DNA from: Seiridium cupressi
Taxonomy: Eukaryota > Ascomycota > Sordariomycetes > Amphisphaeriales > Sporocadaceae
Assembly: GCA_036674765.1 (NCBI GenBank)
Contig: JARVKI010000059.1
Location: 62,001 to 126,000, forward strand
Reading direction: 5' to 3'
Length of the DNA: 64,000 bases
The position numbers and the translations under genes are program-made. The first letter of the stretch is position 1. Every line of letters starts with the position of its first letter. The notes below the pieces were generated by a model. The model searched no databases and was not told the origin of the DNA. It worked only from the letters and a program-made list of their open reading frames with translations. Positions 1-64,000 of the stretch are shown piece by piece.

Positions 1-66
1 AGGCTCACCATGGCGCCTTTCTCGGAGCTCAGTACTCAACTATTCTCTTGGCAGGGCAGGGTTGTA

Positions 67-764
67 CTACTTACCCGACAAGAACGAACCCATCAGCGCA
101 GCGGTCAATTGGTAGCCTGTGGTCAAGTTGGAAGGATCTTCCATGCCGTCCACTACGACACCTCCGTCAATAAACTGTTCGACCCATCCAATAGTCATCC
201 TGTCAGGTTAAGAATCATAAATCAGTATATGCAAGACCCTTACGAGGTATCCCGAGATCTTCCTTCACTTGTCCAATATTCATTTCCATTGACTATATGT
301 ATGCGAATGTGATTACTTACGAACTCCTCCTAGTATCAGCAAAGTTCTCATGGTCACCAGTCAAACGCTGTTTATAGGCAGGGTCTTGTTTGAAAGCCTT
401 ATAGTCGTCGAGGCTTTTGAAAGTCACCTGACTGAAGCAATCAAAATCAGCCAAATTGGCCATCTGCGGATCGTAGAGCTGACGCATCATGGCCTTGGTA
501 GCTGACTGGTTATGAATCTTCGCAAGATGGTTATTAGCGCGTGGCGACAAGAAAGCGTGGTTTGTTGCGTCTACCTACTTGCACCCATCTCACAATCCCG
601 TACTTGACCATTAGGTCCTTGGTCATAGGAGCCGATATTTGCGTCATGTGGTGTCGATAGTCGGCCTCGCTCATACCCTTCTTGCGGTAACCGCAGATGG
701 TGAGACAGAGGAATTTGCCGTAGCCGGCAGATGGGTCGATGTGGGATGAATCGATTGGAAGCAT
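67..764 (-). CDS. EthD-domain protein (small dimeric alpha/beta-barrel enzyme)
   Basis: Three exons (764-579, 517-321, 199-67) give about 171 residues. The start is the ATG at 764, before [20 protein letters not shown]. The exon junctions are phase-consistent: GTAGGT donor at 578, GTAAGT donor at 320, acceptors AAG and CAG. The product has the EthD pattern: a beta strand ([16 protein letters not shown]), a Y/H-rich helix start ([12 protein letters not shown]), then [31 protein letters not shown] and a C-terminal strand. Fungal EthD proteins of this size sit in aromatic polyketide clusters, where some act as decarboxylases or dehydratases on anthraquinone-type intermediates. The specific reaction here is inference. 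It is transcribed in the same direction as the adjacent SDR gene. The final codons run into a GTAAGT-like sequence near 70-75, so a further exon left of the window cannot be excluded. Confidence 0.8.
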
Positions 765-1317
765 GTTGAAGCTGAGTCGAGGTTGGGTTCGAAGTCCAAG
801 CTTATCACGAAAACTATTCCACTCAGGAGTCTTTTGACTATTAACAACAAGCGGTGCTTCTCTTTTCTGTTTCATTCGGCCTTGCGCCAATGGGATGGCC
901 CATGTCCATTCTACTCCTACGGACACACATAGACAAACTCCCCACGCGGTTCCGCAGGTCGGAACCCGAACTCCGTGGTGCACGGGACTCGCCAAGTCGC
1001 TTGCCCAAGAGTCATTCCGTCAGCGTCCGAATTTTGATATTATCTATAGCACAATATCTCTATCATTCCTCCTGTCGAATATGATGGCGATACAAAAGCC
1101 ATTTACCCAGTTTCACACATTCTTGCCGACCGCAAGCGGGAGTTTCGTTTACGTGGCTCGAGAGTTAGAATCCTGTTATGCTTAGTATCAATTGTCGTTC
1201 TAGCATGTACACGACATTTTCATTTATCAAATGTCACTTATGGCCATATTCCATATACGAAGAGTCATTGATTATTTTCAGAAACAAGAAACTTGGAAGA
1301 CGAGACAGACGGGACGA

Positions 1318-2468
1318 CTACAATGAGCTAGTTATGCCTGCTTCCGCCTCAATGTCTCCCTGACTCAGGCACCATTGGTCTTGAAGACTCTTGTCGAGAC
1401 TCAACGCATAAATGTCCTTGGGCCACCACTCCCCCCAGCTCGTCAGCAATATCTGCTCCGGATCTTCTGGAAAGTCGTCCTGATCAAACGCACGCAGAAG
1501 ATTCTTGGCACCTATTGATGGTTAGTTCTGAACCGATCCACATTATCCCCGACTCTTGTTCTGAAAAGCGACGTACCGTCTTCGACAGTCAGCTTATCGG
1601 GGATGTGGTCCAGGTTAGGCTTTGTATCCAGATGCCTACCAAGACCAGTGCCCACGACAAGCCCTGGAGATACTGCCAGAACTGTGGCCGAAGTTCCGAG
1701 CTGCCTGCGCCACCAATGGGCTCCGAGAAACTGGATGAATTTCGACGCGTGATACACCTTGAACCCATCGGCTCCAGAGTCGGCTTTAAGATTGTTTTCG
1801 AATGCCTCTGGGATCAGTAATCAGCATAAAATCCCAGAGGAATAAACTACATGGGAGGAATGGACCCACCAATGTCTGCTTCCTTGACACCCCGAATCAA
1901 TCCCGAAGATACCACCACGACGCGCGAGTGCGATGCGCCGAGTTTATGTCGTAGGAGCTGCGTGAGATAGTGTTGTGCTGTAGAATTCAAGGGTCTTAGC
2001 AAAAGTCTTCGGGAGAAATTCCAGGTTCTGTGAGTGATGGTGGGTCTTACACAGGTGATTGACAAGATACGCTTCGCACCATTTCGACCCGTGCAATCCG
2101 GGGCCGTCAGCGGCCTTGTTCATGCCCGCATTGAGGAACAAAATGTCGACTTTGTCCTTCTCGAGGGTCTTGAGGGTCCGCTGGGCAAACGGCTTGACCG
2201 TACCTAGGTCTGCCAGGTCTAGAGGGAGAATGGAGACGCTGTGGGTCGTCGCATCGTATTCTACCTTATCAAAAGCTGCCCGGGCCGTCTGCAAGTTCCG
2301 TGCACCAATAATGAACTTGTATGGCTGTGATTGCTGCAGCAGTTGTTTGACCGCCTCGAATCCCTACGCATTCAGTCAGCAAGTTAGTGCGCTTGAGCGA
2401 GGCGATAGCATGCTGACTAATCCAGATGATGCGCCGGTCGCAACAATCGTTTTCGCGACAGTAGTCAT
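1318..2468 (-). CDS. short-chain dehydrogenase/reductase (SDR)
   Basis: Five exons (2468-2418, 2363-2051, 1977-1870, 1807-1577, 1511-1318) give 298 residues with every phase matching. The first exon carries the cofactor loop TGASSGL, continued by GFEAVKQLL after the intron (TGxxxGxG, residues 11-18). Further SDR marks are IIGARN, DLADLGTV, ILFLNAGM, VVVVSSG (about 141-147) and the catalytic pair Y176 and K180 in VYHASKF. The length and the C-terminal TSWGEWW region fit the WW-domain-oxidoreductase/retinol-dehydrogenase-like branch of fungal SDRs. The substrate is unknown; the neighbours suggest ketone or alcohol chemistry in a polyketide pathway (inference). Divergent from the AflY-like gene, sharing a promoter of about 700 bp. 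Confidence 0.88.
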
Positions 2469-3165
2469 GTTCGGATCGTGGCGACTATACGTGTGCTGAG
2501 GTGAACTGATGGGGCCAATGGTCTACAGGTACGTGAGAATTGGAACGTTCTGTATGTAGTAGCCAGCACCGTCCCAATGTTGGTGTGCTAGCGGTCGACA
2601 TCACCCCGGTGACCCCGCAACCATGTTGTTTGTGGCTGTCTCGGACGGCTCGGACAATTAACGAAGTTCACAAGACCGCTAAGTCCGTTTATTGCTTTTC
2701 TTGCACATGGGTGCACATTTTCGGGATGTAGATCACTTTAGGGAATTTCAAGGAGTTGATTCGGATGCTTGTCCACATACGTCTAGTGAATCCATATGCA
2801 TAAAATAAGCTCTTTAGTCATAGTGCTCCGTAATGGTCGGTCCCCGAAGTCCCATGCTACCCGATCCTACGTTATTGGATGCCATACTTGATTGAGGATT
2901 ATGGCTTAACCAATCAGTTCATTTACGTCCGAGTTTTCTTAGCATGTGGCTGATTATCGTTTCGTCAGCTCGAGAGAGGAATGCTCGAAGGCACCTATCA
3001 GCGGTTGGCCGTGTCGTCTGATCGGCTTTGTCAACCATCCATGTTCCCCGGCGCCCCTAGAGTCGAGTTCGAAACAGATGTCTTAAGGAAGTTCAAAAGA
3101 TCTGACGTCGAAATCATGAACTCGGTGATATTGAATTAGTTTGACAACCAGTCGATATATCCCAA
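2469..3165. promoter_or_regulatory. divergent intergenic region between SDR and AflY-like genes
   Basis: About 700 bp lie between the two divergent start codons (2468 on minus, 3166 on plus). I see no convincing ORF. The arrangement implies a shared bidirectional promoter, common within fungal biosynthetic clusters. No specific regulator site was identified. Confidence 0.5.
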
Positions 3166-4512
3166 ATGCCTTCTGTGTCCCGGATTTCTATGTCTCCGGA
3201 CCATCTTGGTTGTACCAGGGGTGGTCCTGCCGTATCGGCCGAGTCCCTTGAGATAGCGAATCAGCTATTACAGAAGAACCATGATGAGCTACATATCTTT
3301 TTCCGGGATATGAACGGTCACAATCACCTCGTTCACAACCTGTTCACGAGGCTAGCCCTCGGTGCCACCCCTTCCCAGCTGCGAACCGCTTTCGATGACG
3401 ATCTACCTACACAGCGTGGTATTCCACCTCTGGATAAGGCTATGGTAGAGAAGTTGAAGGATGACGAATTCTTTTACCAATGCATCACCAAGATCGATCA
3501 TTACACCAACTTTATGGTATTTTTCGAACAGCAGATCGCGAACAAAGGATGGCAAGCTGTCGTCAACCAGTACGTCTTTAGCAAGTCTCGGATCGCAGAG
3601 GCCTTGCTGTCTCTGATGTATGATGGAGCATACCACTCAATCATTCATCTCGGTCTCGGTGTCGAGTTCGAGCAGCCAGCGGTCATCGCAGAAGCTCTGG
3701 CCCAGGCTGCCTCCCACGACTCGTTCGACACGGACTGGTTTTTCCAGTCGGCAGAACGTCGCGCCCAATCTGAATCACACATATCACCGCAATCATCTGT
3801 GAGCAGCCTGCTCGATCTGGCTCGCGAGGCCGCCGCGTGTGACACCATTCGAGACGCGGCTCGCATACCTGGGCTTATCGGCACTATGAAGATGAAGAAG
3901 GTTATTTTCCCGAAAGCCGGCGAGCAGTTGCTATCGCTAGCATCACGTTTCCGGGTGACTGAGGAGACTCTAGAGCAGAAGACTGCCGAGATGGTTAACT
4001 TTTGTGCATACCTTGCCGGCTGCGCCCAGCGCAAGCATCGCACGACGAAGATTGACTTTTTCTTCATGCATTGCGTCACTAGCTCGATCCTCCTGAGCGT
4101 GCTTGGTCAGCAGTCGTGGATTGACATTGCCACCAGAGTACGCTTAATCGAGTGGAAGGGCCGACTGGATCTGACCTGGTATGTCACGTGTGGTGTCCCA
4201 AATCTCGACCTAGACTATGTGAAGCAGTACGAAGTCGGCACAGAACGTGGCTGGGACGACATCTTCGAATCGGTTAGCGATCAACATGACGATGGGCATG
4301 TGGCGAAGTTCGTGCGTGCTCTCAAGCATGGCGAGGATATCTGCAGGCAGTTCGAGGATGGCGACGCATCAAACGCGTTTCCTATTCGGGGAGACCTATG
4401 GCAGACGATTGCTCGCATGTCGTATGATTCTACTTTGCACCTTTCTCCTCCAGAGAAATGGGTGATAATGTCAGGCATGGATCAAGCTTGGGAATCTGTC
4501 CCCCAAAAGTAA
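3166..4512 (+). CDS. AflY / questin oxidase-like Baeyer-Villiger oxidoreductase
   Basis: A single open frame of 448 residues from the ATG at 3166, preceded by CCCAA. The N-terminal half has the hallmark of the AflY/questin oxidase family (formerly DUF4243): NHDELHIFF at about 38-46, then GHNHLVHNLFTRLALGATPS at about 51-70 and AFDDDLPTQRG. Later blocks fit too: a GW-type segment (GWQAVVNQYVFS), YHSIIHLGLGVEF and a conserved central H/D-rich region (FMHCVTSSILL). Members carry out cofactor-poor Baeyer-Villiger type ring cleavage of anthraquinones or xanthone precursors, as with questin to desmethylsulochrin and the AflY step in aflatoxin synthesis. The exact substrate is inference. Length matches the family. 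The next gene, the ligase, is on the opposite strand and convergent. Confidence 0.88.
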   Translation: MPSVSRISMSPDHLGCTRGGPAVSAESLEIANQLLQKNHDELHIFFRDMNGHNHLVHNLFTRLALGATPSQLRTAFDDDLPTQRGIPPLDKAMVEKLKDDEFFYQCITKIDHYTNFMVFFEQQIANKGWQAVVNQYVFSKSRIAEALLSLMYDGAYHSIIHLGLGVEFEQPAVIAEALAQAASHDSFDTDWFFQSAERRAQSESHISPQSSVSSLLDLAREAAACDTIRDAARIPGLIGTMKMKKVIFPKAGEQLLSLASRFRVTEETLEQKTAEMVNFCAYLAGCAQRKHRTTKIDFFFMHCVTSSILLSVLGQQSWIDIATRVRLIEWKGRLDLTWYVTCGVPNLDLDYVKQYEVGTERGWDDIFESVSDQHDDGHVAKFVRALKHGEDICRQFEDGDASNAFPIRGDLWQTIARMSYDSTLHLSPPEKWVIMSGMDQAWESVPQK

Positions 4513-4897
4513 CAAACTTTACATATGGTTCAATGCGATTCTCTGAAGGACTTCTACTTAACCAATGCTTGAGTAGCTGTTTTATGACGTAAATGTATCA
4601 ACAATAGCCCATTCAAAAATATTCAACTTGATCTTTTGTCTCATGTGTAATCATTTTAATGTTGATTTGCTCGACAGGGACGTACGTATTAAGCGAAACG
4701 ATGTTGTTGCCGTGAAGTTCAGTGATAATATACCCATGAGGCCTTCAATCCGAATTCTATGGGTAATTGGCCTGTGTCGGTGTTTTGACCCTGAGACCAA
4801 TAATTATATTGGTAAGTACTCAGAGAGAAAAAGATCATCAAGGTCTGACTCATGATGGAATACACCAATACAAAATACTCTATCGACACTATGAAGC
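4513..4897. other. convergent intergenic spacer
   Basis: About 385 bp between the 3' ends of the AflY-like gene (plus) and the ligase gene (minus). It is AT-rich and presumably holds both 3' ends and polyadenylation signals. No gene seen. Confidence 0.5.
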
Positions 4898-6716
4898 TCA
4901 TTGCACCACCACGCTCATCCTTACTCGGTTGATATAGATCAGAACAGCTTCCTTGATCTGTGCCTTGATGATTTTTTTAGTATCATTCACCGGGAATGCT
5001 GTCATGCCAAGCGCTTCCAAGGAGGCAATTCCGCCCAGCTCATATTCCGTTCCCAGGAGACGTACCACTTGATTTTGAATATGGTTGGTAGAGTTCTGGT
5101 CGAGAGTTGTTAGTATTGCGAATGGCTGTTGCCCTTGCGCCGAATCGGGTATCGCAACGACCGAGGCCTGTAGACTCGGATGGTTAGGAACTTTGGAGGA
5201 GCTAGAGCAGTATCTAACTCACCTGCGTGCCAGTCAAGTCCTCCAGACAGCTTTCGATCACGAAAGGCATGACGATATGACCTTTACATAGCATCATATC
5301 TTTGCTCCTCCCCAGGATGTAGACAGTACCGTCGCCTGCCATCATGGCCGCGTCGCCGGTGATAAACCATTTCTTGCCATCTTGATTGTAAAATGAGCTC
5401 GCTGATCCGCCGTGGAGATATTTGCGTATAATACTATCGGATGAGAGATGCAATTGACCAGCATGGCCTCTTGCCGCTATGCCCTCATTTTCGCTATCCC
5501 ATATCCTAACTGCCGCTCCTCGAGCAGGTTTGCCGACCGGGCAAATCTGACCAAAAAAGGGTACAGAATTTGGAGGGGTACCAAAGAATGGCCACTCGAA
5601 GCAGGCACCTCCTTCAGTCATCCCATGACTGATGCATACATCAGCATGTGGAAAAAGAGAATTGCATTTTGATAACACACTCTTTGTTACCGCATCCCCA
5701 CCAACCTGCACTGTCCTGACCGTAGTCAAGTTTACCTGCTGCATCTCCAAGTGGGCAGCCAGCGAATGTGCCATCGCTGGCGTCAGAACTACAAACGTCG
5801 CATAGTGCAACCTGATGGCATCCAGCATATCGTCCACGTCAAAACCCCGACCAGTCATCACCACAGCTCCTCCTTCAGCCCAAGTTTGAATCGTCTGCGC
5901 TGGAGCAATTCCACGGGAATTGTGGGCCTGCTGAAGAGCGTGAGAGCAATTGCTCTGATTGATGAGCCACGACCACGAACGCACCATGTGTGCCGCACCA
6001 CCAACGCGGATGGGGCAGCCTTTCGGCCGCTCTGATGTCCCGGATGTGAACATAATGGAGTATAAACGGTCTGGATTATCGCGCCTAGCCTCTTCGACCA
6101 TGGCGTCCACCTCTATGGGATGAGCATCGCCGCCAGATATCAGTTCTGTTATGCCTTTCCATTCTGACTCTGGGGTTTTAACCAAGGAGACTTTGAATGG
6201 GTTTTTGAGGCTTGTAGCGTCGACAATGTTATTCATGGCTTCGGACTCGATTGCCCCCGGCACAACAACGACCTCTGGTCGAGTTTCTTCCATAATTGAT
6301 ACGATTCTCTGTAATTTGAGATCATCTAATACATCCGCTGGATCCATGGAAACAAATGTCAATCTTGCCAAGATACAAGTCCACAAGAGCAGTGCGTATT
6401 GTCCACCATTCGGCACAAGCATGAGTAACGTCGAACCCGGCGCGACGCCATTCGCTCTGAGTCCCGCCGCAAGGCGCACAGCCGCATGATGCAATTGTGT
6501 GTAGGTTAGTGTTAGATAGTCCGTATCAGCAGTGCCACATTTGCTTTGATGAGGATGATTTATTTCAAGTAAGTCGTCAAGCTGGTCGGCGGGCTCGTGT
6601 AAGCATATCACAGCTGGACTCTCAGGCCTTCGACGCAAGCCATACTCGATCAGTGATAAAATCGAAATATCGTTGTCTAGAGGCCCAGCGTCGATCTCAG
6701 CCCTGAGTTGAACCAT
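4898..6716 (-). CDS. AMP-binding acyl-CoA synthetase / ligase-like protein
   Basis: Two exons (6716-5223 and 5167-4898) joined by a consensus GTGAGT donor and CTACAG acceptor give 587 residues. The first true ATG is at 6716. ANL-superfamily motifs in order: P-loop TSGTSERPKG at 224-233, HGMTEGG at 364-370, TGD at 453-455, YILGRSKDM at about 466-474, and the C-terminal NDTKKIIK at 559-566 with the lysine expected to catalyse adenylation. The enzyme should activate a carboxylic acid with ATP and pass it to CoA or another acceptor. No reductase or carrier domain follows, so it is a stand-alone ligase. The P-loop has S-E-R where T/S-T-G is usual. Adjacent to the prenyltransferase, with divergent starts; an acid-activating role in the same pathway is inference. 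Confidence 0.88.
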
Positions 6717-7713
6717 CTTGGCAGGAGCTTTCAACCTTTGGGAGAATAAAGCGATAGGATCTTAGTGGCGTAAGAAGCGACTCAAAGACGAGAATGGTAA
6801 AAACTTTAATTTGGTCAAAAAGAGCAAAGGTGTATAAGACGTTTTTATCTGAATCTCATAATCTGGTCTGAATGTGACGGGAACTAAGATGATCCCTACG
6901 TGGTAGATTGGCTAGATCAATAAAGAAGACACTCGATTGTTTCTTATGATGCTACGCCAGATAGTTTAGTACTGTACTAGCTTCCAACAGTTCTCGACGT
7001 TTCGACTCCCATCTTGTATGCATGTGCTTTCCCCAAGAACCTGTCATCAACAAGGGGATGCGATTCTCAATTACCTGCAGTCAGCTGGTTGCTGTGTGCC
7101 GCTCGGGAGACTTCGAGATCCACTTCGGATTCCGGTCATTTGTGGGGATCCCGACATCTGCACATTCGGGTATCGGGGTATTCAGCACTTTGTCAATCTG
7201 TTCGAGAACCTGTCGCACGAGAGCTGCATTCAAACCGATTAATGATTTGCTCTTGTTGCTCGTGGCACCGGCGCAGGGCATCGAACTCGGACGTAATACC
7301 TATACGCATTCGGATATTATACTAGAAACTCACATTGATGTCATTTGAGTCAGGAACACGGAATCAGCAACCGCAGCATGACTTGAAGGATTACGAAAGC
7401 GTAGAGTGCATCGGACAAGCTGAGCTTGTTGTCTAGAGCCCTATATCATCTTGGTGTCACGTGGGGTGTCGGAATAGTACATGATGCCTCGGACAATGCG
7501 TGCAACAAGGCACTTGGTATCATTTCCGACAAACTTCGGCCTGTGTGTGACAGCTAGCTACAATATACTGACTTTCATGCTATATACAGTTTCCATTGTG
7601 CTTAGTTTAGTGCTTTATTTCAAAAACCTACGTTTTGTACACAAGTCAAGGCAGTTCGACGTGATTCTACTACAACAAATTCAATTTAAGTGCCTAGCGA
7701 TACGATATCCGCC
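6717..7713. promoter_or_regulatory. divergent intergenic region, ligase/prenyltransferase
   Basis: Nearly 1 kb separates the two divergent start codons, presumably with both promoters. The middle contains coding-like fragments on the minus strand (separate entry). No transcription-factor site could be assigned. Confidence 0.45.
7081..7500 (-). pseudogene. possible gene remnant inside the cluster
   Basis: On the minus strand a short ATG-started frame (7281-7081, about 66 codons) contains an amphipathic stretch ALVRQVLEQIDKVLN. Further upstream (about 7440-7340) is another coding-like piece (HAAVADSVFLTQMTS) ending at a GTGAGT donor. It is preceded by MYYSDTPRDTKM with an in-frame stop. I do not recognise the family. 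The pieces do not join into one frame with a reasonable intron, so a decayed or chance set of frames is as likely as a real small gene. Confidence 0.2.
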
Positions 7714-9167
7714 ATGAACGAGGTTAAACACGTCGATCATACATCCGAGGCATGGCTGGTTCTCTCGAACTACTTGCCAGCCGTGAACGCGGACCGTGAC
7801 TATTGGTGGCAGCTTACAGGGCGCCATGTCGCTTCATTGGTCGAAGCGGCTGGGTATCCTATCGAGAAGCAGTATGAAGCCTTGATATATCACTACCATT
7901 GGACGGTGAGCTTTATATAATTGTTTTTCTGGCCTGTACGCTGCTAATGTCTTCAAAGGTCCCATACATGGGTCCTGCACCAAAGGTTGATGCCACGCCG
8001 ACGACTTGGAAGTCGTTGCTGGGGTTGGATGGCAGTCCCATCGAGTACTCATGGAAATGGAACACGACCAAAACTGAACCTGATGTGCGCTATGTCACGG
8101 AGCCAATCGGCCATTTTCCAGGAAGCCATCTGGACCCTCTCAACCAACATGCGCTGCGCGAGCTTCTCCAGCGCTTCTCGGAAAACATGCCATCCTCTAA
8201 TATGAACATGAGTTGGGTCAATCACCTTTTCGCTAGACTTTACGACCACGATAATACTAGGTATATCCAGGAGGCAGCCGCTGGGTCTTCGAGGAGTACA
8301 GCAACTAGCGTGCAGCTTGGCACCGAATTCCTGCGCAAGGGGATCGGCTTCAAGACCTACTTTTTCCCACGCAAGCTCGGACAGGTAGATGATATCTCAA
8401 TTTCCCAATATGACGCAAGCATAGGCCAACTCACTGTCGATAAAAACGCTTGGGACGCTCGCGAAGCTCTGCTCGACTTCCTAGGGACTAACCCTGAAGG
8501 GAAGTCCCTCCGACCTTTCTCTTTAGCAGTGGACAATGTTGCACCTTCCCAATCACGTCTTAAGTGGTACTTCCACACTCTCCACACCAGTATCGACTCG
8601 GTTCGAGACATTATGACACTTGGGGGTCGTATCACTGGTATCGACAAGCAGCTAGATGAATTAGAGGATCTCCTCAAGGTAGTCGCAGCACTTCCGACCG
8701 ATTTCCCTACTAACGCCGAGATTCCGCTTCCAAACAAGTCAGATGTATATGATCAAAACGCCAAAGAAAACTTCGGCGAGCTGGAAGACGTGTTGACAGG
8801 CTATTTGTACTATTTCGACATCGCCCCAGGTCAAGGCAAGCTGCCTGAAGTCAAATGGTTCATACCATCACGACACTATGGACCAAATGACTACGAATTA
8901 GCGTCGGCGCTGGGAAACTGGATGAACGTTCGCGGCCGCGGTGCGTACAACGCTCCATACATGAAGATGCTTCACACGCTCTCAAAACATCGTGAACTCG
9001 GTGATGGTAAGGGGTTGCAGACTTTCATCAGTTGTCTTTTCAAGCCGAATGGAGAACTCGATATCACTACTTACCTCGGAGCCGAAGCATTTCACCCAGG
9101 CCGTATGGGAAAGGTGGCAAAGCCTAGTGGTCGATCCAGGGGGACATTACGCCGAGGGGATGACTAG
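7714..9167 (+). CDS. DMATS-type aromatic prenyltransferase
   Basis: Two exons (7714-7905 and 7959-9167; GTGAGC donor, CAAAG acceptor) give 466 residues, the usual size for fungal DMATS/ABBA prenyltransferases. The start ATG lies in a GCCATGA context. Family landmarks: WWQLTGRHVASLVEAAGYP, YHYHWTVPYMGPAP across the junction, WKSLLGLDGSPIEYSWKWN, VRYVTEPIGHFPG with DPLNQ, KTYFFPRKLG, SRLKWYFHT, GYLYYFDIAPG and KWFIPSRHYGPNDY. These lysine, arginine and tyrosine-rich strands line the prenyl diphosphate pocket in the family. It should attach a dimethylallyl or longer prenyl group to an aromatic acceptor. Beside polyketide-type genes the acceptor may be a phenolic polyketide rather than tryptophan (inference). 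The last 20 residues are basic and not obviously conserved. Confidence 0.93.
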
Positions 9168-12100
9168 AAACGTCAAAATCCTGATTTCAGATCTCTCACC
9201 CCAGCCAATTCTGCGAACTAACAACTGTGAACTATCTTCATAATTGATTCCGAGCTTTCGTGAATCCCATCGGACTGACATCGCCCATCGGAGGCATTCT
9301 GCCTTCGAAGTACATGAGGCAATATGGGGATGAACAACTGGGTTCAGTCAAACATGTATTTTCTTTTCCTTTCTAGACTAAGATATCACGTATTTGTCAC
9401 ATTGAGCTCTGCCTTATACGTACGCATAGCCTTCTTTCATGAATTGGGTCTTATAGTTAAGGGACATTGAATACAACCATTGAGTGCTCTCACAACTATT
9501 CATTCGGGACACCTCATGAGACGTACCATAAACCTTCCAAGTGTTACTCCAATCAGATGAGGCTGTTGGTGTTTGAAGCTTGACAAAAATGCAAACTGGG
9601 TTCAAGCCCTCATCCCGGGGTCTTTCATATTGAGAACAGGTGCCGCACAGCTTAGATTGACCTCAATTCACCATTCAGTAGTTTTGCGATCAGAACGGAC
9701 CCTCACAGCACGCTTATACTGTCTTGCAAACATCCTCTAGATCTTCGAGCACAGTGGCAAGATTTTAAACAAAACCACAAAACAACCACTCGGCCGCTGA
9801 AAGAACTAGATATAACCACGAAGACCTGTGCTCTGTAGCAGTGGCATTAAGGTGCCTCAATGTAACACCTATAGCGACTATATCTGAGCATAGAGTCATA
9901 GTTCATAACGATTGAGCAAGGTAGGCACTAATATACGGTAAGGACCGAAACAAAAGCCACTACCCATTACTTAATTGGTTTGTAATATACTATGGGTGAC
10001 TATGCGATGGATTAAGCCCCAAACATTCACTTCTTGTTTTACCCGCAACAGAATCTTGTATTTTAGCTTGGTAGCAATATATACTGCGGTCCAGCGTCAC
10101 ATCCCGCTATAACGGTCTACTGACTAGAAAGGAGTCCTGCAAATAATCCAAGCAGCAAACGATAGCGATGACAATTTGTCCCGTCCTCTTCCATAGCCTG
10201 TTGAGATGGATTTACGTGATAAGCAGATCTCGGTATTTCTAACGAGCTGTCAATTTACCGGTACAGGGGATTCGAAAGACAGATAATTACTATCAATAGT
10301 CTGGCCAAATCCGGCAGCCGACGAATCTTGTAAATGCTTATTCATCTTATGTTCAAGAAATTGCTTCAGGCACGAAGTGTCGGCGGTATATATCAGGGTT
10401 GTCGTGCTGTATTTTTGCTATTGGCCGGAATCAGACCATCGAACCGAGAAGAAATAAAGAAAAAGAAAAGGGGAAACGTCATTGGAGGACAGGGGCATAC
10501 ATATTCACCAAGAAGATTTGACTTTAAGAATATAAGTTATGGGTTCGAGTGATAAACCAGGGTACGTGAAAGGAGGGCCCTAATTAGGAGGTGGACAGTC
10601 ACGTGCGAGGATCGAAGGAAGCAGAAATCGGCATGCCCAATCCCTACGCGGGAATTTCATGCACGGCTGGTTTCGGGCCGAGGTGGTATTGGGTCCAGTC
10701 GGCCAGGCCAGGAGTAGAGTTCCGAGTTCAGCACTGCCCCGTTCGTAATACACACAGAAAGGCGGTGAGCAGATAACCGCATCAAATGAAAACGTCCCAC
10801 GTTGCGGCATTAACAGCCATCTTGATGGGCTTGTTGGATTGCGGAAGGTTTGCATCGAGATCAGGACAACTATCTCTTGGTGGCCCATTGGGGGGTTATG
10901 GACAAAAAGTCAGGAGACTGCTGAGGAGCAGCTTGCTTCTATGTTAGTGTTGTCTGAGAGCAATGTTCGGCATTTTGGCACTGTGGCTTGTTTCCCAGGG
11001 CTTTTTGACGGCGTGTCTGGAGCAAAGCACCCCTGGGGTACTCGATGGTGGTCCCGGCACATCTTTCGCCCCCTTCCTCCATGGTCTGTAATCTTTAATA
11101 GCATTCCCTGAATAGCCATTGCTATAACCCCGCCGCTCAAGGCATTAAAACGCATGCGCTAGACCACTAGACTGCGATATTGATTCCGCAACATTCAGTC
11201 TGCCAGAGGGAGAGCAAGATGATTCCACACAGTGAGCGCACGTTTCTTTTAATCAAACATCTCACCATGCAAACCTACCAGTTTCTCGGGTTAGTCAGGC
11301 AGCCGAGCCAACTTCAGTAGTGTTTCCATTTGCCATTCTGATTTGCTTCGGCCAGAAGGTACAATCCCGCCACGCTGACATATTATTTTTACACTTGAAT
11401 CCTTGGGATTAAAAACAATATTCGTTCTCCGCATCGAGAAACAGAAAGCAAATAAGTCCTCGCTGCTGACTGCAAACCCCACTATCTCGGCTCGCACGGA
11501 GCTAGTGACCCGTCTGTAGAGTATGTTGCTTTTCCGGAACAAGCCGATATAGTATACTTCAGCGGCTACGGGCTGGCGGATGGAGATGTACATGTGAGAC
11601 ATCCCGGCTTCTTGGAGCCACCTTGGATCTGACAGACCTGCAAGATGCAGGCTGGGCTGAAGAGAATGCTGAGATCAATCCAAGTCTTAATATGTCACAA
11701 AAGCATCGCTATATTCTTGGCATGCAAGTCATCTCAGCTAGTTCTAGCTTTCAATGGCCACCGTTATGATGGGACGTTTAATTGGAATTAGAGCCTTCGC
11801 ACGATCAGATTCTTGGTCAGTGACAAAGATCGTTGCATCGCATCACGCATGGACAAATAAGTAATTTGCCAGAGACCGCACAACAAGATAGAGTTATGTC
11901 GAAATACCGATGGAAAAGGCACCAGAGTTATGCACAACTCATGCAACTACGATGCAGTCCATTCTCCAAATCACTCATTGAGACCCGAGACACGCTGACG
12001 ATGTTATCGATTGTGATAGGCATCCTCAGATTTCAAATACATCATTGCTGTCTTCTTCATTCTTGAAATGTGGTGTGATTTTGAGGTCAAATACCAGGCA

Positions 12101-12660
12101 GGTCTAGACCCGAGTGCCCGATCAAGCTTAGTAGAGGCTCTACCAGCAGGCTTGTGTCTGTCTCAGCATCATAGAATTAACCCAGTCAAAATCTGAAACA
12201 GCATCCCATTAGCCAATGTGGTATGGATTTGATGCATTGCATTCCGTTGCGCGAAGGGCAGTAACGTGAAAATGAGTCGTTATTAGGTCAATAAGCAGAA
12301 CTTGAATCCATCGCTATGTCATGCTAGCCTTTGCGCAAATGCTACCTGATCATCATGTGCCACATTGAGTAGCAGAAATGGACTATAGATAGTATTCCTG
12401 CCATGGAGTGAACGAACAATTTATCCAGATTTCTGGTCGAAAGATACCTGCCTCTGTAGCGATACACATATCCTACTCAGCCATCCCCAGTGCGAATGCG
12501 GCCAGCACCAACTTGAGCGTTTTTGCGAAATCAAAATCCCAAACGTCTCATCCTAATGAAGATATATGCGGCATAGAAACAGGATAGCATATTTCTCCAG
12601 ACAGGTTGCCTGCTCACTCAAGTTCTTTCCGGTGAAAACATTGGATTTGGTGACCTGCTA
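9168..12660. other. gene-free stretch
   Basis: About 3.5 kb with only short, unconvincing frames on both strands. No RNA gene, transposase or long repeat was recognised. It separates the biosynthetic genes from the BrlA-like regulator. Confidence 0.4.
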
Positions 12661-13784
12661 TTACTTTTTTGACTGGCTTCGCTTCTTCATGGTGTTTCTT
12701 CGCTTCGTCTTTAGCATTTCTTCCTCGTATTTTGCCACTGCTTCAGGGAAGTAATTTGTTCGCGCTGTTGCAGACCGTGCAGACTTAGTATGCAGAAGCA
12801 AGTGTTGCTTCCAATTATCCTTGCGATTGAAATTGTGGCCGCAATATTCGCATTGAACAGTATTGGCGTCCGGGTTGTGCACTCTGGAAGATCGGGTTAG
12901 TTAAGCTCTTGAATGCTTTTCTCGGTCATCAAAACTCACGACTCCATGTGCCGCTTGAGATGCTCAGATCTTTTGTAGCCCTTCTTCCCCACGCATTCGG
13001 GCATTTGGCACTTATGTGTACCAGGCTTTATCTGGCCTATGTTTGGGCCCAGAGTGCTGCCATATCTGCCTCTCTTGGTGACCTTACCGCCATTCTGAAT
13101 ACGATGGAGAATGGCCGACTTGTGTTGGGCACTTTCAATCGGCAGTTGTCTCCTCGTGTTGATAGGATGGTATGGTGATGGCAAGGTACTTCTTTCAGGG
13201 AGTGCCATGTTCCTGAGGGATAATGTTAAGGATGGTTGGTCGTTACTCAGATACTCGAGAGAATTTTCCGGTTGATATGGCCATAGGGTATTGCTGTCAC
13301 AAGATCCGTTGTACAATGAGTATGGAGGTGGTGGGGCATTGAATGGTGATGAACTCATATGATCCGAAAATGAGTAATCTTCCATTGCCTGAAGAGTGGT
13401 AAAGTCAATTATGTCTCCATATGCCGGTACCGTTGTGTTCATGAGGGTTGCGTGCTCGATATTCATGTTGTATGGTGAGGGTGAGGCTTTCCTTGTTGGT
13501 ATTGATGGGAATGGGTCGCAGGTCGGAATCTCCGCTTTCGTATCTGAAGGTAAGTAATCACCCATTGATCGTTCAGATGGTGTGCAGTTGTATTCTGTTA
13601 CTAAGCTCAAACTCGTAGATGTGACATGCTGTTGGGGTGTGGACCGCCCCGACCGGGGCGTGATAGGTGCGCAAGATCCAGCACTCGAGAAGCTGCGAGC
13701 CGATGAAGTGCTCGATAACTTGCTTCCAAAGTCAAAGTCTTCATCAATATAATCCAAGGAGATGTTCAGATTGAAGTGATCCAT
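12661..13784 (-). CDS. BrlA-like C2H2 zinc-finger transcription factor
   Basis: Two exons (13784-12940, 12883-12661; GTGAGT donor, CCAG acceptor, phase 2) give 355 residues. The frame is open upstream to 13913 but has no earlier ATG, so 13784 (MDHFNLNISLDYIDEDF) is the start. The long N-terminal part is low in complexity, rich in S, T and P (TPRSGRSTP). The C-terminus carries two C2H2 fingers: an atypical first (CQMPEC...EHLKRHMESVH, with 14 residues between second Cys and first His) and a standard second (CEYCGHNFNRKDNWKQHLLLH). A basic tail KTKRRNTMKKRSQSKK follows. The EHLKRH / NRKDNWKQH finger pair with a basic tail resembles BrlA, the central regulator of conidiation. It need not be the true orthologue, because related factors also control secondary metabolism. 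Nearest recognisable regulator to the prenyltransferase cluster. Confidence 0.8.
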
Positions 13785-16700
13785 CGTGAGTGACACCCCC
13801 AAAAACAAGGGACTATCACAGCAATCAACAAATGAGTGAATATGATGCTTTGTTGGCGCAATACCGACGAAGAAGTCTGTTGGAGGAGACAGAGGAATGA
13901 GGGGGTAGTCCAACAGATATAGAGGTCTAGTGCTATTGAAATTAGAAGTCTATCCATCCCTTGAAGTCTTTCATAGGTCGCATCAGGACTAACTCGGCAT
14001 GGTCAAATTGATAGTAGGCACTCGGACCCAAAAACCACAAGCAGAGCCTCTAAGAGGAATGTTGCTCACAGAACTGTGGAGTGGCGTCTGAATTGTGAGA
14101 AAGAAAAAAGGAGATGTGCAACAAGCCGCGACGCTAGAAGTACCTTTGGCAATGGAACCGCAGCATGAGTTTGCATCATCCTTAAGCCACTAGATTCAAG
14201 CGGGCGGTACATCATATCACCCTACAACAGAGCTTACGATAACACTGGGTGGAATGGAAATCTGGGCCAATTCGAGGCACAATCGTGGCCCGAGAACTCG
14301 GGTAGACCAGGATATCACAAAGCGAGAACAACCAACGTGCATTAGACAGCAGGCCCCCAACTAAATTGATCAGCTCCCCATCAGCGGGGTAATTTCGAGT
14401 GCAATCTTATAATTAGAAATCAATTTGCGAATGTACATGTTTCGATGCGACAGCTCAAAAGTAGCCATTGGCTTCCATTTTCCAGATGGTCAAAAGCAAT
14501 TTGAGCCTGCTTGGACGCGGTACGGTAGACCGGGTACGTACTCGATCGTAGGGGCACGACTTGAGACAGGCTCGCTGGAATCAAAGGTAGAAAATAGTTT
14601 GACACTTTCAGGAATGAGCTCAGGAATGATGTACATATATCGTGGCCCGCGTGTCTCGCGGCGGAGGCAAAACAGACGTGACGTGTTTGCGGGAGTACTC
14701 AGTGATCAGCAACGATGCCCCGCGGTCGGCCGATGAAATCTGGACATGGGCTGTGCTCAATCCTTTGTTGTTGTGTTGTCAGCGATGCAAACATTGAAGA
14801 CCACCATCCTCATTTGGCGCCGCAGGAACCTCGACCCATGGACAAGTTGTTTGCTATGCGCGCATGACCAGCCTACCTGTGGCTAAGAAAAGCTTGTAGA
14901 GCATCCTGGAAAGTCTGCCGCAGAGGCCGCAGGGACCAAGTCCTTTAGCCGGGGGCTAAGCTGTTTGACCATGACCAAGATAACAGTGCCAGTGTGACTA
15001 CAATGTAACAAATATGATACCTGGATTGCGCCTTGTGCAAGCTGGGGTATTTGATATTACGCCATAAGAATAGCAGCGCTTTTGGACACGCTGGGTAGGC
15101 GCAATCAACGGTTCCTGGCAAGGGCTTGACTTGCCTTGTCAGCACTCTAAATATGAGACACGTTCTGCCATCTTGACTGTACGCCACAGGGTCGTGAATC
15201 TAGGCCCGCCTGGTCTACTATTGGTGGCAGACAGGGCGACTGACTCTAGCCGGCGAAAGGGGCAAAAGGTTTGTGACGCTCTGCATGAGAAGCAAGACGA
15301 TAAGAAGAAGAGACTGCGGAGAAATCTCACGTCACCTAAAATGTACCAACGACTACAATATAATGTGCACTAAGCCGCCCGACGGCAGTGAACAGGAGGT
15401 CATGGCTTCTAGGGGTCAACCCCACTGGACCGGTCCCACTAATTAGCACTACATGTAGTCTGGCCTTTTGGTATACGGACGCGCCCAATCTCGTTTAATA
15501 CATTGATGAGCACAATTGGATGCCAACAGTCTCGGGTCTCAACACAAGCTTTATTTTTTTCGCGCCTAGTGGGAGCATTGTGCTCATCGTGGATACAATA
15601 CACATTTGGACGTTACAAATCGGGATCGTCGTTATTGTCTTAAATCTCACAGACAAACGGAGCCGTGATTCATGGTCCTATTTAATCGTCACGGTACACG
15701 CAGTAATCTGCCTCGGACAGCATGCCGCTCGATTCGGTCGATGGGTTCTTGTGCTGGTTGTACACACCCGCTACCATGAGCCCTCCAGGGTCCCTGTCGC
15801 ACGGGTACCTTGGATGGCGGATGCATAGGGCGCAATGTGGAGAGACAACAGGCTTGTTTGAGGAGAAACACCACCATTCAGGCTTGCAGGATGAACGTCA
15901 GGCCCCGCATTATCTGGATCTCTGCTTCCTTACAATCCAATTTGAGTGACTTCGACGTCTAACTAGTTAGTCAATCGATTAGTTGCCAGTATCGCAGTGT
16001 GCCGGGCGGCGATACCCCGTGCATGATAGAACTATCTATCATTGTGTTGACTCCGGCTTTTAGGCACACCAGCTTCATTTCCAGGGTTTTCTTCTGCCAC
16101 AAAACCCCCGTGCTCAGTCTCGTTGACCATCAATAATACTCGGAGTATCCCTAATTTGACTGTTGCAGCAACGCATGTTCTCAATCAGACATCCACTCGA
16201 TGGTCAAGAAGCCAGCCGGGGGCACATTCCTGGAAAAGCAATCGAATATTTGATGAGTGTTCATGGCTCCGCAATCTAGTACAGCCACCATTTGCAGCCA
16301 TGAGGATGTCACTAGTATACATAGCGAAACCAGGGTGACTAATACTTATTCGCGAGACCTAGTAATATGTTATTCGGTTCTCTTCATCGTTTCAATGACC
16401 ATTAATTCGCAAAAGGGCCGGTGAGTACAGCCACCACCACTACCCAAGCACACCACCAAAGGCTGTAGCCGTTCAGTCCGTCATAAGTTGAAAGTTGCAG
16501 ACACACCAGAAACTCGTGAACAGATGATTGGGGGTGTGAGCGTTGACATATCATGCGTCTTGTATGATGAGGCACATCACACTGGTGTCGTGTAAGGCTT
16601 CAAAAAAGCAGTGTTGTTTTGAGGGACAGTCACATGGCATGATTCAGCGAGGTATTTGCATAATCGGGAAGACTATATGCGTGAAGCTTGCCACAGTTGA

Positions 16701-17010
16701 GCGATAGCGTACTTTACAAGCCCATCATGATGCCCTTCTGCAGCAAGCCCAGATTGTTACGGCACCCACATACCCATTACTGCAATACTAGATACGCCAA
16801 GTCTGCGTGAAGTCGTGAATCTCGGGGTGCCCAAGCGGGCCAGGTCACGGTCGCCGGCAGCTCCACATACATTACTTTCTGCAGGGATGGTAGTTCTTCA
16901 CTCACATGGGAAAGGGCCGTTATTGTACTGTATTTCTCACTACGTCTCATCTCGAGCCAAGACCTGATCTTGCTTAACTCCACGCTGGTCGCTCTACTGA
17001 CATGATCAAG
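13785..17010. other. gene-poor stretch upstream of BrlA-like gene
   Basis: Contains the promoter of the BrlA-like gene and then more than 2 kb with no convincing ORF. A 12-bp palindrome lies at 15448. Two unusually small minus/plus frames (near 16777-17112) have no recognisable domain. Confidence 0.4.
15448..15459. repeat. palindrome ACTACATGTAGT, copy 1
   Basis: Perfect 12-bp palindrome. Identical copies occur at 17475 and 59680, with near copies around 47791 and 60880. Confidence 0.6.
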
Positions 17011-17031
17011 TATAAATATCAAGTATAAATA
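17011..17031 (+). promoter_or_regulatory. tandem TATA boxes
   Basis: TATAAATA occurs twice (17011-17018 and 17024-17031) inside a direct repeat of ATCAAGTATAAATA. The boxes lie about 120-140 bp upstream of the small ORF at 17149, a suitable place for its core promoter. Confidence 0.5.
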
Positions 17032-17148
17032 GGCGCAGGTATACCACGAATGCGATGAGAGATTTGTTATGGTCAACTTTACTTCCAATACTTCTTTTCC
17101 GTCGGTTATCATCTAATGTAAAATTATCACACTTATCACCAATAAAAA

Positions 17149-17391
17149 ATGTGCCACGAGATAACTGTGTTCTTCAATTGTACGCAACACAATTGTCTGG
17201 ACAAGCGTTGGGTTATGCGATGTAGCGACTTCAAGGCGGACGGACGTTGTGACAACTCTGATTTACTTGAAAAGGATCAGAATAAAGGTGGGATGGTGAG
17301 GAACGAGTTTCTGAGTCGAGATACTTGCAGGATGCATAAAGCAAGAGGCATCGGTAAGCAGAAGATTCTGGTTCACTTTCTGTTTAGATAA
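17149..17391 (+). CDS. small cysteine-containing hypothetical protein
   Basis: An 80-residue frame starting MCHEITVFFNCTQHNC with further cysteines at about 25, 34 and 61. The ATG follows an A-rich leader (CAATAAAAA) and the tandem TATA boxes lie about 120 bp upstream, which supports a real transcript. Short fungal proteins beginning MCxEI with spaced Cys/His pairs are common in ascomycete annotations and have no known function. There is no signal peptide. The context is gene-poor. It could instead be the first exon of a longer spliced gene. Confidence 0.45.
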   Translation: MCHEITVFFNCTQHNCLDKRWVMRCSDFKADGRCDNSDLLEKDQNKGGMVRNEFLSRDTCRMHKARGIGKQKILVHFLFR

Positions 17392-17474
17392 GAAACAAAG
17401 ATAAATTGGATGATATACATGCTAATGTAATCTAGAAGATCTCCGTCGTGGGCTCTCTGTTTATTTGCGCGATG

Positions 17475-17486
17475 ACTACATGTAGT
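17475..17486. repeat. palindrome ACTACATGTAGT, copy 2
   Basis: Same 12-bp palindrome as at 15448. Here it extends to 14 bp (GACTACATGTAGTC). Confidence 0.6.
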
Positions 17487-19721
17487 CAATGAGATATGGC
17501 TTCGAGTGGGGCTCTTACAAGCGTAGATTCTCCACCTTGTTAAGTATGTGCCTACTCTCTGCACATAGACCCCAAGTCAGGGACTGTCGTGTGAGAGAAC
17601 CTTGGAGACGACTAAGATGCAGTTGATTACTGCTTGGGTTAGTCGCTAGATGGAGGAGAGCACACATCATTTTCATTTCCATATAGTGTTGTCTCAGTCG
17701 CAATATGGTATCGATCACGGCAAGTTATCGGGCTACACCGTGTTATTGTGGAGTGGATCACATTCAGCCCTATATATGCACTGTGCAACTTAAAATGAGC
17801 CGTACTTGCGCTTAAATAATATCACCATTGGATACTGAATATTTTTAATTCGTGATGAAGACGAAGCAAGTCCTTTTCAAATCTGATGCCTTGTATACAG
17901 TACGATTAGCCCGCGACAGGTTTTATCAACAAGGTTCGCTCTGAGGTAATGATTGTGGCGCGATGAGCGCTTGACAGCCAAGGTGGATGGATATATGCAG
18001 TTGTCAGGATCTCATACCTTGTTGACATTTCCCAGCACTTAAGGCATTAAGTATATAACTTTTTATACTTTCCCACAACAATTTCACGTTCATATTTGTG
18101 CCCACTGGAAAGCGTCCACCAATATAGACTTGTAGTACTTGGAATGCATTCTTGAGCTCCAAGTAGCATTACAGCGCTAGCTCCACTCGAGTTTGACTTG
18201 CTTTATGCCAACGCACAAAAAGCAACCAAGTCCGGGCGTCATTGACCAATTCAGAAAATTCTCCCGTCTCCTGCTGATGAACCGTTGTAATAACCTGGTG
18301 TGCGTGAGCTTCGAAAATCACAAATCCTTCAGATCTTCCAGATTACTGTAGGTCGATGATAAAGACACAGGAGTGACGCTATTTATTCCCAACAGGTTAT
18401 ATGAATACAAGGTCACTGTGGTGTAAATCCTCGTCATCCAGGAACACTGGCAACGCTGGAAAGGCTGGGCTCATCCACAGAGGATGGACGTCGCAACCTT
18501 GATGCTCTAGAACCTCAGAGATATCATGTATACCCATCCAGTGGTTATGCCAGCATAGCATCGTTGGTGTTTGCAATACAACGTGTCAATTGGTAACATT
18601 TAGCTAGCCCGACTACAAGTCTCGCACAGTGGGATCCTTGCAGAAGCCATAAGGGAACTTGTTCACCAGGGAAGGTCAGCAGATCATGCGATGCCGCAAC
18701 TTGTCATTCTAATCTCATTTGCTGCAACCACAAGAAATCCCTTCTGGCACTGGGCAATGCCTTAAACGCCTCTACTTATTGAAATCGCGAGGCAGGATCT
18801 TGCCCTCAAGAAGTCTCAGGACATCTTCGCCCTGCACGTCGAAAAGAAATAGAATCAACAAATGTGAAAAGCAAAGCACGCCAGCAATGCACTCAGCTGA
18901 AGCTTCGCCGATACAAGAATCACTCCGTGCAGCTAGCCGGATTATATCTGTCCTTCTGGCATATGGCTGAATACTGTATGAGGTGCAGCAATCTGCATGC
19001 AGTCGTGTTCGTTGCAGGGATTGTCATCCTTTCATGGAACAACGCTCAGCTCATCGTCGCTGCATATTGCCATTACTTTTCTGTAGCACGTCTTCGGTTA
19101 TCTGCCAACTGAAGCAACCCACCCATAGACCGCACTGGGTCTTCTACTTGTAGTACACATATACCGACAGGAGCTTCTCTTAAACCATCGGAGGGTCATG
19201 ACTAGACTACCTACTTAGGTATTCGTTACCATACCTCAACAAAAGGGCACCACTAAAAGCCCCCTGACTAGTGACACCATTTGTACTTTTCTTGTAATAT
19301 GCTAGCGGGGTTGTTATAGGAGCACTGAAGCGACGTCGGGCTACTCAGCACGCCGAGTCTCTCAAGCAGACGCATCCCAACTACAGGTATAATTTACCGC
19401 TAAGAAAGATCGTCATCGAATAGCTGTCACTGTTTAGGTATCGTATTACGAGCGATCTGACTATCTTCGCTTACGACGCGTGTGTATTTAGATAACCAAT
19501 CTCACTTCAGACTGCCCCAGATGAAATATGATGGCGCAGTGCTCTGGAACTTCAAACACGAGCACTTTGTCACACAAATAGAATAGATGGATGTCAAAAC
19601 GGGCAGCAGTAAACGTACAAGTAGAACCGCAGTAATCAGTGTAACTTACTGGGCATCATCATCGTCAAGAGGCATGGGTATGAACCGACAATGCGAAATC
19701 AAGGCACCAGGCACTCTTGCG

Positions 19722-20124
19722 TCAGGGCTTAGCTAGCTGCCTCACAAGGCTCCATTTTCTGTTGTGAGGGGTGTGGCCCAAGCAATGCTCCTGGAAATTG
19801 GCAGTATATTGATTGGGGAGCAGTGACTCGGACCTCCAGGTGTCTTTCTTACAGATATGACTGGCAAGATCCGCGGTAACAGTAGCGTTGACCTTGTCCC
19901 TGTCCAACATCGCTGCATAAGGGCGAACTCATCAGCTGTCAGCCCACCTATCATAAAGATCAATTAGTCTAGGCATGTACATTATGGGGTCTGCACAGGA
20001 CTGGAAGCTCACACTGCGCCGGCAGAAGCCAGAAGTCTAAGTTGCACCGCATGGCACGACTCGAGCCAAGTACGGCAATCAAGATGACCGCAGCCACGCT
20101 GTACACGTTTACACAAGCATGCAT
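19722..20124 (-). CDS. weak candidate small secreted protein
   Basis: An ATG at 20124 opens a hydrophobic N-terminus (VYSVAAVILIAVLGSSRA) resembling a signal peptide. A GTGAGC donor near 20010 and a GATAG acceptor near 19947, with a CTAAT branch-like site between, would join it to a downstream frame (GLTADEFALMQRC). A different frame in the same downstream region reads DKVNATVTADLASHICKKDTW, which looks more protein-like but is out of phase. Either a further splice event is missing or this is chance. Low confidence. Confidence 0.2.
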
Positions 20125-20485
20125 AATCACATCCGTGGCAGGCCGAATGGAGGAAGGGATTTGCAGAAAGCTTTTTTTGGACAAGACCCAATCAGCAAGA
20201 GTCTGCGTACAGTACTGGAGATACCAAAGCTTGGCAAACCCGAAAGCCCGGAACCTGACTAGGTTGAGTCGAGTTGAAGGGGAATGGTGAACATGAGCCA
20301 AGCACGGAACCGCGTGGATCCGTCTGAGTAGGTGCGCGTTGATTGGGTCAGAAACCTGCACAGCGCACTACAGGAGAAGTGCTATCCTAGTCTGCATGTG
20401 TGCGGTCAAGACCATGCTGGCGCGTGTTTGAGTGTGTTTGCTTTATCAACTACGGACCGCGGTCTACATTCGTCATCGCACGCGG

Positions 20486-22388
20486 CTATCCGATCAAGTC
20501 GTCGCCGGCATCGTCCATTGCATCCTGCAGCTCTTCCTCAGTTGCCTCGAGGCCCTCACTACTCATAAACTTGTTGTCCTTGTCATCGGCTGTGGAACAA
20601 ATGAGTTAGCCGATATTTCGGGATGCCGAGAAACAGAGGTCAGAATCGCTTTTGCGGCAGGAACTTACTCTTTGGTTCGACAAGCAGATTCTCCTGCACC
20701 TCACACTCGGTTAAGGTGGACCCCTCCCCGATCTCGCTGCGCTTGCCCAGGATACACCGAGTAAGTTTGCAGCTCTTACCGACCACAACGCCATCCATCA
20801 GCACACATTGGAACAACTTGGCACCTTCCTTAATCTGACAGTTGGCACCGATGACGCACTCCTTGATGGATGTCTTTTCTTCAACAGTAACGTTGTCAGC
20901 CAGCAGAGAGTCCTGCCTCGTGATTGTCGTCCGCGGCTTCACACCTTCGGGGTAAGCCACCTTCCGAGTATGGGCTAACATGGATGCATCTGCTCCTGCT
21001 TCCTCGACGGAGGGCAGCTTGGCCAGTTGTAACGATACTGCTAACAATAGCTGTGCCGTGTCCACACGGCGGATGAGAGGGGCATTAGGATCGGATGGTT
21101 GAATGTATGCTAGGATAGGAGGCACAGCAGGGCCTCGTAGTTTTGCTGAAGCCAAGGTGGTTCTTTCTTTAGAAATACCGATCGGCGGTGAGTGTAGCTC
21201 GGGAATGGGGGACGAATCTCTGTCACTGAATGGGCTTGTTATATCCTTGCCGTATCCAGCGCTGTCCTCAGGCGATTTGAGGACCTTTGGAAATCCGAAC
21301 TTCTCTGCCAAGCCGTCCTGCCAGGTTGACTTGGCCCACCACCCAATCACATCCTCGCCAATCGTTTCCAAACGTGGATTCTCCGAGATGAACTCTAGTA
21401 TCCAATGAGGCAAGACGTAGATGTGTGCGTCACGATGAGAAGTGAGCATCTTGAGTTTAGGGTGTTTGCGTAGAAGCCCATGTCGTAATGGAAAGCCCTT
21501 CTTCTCTTCTGTCAAGTCTTTCAGCGAGTCCGTGGGCATTGACAGAACCAGATTGGAAAGTTGGTGTAGCAGCGAGTCCTTGGACGCAGGTGCCGCTAAT
21601 GGCTGAAGCGTTGAGGTCGCGATGAAGTCAGTCTCTTCACCCTTGACAGGAGCAGCGGCCTTTGTCTCGTACCATACACCAAGACCTCCACTGGGCTTTG
21701 CGGGATCCGCATAGGGAGCGGTTGCGCGGACCATCCATGCTTGCAGAAGTTTGTCACCTCCAAGCTCACAGACCAGGTCACAGGGCAAGACTACGAAATC
21801 GGACGTCAAGGTCTTCTTGACTTCAGGCAATCGTAGTATCTCGGCTGTGCCTGTCGTCAAATCCAGGTCCTTGGGTGCGAGGAGATCTGGGCGCGGGTGT
21901 GGCAAGCCGGTCAAGAATGGGTTGGTGTTCAAGGCCGTTTGGATTGCCTTGGCAGCAGATGGTGGACAAATGAGTGTGATGTCTATTTTATGGTCAATTG
22001 TGACTTCGCATACGGTAGACATAGATGTGCCGAGCGCTTAAAGCGTATGACAAGCTGGGCAGAGGCTGGGCGAGGAGAAATGAAGAACCACGGATCTCTG
22101 GAAATGGATCGAATATCACATGCAACCTATTCAACCCAGAAGATGTAACACTGGGTAAAGAAAACTAGGAAAATTAAAGATGAGAGGTAATGAAATGACA
22201 CTCGTACCAGTTAGGCCCGTCCTATAGCAAAAGTCGAGGGGATACCACACCATAGGTCGATTGGCAACTGGCAACAGCGCCTTCGGGTTCTCATCTGTGT
22301 TTGCCGTGAAGGTCGGGAAGGAGGAGCCAGGCCCGCAGAGTATGATGGCCTGCAGGCCTGGCGAGGGCATCGAGATTGCATGAGGCAT
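20486..22388 (-). CDS. translation initiation factor eIF2B subunit gamma
   Basis: Three exons (22388-22208, 21982-20669, 20589-20486) give 532 residues with consistent phases. The ATG at 22388 begins MPHAISMPSPGLQAIILCGP; upstream in-frame codons lack an ATG. The N-terminal nucleotidyltransferase-like fold is clear (NPKALLPVANRPMVWYPLDF, then DITLICPP after the intron). The C-terminal third has hexapeptide repeats of a left-handed beta helix (IKECVIGANCQIKEGAKLF, then GKSCKLTRCILGKRSEIGEG). An acidic tail ends EEELQDAMDDAGDDLIG. eIF2B is the nucleotide exchange factor for eIF2, and gamma is part of the catalytic subcomplex (yeast Gcd1 family). The first intron, 225 nt, is long for this locus. 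Divergent from the Pex22-like gene. Confidence 0.92.
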
Positions 22389-23176
22389 GTTTGTGCGTTG
22401 CGATGCTGAGAAAGACTCGGATGCCAAATGGCTAGCGGGGTGCGAAACCCGACGGGAGAATTTGCTCTGCCGCTACTCGATTTCCCCAGTCCCGGAGTCG
22501 ATCGTGAGGGTTGCGAAGTTGATACGATTCAAGAGTCTTCCGATGGTAAATTGTGAAGCGAGCGCGGCAGTCACAGTAGCACGTTCATAATAGGGCTGGG
22601 CAAAAGCTACAACTGAACGGCTTTCTCATGAAGAGTCATCGCCAATTGATGCGTAAGGTGGGGCCTTCATGAATGTCGGCCAATCAACGGTCGATGCAGC
22701 GATGGATAATGTTTGATTCGCGGTTCACCGCAAGCACAATGCGACAAAAGCTTCGATTGGGTGTCAAGTTATGCATCAAACTCCAAGAATCAGGGCTTGA
22801 GGCTGTATTCAAGATCTGCATGCCTCGAGAGAAACCCGTCCATGTCCTCCATGTCCACTGCCCGTTCTATTCACTCGGTACATGTTCGGCACTCAACACT
22901 GGCTGGGCGCCAGCTTGGGGTTGCCCCGCTAACAGATCGGCCTCGGTTCCTTGTCCGACTCGTGCAGCGGCCGTGGCCCCGTCAGCCTTGCAGGTCAACA
23001 ACTCACACCAGCCACCGCATCTTGGACATCGAAAGCTGATAATAGCTGCCCAGCCCACGAATTACGAGCTGCGTTCCATGTCCTAGCGTCGCCGCCCGAG
23101 CCCACTGCTTGTCTCTGTATTTTGCGCCTGTTCATCAAGGCAGTAATGTGTTATGCGATGGTACCTACCTGAATAA
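22389..23176. promoter_or_regulatory. divergent promoter region, eIF2B gamma / Pex22-like
   Basis: About 790 bp between divergent start codons. The open frames in it overlap each other on several frames and look like chance. No specific site assigned. Confidence 0.45.
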
Positions 23177-24512
23177 ATGTCGTCCGATTCAAGATCCCGC
23201 CGCCGAGGCGTTTGGAGCCACTGGGTTCCACTGGCTGTCACCGTGACCGTTGCGACTGTCGGTATAGCGGCATGGGCCTGGAGCCAGCGACAAGGCGACG
23301 AAGAGGAGGAGGAGGAGGAGGATCATCCGCCGGCTGACCTCGACTACGAGAACGCAGATTATGGCGATAACCCGGCCTACGGCGCGAGCGATCGCAACAC
23401 CCAGTACTCGAAAGCTCCCAGCGCTACGTATGGCGTCACCGACCCGCACCTAGAAGCGCAGCAGAATGCTGGCTGGGGGAACACCATGTCTGGTGCCTTG
23501 CGCAGGACACCCAGTCCGCAGCAGTTCCTCAGCAATGCTGGCAAGGCTGTGACGGCCGGTGTGGGAGCTGTCGGCGCCGCCATGGGCAGTGCATTGGCCG
23601 CTATACGAGAGGAGGACAAGAACGCATATGTGGATCATGAGACATGGTCAGAAGAGGCAGATGCCAGGAAAGACAAGGACAAGCACCCGAGTCAATTGCG
23701 CGATCCCAGCAAGCGGAGGAAGACTGTCGCCGTAGTCGTCTCGGCCGACACGAACATGGGAGATTTTGACGACGACGGCTTCCATGAGCATGCGGTACCA
23801 AATCCCAGAATACCATAATGACTACAGCCCAGCCTTGCTGACACCTGCTTCCAGTCCATACTATCCCACATACCCCGGAACACAGATTTCTCCAAGGTCA
23901 AGCTCTTCATCTTGATATACTCTCCAGGTCTCAAGGAAAATGTCCTTGGAGCGCCAGCAAGTAACCTGCCTCCGGCTTCTCTAAGTTCTTCATTCTCAAA
24001 CATTAGTCACAACCAGGCCCAAACACCCGGGGACGAGGCAAAGAGCCCATTGTACGTTCCTTTTTCATCCCTATTCCCGCTAGCCTTGTCGCGCTAACCT
24101 CATCAGGCTGAAATCAACCGGCGACGCAGCATTCAACGCTGTCTATTCTCAGGCTCTGACTTTAGTCGAAAAGGAGACCATGATCATGCCGTTCCAGTCA
24201 GAAAATGGCCACGTCCACATCCTGCACCATCTCCAGCCTGAGATTGTCTACCTACAAGAGTCGCTGGCTGGAGATAGTGGTATCCATATTACGCGATTGC
24301 AAGCATGGCTCAGATACGACGTCATTCTTGTTGTTGGAGCTGACGGCGGCCATGGCGGTCTTGCTGATAGTGAGTCTGAGGCTGAGAGGCCAGACAAAAA
24401 TGAGAAGTGGTGGCAGAGAGAGGACAGGGTAGGACGCGGAAGAGGTGTTGTTGTTGTCGACAGCCTGAGGGTCAGCGATGATTGGGCCCGCAGGGTTCAG
24501 GGAAAAGAGTAG
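23177..24512 (+). CDS. Pex22-like peroxisomal membrane protein (peroxin)
   Basis: Three exons (23177-23794, 23855-24051, 24107-24512) give 406 residues with matching phases. The N-terminus is short and basic (SRSRRRGVW), followed by a single membrane segment VPLAVTVTVATVGIAAWAW (about 17-35) and an acidic run of glutamates. A low-complexity middle leads to a soluble C-terminal domain (FSKVKLFILIYSPGL, ILHHLQPEIVYLQESLAGD, YDVILVVGAD). This layout matches the filamentous-fungal Pex22-like proteins, which anchor the ubiquitin-conjugating enzyme Pex4 on the peroxisome. It is about twice the size of yeast Pex22. The assignment rests on architecture and remembered family features, not on an alignment. 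Confidence 0.65.
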
Positions 24513-24950
24513 GGAAGGCCGTCATTGGGACACATTAGTTATGACTGGAACGTATAAGTATTTTTCTTAGCTCGATACATTGCGTCTTTAGTACATATCG
24601 CCCAGCACAAATACCCACTTGCGGGTTTGATTTATCGCACAACTGAACTTTCCATATGATTGAGCACTATGTATTGATCCATCGCAGTTCTTGATCTATC
24701 CCTCCCACCACAATGTGAAACTCATTGTATGGTTTTCCTGGCCATGAAAACGAGGACCAATACACTCTATGAAAACCGCCAATAGCCGACTCTTCTGGCC
24801 ATGCTACTTCCCGAAGATAAGCTATAAACCGATGGCACAAGCGAGTTATTAGCCCCCCTGAACATCATAGGCTCTTTAGCCTACCTCTTGTATCATGAAT
24901 CAAATGGTCATCCCAGTGCCCTGTCATACGGAATATACTTCACGTAGTTT
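24513..24950. other. convergent spacer
   Basis: About 440 bp between the 3' ends of the Pex22-like gene and the hypothetical minus-strand gene. Nothing recognised. Confidence 0.4.
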
Positions 24951-25820
24951 CTAGTGAGGCAACAAGGTAGCACATTCGCACATTGCTTCTTCGGTCACAC
25001 CATTAAAGCAGCTTTCGTTTCCATCTTCCCAACTATCCTCCCTTCCAAATTCGGAATTACGGAGGAGTTTGGCAGATCCGGCTGAGGTAGAATCCAAGTA
25101 ACGCTTCGGCAGACTGTATTTGTTCTCAACACCTAGGAAAGTATCACCAATGTGGTCTCTAGGTCGTAAGCGTGAGAAGATTGGCCGACCTATGCGCGAA
25201 TCGTTTATAGTAGTTGACTGAGCGACAGAATGTGAAGGAATGGTGAGCCTGGAAGATTCTGGTAAGTGTTGATCGCTGAAAACGATCGGATCCATGACAG
25301 GAGCTGTTGCGCGCTGGTTTGTCTTCCTCTCCGTGACTAAAATTTTGCTGACTACATCCGAGGATTTTTGGAAAGGGCTGGTGTTGATGCCTGGTATGTC
25401 CACCGGAGGTTTGTCGTGGGTATCACACGATGAGAGGACATTTTGTACCCAATGGTTGGCCTGGATTGCCAGATCAAGGCCCTTACTGGGTCCACTGGTG
25501 CCTTCCGTATTAGAATTACTCTTGGAAACTGATTTACTCGTTGCAGGCGGAGAAGGCCCTTGGTCGCTGTAAGGGCAGTGGTCCCAACCGTCACCAGACT
25601 CTGTTGTATTCATGAGCTTGTCGTAGTGCCGTATACTAAATGCTGGGAGTCTGGCGGCAAAATTGACGCTGGGTCTCATTTCACAGACTGGTCTTTGTTG
25701 ATTGTGACTTAAGAGAAATTCAATGAGAGGTTCTGGATATTGTTGTTTTGCGATATGGTTGATGAAGAGTAGGTGAAGTTGCGTGGAGAGAGTATTGCGT
25801 ATGTACGTGGAATTAATCAT
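24951..25820 (-). CDS. hypothetical protein, low complexity
   Basis: An uninterrupted frame; starting at the ATG at 25820 it gives 289 residues. The frame is open further upstream but passes through a 19-base homopolymer (read as phenylalanines), which is more likely leader than protein. No domain is recognised. An N-terminal helix-like segment (LHLLFINHIAKQQYPEPLIEF) precedes S/T/P-rich sequence with basic patches (IGRPIFSRLRPRDHIGDTF). The conserved-looking start and the length argue for a real gene, probably a lineage-specific disordered protein. Confidence 0.5.
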   Translation of the reverse strand: MINSTYIRNTLSTQLHLLFINHIAKQQYPEPLIEFLLSHNQQRPVCEMRPSVNFAARLPAFSIRHYDKLMNTTESGDGWDHCPYSDQGPSPPATSKSVSKSNSNTEGTSGPSKGLDLAIQANHWVQNVLSSCDTHDKPPVDIPGINTSPFQKSSDVVSKILVTERKTNQRATAPVMDPIVFSDQHLPESSRLTIPSHSVAQSTTINDSRIGRPIFSRLRPRDHIGDTFLGVENKYSLPKRYLDSTSAGSAKLLRNSEFGREDSWEDGNESCFNGVTEEAMCECATLLPH

Positions 25821-26837
25821 GTCAGAGGTGCAGCTGTAATTGATACGAGATATGGTAGCGATATATGTACTCTTAGATTTACCCCCATCAAAGGAAAGAA
25901 ATTCAAAAAAAAAAAAAAAAAAATTCATAGATTTCCAGGTAGTATAACACTTAAGATCTTGGTCTCTCTCTAGGTGAAAGCTCTGATCACATTTGAGGTT
26001 ATTATTCATGCAAATGCCCTCGCCACATTAATGTTTTGGTGCGCTTTAATGAGGAAACCGTTGAAGATACATGTGGTGGGATAACTTTGTGACACACTGG
26101 AGTGGGAGCCTAAGCGATCGGACTTCAAGTGAGTTGATTACCAAAACTCTAAGTAATCTATTGGGAGCAGATTTTTGAGCTAGGTGCGTGGGCAGCTGCT
26201 TCATAACGGATGTCTGACATCTTGTTTGGGTCTGGTATTTAAACCGGTCTAGAGAAATGGGAATCATGGTATAAGGCGATATAGTTGGGCTGACGATTGA
26301 CTTGTTCCCTTTGATCTGCGTATTCATCCCTGGACGTATGTACCCCAGATTTGTCCTCGATTTGGGTGGTCACGTGCAAAGATGGTAGACAAGGTTACGG
26401 GGAGAAGTGGACTCCCGCTAGCCTGCTAGTGGCTCGACTCCTGGCCTTTGGCCTGAAATCGCTCGCTGAGCCGCAATGAGATTTCCACACTCATAGAACC
26501 CCACTCAAAGGCCATCGACGACACCTCATCGTGGCTTGTTAGTCGCTTCATACTCCAGGTTCTTTGCCTCATAGGTAACAACAGGCTTGTCCAGCTTGTC
26601 GAAGCGACGACGTAATCGCTGCCCTCGGCCGTCCAGAGCGACATCATTTGATCAACTTGCGCGCCTCGTTCACCTGACCCACCACCAGTTGTCGTCATCG
26701 AACCGCGATATCAAAACAAAGCTCAATGATCGAGTCGACCACCGCTTCGTGCTAGTTGGAGGCTCTTTAGCGACCCAGTGGAAGTGCTGATCGTTTCCCT
26801 CAGCGAGGCACGAGGCAGTTGCAGCCAAGCCCCCGTC
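25821..26837. promoter_or_regulatory. divergent region upstream of Spt20
   Basis: About 1 kb between the hypothetical gene (minus) and Spt20 (plus). It includes a 19-nt A run at 25905-25923 and the likely 5' leader of Spt20. No gene recognised. Confidence 0.4.
25905..25923. repeat. A(19) homopolymer
   Basis: A 19-base A tract in the leader of the hypothetical minus-strand gene (T tract in its sense strand). Confidence 0.85.
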
Positions 26838-29498
26838 ATGGCTCCGGTCGCGACTGCCACCGCGATTCCTGTCCCCAACCACAACCCCAATGCGACCAAG
26901 ATCAAGCGCCCTCCTCCACCAGGCATACAGACAAATGGCGCGACATCTTCACGATCCTCCCCTTCCCAGTCGCCATCCATGTCGGTCAAGCGGACACCTA
27001 CGGGTGGTAACAAAGCCCAGCCAACACCTACCTCCGCGTCTGTCAATGGAGCCATACGTGCTGCTCCCAATCGGCCGCGGCGAGAGCACTCCATCCAGGT
27101 TGCAGGTGCGGCATCAGGACGCACCGGCAGAGCCAACGCTTTGCGATCTGCGAGTCTAGCAGTTGATAATGCGGCGCTCCAGTCAATGGAGCCACGCCCC
27201 GATGGTAGGTCGTCTGTAACGCCCCCCAGGGACAGCTCTGCTTATGCGCCAGCAGTCATTACAGACCAGTATATTCTCAAGAAACATGCGGGCAGTCCGC
27301 CGTCCCTTATCGTACATCTTCATGCAACACATTTCCGATTCGATCAGCAGGACAGTATTTTCCTCTACAAGTCCCCGATGCGCGTATTTCTCGACCATGT
27401 CCGCTCGAGGACATTACCACACGATATTCTGCCATATTTTATTGAACAGGGCGTTTCATTTTATGATGGCTGTCTGATAGTCGAAATACATGACCACAAG
27501 TCGGCGGCCCAGTCTAAAGACGTGGCTAGGCCAGCCTCGGCATCAAACAAGACCGCGCCATTCTCAATACACAACTATACACCATATATTACGCCGTCCC
27601 CTTACGCCCCATATCCCAAGGAGAATGCGGACCTGGGAGCTGTTGCTGCAACGGGAGAAAATGGAAAGGCTGCGGATGTGGATGCAAGTAATAAGGAGAA
27701 CATGCCGGCCCCGGCGCTTCCAGACGCTCAGAAGAGTAAGGGCCCAGCGAAGCCGAAAGTCATCACTGTCGTTCTTCATCCGACTTCCCAAAGCCTTTAC
27801 ACCGACCTCATGATCAAGGCCACGACACCACAAGGCACTGGCGACAGCAATGTACCGCCGACCCCTGTTACGGCCGTCCCGCCGACTCCCACGGCTGGAA
27901 GCATGCCGCCACCTGCGAAGAAGCAAAAGAAGGAGCGCATGGAATTGGATGGAAAGCAAATGCATGCCGCCGAGGGGCAGATTCTCCTCGCTACGGTAGA
28001 ACCCCTGCACTTGGAGCCTACCAAGAACAAGGAAGAGTTGATTCTCCTTCTGGATCGTATGGCGGATGAGAAGCATTCCGAGGAACCCCCGAAGCCGAAG
28101 ACCAGGAAACGAACAGTTGCGGAACGTGCTGCTGACGAAGCTGCGGCCGCAGAACACGAGAAGTTCATGCTCACCTTCGATGAGCGCCTATCATCCAACA
28201 ACGGCGGTGCACAAGGCGGCGGCGATGGTGCCGAGTCCTCTGGTCAGTCCGTTCCAGCTGACGTTAGGTTTGAACGTTTCAAGGTAATCGAGGAGATCAA
28301 GCGGGAACACGCTGAGAAAAAGGAGCAAGAAAAGCTTCGGCAAGCGGAACAGGAGCGCAAGCTTGCCCTCCAAAAACAGCAGCAGCAGGCAGAGCAAGCT
28401 CAACTTATGGCAAGTCGCCAACAGGAGGCTGCCGAAAAGCATCGTAGGGAAGAAGCGGTTCGCCAACAGCAAGCTCGCCAACAGCAGGAAACACAACGTC
28501 GTGCCATGGCCCAGCAACAAGCTCAAGCCCAGGTAGCGGCTCAGGCTCAAGCCGCTGCTCAAGCTCAAGCTCAGGTGACGTCGGCACAGTCACCCCCTAA
28601 CATGCAGCAACAACTATCTCAAGCGTCGCACGGCCACCCTACGCCGGGCGCCATGCCTAATGCTCTACAGCAACACCGTTTTCCTCAAGGCGTATCACAA
28701 GCTGCAGCTTCTTCGCCCGTGGTTCGCCAGGGCACTCCGCAGAACATGTCGTCGCCCATGGTGCCAAATGGCAATGTGCCTATGCAGCAGACCAACTCTA
28801 CCATGGGCAATAGTCCGGCACGACCTCCATCAGTCGTTCAGAACCATCCCATGTCTGCTCCCATGGCTGTCAGTATGTCCGCTAGAGGGAGCCAGCAAAG
28901 CCATGCTGCGGGAACTCCCCGAATGCCAAGCGCAACGCCGCAAATGTCACACGGCACGCCTATCAATCGCCCGATGCAGACGCCACGTATGTCGCAGGCC
29001 AGTCCACCGCCAGTTATGATGGCGCAAGGTTCGAACATGGGCCAGCAAATGAGTCAAGCAATGCTCATGGGCGGCCAAAACATGGCACATATGCAAAACC
29101 CTACCATGGCGGCTCAGATGCTGGCTCAGCAACAAAGGCAACGCATTGCCCAGCAGCACATGGCAGCCATGCAAGGTGGCATGATGAACGGCCAGAACCC
29201 ACAGCAGATGGCACAGATCCAGCAGCTGCAGCAGCAGCGGTTGCTTCAGCAGCAAATGTTGAACGCCAATAATGCACAAATGATGAACGGCAACGCCCAG
29301 ATGCTGAATGCCCAGCAACAGGCCCAAATAAGACAGATGCAACAATTGCAGCAGCAGCAGCAGATGCAAGGCCAAATGGGCAATCCAAACATGATGAACG
29401 GGATGAACGGGATGAGCGGCTTGAATGGTATGAGCCCGGCGCAAATAGCTGCCCTGCAGCAGCAGATGCAACTTCAGCAGCAGCAGCAACAACAGCAA

Positions 29499-29536
<38 letters not shown>

Positions 29537-29822
29537 GCAGCAGAATGGTCAACAGCCTCAAATGGCTGCTCTGCGCAACGGAGGTATGCAGCAGCTTGTT
29601 CAGCAGAGACAACGCATGATATACCAGCAGAACATCCAGAATTTAGCGGCCAAGTACGGGGGTATACAAGCTATACCGCCCGAAATTCATCGATCATTCC
29701 ACGCCAACTGTCATCAGCGTGCCGTGTCGTCTATCCAGGATATGATGAGGAGCAACCAGCAACAGCAGGCAATGATGCAGCAAACTATGCAGAACGGTAT
29801 GAACGGAGGTATGGGCATGTAG
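26838..29822 (+). CDS. SAGA complex subunit Spt20
   Basis: A single long frame. The first ATG, at 26838 (MAPVATATAIPVPNHNPN), gives 994 residues. The Spt20 domain lies at roughly 150-235: LIVHLHATHFRFDQQDSIF, YKSPMRVFLDHVRSRTLPHD, then YFIEQGVSFYDGCLIVEIHD. After it come VVLHPTSQSLYTDLM and the E/P/T-rich block (MERLD-like, LILLLDRMADEKHSEEPPKP). The C-terminal half is glutamine and methionine rich with a coiled-coil-like KKEQEKLRQAEQERKLALQK stretch and a run of 23 glutamines. Spt20 is a structural subunit of the SAGA histone acetyltransferase coactivator in the nucleus. The frame stays open for 62 codons after the TAG at 29820, described separately. Larger than yeast Spt20 but normal for filamentous fungi. 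Confidence 0.9.
29475..29543 (+). repeat. (CAG/CAA)23 polyglutamine tract in Spt20
   Basis: Twenty-three consecutive glutamine codons, CAG interrupted by CAA in several places. It is flanked by Q-rich sequence and is likely to vary in length between strains. Confidence 0.9.
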
Positions 29823-30011
29823 GAACCGCCCAGGACAATCCAGCAGGTCGAACAATTCATGAGGCAGATCACGAACGGCGGAAAAGATGCAGTCAAAATT
29901 ATGAACCACGTGGCATGGCTAAAGCGAGCTTCGGCAGAGGCGATACAGCGGTACGGACAGGAGTTGAGACTATTTGCTTTTTCTTTTTACCACGAGTCTC
30001 AACCAGAGTGA
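29823..30011 (+). other. in-frame open extension after the Spt20 stop
   Basis: Directly after the TAG at 29820-29822 the same frame runs 62 codons to a TGA at 30009. The translation is protein-like (TIQQVEQFMRQITNGGKD, VAWLKRASAEAIQRYGQELR). A splice removing the stop would need an intron of only 38 nt (GTATGG to CAG), shorter than others here. It may be read-through, a strain-specific nonsense change, or chance. Confidence 0.35.
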
Positions 30012-31478
30012 GAGGTCAGCAGCTGATGCGATGTGTACATCATCAGACGTTTCCCAGTGCTCAATGCGACCATTCAAATCGCATTACATTACTGGCGTTT
30101 CGGCGAAGTGGTCACTCCTTGGCACAGGGATCCTCTACGAGAAGAACATAGTGGGAGTAGGTCAGGGCGGTCATTGCTGATTTCGCGACCTCGTTTCCTA
30201 TCGTTAGGTTTCAAAGATTTCAGTTCTCTATACCCCAGACTAGGTCGAATTATGCGATTGATTTCACAAGGGCGGGATGTTATGCAAGGGACGGCAGCGA
30301 AAGGGCTAATGGAAAGGTTAATGGGGAGCACGGAAGCGTTGCGTTGCGATGTGTTTGGCTTGTGTTGTGCTGTTCGAAGTTCGTGGAAGGATGACTTTGC
30401 TTGTAAATCACAAGATGTACACTGCCAGTGCTGCTCGGATGGAGTAATCAAGCACGACGGAAGGCCACTGCTTTGGGCTGTACTTTGGCGATTGAGATGG
30501 CCTCGGCGGTCCTCCGGTGGGCATGGCCCAGCAAATGCGAGGCGGGATGGGATTTACACTGCAGAGGCAGATACGATTATCGATCGGTCCTTTGTATCAT
30601 AGTTGCCACCAATTTGGTGTATTCAAGCAAGAACAATCAAATTCTCACGTCTTCCGTGCTTCGATTGAGGGTAACATTGTGAAGTCGTGTACAGATATGT
30701 GCCTCTTTAGGAGTCCTTGAGGCTCTTGGCCAGAAGGGCACCCGAGCCGATGATAAGCCCGTGTTAGTTAGGTGCATTTTCAACGCCGGGATTCGATATG
30801 TGGCACGAGCGATATTTGTTTGTGAAGCCGGAAACCCTTCGCCAGGCTGTTGCGACTATACTCGTACATTGCATTATGCTGTCGTAGTCTCTCAAATTCC
30901 GATCATTGCTGACAGAAGAAGTACCTATTGCACAGCCCAAAGCCCCAAGGCCCAAGCCCAGATCCATGGTCACGTGATCAACAGCTTCACCACGGGCGCA
31001 ATGACGACAGAGCTGCAGGCACTGGCACCAGCTACCTTAGCTAATACTGTACTGTACATTGTAGTTTACCTTGGATCCCGGTCATCCACCAGCCCGATGC
31101 AGCGCCCTGAATCCTCCCAGGCGTAGCCCAAGTAGCACATGAGCTTCTGAAAAAGTGTCTTGATGACCAAACCCCTTCTGCTTGAAAATCTGGACCCGTC
31201 ATTCGCGAGGTCTTTTGATCTTTTGTGACTCTTTCATTCGTCAGGCATCAGTTTGTTCGCTTCACTAGACCTACCACCAGTCCTCGGCTTGCTTCGTCAG
31301 CGATCTGCTCCTTCGCATTCTGGCCTCGTCATTTTACAAACCTGCAAACCACATCGCATCTCAACCACCTGACCAGGACAGCACTCAGTGATCTTGTCCC
31401 GGACGACAAGCCTGACTGAGTCTACCGCCTTGCCCCTAGCCCTTTTATCATTAGACCTTACGATCAACAAACGACGCC
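30012..31478. other. Spt20 3' region and Atg27 5' region
   Basis: About 1.5 kb. Overlapping frames of up to 189 codons look like chance. A short piece near 30510 reads GPPVGMAQQMRGGMGF, compositionally like the Q/G/M-rich Spt20 tail. The last 300 bp are pyrimidine-rich leader of the Atg27 gene. Confidence 0.35.
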
Positions 31479-32632
31479 ATGAAGCTTCGCCAAATATCGT
31501 CACCGGCCTCCGCGGCCTTGCTCCTGGCAACACCGGCGGCAGCCATGCTTAGATGCGGCGAAATCGTCGCCTCAGGGCGCAAATTCGACCTCTCGGCCCT
31601 TGGTGGTCCGCACTCCGTCACCGTAAGCCGCCCGGTCGGTCCCAACTCCCACAATACGACCTTCACGACCGATATCTGCTACAACCTAAAGTGGAAGGAC
31701 GGCGTGGACAACGATCAGCAGTGCAAGCACGGCACACGCATCTGTGCCACCGAGCGCATTGTCGGCCACCGCGGAGACGAGAAGTTCGACGACTTCAATG
31801 AGGCGTGGTCCGTCGCCGGCAGCCTGCAGCAGTATGGCGGCGGGCCGCTGGACAGCGAGGCGGTTTACCTCCCGACTAGCGACTCGAACGCGGATGCGGA
31901 GAAAGATGGTCTAAGGATCATAGTGAAGGGCGGGTGGCATAACATGGGCAACGGCCAAAAGAGGCAACAAAGGGCTATCATTGAGTTCATCTGCGATGCC
32001 AACCTCGAGGGTACCGAAGGGGAATGGAAGGGTGAGGACGAATACGTTCCAGGCGACGACGAAACGAGTGAGAGAAGGAGTCTGACAGATCCGATGCTGT
32101 ACAACGCTGCCGAGGACGGTGACAAGAAAGAGGGAGGCGGAGAAGATAAGCCGGACAAACCGGTACAACTGGGCGACAACGAGAAACAGGCTCTGCTCTT
32201 CAACTCGTACGGTCCGCTGGATAGCGATACGAACGTGGATGTCCTGAGATTGACGTGGAAGACAAAGTATGCGTGCCTCAAGTCCGACGGTGGGAAGGGA
32301 GACAGCCCATCAGAGGATAGCCCGAGCAGTCATTGGGGCTTTTTTACTTGGCTTGTTATTCTGTGAGTTTGAACCCCTACCTTATTCTGTCATGCCGAGC
32401 ACCCAGACCAAAGGTGGCTTACTGACTGAGATACAGCGTCTTCCTTGGTACAGCATCCTATCTCATCTTCGGATCCTGGTTGAATTACAACCGTTACGGT
32501 GCACGAGGCTGGGATCTACTACCGCATGGCGACACTATTCGCGATATTCCCTATCTCTTGAAGGACTGGACCAGGAGGGTTCTGAGCACAGTACAAGGCA
32601 GTGGCAGTCGCGGTGGCTACAGCGCGGTATGA
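31479..32632 (+). CDS. autophagy-related protein 27
   Basis: Two exons (31479-32362 and 32437-32632; GTGAGT donor, ATACAG acceptor) give 359 residues. The N-terminal signal peptide is MKLRQISSPASAALLLATPA. A luminal domain with spaced cysteines follows (MLRCGEIV, DICYNLKW, CKHGTRICATE, IIEFICDAN, KTKYACL), as in the mannose-6-phosphate-receptor-like fold of Atg27. An acidic, lysine-rich loop interrupts it. A single membrane segment (FFTWLVILVFLGTASYLIFG) spans the intron. The cytoplasmic tail (NYNRYGARGWDLLPHGD...) ends exactly in YSAV, the tyrosine sorting signal known at the end of yeast Atg27. Atg27 is a type I membrane protein moving between Golgi, Atg9 vesicles, endosomes and vacuole. 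Confidence 0.93.
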
Positions 32633-33712
32633 TCAACACATGGAGGCGATTGCAGATGGTTACTAGAGAGCCAAATTGGCTTGGGATCAGTGATGGCATG
32701 GCACCTGGGATTTGGGACTCGGCATCTTCCCCCTCGGCGTTTTCTGGTTGATGGCAAACAATACTTCCATGACGGCAATCAATCGTTGTATTCTTCTTTC
32801 CCTCTTGTATAGAGCACGGCGCGGTGTGTATACATCATGATTTGATTTATTTTTCCGTTGCAGAGATCTATTATGTCGTTTGACCCGAACCGACGTCGCG
32901 CTTGTGGTATGACTGTTCTGTGGATTGTCGCTCGACACGCCCGAGGCCTGCTCTTCTGGCACCAATTCTACATTGTCGGCTTAGATCCCCGAATGCCAAG
33001 GAGTTGCATTTGTGGCTGTGATATGAATAATGTATTTAGGCAAGAACGGCTGCTAGCGCAAAACGTCTATCCACAATGTTTGAGGCAGGTGCATCCGCCG
33101 TGAGGGGCCTGTTGCACCCGCTACAACCTTTCAATACCAACGTGTTGCCTCACACGTTCACCGCCCTCTGGGTCCAGTCATCTCGTGCCATAACCGACCA
33201 CTTCACATCAAGCTTGTACTTCTACATGGTCCGTTTCTGTTCCATTTCTCATAGCAAGCAAACCACGAAGACTGAAACTCTGTGTGTTTGTACTCGAATA
33301 CCTTTGCAAAATCATCACCATGTCTGCCATGTCAACTCACGCCTTGCAACGTCGAACATGCTGTATCCCGTGAATGTTGGCCAACAGTCGAACAGAAAGC
33401 TCCCCATCTTCAGAGGTCGGCAGTCGAGAGTGCGGGATTTGCTTCCGGGGCTTGTATCCACGTCTCGCGGATGAGACCTGACGAACTCGTTGGCCATCAA
33501 CTCAGCACCATACCATGAAAGAAGTGGCTGGGTAGCAGCGAAGCCTGCGAGAGCACGATGTGATCACGGGCGGGAAATCCCGTCCTTTGGAGCCTTCCCC
33601 CCTCTGGTATAACCTTCAATATTATTTCCAATACCATGGATCCCTCGACTCGTGTAGGTAGCAGGATTGGCCTCGAATCTAACCATCTCCTATAAGGCAC
33701 TGCGACTGCGGT
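32633..33712. other. convergent intergenic region
   Basis: About 1.1 kb between Atg27 and the Clr5-domain gene. Several short overlapping frames, none convincing. No RNA gene recognised. Confidence 0.4.
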
Positions 33713-35358
33713 CTACTTGATCATCAACTCGGCAACTCCTTCAGTGAGGCTCTCCATTTGCACGCCGAATTTGTTGAAGACCTGGTCGGCACCTTCGTTA
33801 TCCCCGATGTCGCGCAGATATTTCTCATAATCAGAGCATGCGTCCACCGCCCAGTCGGAACTTGGGCCAAATGTTTCCGTGCAAAAATTGATCCGCCTGT
33901 TGGAGGCATCACGGATCATTTCCTCCTTGCCTTCCAACCGGCAGATGAGGAAGAGAGTGTCGTATCCACCGGCAATGGTCCGAGTACGGTCTATTCCAGA
34001 AGCCAGGAGTTCTTCACAGATGCGTCGTGCCTCGCTGTAGCGACCGCCCATCATCAAAACCTGTGACAAGGCCATGGAGATGCGCCCGTTGTCACCCTCT
34101 CGTGGAACAGCCCTCAATTTGGATTCGGCAACATCCGTATCAATGAGGCCAGCCACGGCGAGATTACGTATGGCAAATATCGTGATACTCTGAAGGAACG
34201 TGTTACCTGGTGCGAGATATCTCTGGAACTCGGAGACCTGGGCGTCGAAAATCAATCTGGCATTCTCTTGCATCATGTTCAGTCCCATTTGATCGAGCGT
34301 TGCCATAATTTGATGGAGCGGGTGGTAAGGGCCGTGTATAATTCGAGAGAGATTCGACACATATCTGAGAAACATGGCGACGACTTCGGGATATCCGACC
34401 AGGAGGAATAGCGCAACGCTGGTATATAGCAAGAGGCGAGGGTCCTGGGCAACAATCATGTCCTTGTAATCGTTAAAGGCAATCTGCAGCAGCTTGAAGC
34501 CCTGCTGCGTATGACCACCAGCCAAGGCACCTCGTGCGAGGGCAATACGGTTGAACCAGTCAACGACATTACGATTCGAATTCAACCACTCTGGCGAATC
34601 AAGCATCCAGGTACCTTGCTCAAAAGCACCAGCACAGTACCTTGATATGTGGAAACTGCATTCCTCCGGATATCTCACGTCCGGCGGCGGCGAGAGAGGA
34701 AACAAGAAGGAAATCTCCCCCCGTCCCGGTGGAGCGGCAACACGACAACTGACGCCCGATGAAGGCGGCGTGAGCTGCTGCAAAGTAGCAACCGCCGTAC
34801 GAGGGGATCTCTTCGGCGTCGCCAAGACGAGAGGTCCCAGCTGACGACGAGATGGCCTCCCTCGGCGAGCCTCGGCCCTTCGCACGCGAGATCCCACCAC
34901 CACAGACGAGCTGCCAGGCTTGGCGGCGGACACACGCGTAGACTGCTGACGAATGATTTCGTTGACCTCCTCATACCTGTAGTTTTTTCGAAGGCCCCAT
35001 TGCTTCAGACGCGACTTATACATCCTCTCTCTTTCCAAGTCATGGTTAGTTACAGACGCTTCTTAACTTTCTTCTTTCTTTTCTTTGAGTGTTCTACGGG
35101 AGACTGGCCACTGAATCCGGGGCCTTGCATGCCCTCCTTTAGGAAGGTAGGCCTGCCAAGAAGAGCCCAAACTAGCGGGTAGTGACAAACTTACGTTGCG
35201 TAGAACTTGTGCTCGTTTTCCATGATCTGCATGATTTTCTTCAGAGTCATGTTCTGGCCTTCATACAAGGACGTGACAGTAGCGCGATGCGTCGCCCAGT
35301 CGTGTGGTGTCGCCCAAGATCCGCCTTCCGGCGGCGGCTTGACGCTCGAGTTCGCCAT
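33713..35358 (-). CDS. Clr5-domain protein
   Basis: Two exons (35358-35195, 35030-33713; GTAAGT donor, AAAG acceptor, phase 2) give 493 residues. The Clr5 domain is at the N-terminus across the junction: HDWATHRATVTSLYEGQNMT, LKKIMQIMENEHKFYAT, then ERMYKSRLKQWGLRKNYR. A basic, S/R/P-rich linker follows, then a helical region of about 330 residues (FNRIALARGALAGGHTQQGF, SEARRICEELLASG, DACSDYEKYLRDIGDNEGAD) resembling TPR-type repeats. Clr5 domains occur in many fungal proteins and are named after a fission yeast silencing factor. The molecular role of this type is unknown. Confidence 0.85.
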
Positions 35359-37234
35359 GACCTATGGCTTCTCCTAGATTAGGGGCTCGAGGCCCGCCCG
35401 GATGGCGTCCAGAAGAAGTCGAGGTATGGAAAAAGCATAAAGTTGGATTACGCCGCGAGATTTGCCTGTTCCTGATGAAGAGGCCAACTAGCGGGTCGGA
35501 AGTCGTTGTCAGTCAGGGACTTGGTATTGCGTTGCTAGCCGTCGAACGCGGGAAGAAAAGACGTCAAGTGTCCCCTGCGAGCACACGATGCGGCGCCTGG
35601 TCTCAAACATGACTCGATCTTCAGCTGCGAAGGCCACTGATGGGGGCGGATGGGGCCGGTGTTGGAGTAATGCCGGAGGGGGGAAAGCTCCTGAGCTCCC
35701 CCCACGGCGTTGAGGCCCCGAAGCGTATTAGTGTCCTGATAGCACAAGGGCCCAGGGCGAGATCTGCGCTGACCTGCATGCGCTGTAGATAACGAAGTGA
35801 ATGCCCATTAGACGGCACTGCTATATACTTGTCACCCCTCCCTTCCCGAGCCCGAGCGCCATAAATAAGACTTGCAAAGCACCCGCCAGCCGCGAGCTTG
35901 CCCGGTCCCTCCTGGCCCCAGAGCCGGGAAAAGATGGCTCGAGTCCTTATCACGTCGCGACGGGCTGAAGTCGGGCCCGGCGCTGGGGAATAGCGGGCAG
36001 CCGCTGGGTTAGTGCCATCCATTACCGTGGAGATCTGACAGAAACAGTTACGTACCTAAAGGACCTGCATGAGCGATTGCAGGCGCACGGACCGTAATCG
36101 CGTTATAGAAGGATGCAGAGAAGCCCAGGATGGCGGTATAGCTCGGCAGCTTTAAGCTGCCTGGCTCCGCTTCTAGAAAGCTCTCATGCATCCCGCCGCA
36201 GCTCAAAGGCCAAGGAAAGTCGTTCAGGCGCGGTGCATCGTCATCGCTCATGGGAGGCTCAGGCAGCAGCTGCTTACATGGCCATCGGGCGAACGCTCTC
36301 TGCTTTGATTTCCATGCAGCTCGACCAAAACGACGGTTGCTTGCCCGTGTGCTCGCTTGATTGCCAGAGAGGGGGATGCAAGGCGGTTATCAATGCCAGC
36401 TCCTCTCGTTGCATTGCAAGCATGTGATGCGACAGGTCAGGGGCCGAGATGGGAGTGATCAGACCGGCTTATGGGCGAACCAGCGCGCTCAGTGAGCACA
36501 GTTTCAACGACACCGTGGGCGCTTATACAGCTCTTACCGCCGTCTGGAGATAACGGCTTTGGCACGAGCACCATGCACAGGCCTTAATTCTTTTCCTCGC
36601 GCTATCTCGGGCAATCGTCGTGGGCCAACTGGACTCCTTTTTGTCGGCTGTCGGGCTCATCAGCGCATTGGTCTGATACGTCTTCACAACCGATAACCGA
36701 TTTCTTGGTCATACATTCTCTAGAACATACCATTTCCTATAACCGAAACCAGCCAATTTTCTATTCCAGACAGGGGATTCTTGATCTAATCTCCATCTGC
36801 AGCCACCCGTGCCAGCATCCCTGATGGAGCCTCGCCTCTTTGCTCGCCAAGTTTTGGCACCGGCGATTGTTGTTGGGGAGAATGGCAAGCGTCGCATCAT
36901 GATTAATTGCAATATAGTCTGCGAACGAAAAGCAATCTTCGGTGACGCTGTTCCGCGAAGCTGGTGGTCAAGGCTAGACTTGCTTTTTCCATGGTGAAAC
37001 TCCCGCGTGCAAAAAGCCGCCGCTATTCTCAACCTAAGTTCAAGGGGGAAATTTGCTGTGCTTAAACTCAGTCCTTGCGATGAGTTGATATAGTAACGCC
37101 ATGATTCATTCACTCGAGTTGCCACTATTTAAAGGTCATCTCAGATACCGACGGCAAGGACCTAAATGTGCATCCCACAGGGTCCACGTATACCTAGAAT
37201 ACCTTCCAATTTATCATCGTTGACAAAAGACTCC
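35359..37234. promoter_or_regulatory. long divergent intergenic region
   Basis: Almost 1.9 kb between the Clr5-domain gene and the expansin-like gene. GC-rich antisense-type frames at 35621-36022 and 36709-37125 carry no recognisable domain and are judged chance. A TATA-like element (37126) sits near the expansin-like gene. Confidence 0.4.
37126..37133 (+). promoter_or_regulatory. TATA-like element upstream of expansin-like gene
   Basis: TATTTAAA about 100 bp before the ATG at 37235, a typical distance for a fungal core promoter. Confidence 0.4.
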
Positions 37235-37995
37235 ATGATGTTTTTCTACGCCTTCCTCGTGACCTCCGCTGTCCTTCCGCTGATGACAGCGAGCCCCCTT
37301 GACACTGCGTCTGCACCCATCTCCCTGCGTGATGTGTCGGGAACATCGACCCTCTACGGCGGTAACCTCAACGGTGGGGCTTGTTCATTCACCACCATGT
37401 CCTCCTTGCCTGCCGGAATCTACGGCACGGCATTCTCAGGATCGGGCTGGAGCAACGCCGCCAACTGTGGTGCCTGTCTCCAAGTTACAGGCCCGACAGG
37501 CAACTCCATCAAGGTCATGGTACTTTCTCCGCAACTCTCACCAGCATTTCCTTCTGCAGTGATACATACTTACACATAACCCAGGTTGTAGACAAGTGCC
37601 CCGAATGCGAGACGGGCCACCTCGACTTGTTTCAAAATGCCTTCGAGCAGCTCGGCTCCACGAGCGCGGGCAAGATCGCCACGTCCTACACGCAGGTGGC
37701 CTGCGGCATCACGTCGCCCCTGGTCCTACACAATAAGAGCGGCACGAGCAAGTACTGGTTCAGCATGCAGGTCGTGAACCACAACCAGCCTATCGCCAAG
37801 CTCGAGGTGTCGACCAACTCCGGGTCCACGTGGCAAGCCACCACGAGGCAGGACTACAACTTCTTTGAGAACAGTAGTGGGTTCGGGACTGATACGGTGG
37901 ATGTCAGAGTCACGAGCTCTAGTGGGAAGACTGTGGTGGTTAAAGGTGTCGGTGCTGCTAGTGATAGTTCGGTTACGGCGGGTGGGAACTTCTAA
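37235..37995 (+). CDS. secreted expansin-like protein
   Basis: Two exons (37235-37519, 37585-37995; GTACTT donor, CCCAG acceptor, phase 0) give 231 residues. An N-terminal signal peptide (MMFFYAFLVTSAVLPLMTAS) leads to a double-psi beta-barrel: STLYGGNLNGGACSF, NAANCGACLQVTGPTGNS, VVDKCPECETGHLDLFQNAF. The HLDL aspartate occupies the position of the conserved expansin motif. The second half is a beta-sandwich like expansin domain 2/CBM63 (STNSGSTWQATTRQDYNFF, GTDTVDVRVTSSSGKTVVV). Such proteins loosen plant or fungal wall polysaccharides without hydrolysis. Single membrane-free secreted product. It is isolated from other wall genes in this window. Confidence 0.9.
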
Positions 37996-38744
37996 CGCGT
38001 CGTTGAGCTTGAAGACATGTCCAAACCTGCATCATAGAAGATCATGAGTCGATACGATCACAGAATAATCAGTCTCTATTCCAGCAAGTTCTTTTTCATT
38101 GTCTCAACATCGTACTTTGCGGTGGTATGGCATTAAAGTAGTGTCTATTTTATCGTTACTGAAACATTGTGAAACTAGGAATCAGATATGATGCTGGCGG
38201 ACGAAATGAAATCCTAATAAATGTCTTGAAATACTCTTTTTTGTTATTCGTAGCGATAGAAATGAGCGCAGGTACTATGGTCTGGCTGTACTAAGATATT
38301 CACTCGCATGAACACTTTTTCGATCCGTGAGCCTTGTTTAATATCGGCAGGGCAGGCCGCTGGGAGAAATTCTCGACCACACAAAGTATATAAAACCTAC
38401 GGATGAGAGGGACAGAGTATTGAGGGTGCTAAGTATTGCCCTGTCTTCAAAGGACTTCATTGCGAGGTGCCTCTTTACTTTAGACGGATGCTTATTAGCA
38501 AACCGTTCGTTATGGTGTTCTCGGTGCTAAAGTCTTACTAGCTGACTTATAAGTGGCTTCTTTAAAGTTTTATTGTATACCGAAGGGTTGTTTCAACGCC
38601 AAGTTTCGCTCATTCATGGATGATCTATGCGACGTATTCCAAGCTATGGTGGATGATATGGACACTCAATTTGGAAGGCCTACGAGGTGGATAATGGTAT
38701 AGATGATAGGTCAAAGTGTAATACCTGGAAGAAAAGACATCAGC
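37996..38744. other. AT-rich convergent spacer
   Basis: About 750 bp between the expansin-like and HET genes. No frame of interest. The lost 3' part of the HET gene might have lain here. Confidence 0.4.
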
Positions 38745-39833
38745 TTAACTTACGGTTACCCAGCTCAAAGAGGGACTCTCCTGCAAGGTTTTGTGATACC
38801 GCCAGTATGGCGGAGAAAACTCACATGCTAGTTCCCGAAAAGAAAACAAATAGTTTTGATGGCTGGTTGCTAGGATTCCAGGACAGAAGAAGTTTAGCGG
38901 TCGATACTTGTCGCTTTGGTGGCTCCAAGGGTCTTCTAGACCGAGCAGCGTTCTGCCTAAAGACCACCAGACCGAAGGGGAGCTGGTTGTCTGTGGCCTC
39001 AAAACGCTCTTTTCCGAACCCTCAGTGACCACGTTCCAAGTGAGTAAGGTGGGATCAAACGTTTGTCGGATAATCGCTTCTTGCAACCGTAGAAACGCGG
39101 CTGTACCCTCCCCATATAAAAGTGGCATGTTGACAGCACATAGGCCCAGCAGACAGTAAGCTATATCTTCCTTCCTGGTGGTCTGGCGTGCTGCGGCCCA
39201 GCTCAGCTTCTCTGCCACGGTAGCGTCACGCACGCGACGGAGCCGGCTTATATTGCTGTAGTGATCGTGGAAATACAGTTTGTCCGATTCCCGGTATTGT
39301 ATCTCGGCTTCGCGTGTCGTCAAATAGCGAGTACCAATACCAGTAATTGTGCTTATTTGTTGGACTAAAGAGTCGCGATTTCCAATATACCCCCAGTTGG
39401 ACCCCAGTATCACGAGTTGCGGCGGCGCGAGCAGCTCTTGCAAAGTCCAACCCCTTTCAAACCAGCGGCTATTGGCAAACACTGGACCCAAGGTCGATTC
39501 TGGATTCCCTGGAACATCTGCCAAATATGCAAAGCATATGGCCGATCTTTCATACCACTTGAACATGGAATTGATGGCTTCTGATAACTCAGCGCTGCTC
39601 GTCTTGTCGATACAACAGGTGTCGACCCAGCCATAATTCAGGCCGCAGTCAATCGCACGTAGACAAAACTGCTCGATCTTTTTAAACCAAAATTTGTTGG
39701 TGGTTTCGGGTCGATGAAACTCCTGGAAGGATACCTCCTCATTCTCCCAAGGGTGAGATGGTATTGCGTATGGGGGTACGTTGTTATCGAGATATTCCTC
39801 GAAACTCCGAGTATAGACATTCAACAAGCGCAT
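38745..39833 (-). CDS. HET-domain (heterokaryon incompatibility-like) protein, short
   Basis: An intronless frame of 362 residues from the ATG at 39833. HET-domain blocks in order: PPYAIPSHPWENEEVSFQEF (about 19-38), LNYGWVDTCCIDKTSSAELS, INSMFKWYERSAICFAYLAD, SRWFERGWTLQELLAPPQLV. Then comes AAARQTTRKEDIAYCLLGLC with NMPLLYGEG. HET proteins of this class often trigger cell death on allorecognition. Relatives usually continue for several hundred residues after YGEG; here only about 130 follow before the stop, next to a GTAAGT sequence. It is therefore either truncated or missing a 3' exon I could not find. Confidence 0.85.
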   Translation of the reverse strand: MRLLNVYTRSFEEYLDNNVPPYAIPSHPWENEEVSFQEFHRPETTNKFWFKKIEQFCLRAIDCGLNYGWVDTCCIDKTSSAELSEAINSMFKWYERSAICFAYLADVPGNPESTLGPVFANSRWFERGWTLQELLAPPQLVILGSNWGYIGNRDSLVQQISTITGIGTRYLTTREAEIQYRESDKLYFHDHYSNISRLRRVRDATVAEKLSWAAARQTTRKEDIAYCLLGLCAVNMPLLYGEGTAAFLRLQEAIIRQTFDPTLLTWNVVTEGSEKSVLRPQTTSSPSVWWSLGRTLLGLEDPWSHQSDKYRPLNFFCPGILATSHQNYLFSFRELACEFSPPYWRYHKTLQESPSLSWVTVS

Positions 39834-40166
39834 ATTCAGCACAGTGAGCCGTTTACAAAGTGTGCAGGTAATTGAGATCTAATCAATTATTGGGTGGTCA
39901 AGGAATTGGTTTTAAGGTGTGGGAACCTGATCGTAGCTGAAGGCGGCACGCGCGGGGTTTTCAGGGGTTTTTCAAATGTGCATCCTGCCTCCAAACTTGA
40001 AGGATGACACCCCTGCTCCTCCATCCCTCTCAACCACTAATCTACTTGATAGTTTCAACGGATTAATACACTTCTTACAACGCACGATTGGACAACAATA
40101 TGCGGTAAGCAAGTTCGGCACCGAGCTGTGGTCCTCGCCTTAGTTACTACTGTCACCCCAGCCTTG

Positions 40167-40439
40167 ATGGTCACGGCCGTCATTACCGACTCAAACTACT
40201 GGTTCGAGCCTTTCTGGGTTATGCTAGTGTCGCCGGGAAATCCCAATGGTGAGCGTCGTCGAATCAAGGTCGAAGTGCACCATGTCTTCCCCAATTCTGA
40301 CCTCATCTTCACAGTGCCCTTCAAAACTTCGAGTGTGGTGATGTCGGATGCGTTTCCTCCAGGCACTGAATCGTTCGCAGGCGACGTTCTCGACGAGACA
40401 GTACAGCTATGGCTGTCTCGGAACAGTCAGGCCCTGTGA
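40167..40439 (+). CDS. small hypothetical ORF
   Basis: ATG at 40167 gives 90 residues (MVTAVITDSNYWFEPFWVML...), and the frame is open about 115 nt further upstream without an ATG. The composition is protein-like (RRRIKVEVHHVFPNSDLIF). No domain recognised. It sits just upstream of the divergent HET gene. It could be an exon of a small gene or a relic. Confidence 0.3.
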   Translation: MVTAVITDSNYWFEPFWVMLVSPGNPNGERRRIKVEVHHVFPNSDLIFTVPFKTSSVVMSDAFPPGTESFAGDVLDETVQLWLSRNSQAL

Positions 40440-40778
40440 GCTATGAGCCCGGCTGATGCAAAGGTTCAGGGCTGCATTCTAGACAGTATCTTCTCCCACG
40501 GTACTTAATGTCCTAGTGGCCTTTTTTGGGCTGGGCAAGGGGGGTCTAGTTGGCAAAAGGATCAACTCGAAATTAGCTGGACGACCTTATAGACGCGTGT
40601 ATTATCGTGAGAATGTTTCGACACCTTGATACGACCGTTTCCAAAGATGTCGCCAGTGTAATGTATTACAAACTTACACTTTTTATTTTATTTAAAGCTA
40701 CATTGTCTGTGGTCAAAAGATTTGCTTGGCATGATGGAAATAACTCTGGTGACTAAAGAGATACCATATTTTGGAATG

Positions 40779-41462
40779 TCATCGTGAAAGAGTTGCCACA
40801 AGGCGAGCGGTTCGTAGCACCCGCACGATGGCGAAGCAAGCTTTCATATTGCTCATGGCCTGGGGTGATCGAATGGCCGCTGAGCAATTGAAGTCATCAC
40901 TGCGAGTATCTGTGTCAGTCCCATGCTCTGATATTACCAACACCCTCGTTCGACAAGTTTGAGAGGAACACTTGTTTTTTTGGATGTCGGTTTGGGCCCC
41001 TAAACCAGCCTCGTTCGCCCCCTCACGACTTTGTGGGGGATGATCAAGGCTGACCACGCTGGCGATGGGATATTTTGTCTTCTTATCGAAGAAGTCCTCC
41101 CTTAACCCCATAGCAAGAGCCATGATACGGATCAGCTTTCCCATCGAGCCCAAGCAAGCCAGTTGATATGGCTCGATACAAGATTGAAACTTGGGGCAGG
41201 CACCGCGTTCGGGCCATGAGTTTTCACGACGGAGGAGTTCCGGAATAGCATCTTTTCCAACACCCTCTCGGTGGATGTCAGGATTGTACGCCACGCTCAC
41301 AGCGAGGCGTATTGTATGCATCTGGGGTGGGTGCTCGGGCGGAGGTGACTCCAGCACCCACAGGATGCCCCGATGCGTAGGTGATGAGGCATGGGGAGGT
41401 GTATGTAAAATGAAATATGAGACTATAGTCATGGAAGTTGCTCTCGAATAGAACCCCAACAT
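40779..41462 (-). pseudogene. broken isopenicillin-N-synthase-like 2-oxoglutarate/Fe(II) dioxygenase
   Basis: In the middle of a 227-codon frame are blocks typical of the family: ENSWPERGACPKFQSCIEPY, LGSMGKLIRIMALAMGLRED and FFDKKTKYPIASVVSLDHPP. GLGAQTDIQ then stands where relatives have GLGAHTDIQ. The first iron ligand histidine is thus glutamine. After this point the expected second half, with the second histidine and RxS motif, is not recognisable in frame. The N-terminal oxidoreductase domain is also missing, replaced by unrelated sequence. No convincing intron rescues it. Read as a decayed fragment of an oxidoreductase gene, perhaps once part of a metabolite cluster. Confidence 0.6.
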
Positions 41463-42309
41463 GTCTCTGCTATTTTCGAACAGTATTACCTAGTTAGTAT
41501 CCCTGTCGCCGGCACGGCTTTTGGAGCTTTTATCAGATACATCACTACCTCGGCTGACCTACCGATTATATTGTACCAAGTGTGCGAGGACAACTGGCAT
41601 TTGGGTCCACATACCCACATTTTCCCTCCTAACTCTACACTTTTACGAGCGAGTAGCCGAGCTGCCCGTGCTTCGCGAGACAGCCAAGCGCCAGAAAGAC
41701 CGACCCAAACACGTAACGACCTACAGTAAGCTTTCTGTGGAGGCGCACATACACTAGGGGTTATTACAACTCTAAAAAGACAAGTTTACGATTGTAGCGC
41801 TTCTTAAGTCATGGCACTATGCCGCCTTTGGGTAAACCCTTTTTGGCCAGTGCCTGGTGTCGAAAACTTGCGGCGATATTATGTCCAAATCCTCCGTGAG
41901 AGACGATTTACATGATCGACAGCGAGAACAGAGACCTTTACGATGGTGAATTTTTAGCCAAATACCATGCTACAGCGGGTTCCCTGTGCTCCTCCTACTT
42001 TTGTTGCTGATGACTGGGCTGATGTATCCTTAACCCAGCTTACACTAAAAAATTACCTTGTTTCAAGCCACAAGACGAGGGTCTTAATCTGGTCATAGCT
42101 AGTCACACTAGGAGTAATCATACTATAGACTTGTAACGAATGGGATACTTCGGTCGCTCGAAATCTTGTTATATGCGTGACTTTGGAAGATGTAATCGAC
42201 GTCATCGGGATCTCGTGTGCCTGAACAGTATTCCAAGCCTGGGACGAAACATGTTTGGGCTCCTCCCTCTCCTCCGCGGTTTATAGCCCATGCTGAAATC
42301 ATCCTGACG
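41463..42309. other. AT-rich intergenic stretch
   Basis: About 850 bp with no convincing frame between the dioxygenase relic and the 3' end of the kinase-like gene. Confidence 0.4.
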
Positions 42310-43900
42310 TTAGAGCATCAGGCTTGATGTGGCATCAATCCAAGCTTCGCGCATGATGCTTGCGACATTCCGGTCTGCTTCGATGTTCTCGTTGACCCGG
42401 TCTTTGTAAAACTGTGCTGTTCGTTGAGCAACGGTGGTTTTCAAGGCTTTTTCCAAGTCTTCCAGGCTCGGTCTGTTCTCTGGATCGACCGCAAGGCATC
42501 GTGCTACAAGTGTCAGGAGATGGTCGTCGAGCTCGTACAAATCTCCCGATTTATCATTTGAACGATCGTCACAATCGTCATCCCCGGCGCCTCCAGACAT
42601 TGCCTCAAGCATAATCTCCCTGCACGTGTTCGGATTTTTCGCAAACCTTTTGTCAATCGGTGGGACGATCAGATTGCACATGAGCTTGCTTCAGTATCAG
42701 ATTTGATTCATCCGTGCTGAAAAAAGGTTCGCTCACCATGCCAACATCAAGTATGTTCTTTTCGATTGCTCGGTTTCTCTTTCCATTGCCCGTCTTACTA
42801 GTGATTTTGTGTCACTATTGAACTGATTCAAGTAATCGATTGAAGAACACTCACGAGTCGGCTAGGTTTAGTTCGTCGTCAAATTCAGCGACATCTTCTT
42901 TATTAAATGTTTCGACTTCGGCATCGCCATGATCTCTCGCTTGATCCCAGTCAATGACCTTAATCAACGGGACCAGCCTGTGCTCTTCTCGGTATGAATC
43001 GAAGTCGGCGATCATCACTTTTGGCAAGTCAGCTCAGGCCATAGGACCCATCGCATGATCCAGCGTGATTTCTCCCTTACCATTTCCCCAATGCAAATCT
43101 CGATGTGTCAGCGAGCCGGGCGTTGCGTCGGCTTTTACTCGATCCGGTGAAGGTACAGCCTGGTCGCGTCTACTCAAGGCCCTCTGTGACGGAGGATACG
43201 CCATGGCTACGCAAGCACGCGTGACTAGACGGGCGCGAACGGATCAGCAATCCAGATATCTAGCAGCGAAATTGTCTGAATCCTTACGGCATAGGAAAAT
43301 GAAATACCAAACTCGATTGGGTATGACTTTTCTTCCTGTTAGAGTGCGCTGAAGAAAGTCCAATAGACTACCCCCAGGCAAAAATTCCATAACAACCCAG
43401 TCGCTCAGCTCAAACGGATTAGACGGGGGGTTTTCTATGTTGACCACGTGCTCTGAGAACCTGAGAAGCTGTTTTACTTCACCTGATCAGTCTTATACCA
43501 GCTATAATGATTCCCCATACCCTAGTAATGCCGATTGTATTCCCAGTGATTTGAGACCCCTTTGGCACACTGACCTGTAATGCTGTGACCTCGCGCGATC
43601 TAGCCGCAGCACCGCCAAACCAAAGCTTGGCCGTGTACCTCCGCTTGTATGGCTTCCAAATGAACCGCACCACAACCTAAGGGATTGGTCAGTATATTGT
43701 GTTGTATAAGAGCCCTGAAAACCTCATGAACAGTCGAGCTGCAATGCAATACCAGCTTCAACGGGGGAAAGTTGACTCGACCCTCGGGTGAGACTTACTC
43801 CAGCCATTCCACCACCGACAGCGGTTTCGAATGCATACAAGTCATATTCGTCTGTGAAGAATTTTTTGGCTCTGTTCACAGCGACATTGAGGTAGGACAT
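42310..43900 (-). CDS. atypical protein-kinase-like gene, many introns
   Basis: Seven exons can be chained in phase (43900-43799, 43676-43571, 43482-43288, 43224-43081, 43017-42855, 42797-42737, 42684-42310), giving 381 residues from the ATG at 43900. Kinase landmarks: a glycine-rich start (ETAVGGGMAG), DWVVMEFLPGGSLLDFLQ (hinge), catalytic loop HRDLHWGN, metal-binding DWD in VIDWDQARD instead of DFG, and C-lobe LVARCLAVDPENRPSLEDLE. The HRD aspartate and downstream Asn are intact. The second exon's donor (GTGTGC) is the weakest junction. The true start may lie further upstream, because coding-like sequence continues to about 44540. It resembles fungal lineage-expanded kinase-like families of unknown substrate. 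Confidence 0.7.
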
Positions 43901-44125
43901 CTTCTGGGAGATTGGGTACAGGCCGATTGCTTGCTCGTTGGACTGATCCCCACTGCTTTAGACTTGATGACATCTAGCCGACGCCGCGAATTAGGCCTTT
44001 GGCATGCGATCCGAGACAAAGACAGTGAGTGCAATGTTGACCGTTTCCGGCATTCAGAGTGAGACAGGACTGGAAATTCCGGAACAGGGGGCAGACGCGA
44101 TTACATCGCAATAATAGACAAAGAG

Positions 44126-44540
44126 CTAGAACTCACAGGTTATCCTGGTATCAGAGTTCGATGATACGGATGCTGTGGTTTGGACTAGCCAGGAGACATG
44201 GGATGCCATAGCCACAGCCCCCGACGATGATACACGTGTTGATGTATTAGGCATTTGCCTATGCCTCTGAAAGTCCAGGGTACGAACCCCATCCGAATCG
44301 GTCAAAGGTAACGAAGGCCAGACGGTTGTAGTATGCTGAACTTTGATGGTGCCGGATATCTTATCTCTAGACTCGGAAACAAGCTTGCGACTTGCCCACT
44401 GCCGTGATCCAACACGTTTCGACGCAAGGCCCAACAAAATATGTGAGCCGTCACCTGATAGCTGAGTCGCTTGCGTTCGGGCTACTGTTTGGCTCGTAGG
44501 ATTAGCATGCAACAATATCCAACGGGCGATTGATCATGAC
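44126..44540 (-). other. coding-like stretch, possible 5' exon of the kinase-like gene
   Basis: A minus-strand frame without a convincing ATG (…LVSESRDKISGTIKVQH…, MPNTSTRVSSSGAVAMASHV) ends at a GTGAGT donor at 44128. The downstream region before 43900 has several frames (for example MPETVNIALTVFVSDRMPKA) that could be exons, but no single chain was found. It may be the N-terminus of the kinase-like protein or a separate small gene. Confidence 0.3.
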
Positions 44541-44895
44541 CAGCCCCAGCCATATCGTCATGGTTTGGATCTAGGTCGGATACCGGATGCATGGGGTATT
44601 GCATCTACTAGCCAAATGTCCTCCTTGCTAATAACAGTATCAAGCGGCTAGCGATTTGCGAAACTATGGCCGCAACATCAAAGCGTGACAAAGAGGCGGG
44701 GCCCAAATCAGCTACTATCGTGTATTCGGGCATAGCGAGCACAAAGAAGCAGATCGGAATGCGTGCACAATCTTACAGCATTAAAACCTGGCTTGAGTAG
44801 TCGTTTCAGCTAAGGCCATTCGTCAGTTGGTAGATGCGTATATACAACAAGTCTGATACCCAAATGTCTATCCGGGCCACATTGGTTTAGCTCGT

Positions 44896-46851
44896 CTACT
44901 GCTTCTTTGCTTCTTTCTCTTTACCCTTGCCCGTTTCTATCGAAGGCGTGGCCACCCTGCTGGGCATCCAGAAGTCAAATCGTTCGGGAAACAATACCAT
45001 GTTGGCTATGCGCGCGACATCTGCCTCGGTCGCCGAAATCTTGCCGTCAGATTTGTTGTTATTGGAGAACCCATTCACAGGGAGATCGGGGCCGTCTCCC
45101 GTAGGAGTCCCAGCTTTAGACTCTGCAGGAGTTCCCATTTTGGATTCCTCTACCTTTGACTTGTCAAGAATCCAGGGCGCCAAGCCCATGGCCTGTAATC
45201 CCTCTTGGCCGCCCACTTCTGCGATGTCCTTCTCGTCAAGACGCCCTGTGTGGGGTGCTTCGCTCCCGAGACCACTTCCTGTGCTGTCAAAGTCCGGCCC
45301 GGGATGGCCTCGAAGGAACGCCTTCCGTTGGCGGGCCAGGAAGAGGGCGTTTGTTTGCGTGAGAGGAGCTGCAGGAGTGTAAACGAGCATTGATAAGCTT
45401 GGCGGAGGACGTTCGAAAGCGTAAGGCTGGTCCGGGTGCCAGATAATGTAGTCACCCGGGTGCAATGCCGGTGGCGCAACTAGACTGTAATTCAACTCCA
45501 GATGTGGATGCCATGTATCCGTCACACGTTGTGCATGCCCGGGCACGGCGCCGTGGATGATTGTCGACTGCTCCTTTTCCAGCCGCCAATTAGAGGCATC
45601 TAGATAGGCCGCCCACGCTTTCGAGTCGCTCTTATTCTCGGGAGGCGGCGTCTTCGCCGAGAAAAAAGGCCGCAGCAAGAAGTATGCGGTGGAAAGCTTC
45701 GGGGACGGGAGCAGCCTCACCATCCCAGGTTCAACGGTAGTGAGTGCTAGAATGCCTTGAAACATGCGGAACATGCTGCAAGCACCTGCACCATTGTATA
45801 AATCTGTCGTGGCATTGATGCGACCAGTCGGGTCCCAGGGATTGTATTTCTCCCACTCGCCTTTCCAGATAGCGTCATAGCAACCACTGTGACCATAACC
45901 GTCCACCTCCCACCGCTCCAGACTCCCGTTGTCGACTTGCGCGATCAACGTTGAGGTCGCACGCGGCAAAGAATCCTCCAGATTCGGGCCACTCCCGACA
46001 TTGAGGTCGCTTGTGGTGTTTGTGTCTATACGAATTCGGTCGGCGTAGCATATGGGAAACCTGGTCGCCAGCCTGTCGTCATCGCTGGTCTCCCATATTG
46101 ACATGGCAAACTTCTGCGCGCTGAGCACTTTAGGGTGCGCTCTTGCGCGCACTTGGCAGGGCGACCAGAAGAAGTCGAAACATGTTGGGTCTTGCGCCGG
46201 CGGCGGTTTGAACTCGTGCTTTGTCTCGAGGTACTTCTTGGTCTCATCCACCCAAGCCTCTGCGTCGGGTTTTGCGACGACAGCTCGCACAACGCCAATC
46301 CCGTAGCGCTTGACCTTGTCGCTAAACCGCGCAACCTTTGCTGGAGTATCGATGTCGCCAAATTCAATTGATGGGATCAAATCAGTGCCACCGGCCTCAA
46401 TGTGCTTGATCTCGTGGCCGAGCGCGGTTAACAAGCGCGCCCAGGAAGCTTCGAGAGCGGGTTCGTGGCCGGCCACTAACCTGCGCTTCAGGTGGCCAAA
46501 CCGCGATGGTAGTGGGACGGGCTTCTCGCCGTAGAAGGACAGGACGGGGGGCTCCATTGTCTTTGTAAAACTGCGTTGCCTCTGCTTGGGAGTGCGGCCC
46601 TCTCTCTCGTCCTTGGCGAAACCTGGGCTCCTGACTCGTTTCGGCCTCGACGTTGCGAATTGCGCCTGGATCTTCTCAATTTTGGCGTTGGCAGTGGCAG
46701 CAGCCGCAGCAGCAGTGGTGGTGGTTGTGATCGCGGCGGACGACGCTGCGGGCGGCGGTTTGGACATGCTGCTGCTGGTGTTGGCGCTGGCTACCGTCGC
46801 GAGTGCGGGGAGCGCAGCACTGCGCTGTGCCACCACTTGTGCCGTGGACAT
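44896..46851 (-). CDS. DUF1479 family protein (Gig2/YbiU-like)
   Basis: An intronless 651-residue frame from the ATG at 46851. A low-complexity Ala/Ser/Thr N-terminus (about 75 residues) precedes the DUF1479 core: PSRFGHLKRRLVAGHEPALE, EIKHIEAGGTDLIPSIEFGD, KVKRYGIGVVRAVVA, CFDFFWSPCQVRARAHPKVL. Also present are ICYADRIRID, EVDGYGHSGCYDAIWKGEW, IIHGAVPGHAQRVTDTWHPH and HPGDYIIWHPDQPYAFE. The family has a 2-oxoglutarate/Fe(II)-oxygenase-like fold with histidines in the last two blocks. The fungal members are described as glucose-induced or sugar-related, with unknown substrate. The C-terminus is lysine-rich (KGKEKEAKKQ). Confidence 0.88.
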   Translation of the reverse strand: MSTAQVVAQRSAALPALATVASANTSSSMSKPPPAASSAAITTTTTAAAAAATANAKIEKIQAQFATSRPKRVRSPGFAKDEREGRTPKQRQRSFTKTMEPPVLSFYGEKPVPLPSRFGHLKRRLVAGHEPALEASWARLLTALGHEIKHIEAGGTDLIPSIEFGDIDTPAKVARFSDKVKRYGIGVVRAVVAKPDAEAWVDETKKYLETKHEFKPPPAQDPTCFDFFWSPCQVRARAHPKVLSAQKFAMSIWETSDDDRLATRFPICYADRIRIDTNTTSDLNVGSGPNLEDSLPRATSTLIAQVDNGSLERWEVDGYGHSGCYDAIWKGEWEKYNPWDPTGRINATTDLYNGAGACSMFRMFQGILALTTVEPGMVRLLPSPKLSTAYFLLRPFFSAKTPPPENKSDSKAWAAYLDASNWRLEKEQSTIIHGAVPGHAQRVTDTWHPHLELNYSLVAPPALHPGDYIIWHPDQPYAFERPPPSLSMLVYTPAAPLTQTNALFLARQRKAFLRGHPGPDFDSTGSGLGSEAPHTGRLDEKDIAEVGGQEGLQAMGLAPWILDKSKVEESKMGTPAESKAGTPTGDGPDLPVNGFSNNNKSDGKISATEADVARIANMVLFPERFDFWMPSRVATPSIETGKGKEKEAKKQ

Positions 46852-48547
46852 GATGGCCTTTTTCCCTCTTGGGAACCCAGACCTGCCAGGCTAGCTGTGT
46901 CGTCTGATCAGTCAATGTGATGCCTGCCTCGGCCATTCAGATTCCGTACCTCCCACGCTCCGAGACGCAGACGCGCAGCGCCCGCGGGGTTGTGCAGGGT
47001 CTAAATACGGCAGGGCAGCCTGGGATCTGCTGGAAACTGTGGAGGGGTCTTGGGACACATGCCACTGGAGCGCGTGGAGGGCGACCGTTGCGGCAGCCCG
47101 GCCCGGGCTGGTATCGACGCGGTGGACCTGGTTTAGATTGAGTCGGCCCACTGCTCCAACGGCCCTTCAACAGCAGATTTGAGAGCTCTCTCGTCACTCT
47201 GGACTCTGTCTGCCGGGCGGACTGCAGAAACAAGTAGTCGAAGGAGCCTTGCTGGACAGCTGGTACCTGGGCCTTCTACACGAGACTAGGCGGGCTGTAG
47301 ATTGCAGCCAGTCCTCGTTCCGTCTCGCCTACGGCCGGTGAATAGGCGTGAAGCATCCCGATATTGCGCCTTGGATATGGCAGTGTGCATGATTGGTCGG
47401 AAATTACCCCCCGTAAATTCTCCGTGGGCCGTCGACATTCAGCCAATTCAGTGGCCGAGAAGGGTTTCAATATCCGCATGGAGGGCAGACGTTGTGCGCC
47501 GAAGCCATTATTCGCAGGAAAGAGGAGCCTCCGACCCATGTTGAGCCGGAGCTAACTACAGTGGATATTCACCCCACGTGCTTTTGGCCAGAAGCAAGAT
47601 AGTGCCAGATGAATCAGAGATGCTTTGTATTGCCATCGACGGACGGCAGTCGACTTCTCGCCCGATGGAGAATTTATCGTCTCGTCGCGGTTTATGACTT
47701 GGCGCTTGAAGCCGCTGGCTAGACAGGCTGCGCAGCCTGTTGCTCTTCTTAGTACACAGCCAGCTGTCGCGATACATTCGGCAGGCTAGACGTACATGTA
47801 GTCTGTAGAGCCGGAGCCCCCGCATCGACAATATCGCAACACAATCACGATCTCCTTTGGCGCAAAAATGCAGCAATCTACATAACATGCCAGGCAGAAT
47901 GTCTCTCATGCGGCCAAGATTCGGGCACGCTTAAGGCTGCGAAATCTAGACCCGTTTGGGCCCGGAGCGCCTTGCCTCAGTTCCGGGTAAAATGGGGGCC
48001 AGTGAGTGGAGCCTCGGCGGATGCGGCATCATCCTCCTTGGCTTCAAAAGAATGTAGCCACTTTCCGCCATATTGCATTTCATTCGACTTCATTCTGTAT
48101 CCTGGTAATATTGCTGATGGCCATATTGAAGGATTGCACCGATAATTTTTCAAGGAGCTCTGCTACGAAACAGTCCCCGCTTCCAGATTCGGTCACCTTG
48201 TTGTCACCACGGTCAGTTTTGCCGACCCGTGAGCCTGGCTCCAACCAGGTCCGAGATAGATTACGGACATGGCGGAGCAGCGGGACCGCCAAACCCAAAC
48301 CCTGATGGCAGAACTCTGCAATTGTTCATTGGCAAGGCCTCGAGCTAGCTGTGGGCGGTTAGAATTCCTCGTATTGACTAGAGGAATGACTGATGCTCTC
48401 AGCGGCCAGATCGTTCACGAATCACCCAGCAGACGTGAACAGGCGGCTGTACGGGACTCGAGTAATTCGCCAACCGTGCATAAACCACCATGCTTCTCAT
48501 GTAACCTCCAGTTGCTTTGACAGATACCTTTTCACTATACCAAATAT

Positions 48548-48965
48548 ATGACGGACCAACCAGAATTGCGAGGCTCTCAGAGTTCTCCGGAACTCTCTAC
48601 CAGTGTCGTACTGCATCGACCCGATGATCTATCTGCAGATCCGGATAAGTTGATGGAGTGTTCATTATACTCAGACATCCGGTATTGGGCTCGATTGGTG
48701 GAAAATAAGAAAATCAGATACACGGATATTGCTTATCTGCGATGCGAAGAGATCCTTTCGGGGGGGGAGCAAAGTTAGGTACTACCAACTGTCTCTCTGC
48801 ACGCATTTACGATATGAGAAGTTGCGGATAGAAAAACAGGAACACAAAGATGTATCTGGTGACCCATTGGAGGGCACAGGAGGCGTTCTCCGTTTGGTAA
48901 TCTTGTCGTGGCAAAATCTGGTGGTTGAAGGAGAATGGTATCGCTTCGAGATCACAGGTTGTTGA
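48548..48965 (+). pseudogene. hypothetical gene with a frameshift at a G(8) run
   Basis: An ATG at 48548 opens a protein-like frame (DPDKLMECSLYSDIRYWARL, then ENKKIRYTDIAYLRCEEIL) ending at 48778 just after eight consecutive Gs (48760-48767). In the frame shifted by one base the sequence continues protein-like to 48965 (YYQLSLCTHLRYEKLRIEKQ, VLRLVILSWQNLVVEGEWYR). Joined, it would be about 140 residues. The family is not recognised. It may be a frameshift mutation, a sequencing error in the homopolymer, or a splice I do not see. Confidence 0.35.
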
Positions 48966-50071
48966 ATGACCTCGGTGTACTTCGCACTTCAGCTAAATGA
49001 ATCGGGTACTTGACTTGCAACTTGATCGACAATACTCTATCTCAGGATTTCGGGTCTGACTGGGCCTCACTGCAGTGCAGATCATCCGCATCTCCCGATT
49101 CTACGTTCAACAGGTCACGATCAATAAGGCTTTCGGCCTATGGTATCTTGTGATTCATCAAACCTACTGCTCCCTGAACAGAGGATGCGAGGGTATGGCA
49201 TTAGTCCTAATGCATACTAATTAATATTTACTCCTTTTGGTAATGTTGATTGTTTCGCTATATCCTATCGTATAATGCATCTAAAGGCTTCATAAAAACG
49301 AGTTGTGGTAGCGATTTTACGTCACTGACTCTATACAATATAATAATGCAGATTATTCTGGATTTGTTTTATATTAAAGCCTAAGCCTTCGTGTATTCTT
49401 TCATGAGTTTGATTGACGCAGATACTCCAAAGATTCTTTATTTCTTTTGCTATGTGTATCTATCCGTCGCCATGGCACAGTTCGCAACGTTGTCAAGCAA
49501 CATTGTCAAATCAAGCCAACAGTCTCTATGGAATTCATTCCGGTTAATCAAGAATGGTCATATTTTGGTTTGGGGTCTTTGTAGTATAGGCCGATGACTG
49601 AGCTTCCAAGTTGGCATTACAACGCGGCAATAGCAGAAACATCGATATTCTGCTCTCAACTTCTGCATCGATGCTGATGTTATTTATGATCATCCTTTAT
49701 ATAGTTCCCACAGTTGATACTTCCAAGCTAGGATGCCTTGCAATCGCTTTGGCTCTTTAGAGCATTTGGATAGGTTGAGAATAGCAAGGCCTTAGCCTTC
49801 TAGCGTTACCCATTGCTGCTGTATTCCAACTATATCTCGTAAATAAAACTCTAAAGCAGATTCTTTTATAAATTTAAGCGTATCATTCGTCTTGCATCAT
49901 TTCATATCTCTACTCATACTCAAAGTAACTCCCGTACACTATGAAAAGAGTAATACTTCGTTCCTCGTCCTTGACACCAAAGGTATTCGTTCTGCCATGG
50001 GAATACTCTGTAAGACCTGTGTCACCCCAAATGACATTTCTTGATGCTCAAGGGCTAATTTGGGCTTTCCT

Positions 50072-50266
50072 TCAATGACACTGCAAGTAGATGGTATTAC
50101 TGGTGCCTTCCCTAGCTAGCTTGTCGAAATCCGTGTCCCGTCCGCTATACACCACAGTCGCAAGTATCCGCTCGCAGGTACAGTCAACGCGGACTCTTGA
50201 CCTGATAGAGTCAGCTGACACAAGTATAACACTTTGCTCTTCTAAGGCCAGGACGCATGATGACAT
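50072..50266 (-). other. coding-like short ORF
   Basis: A 64-codon frame with an ATG at 50266, protein-like at its end (VVYSGRDTDFDKLAREGTSN). No domain recognised. It lies downstream, on the same strand, of the relic at 50601-50795 and may belong to the same decayed locus. Confidence 0.25.
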
Positions 50267-50600
50267 GAAATCTGCCGTGCTACCTTAGTAACAGATGACA
50301 AAATTAATATTAGTCCTCGGTTAAATGAAAAGTATATATTCTATAATCATACCATTACGCACATAATTTCCCCGCAGACTCGAGGAGTTATACTCGAACT
50401 CGGTCGATGCCATAACTACTCTCAATGTAGTTTGATATGGATGAAAATATGTGACCGGATAGCAGATGATAGATTTGCTCCAGAAGCGATTTAAATCGTT
50501 CGTGCCGTCAATTATGAGATGCATTCTTTGGACCAGCATGATTGCAGAATACCATTGGAGGAGATGGTTGACTGAATCGTGCCATCTTCCGGCGTGTGGC

Positions 50601-50795
50601 TTAGGGTAGATATAGACTTTCATCCTCTAGCGCGGCATAGCCTTGTGCCGTGCTACCATTGTTGGCGTCACGGCCAAGCTGAAATGCGTCTACGAAGCGA
50701 CTCGGAGACATTTTCCTTTGATATGGCTCGTGGTATTCGTTGATGGCGGCCTCAACCAGGTCGCCGATGACCGAATGGTCTCCTTGACTATGGCC
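50601..50795 (-). pseudogene. relic reading frame with C-to-T-type stops
   Basis: A minus-strand frame of 65 codons (VEAAINEYHEPYQRKMSPSR, FVDAFQLGRDANNGSTAQGY, ALEDESLYLP, stop). Immediately upstream in the same frame are TAG TGA, and further up a TAA, within still protein-like sequence. All three stops could arise from CAG, CGA and CAA by C-to-T change. The family is unknown. Confidence 0.35.
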
Positions 50796-52281
50796 TCACT
50801 AGCTGCGAATGCGTTCGATCGCAGGTATAGTCCCATAGACAGGCAGTGTTTAGTTACATTAATAAGGATTGATATTGGGTTCGCAGCCGCTTGATATAAT
50901 AACACATGTTTCTATTGGTAAGCAATTCCTCTACCTAGTTTCTTACTTGCCAGGTCACTGTATTCCCTCTCCTAGACCTCGGAGCTGCCATCCTCTGAAG
51001 GTTATCTATCGGTCAACTGAAGGCAGGCACCTGCGGCACGGTCGGCCAATCATTCACACTATAAAGTGAGTTCGATATGCCAATAGCTTCAGCTATGAAC
51101 ACAAAGTCAAAGACTGTCATGTTAGTGTATCGGACCCAGCACTTGGACACCCATCAATGGGCCGGTGCCAGAATCAGCGGCTCGTTGCCATCCTCAGTAA
51201 CTGTTAAACATTTGAACCTTTCTCGAGACTGATGACATCAGAAGGCGATACGGCGGTGGCATGTATATTACTCATGGCTCCAGCGCCAACTACTATCTTA
51301 GGGATCCGCAGAAGGATGACTAGGTTGTATTAGTTTAGTAATTTTGATTCGAGTGGTAATGTTGTCTTATATTTATGCCAACAAAAGCTACTTGAGCCTT
51401 CTTCGGGAAAATGCCTATGGACTCAAACCAGACTATAAAAGATGCACCCCATTTCCATAACTCATATCAATGACGAGGCTTGACCACGAAAATGTATCGA
51501 GGTTGGGGTTTTTTATGTTCATATACCTTGAGAGCCTTGACAGTGGCTCATTGGTTTCATCCACCTAGCACATTAATATACTTAAAAGTGCTAACAAGAC
51601 TTGCAACCGGAAATCACTCAAGCAGTAATTGCAGTTGGCTTGAATCATACTTCGGGATTGTTCAACCTGCTCTTGAACTCGAGAGACCAAACTTGCAAGC
51701 CGTTTTTGCGATTTTCAACCCACCTCTGGCTACTATGTAATTGGCTACCTCCGCAGATCATTATATGGAGCCCAAGCGTGTCGCAAATGTAAAGACTAAA
51801 TATATTTAAAAGCAGCGGCCACGCGACATAGCATATGCGAAACCCTTTTACATTACAAGCCACGCTTCGGAGTTCGTCGCACGGTGAGGGACACAGTAAT
51901 CAACGTACATATAACGCTCCTTAGTGCATCTAATGCCCCTAGAACCACGAGAAGGGTGAAAGGCCTTAGCGAGATGAGAGAATGAGTGTTACAGACGAAG
52001 CAAAATCTTTACGTCTTAAAAGCCCCACAAGTTTTAACGTTATCGACCTGCGTTTACGTATTTATTCTCTTCGTTCTCATCTATTCTAGAGTATGTAATC
52101 TCTGATTCTCGGAGAGCAAAAGATGCGCTACGAAAAGACGTGGAGAAGCAGAGTAGGGCCGTCGGCGCGAGTGCCAGGTATTAGCTCGGTCCACAACACT
52201 AGGTCCTGATCGACGCCTAGTACCATGTATCCTATTATTTACGCCGTCATCAACAAGCGCTGTTGGTCTAGCGGTATGATT

Positions 52282-52340
52282 GTAAGCCGAATAACCCGAT
52301 TATTCCATCTCACAATAGGTCACTAACATGGAATCAATAG
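52282..52340 (+). other. spliceosomal-type intron inside the tRNA gene
   Basis: A 59-nt insertion falls exactly between tRNA positions 26 and 27. It begins GTAAGC, contains CACTAAC (52321-52327) as a branch site 13-15 nt before the end, and ends AATAG. Size and signals match the mRNA introns in this window. A 7-bp inverted repeat (ATTCCAT / ATGGAAT) brackets the branch region. Nothing resembling the bulge-helix-bulge of a tRNA endonuclease site is evident at its ends. Confidence 0.8.
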
Positions 52341-52351
52341 CTCGCTTAGGG

Positions 52352-52368
52352 TCCACCCTAAACACTCC
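52352..52368 (+). other. canonical tRNA anticodon-loop intron
   Basis: A 17-nt intron after position 37. It contains CCCTAA, perfectly complementary to the loop sequence TTAGGG, forming the anticodon-intron pairing expected for recognition by the tRNA splicing endonuclease. Confidence 0.85.
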
Positions 52369-52418
52369 TGCGAGAGGTCCCCGGTTCGATCCCGGGATAG
52401 CGCCTAACGTTATCATCC

Positions 52419-52423
52419 TTTTT
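52419..52423 (+). terminator. RNA polymerase III terminator
   Basis: TTTTT beginning 15 nt after the mature tRNA 3' end, the standard Pol III stop signal. Confidence 0.8.
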
Positions 52424-52793
52424 GTCCATACTGGGGATGAATAATCCCTAGCGCAGGGCATATTCTTTATTGTACTTTCAAATCTTTCACTTGAAATTAT
52501 TATTGTTATTTTTCGTCCCTTTTCCCCCTTTTGTTCTCTATATTTTTCGAGTTTTAACGCTCTAATTAATATGTTTAGAATATGACTGTTTTGCAAAGGC
52601 GACGCCATGAATCCTCAGTTTTACGTGACTGCTAAAACGCCCCTGGCGCCAGCTTACTTGGTGTTCAGCAACTGTGGGCCCGGTATCGGCAGCACTTGCA
52701 AACAAGTCCAGATCACCGCTCATGCAAATAACGTCCTGACTACTGCTGTCGTTCCTCGCAAAGCAGGTATCAGCTTGAATCGCATCGCTCACC

Positions 52794-53249
52794 ATGGCAT
52801 CGTCGGACGACCAGATCAAAGCCCACATCGAGAGCCTGGTTGCGAACAATTTGCCCCGCTCACCCATCTACAACTTCCTCCTCTCAGATGTGCGCATCCA
52901 CTCAGCGACGAAAGGCAGTGTCAAGGCACGGTTGACGCTCACCAAGAACCACATCAACTCGGGGGGAGGCATCCATGGCAGCGTCTCGGCGACGATTGTT
53001 GACTGGGCTGGCGGTATGGCCATCGCGACATGGGATCTGCGGGAACGAACCGGCGTCTCTGTGGACATCCATGTGAGATATCTATCTTCGGCCAAAGAGG
53101 GTGATGAGATCGAGATTGAGGGAACTGCAGAAAAGGTCGGAGGCTCGGTGGCTTTCACCAAGGTGGTCATTTCCAAGGTTGTGGATGGCGAGGTGAGGTC
53201 AGTTGTCGCCAGCGGAACGCACACAAAGTATGTGAAGCAACGATCTTGA
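52794..53249 (+). CDS. hotdog-fold thioesterase (PaaI/ACOT13-like)
   Basis: An intronless frame of 151 residues from the ATG at 52794 (ACCATGG context). The hotdog core is clear: SGGGIHGSVSATIVDWAGGM, with the His-Gly and following Asp of the family active site (HGG/D pattern), then VSVDIHVRYLSSAKEGDEIE and VVISKVVDGEVRSVVASGTH. The size matches fungal ACOT13/PaaI-like acyl-CoA thioesterases, which cleave medium- or aryl-CoA thioesters. No targeting signal is obvious and the substrate is unknown. The start lies 390 bp beyond the tRNA gene. Confidence 0.88.
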   Translation: MASSDDQIKAHIESLVANNLPRSPIYNFLLSDVRIHSATKGSVKARLTLTKNHINSGGGIHGSVSATIVDWAGGMAIATWDLRERTGVSVDIHVRYLSSAKEGDEIEIEGTAEKVGGSVAFTKVVISKVVDGEVRSVVASGTHTKYVKQRS

Positions 53250-54004
53250 CGGGCATTTCGAACTATAGACGGTGGAAAGACTTTTGGTCGTTGCCACCTG
53301 ATAGGACGTCCTCTATCCTAGACGGCTTAGATCCTAGATATCATCCACGACAATAAAGATGACATGGACCTCGTTTTCCCGGTTCCGCCAGTCATACGGC
53401 ATCTCTATTGGTATAGGTTGATGAGCGGCCATTCATAATGCCGACATGTAAATATAGCGAGGCAGTCTAGGTTATCGCACAGTCTCCTTTACCGGCCCTG
53501 CCTCCCGTACGATGACTCACTGAGCAATGAGAGAGAGAGCTTTAGGGAAACACTTCACCGTATCGAGATTTGTGTATTCATCGGTTCGAACCGGCAAGGA
53601 CCGACGCACCTTCTTTCATCCTCGTTGTAATGGGCTTGCTCCCGACAGGAAAGGACAAAGTTACCAGGTGGCGATCTAACCACAGCAAGCTCACCCGTCA
53701 AGCCGAGTCGGATTTGGGGCGTGTAGGCGAGTGAAGCAAACAAGTTGGTCTTGAATGGTCAGAGACTAAAGGGCTTACGACTGACGCGCATCCTTCAAGT
53801 AGATCCGGTACTGGCGCCATGATTGACGTACGCCCTTCTGAGTATACCCATCTGCATTAACCCCCCTTTCCATAACAAGGCAATCACGATGCCAACCACC
53901 ACCGCATGATAGAACTGGCGCCTCAGTATCAAATGGAGCTGTGCACAGTCATTACCGTGACGCCTGGTCCTTTCGCTCCTGTCCACGTGAGCAGCGTTCC
54001 AAGG

Positions 54005-54847
54005 CTACCGCCTTTGTTTTTGATGCCCGCCCGCCCGCGGATATGGACCATAAGGATTGCCAAATGAAGAAAATGAATTGACTCGGGGGTCAGGGTTTAA
54101 GGAGCCGTTTCTAATTGTCGAATCATTGGGGTTGCTCGGAAAATCGGGTTTCTCCCTTTGCACAGTTTTGAGCCACAGCCCAAGACACACTTCCACATGT
54201 GTTGCCACATCATATAAGTAATACGAAGGCATCACATGGTTGTGGTCGTTATCTGACAGGGGAGTGCCGGAGGAGAAGTTGAGAGAAGTTAAACCTGTTG
54301 CAGGATTCTTGACATTCAACCAGCCGCGGTTTCCAGCTGATAGCAGACTTTCTTGCCTAGGAGTTTCTGATTGCAGTAAAATATCCCCTGAAATCTAGAC
54401 ATAGCGCCCTTGCACACTCACAATCCTGGGAAACCAAGCTCTACCTAGCCTATTCGTATATGTAACAATGGCGCTTCGCCGATCTCGTATCTGGGAAGTG
54501 GTCAGCGACAACCCGTAATGAATGCCAAAAGGAGTGGAGCGGATCAGAAAGATCTGATTTGATTGTTGCTACATGACAAAAATACCGGTTCAAGGTGTTG
54601 GCAACAAGGCGACGGCCACCATGAAGTAGTCAATATTGGTACCGTGGTGGCGATGCGACTTTGAACCCGTCCACTCAAGACTGTGGGGTACTACTGGAGC
54701 GAGCCGGACGAACCATTCTTTTTCTTCAATGACACCTGAGATGTTTCAACTATCAGCTCTTGCTTCTACTATTCGATCAAGACGGATGTTTACTCGCACC
54801 GATAATGGTGCCCTCGACCACCCCCATTTTGGGGTTCGCTGGGCTTG
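54005..54847 (-). pseudogene. decayed gene with four in-frame stops
   Basis: A continuous minus-strand frame of about 280 codons is protein-like throughout: WGWSRAPLSVRVNIRLDRIV, GVIEEKEWFVRLAPVVPHSL, TPFGIHYGLSLTTSQIRDRR, AGNRGWLNVKNPATGLTSLN, HNHVMPSYYLYDVATHVEVC. It is broken by TGA (54748-54746), TGA (54592-54590), TAG (54571-54569) and TAG (54397-54395). Each stop is one C-to-T change away from CGA or CAG. No introns of normal size remove them. The family is not recognised. It is best read as a gene inactivated by C-to-T mutation such as repeat-induced point mutation (RIP), or by ordinary decay. Confidence 0.55.
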
Positions 54848-57800
54848 TTAGCCGAACTCGTCAGTCAAGCTGAGAGGGAGGGTATGCATAGGAAATTGAA
54901 TTATTGCAATCGCATGTAAAGGGATTATCATCAATTCTCAAAATTCTATGTCGGGGTGGTTGTCTGGCGACACGCTCTACTTTATATGGGATTACAACCC
55001 CAAGCACTCAGCTAGGCATCGCACCCCAACATGCAAATCTCCTTCTGAATGGTTTCACACATATTTGGCGCCCTAGTCGGAAATATTTATGGCTATCTGA
55101 TTGCACGTGCCTATCAGAAATATGTTCTAACGCCTTTGCGCTTTTGTTCGCAGACCGTTGCGCCTGCTACAAGCACGTAATACAACTTGTCCTCATAACG
55201 CACTCGTCTGATACGGTAAAGACTATGCTTCGTAAAACTAGACTGCTAGCGTTCATTCTGCCACGTAGCCAAAATTGAGAGCAAGCCGTTCATGGACTAT
55301 CTGCTTTACAGCGGAGACATGAATCATTTTGTCACATCCGGCAGGTGAAGCGAGCTTGGATTGTACTATCTGACCCATACAAAGCATGTATTATATGATT
55401 GAAATGATTGCTGCATACTACTGGCGTATGAATCAAGTGGCGGGCATGAATAAGCCTCTTCACTGGAGAAATGACATCTGCTGTTCGCGTTTGTCAACCC
55501 TAGTATCACGCCGTTAACATGGTAACCATCTCAGGTAGCTCAGCGGCCCCCCAAGTAGACACCTGGCCGCTACGATCTTGCGATGGACTATGTATGCGTG
55601 ACCATAAGCTGCTCGTAGGATGCGATAATCAACCAAAGTTCACTTCTGCAAGAGCGAGTGATTTGGCAAGGGTTTAGTCGATTCACAGATTCGATCAACT
55701 TGGTTCTGGCTAGGATGAGTAGTTCCCTCGTTCGAAAGGAATTTCTCGTAGTCTCACATGTACCTCTAAGGACGCATGCCACAAGATGCATTTGTATGTG
55801 CTAAGTGGTTGCCTAGGATATGCTGTGCAGGCGGTCCAGTACCAAGCAATCGGTATCGATCTACGTGAGCCAAACACTAGGTTGGCCCAGGTTCGACAGG
55901 GTGTACAAGTTTGTAATAAATTTATCGATCTTATCCTGTTTGCATTTGTGAGGCTTTGCCCATGCGCGAGGCCTAGTGATACCAACAGTCAGTTAGTTGA
56001 TCTCATTGCCATAGTGCGTTATAGCTCGAATTAGCACCTCGCCTCAGTATAGATTGCGCGCTCTGGACGGCTGCCCAACAGCTAAAGAACGATCAGGTTA
56101 ACTGTATGTGGCCACCACAGATATTAGACAAGGTCAGGCATGTGGTACTATGTATGATATTGTACAAGGTGGCTCAAAGTTCGTTTGAGTATACCACAGC
56201 ATTATTTGCCAATGCAACAGATGCCAATAGTTTTCTGTCTCTACGATTAAGTGATGGAGGATATTTCGTTTCTTGGACTTTACACGCCGCATGTCAGCGA
56301 ACGCAGGCTATTATTCATTAATATCGGTGTTAAATTGAAAATCTAAGAATTTGTCAATAGCAAGATCTGCCTGCTATTCAAGATATGAGACCTACTATCT
56401 ACAGGAAGTTTCGCGGGCTAGAAGGAGCTTTTTGAGGAATAGATATGCGACGCATTATAGCGTTAATGCTTACGAGGCGATGCCGGGAGGCTGCCACGAA
56501 TATAGGTCGTCGTCTGGTTCGTATGTTATAATAAACCTTTGGCGCGTTCCAGAGCATCCTGCTCCCTATGATGTGCAGTGCCGGACAAATGATGACAGTT
56601 AACGAGGCATGCAAATGAGATATTAGCGGCTTAATTTGGTCGACATTTGTTACTCGTTATGTGGACATGAATTCAGCCGGTTCGGTGTGCATGATGGAGT
56701 TGCCATGGTTAAAACGACCTGAAGCATCATCAAGACGTACTCTGCGCATCATGGTAGAGTCTAGGCCGCGTTTGAATGAAAAGCCAAGCCACATACACCC
56801 ATGTGATCCGCGTGTCTTGACATACCAGTCGAGGGTCTGGAGTGTGATCTACTGTCTAGTACTTCGACGAAGTCGCCGTGCGGCTTGATCGGTGGGCGCT
56901 GTACCCAGCCGGGATGATTTCCAGCTTCATCGGTCACGCCCAAAGGCACAACGCATCAAACTCTTCTTAAACCTTACCCGGATCCGGTAGTGCGACAATG
57001 CATTGGAAGCGAAAAGTTGCAGCGCCAAATCATCACTAGGAACATTTCGTCCAATCGGTATTCGTGACCCGACAGTGGTGAGTATCAGACGAACCCTCGG
57101 GGAATTTTGATTCTCGGTAAGAAGCCGAAGGACTGCGTAATGCAAGGGCGCACCATCGGTACATGCTCCAGTAAGGGTAGTGGGGATCACCCAAACCATG
57201 CTAGAAGTGTTGCAATTCATGCAACGGTTGGAGAAGAACCCTTCTAGCCGTAGCAGCACATTGATCTGGAAAAGCCCAAAGGCCTGAACGCCGCGGCCGC
57301 GGTGTACCTTAGACCCGGGAAATGGCCAAAAGCATGACGATCTTCAGGCGATCATATGAGCCTGGAACTCATGACATACGGAATACGGCCCGAGACGTGA
57401 TACGCCATGCGAGATATTGGCGCATATGTCACAGTGCCGACAGACTCGTCAAGGCGCCACCAAGAAAACCTTGCTTGGTTGTTGGAACACCCAATCAGCG
57501 GCCTCTCACTTGTCATCAGTAATCTTCGTCAGGAACTTCCGCTATCGAGCTTGAGAGTACGTTAGAAACAAGGCACTCTTTTAGAAGTTGGGGCAGTGAT
57601 AAGCAGTGCAGCGCTCGTCACTCATATTGCGGAACCACATGAGGTGACGCCGTGGCGAAGACGTCCCATTTGAGGACTGCGGCCAAATCTGCCAGTGCGT
57701 GAAGTGTATCCTAAGGTGGATTCATGAAGGGATATGAACATGGACGTAAGCATTGCTAAGCATTGCAGCATGAAGCACAAGCTCGAAAACACCAAGTAAG

Positions 57801-59471
57801 CTCCGCGCATTAGCACTTGGTGTCATTCTTGACTGAGGAGCACTAGCATTGTGCCAATTTCTTGCGGAATTTGGTGTTATCAAAGAAAAACGGTGATGGG
57901 CAGGCCCCACACAAAAGCCTCGTAAAGATTGGAGGTGACCTTGGAGTAGCTTGGCTTCATCTTACGGACGTAGAGAGGGAGGGCTGTGAATGACGATGGG
58001 CATTTCGCGAGAGCCATTCCCCAGGCCGGCGAAGCCATTTCTAAGCGAGGTCGCAGGGGTGGTCAAACAGAAGCGAGCATCAAGGGCCACTGGGGCCAAC
58101 TAACGGCATGACAGGGCATCCGCAGATCACACGGGACCCAACATTAGGCACCCCACCGCTCTGAAATCTACCGTTGGCTTGTTCCGACAAGCCCTGATTA
58201 TGCATGCTACCCGCATGCAAATCCTGGAGCCCGGCGTCAATCCTCAAAACTGGCCTTGCCTGCTTGGAAGACGCGCTGTAGGTGGATCACTATTTGGGTG
58301 GTCTGGGCCGAAGCTTCGGGGGCCTCTGTTGTTCGACGTCCACGGACTTTGAATTAAAGATATGCGTATAGGTGGTGTGATCGGGGAGGCGGTACCGAGT
58401 TGTGCCATTCGCAAGAGCATCTCATGTTGTTATGGCTATGCGGGGAACAATCATGTCTGTATCCATAATGGAATTCTTCGTTTGTCCGCCAGATGCGCTG
58501 TCAACGAGCGCAAATGATATCGCACTCATGAATACGCCTCAAGGTCAAAAAGCTGCAGCGCCATCGTCTTCGTAGCAATGAATTAAGCATATCGCCCTTG
58601 TGATGTTCGTGGGTAGTCGATAGGTCCCGGTGGCAGAAATGGAGACATCCCCATCAGGCTCACCTACCTCGATTTCGGCCAGATGCTGGCGCATATAAGG
58701 GACGGCATGAACATATGAGACATCTGCAGGTTCCCGTCTCCGAACGTGGTTTTGATGCAGGTTCATCGTCCCAGGTATTCAGGCTCGGGATTTCGATTGT
58801 TCGGTTGATGAATAAGATGAATGTGATGAATCAAGATTGTATGCCATGTTCCAGGGTTGAAATTTCCGTGAAAGGACGCAGCGCGATGGGCGTCTATCAT
58901 CAGAACCAAGATCCATCACACAATGGAAAGCGGTGTAAGAACTGCATCTAGAGCGCTGTGTCCCGCTGAGGGTCTAGACAGATCAGTGACATACCGACTT
59001 TGCCGCAAAATGCTACGACTCACATTCGCAGCGTGAACCAAGATTTGAACATCTACCACCAATATCACATACATCGTGGCGCCCTTCGCCTCATGGTACC
59101 TCAATCGCTCCGGCAGCTGTCGGGGAATTTTGGCCAATGCCATGTGCTGCAAGAACCATTGCCAGAAATGATTTAATTAATTACCGCGTGCTAGACGAGC
59201 GCTGATTCGGGGGACTGTCACGAACACCTGAACACTTGCTGGTGATTACGGGTCAAGGTGTTACAGATATGGTACGACCCTGACACCAGACACTTGAGGG
59301 TAGACGCTACAGATTATCCTACAGTGCCATCTGGCATGGTCGTCACGTGCTGTTTGTCTGTCCGTCTTGGATGCATATGCGACTTCAGGTCCGGGTTGCA
59401 TGGTGTCAGCAAGCACAGAGAACCATCTACTGTAGCACAGGCTTTTTCAGTGGCAGCCGCGCCTGAAGCTC

Positions 59472-59494
59472 TTTTTTTTTTTTTTTTTTTTTTT
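59472..59494. repeat. T(23) homopolymer
   Basis: Twenty-three consecutive Ts in non-coding sequence. Possibly the tail of an old retroposed copy, but no target-site duplication or body was recognised. Confidence 0.85.
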
Positions 59495-59679
59495 CTCTCC
59501 CTGAATCACCGAGCGAGCCTGGTCACCTGCGCGCTACATTCTCCAATCCTGGGCTAACTAACGGTTCGACACATCAGTGGAGCCAGAAGCAGCTAAGCGA
59601 GCATGCATCCCCTGGCTTGTCAGGGACATTCCAAGGGCCGGGGCTACGTCAGGAACGGCGGTACCCCACTGATGGCATT

Positions 59680-59691
59680 ACTACATGTAGT
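59680..59691. repeat. palindrome ACTACATGTAGT, copy 3
   Basis: Third perfect copy of the 12-bp palindrome seen at 15448 and 17475. Confidence 0.6.
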
Positions 59692-62227
59692 GCCAAAGCA
59701 CTCAAACGTGGAAACGTCTGCATTCTGCTGTCGCCGTCTGTCTGTCGAGCTCTCAATCTCCGCTGCTTGCGACGCTGTCGGATGAGACAGCAGCGCATCG
59801 AACATGTCAAATTATCAAATGCCTGAATGATGAGCAGCGCTTTCCGGACATCCAGGGCCGCCTGAAGCGCGGAATGCAAGAGAAGGCGTACTCCGTAGAT
59901 CAAGGCCCTGGCCCTGGCTGGCTACTGGACTTCCTTGGCGCAAATCTTTGGCATGGGGGCCACTCGAAGCCTCTCAAAGTTGGGTCAGGCTCGGATGGCC
60001 TTGCCGAAGCTGATTTGGCTGTCTCGTGCAACCAACGACGAGTGGGAGAGGAAAGCGTCTCCGCTGGGCTTGGGCTCCTGGCTCATGTCCAAAGTGATGG
60101 CCTCGTCGCCACAGCTCTTGCACCGTATATTAGGCGGCGCTGAGCCCGTTGACCACCCGACACTAGGTACTTTCGGTAGTATGTGCGCGGGCGGCCGTCG
60201 CTAACGGATGGACCCCATCCCCCTGTCGCTGGCGAAAGCAGTTTCCAGGGTCTTGAAATTGTGAGAGCACTCTGTAATCTATCTTCACCGTCATGTCAGT
60301 CCATGGGGAGGGGGGCTGACCGCGCTTTACATAGCTGCTGGCTGTTGCCAGGACTTCTGGGGGTCATTAATCTGGGCGGAGATCTTGGTACCACCCACGC
60401 GCCTATGTAATTACTAGGTGCCATCGGCCCTTGGAACACTCCAACGGCGGCTTGTCACTCGCGGAAGCACCTTCCTGAGCTTGAGAGGACTGGTAGTATG
60501 TATGGCTGACGTTGCAAGCAGAGCTGCTCATCAGTGGGACTCTGACTGTGGAATCAATCTGTTGCTCTGCCTTATCCCCGGTGCAAGTACTGGAGCAAGG
60601 CCTGGCTTCCATCTTGTACCGGTCAAGCTCACCAGGTCTGCAGGTCAACAAAATGACTTGATGCCTCAGGCTCGGCTGTAATCGAGCCAAATCCAGCGAG
60701 CCCATAGGCTCCCTCCGTTCCCGTCCCGTGAAGCCGCATGGTGGTGCAGGGGGACAGGAAATCCAACGCCCAAATCCAGGGTCAAACGGGGTGAACAAGA
60801 TGGTGGAGCGCATGAGTACACCCAGAATGTTCTGAAGCTGACGGCAATGCTAGCACGTATCCCTTCCTCTATCCCGCCACTACATGTATGCACGGACGTT
60901 CGACAGGGCATGCCTGGCTGATTTACAATACAGGTACTCGACATGCGCAGGACGCGCGGGCAGGGGGGCCCCTGAGCTCTTTCTTGCTTGGAAAGAACCC
61001 GGCCGAGCTACTCGGATACCTCGATATCGAGTACTGTATTCTGACAACGCCCTGGCGCGTTCAAGTACTCTGGGCATTTCCACTACTGTACCGTACGAAA
61101 TCTCAATCTGAACTCCCCTGCTAACGCCCTTCTGGGGGTTTTCTCACAGGGCCCGCAGACCATTTACGAGGGTGCCCCATGGCCATGAATGATAGGACAT
61201 AGTACTCAGCAACATTGTTACCCGGCATGTAAGGTACTCTTTCGGCCGGTAGTCTATCACTGACCTGGCTCTACCTCCATATCCGCCATAATCACGGTGC
61301 GGTTGCATGTACCGATCGGGCCATACGCTTGGTCTTCTTTTGACTTCTGTCACATTCATTCGTGTTCCACGTCTCTCACACATTGCTGTACGTCCAAGAG
61401 GTGTGGCACCCCCATACCAACTGTTTACATGCAGCAGTTCGACTCTGGGCCTGGAGTTCTTCTATCTGACGTCGACAAAGAACCGCGGGATCTCATTATC
61501 GTCTGATATGTTCCCAGCACCGCTCGGCGCGGCATTATAACAACAGACGAAATCACGAAATCCGCAGTCTGATACAGCGATCTTCCAACTAGAAACCCGG
61601 AAGAATTCTTAGTCGGTCCTGTCTAACGTACACTGGTTGGACAGCCAGCTACGTCACAACCTCTTCCAGCCCTACCAAGCATTGTCTTCACACTCGGAGG
61701 TGAATAATACTCGACCAGAGATCAGACCAGGCCCGCTTCAGCCGCATTTTAAACTCAATTTCAACGTCTCCCGGATTAATGCCAACATAGTAGGCATTAC
61801 CACCAACGTTACCATTGACTCTAGCCTAGGAGGGACGCATCTTGCAATAGACACTTGGGGGGCGGACACTGTGACAGAAGTGTTATCCATCCCATGGAAA
61901 AGTGAGCCGCGCCATCCCCTTCATCACCAGGTCGATATTCACCAGCAAACCCGGAGCATACTCTTTCTGGGCGACCTTGGTGCGGTGATCTGAAGGTTGT
62001 TTTTTGCGGGGAAACCAGACCGTACAGCTCGTCGAATCCGCAGCGGGAGTGATTCTCAAGTGCTTGGCCCCATAGCCTTTGGGCCACTGTCACCACGACC
62101 AGAGAAGTACTGTTTCTGTCACATCCATTTACGCACAGGGGACCCCAACCCTGGTCCTGTCAGTCAACCTCTCCTTCGGCCTAGACCCCACCTGTACCTA
62201 CGACCAACGGCAAGCAGTTGGCTTTGG

Positions 62228-62257
62228 GTGTGTGTGTGTGTGTCTAGTGTGTGTGTG
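62228..62257. repeat. GT microsatellite
   Basis: Eight GT units (62228-62243), a CTA interruption, then GTGTGTGTGTG (62247-62257). Non-coding. Confidence 0.8.
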
Positions 62258-63613
62258 CCTGAGCACAAGAACTGTACAGGATACTTAAGCTGCTCTCTCC
62301 GGTACACCAACTAAAGTCGACAGTGCTGTGCAAGCGTTGCAACCCCGGAAGCCTCCGCATTAGCAGCACCGTAACTAAGCATACCCCCTTCCACCTCGCC
62401 CACCCCTCCCCAACCAGTTATTACTATTATCCACTTCATCTTCAGATTCAACCTTGTCTCTTCTGACATCTTGCCTTGATACTCCGCATCCATTACAGCA
62501 TCGACATTCTCAACAAACCTTGAGACTATCAGAGCTCATATCCACGCCACCAGCACAAAGCCAGCCACCGCTGCCTCCTCTCTGATTGAAGGTCGGGTGA
62601 GGAATCATAGTCACGGAAAAGACTAGGTTTCGCGGATACTTGGTTGCGGCGCAAGGGAAGAGCACTAGCCGTTGGTCACAGGCAGCTCAATTGATGCGAC
62701 GTTCCGACTTCGATTCAACGTGACGTCGCCACGGATTGCGGAATACTGTCCACATCCTCGAACCTGGAAACATCGAGCATATCACTCGCATTCTTGCCCA
62801 CGAGGCACGTCGCGACCGCACTTGGTGGGTTCTGCTCCAGACGCGACGACAATCACTGTCTACGCGCCTTCGACAACAGCACAACCTGCTCAAAGTAACG
62901 GAGCAGTGTTTTGTAGGTTGCGTTCGGCGAGAGTTAGGATCTTCTTGGTAACAACCAGCATACCAATTCTACTCCTGCAGCTCCAACCAGACAAGTTAGC
63001 GGCTTGACATGCAAGGGCAGTTCATAGCACGACCACGATAGTCAGCAAAAGTCAACCAGGCTAGGGTTCGTGGCGGACTCCAGCGGCAATCCATCGAGTC
63101 ACGCCTTCTCTGGGAGTGGTTTCATGTCGGCACGGCGGTTGGGTTGGGCAAGGTCGAGACGGAGGATCTTTTCGAAGCTGGCCAAGCAAGCACCGCCCCG
63201 AGCGGATACTCGCCTGGCTCTTTCCTAACTGAGCGCTTTTCTCCTGGCAGGAGCAACTTTGTGCAAGTCGCGTGGTTAGAGTTTTGACTACACAGTCGCC
63301 GGAAGCTTGGCATCTTTACCTTGGCTTTTGACAGCTCCTTGCCTTCCCATCAGCCTTATGCGTCTGAACCCGCCATTGACCTTTCGATATACAGTTCAGG
63401 AAAACTGTGGAACTCGCGCCGACAGCCTACGTCGCGCAAAAAGCCTGCAAGAAGCGTCCATATTCTACTTATTCAATACCTTCCCCTCAACATCAAAAAG
63501 ATTCATAAGGTCAGTACATTCCTTGTTTTTTTATCTGCTCTACCTATCTCTTCCTTCCGTGCCGCTCTGGTTCAACCTAGGATATATTCGTCGGCAGTTC
63601 CATACATCCAAAG

Positions 63614-63982
63614 ATGGATTCTTCCTGGCTCGATCCTTCCGTGGCCGCACAACTAACGTTCGGCGTGCTCCCAGATCAGACCAGCCAACTACAGTCGCCA
63701 ATCAGCGGGCCTTCTGCGCAACGGTCTGATAGCCACTGGGACGTCTGCGCGATGAGCTATCAGCCGCAACAAGGCGCCGGCTGGGCCATGACTCCCAATG
63801 CCTATACTCGATCTGACCCTCTTCGGACGTCTCAAAGCAGCTCCTCGTACGTATGAGTTCAGTGAAGCCAAGCTGCAGGAAAAGCTGACCTGACCTCGAT
63901 GGCAGCTCTCGTTACGATCAGTATCAGCTACGGGTTTTACAACATCCCAAAGACGGCAAAGTCGCAGTTGGCAAGGAAAAAG
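63614..63982 (+). CDS. probable velvet-family regulator, N-terminal part (cut by window end)
   Basis: ATG at 63614 starts exon 1 (63614-63846, GTACGT donor). Exon 2 (63906-63982) ends at a GTCAGT donor and the gene continues beyond the window. The first 78 residues are disordered (Q/S/P rich). Exon 2 reads SRYDQYQLRVLQHPKDGKVA followed by VGKEK, resembling the first strand of the velvet domain (Y-x-L-x-V-x-Q-x-P) and the VelB-type insertion. Velvet proteins control development and secondary metabolism from the nucleus. With only about 25 domain residues visible the assignment is tentative. Confidence 0.5.
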
Positions 63983-64000
63983 GTCAGTTCCAGGCCTGCT

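Follow-up and report, generated by a model that had tools for sequence, protein, structure and literature searches.

A tRNA-Pro(AGG) gene of Seiridium is interrupted between positions 26 and 27 by a 59-nt insertion which, judged from its sequence, is very probably a true spliceosomal (U2-type) intron in a functional Pol III gene. With this one included, introns of the same kind number at least ten and are spread over eight tRNA genes. The ten spliceosome-type insertions found occupy five sites (23/24, 26/27, 27/28, 46/47 and 53/54), and nine of them lie between the A box and the B box. Both of the initiator tRNA-Met genes found in the genome are among the interrupted genes.

Structure of the tRNA-Pro(AGG) gene

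The DNA analyzed, referred to below as the window, is a stretch of 64,000 nt (C59:62001-126000) from the Seiridium genome, which comprises 45.4 Mb in 228 contigs. An eIF2B-gamma protein encoded in the window shares 99% identity with one of Seiridium unicorne and an acyl-CoA ligase 92% with one of S. cardinale, and on these grounds the genome most probably belongs to Seiridium (Sordariomycetes, Amphisphaeriales, Sporocadaceae). The tRNA-Pro(AGG) gene occupies 148 bases of it, 52257-52404, and contains the 59-nt insertion at 26/27 and a 17-nt intron in the anticodon loop. Its features are the following, where C38a, C38b and C16 denote the paralogous copies described in the next section.

52251-52256, plus strand: leader CAACAA, from the sequence, also directly 5' of the C38a and C16 copies; possibly the start site
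52257-52281, plus strand: exon 1, positions 1-26, identical in the C38a and C16 copies
52264-52274, plus strand: A box TGGTCTAGCGG of the Pol III internal promoter, from the sequence, assigned by the consensus
52282-52340, plus strand: spliceosome-type intron of 59 nt at 26/27, GTAAGC...CACTAAC...TAG, from the empty site in C16 and the signals of the paralogues
52282-52287, plus strand: 5' splice site GTAAGC, invariant across the three Pro(AGG) insertions
52321-52327, plus strand: branch-site motif CACTAAC, in which the branch A is presumably 52326, with 14 nt to the intron end
52338-52340, plus strand: 3' splice site TAG, from the sequence
52341-52351, plus strand: exon 2, positions 27-37, with the anticodon AGG at 52348-52350, from ARAGORN on the joined exons
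52352-52368, plus strand: anticodon-loop intron of 17 nt, tRNA endonuclease type, from ARAGORN on the joined exons
52369-52404, plus strand: exon 3, positions 38-73, with C73 at 52404, from the joined exons and the paralogue comparison
52383-52393, plus strand: B box GGTTCGATCCC, from the sequence
52405-52415, plus strand: 3' trailer TAACGTTATCA, identical in the C59, C38a and C16 copies
52419-52423, plus strand: T5 terminator of Pol III, from the sequence

The original prediction had listed the A box, the B box, the T5 terminator, C73 and both introns as parts of this gene, and every one of them is present where it was placed. In the raw window the unspliced gene is called neither by ARAGORN nor by Rfam at the gathering threshold, while removal of the 59 nt lets ARAGORN return a full cloverleaf tRNA-Pro(AGG) of 72 nt with the 17-nt anticodon intron. 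The motif CACTAAC fits the fungal branch consensus RCTRAC/RCTRAY and its spacing of 6-36 nt before the acceptor, as given in PMC5832005.

A likeness of the insertion to the mRNA introns of neighboring genes had also been claimed. It holds for two of the three protein-guided mRNA introns of the window, one of 55 nt (GTGAGT..CTAAC..CAG) and one of 79 nt (GTAAGT..CTAAC..CAG), but not for the third, of 225 nt (GTACGA..TAG). An ab initio intron scan of the window yielded a noisy set, with 15, 9 and 8 introns at rising thresholds against 13, 9 and 3 in the reversed control, and lends the likeness no support.

Group I or II self-splicing introns were considered and rejected, as there is no Rfam match to them in the window at the gathering score and the insertions are 49-61 nt long. 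Introns of groups I and II are far larger.

Paralogous tRNA-Pro(AGG) genes

A search of the genome with the tRNA as a query revealed four Pro(AGG) genes, three with an insertion at 26/27 and one without, and all four carry a 17-nt intron at the anticodon-loop site. A comparison with other tRNA-Pro copies had been proposed as a check, and this genome contains copies with and without the insertion. The two further interrupted copies, C38a (C38:299610) and C38b (C38:309576), are 10 kb apart and contain insertions of 60 and 55 nt, respectively, at the same site as in C59. The fourth copy, C16:21630-21717, is an exact empty site, which has no 26/27 insertion and retains the anticodon intron, the leader and the trailer. 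The presence of this empty site and of two further interrupted paralogues indicates that the 59-nt insertion is not a product of chance. The C16 copy could represent either the ancestral state or a partly spliced precursor returned to DNA.

The mature tRNAs of C59, C38a and C16 are identical in 72 of 72 bases, while the intron interiors and the flanks differ. C38b differs from C59 at nine of the 72 mature bases, and eight of these nine form four compensated stem pairs. When nine changes were placed at random 200,000 times, four or more compensated pairs never arose. The four compensated pairs suggest that C38b was a working tRNA throughout its divergence. Evidence of purifying selection on the mature sequence is given by the Pro(AGG) family only.

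The three Pro(AGG) insertions were aligned with MAFFT, and the invariant columns amount to 13 of 13 within the donor, branch and acceptor signals and 10 of 47 elsewhere (Fisher p 2e-7), in an alignment which by its nature favors matches. The mature sequences appear to have evolved under the demands of tRNA function, and the insertions to have retained mainly the elements required by a spliceosome.

A separate observation concerns the trailer TAACGTTATCA, which is constant in the C59, C38a and C16 genes despite their diverged flanks and intron interiors.

Other interrupted elongator tRNA genes

Use of the Pro A-box region as a query led to a Pro(CGG) gene at C46:111935-112128, which contains two insertions in addition to an anticodon intron. 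The first lies at 27/28 (GTTTGT..CTGAC..TAG) and the second at 53/54 (GTAAGT..TTAAC..CAG). The latter splits the B box, and its final AG followed by TTCAAATCC nearly rebuilds the box. In this gene a C replaces one of the D-loop G residues, which is normally invariant, and the gene may be weak or decaying. With their insertions removed, all four interrupted Pro genes are recognized by ARAGORN as canonical tRNA-Pro.

Two more genes came from an RF00005 search, in which 63 of 1321 candidates were scored. An elongator Met gene at C13 and a Lys(UUU) gene at C26 both contain an insertion at 46/47, GTTCGT..CTAAC..TAG and GTAAGC..CTAAC..CAG, respectively. ARAGORN names the joined sequences His and Glu; with a shorter intron limit the first becomes Met(CAT) and the second is still called Glu. 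Their identity rests on the Rfam tRNA matches (37.1 bits for Met and 44.8 bits for Lys), on the Met paralogues and, for Lys(UUU), on reading of the stems by eye. A tRNA-Ser gene at C106 was also considered as a carrier of an extra intron and was rejected, since by eye it has an ordinary anticodon intron.

Clean copies are present for Pro(CGG) at C3, a diverged gene, for Pro(UGG) at C16 and for elongator Met at C20 and C185, and precise empty sites are available in two families, Pro(AGG) (C16) and elongator Met (C20, C185). Given the clean copies, the interrupted Pro(AGG), Pro(CGG) and elongator Met genes could be dispensable.

Among the lysine genes, the one at C41 is called Lys(UUU) by ARAGORN, has an unrelated acceptor stem and A73, and is of unsure identity, and the Lys(CUU) genes (6 loci) have by eye a T at position 73.

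Initiator tRNA-Met genes

The anticodon-arm pattern GCNNGGCTCATAACC occurs at two places in the genome, C22 and C55, each of which is an interrupted initiator tRNA-Met gene. The gene at C22:71222-71348 contains a 55-nt insertion at 23/24 (GTAAGT..TTAAC..CAG), while that at C55:218696-218885 contains 61 nt at 23/24 (GTAAGT..CTAAC..TAG) and 57 nt at 46/47 (GTAATT..CTAAC..CAG). ARAGORN calls neither of the two unspliced genes. With the insertions removed, both become canonical tRNA-Met(CAT) with an A1:U72 pair and an ATCGAAA T loop, and by eye their T stems differ in three compensated pairs. The cloverleaf, the A and B boxes and the terminator are thus present without the insertions in the four Pro and both initiator Met genes, all correctly named by ARAGORN.

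An uninterrupted initiator gene was found in this genome neither by the anticodon-arm pattern nor by a DNA search with the joined exons, which together are not exhaustive. The joined-exon search recovered C22 and missed C55, the exons of which are 22, 23 and 27 nt long; an uninterrupted 72-base relative should be easier to detect than C55. As both initiator genes found carry such introns, we infer that the spliceosome would be needed for making initiator tRNA.

Supply of the intact tRNA by other copies alone had been named as one sign of a dead copy. Such a supply is possible for Pro(AGG), where C16 lacks the 26/27 intron and the 52257-52404 gene need not be essential; of the initiator, both genes found are interrupted.

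The interrupted genes might instead be dead copies, in which mRNA-like DNA landed in one tRNA gene and spread by duplication, with other genes supplying the tRNA. The clean genes for Pro(AGG) (C16), Pro(CGG) (C3) and elongator Met (C20, C185) are in line with this, as is the changed D-loop G of Pro(CGG) at C46, and PMC4090602 describes short D- and T-arm insertions in eukaryotes as occurring mostly in one of many synonymous tRNA genes, supposed pseudogenes. However, dead copies would not be expected to keep 72 identical mature bases despite diverged interiors, or four compensated pairs as in C38b, nor to keep their splice signals, and one type of insertion is found at five different sites. That both initiator genes found are interrupted, with no clean one found, also speaks against dead copies, and this explanation is considered highly improbable.

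Splice signals and the role of chance

All ten insertions start with GT and end with YAG. The donors are GTAAGC in four of them, GTAAGT in three, and GTTTGT, GTTCGT and GTAATT in one each; GTTCGT and GTAATT depart from the consensus. A YTRAC motif is present in every insertion, with 10-15 nt from the branch A to the intron end. The branch motif matches RCTRAY in eight of the ten, and the remaining two, GTTAAC and ATTAAC, depart from it.

Every insertion passes a signal test of the form GTNNGY or GTAATT ... YTRAC ... YAG. When background windows of 49-61 nt were taken from the two strands of the 64-kb window, 39 of 1,662,570 passed, or about 2 in 100,000, and some of these 39 may be real mRNA introns. 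GTAATT was admitted to the test once the intron that starts with it had been seen; in the earlier version the result for the first seven insertions was 7 of 7 against 34 of 1,534,692.

In a mechanical scan, each stretch of 45-70 nt with GTNNGY or GTAATT, YTRAC and YAG was cut out singly and ARAGORN was run on the joined flanks. In the window one of 48 removals gave a tRNA across the join, and this is the gene at 52257-52404. The own-genome loci (219,194 bases, including overlapping copies and the locus of the window gene itself) gave 180 candidates, 21 of them with a tRNA and seven distinct, which correspond to the six single-insertion genes and, in C38b, one alternative that overlaps the first. 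Removal of a single stretch cannot reveal the two genes that have two insertions each, and no ninth interrupted gene appeared in the scan of these loci. In the controls no tRNA was obtained from the reversed window (0 of 90), the reversed own-genome loci (0 of 221) or prokaryote and viral loci (0 of 243). A chance origin of the insertion signals was rejected in view of the background of the signal test and these controls.

The spliceosome might remove the introns chiefly as a means of control, with intron retention lowering or timing the tRNA supply. Control at the supply of initiator tRNA is plausible, and the Pro(AGG) family includes a clean gene beside the interrupted ones. Most of the signals, however, are near consensus and do not suggest weak, regulated splicing, and gain by reverse splicing followed by drift explains the pattern without a function; a primarily regulatory role is regarded as very unlikely. 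Silencing of the gene by the extra intron, which the original prediction had offered as an option, is likewise unlikely for the class.

Extent of the phenomenon in the genome

The loci examined contain 92 distinct ARAGORN calls, among them some miscalled genes and repeats that resemble tRNAs. Interrupted genes account for four of the 92, three of them misnamed, and with the genes that escaped ARAGORN (C59, C46, C22 and C55) the total is about eight interrupted genes in 96. An exact GGTTCRANYCC B box followed by T4 occurs at 99 places in the genome, of which 97 are in the examined loci and two, C79:105245 and C174:9516, outside them. For 25 of the 55 loci added for B-box places there is no ARAGORN call, and by eye these are repeats, coding or unclear. 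The exact-B-box loci examined contain no such insertion beyond those of the three Pro(AGG) genes. The count of eight interrupted genes is a lower bound, with tRNAs having other B boxes incompletely covered. In the tRNA list, itself incomplete, genes for Cys, Ser-GCU, Leu-AAG and Thr-UGU were not recognized. A pattern of CTAAC followed by a T arm matched 90 places as compared with 291 in the control, and only Met at C13 and Lys at C26 were recognized from the text of the matches.

Searches of other collections returned no comparable gene. The Pro pattern matched nothing in GTDB and one viral contig in IMG/VR, where inspection by eye of the surroundings showed no tRNA. The initiator pattern matched 6 loci in IMG/VR and 57 in GTDB, with CTCATAA within 220 nt in none of the 63 matches, and a plasmid search gave nine records covering at most 14% of the query.

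Repeated tRNA-like stretches with a B box and a T run were also noticed at six loci; by eye they are perhaps tRNA-derived short repeats.

Removal of the introns

Introns outside the anticodon loop have precedents, some of them assigned to a different route of removal. According to PMC4090602 and PMC9602550, Cyanidioschyzon merolae, nucleomorphs and archaea likewise have more than one intron per tRNA, in the D, anticodon and T arms. The original prediction had held that nuclear tRNA introns are cut by the tRNA endonuclease and lie 3' of position 37. The statement on position does not stand, as introns outside 37/38 in Cyanidioschyzon, where they are assigned to the endonuclease, and in nucleomorphs are already described in PMC4090602. 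For nucleomorph tRNA introns the mechanism is said in the same source to be unknown.

On the model of Cyanidioschyzon merolae and archaea, the extra introns of Seiridium might be substrates of the tRNA splicing endonuclease. In favor of this are the Cyanidioschyzon introns in the D, anticodon and T arms (PMC9602550) and the archaeal introns, which are found at 53/54 among other sites (PMC4090602). The latter source assigns the archaeal and Cyanidioschyzon introns to the endonuclease via the bulge-helix-bulge motif, whereas in Seiridium the strict motif is absent and mRNA signals are present. The 4-bp central helix of the motif is lacking at all ten junctions, where 0-2 of 4 pairs can form (0-2 of 4 at the seven junctions of the first set and 1 of 4 at all three initiator junctions); the test used a fixed register and the strict motif, a 4-bp helix between two 3-nt bulges, and relaxed motifs may escape it. 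When the three interrupted Pro(AGG) precursors were folded, their energies did not stand out from those of shuffled sequences (z -1.05, -0.84 and 0.13), the C38a and C38b stretches being off the gene ends by a few bases. All ten insertions carry the GT, branch (YTRAC) and YAG signals, none of which endonuclease introns are known to require. Cleavage of the extra introns by the endonuclease is considered highly improbable.

The best reading of the Pro(AGG) gene is the one originally predicted, in which the spliceosome and the tRNA endonuclease each have to act on its precursor; the type of insertion recurs, its signals are kept and the strict bulge-helix-bulge is lacking, and the removal itself is inferred. 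In the proposed sequence of events, Pol III would make the precursor from the internal A and B boxes, and U1, U2 and U4/U6.U5 would recognize GTAAGC, CTAAC and YAG. In the nucleus the spliceosome would cut out the intron as a lariat, while the anticodon intron of Pro(AGG), Pro(CGG), elongator Met and Lys would be left to the tRNA endonuclease and ligase.

Other Pol III genes and the origin of the introns

The U6 snRNA gene at C33:71722-71822 contains a 50-nt intron, GTAAGC..TACTAAC..AAG, with AAG as the acceptor. Two further U6-like matches over the cut-off, C55:27051 and C12:574434, are diverged and by eye have no intron (47 of 2623 candidates scored). For 5S rRNA, 28 of 39 matches are over the cut-off, all 119-121 long and uninterrupted (47 of 2256 candidates scored). 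The U6 intron and the tRNA insertions together indicate that, among the Pol III genes of this genome, two kinds or more contain mRNA-type introns.

As proposed for U6 of fission yeast, the introns might have originated when an excised intron was reverse-spliced into a small structured RNA, which was then copied back to DNA. The intron type shared with U6 is suggestive of such an RNA-mediated gain by reverse splicing.

Relation to known systems

The U6 snRNA of fission yeast and other fungi has an mRNA-type intron, as does the U6 gene at C33, and fission yeast offers a precedent for splicing of a U6 precursor by the spliceosome (PMC10484740). The Seiridium case differs in that the host is a tRNA and not a part of the spliceosome, that several tRNA families and five sites are involved, and that some of the interrupted genes also carry an endonuclease-type intron. 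Fungal U3 snoRNA genes are similar in having normal GT-AG introns with an RCTRAC branch in a small structured RNA, and eight genomes are reported with both interrupted and clean U3 copies (PMC5832005). According to this 2017 paper, frequent interruption by an intron is known for no small structured RNAs other than U3 and U6; tRNAs are not mentioned there. The text of PMC4090602 (2014), which deals with non-canonical tRNA introns, contains no word beginning with "spliceosom".

Canonical anticodon-loop introns are represented in the same Pro(AGG) gene at 52352-52368, and the new introns, in contrast, are not at the site 3' of position 37. Among the literature matches listed, from a collection with few subscription papers and no bioRxiv preprints, none was seen by its title or the beginning of its abstract to describe nuclear tRNA genes with spliceosomal introns. 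We regard the insertions as introns of a known class whose host genes are of a new class.

Implications for tRNA maturation

The introns of tRNA and of mRNA are taught as two separate systems with separate enzymes. With mRNA-type introns in at least eight tRNA genes, both of the initiator genes found included, the two splicing systems would meet in one precursor. If this is true, exons of only 22-27 nt do not keep the spliceosome from processing the tRNA precursors made by Pol III, and Seiridium offers a natural test bed for intron gain in small RNAs by reverse splicing. The programs used to find tRNAs can overlook genes interrupted in this way.

In Seiridium the spliceosome is probably an obligatory enzyme of tRNA maturation, through which all initiator tRNA-Met would pass, with some tRNAs needing the endonuclease as well and the start of translation tied to the mRNA splicing machine. 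The supply of initiator tRNA would then depend on splicing.
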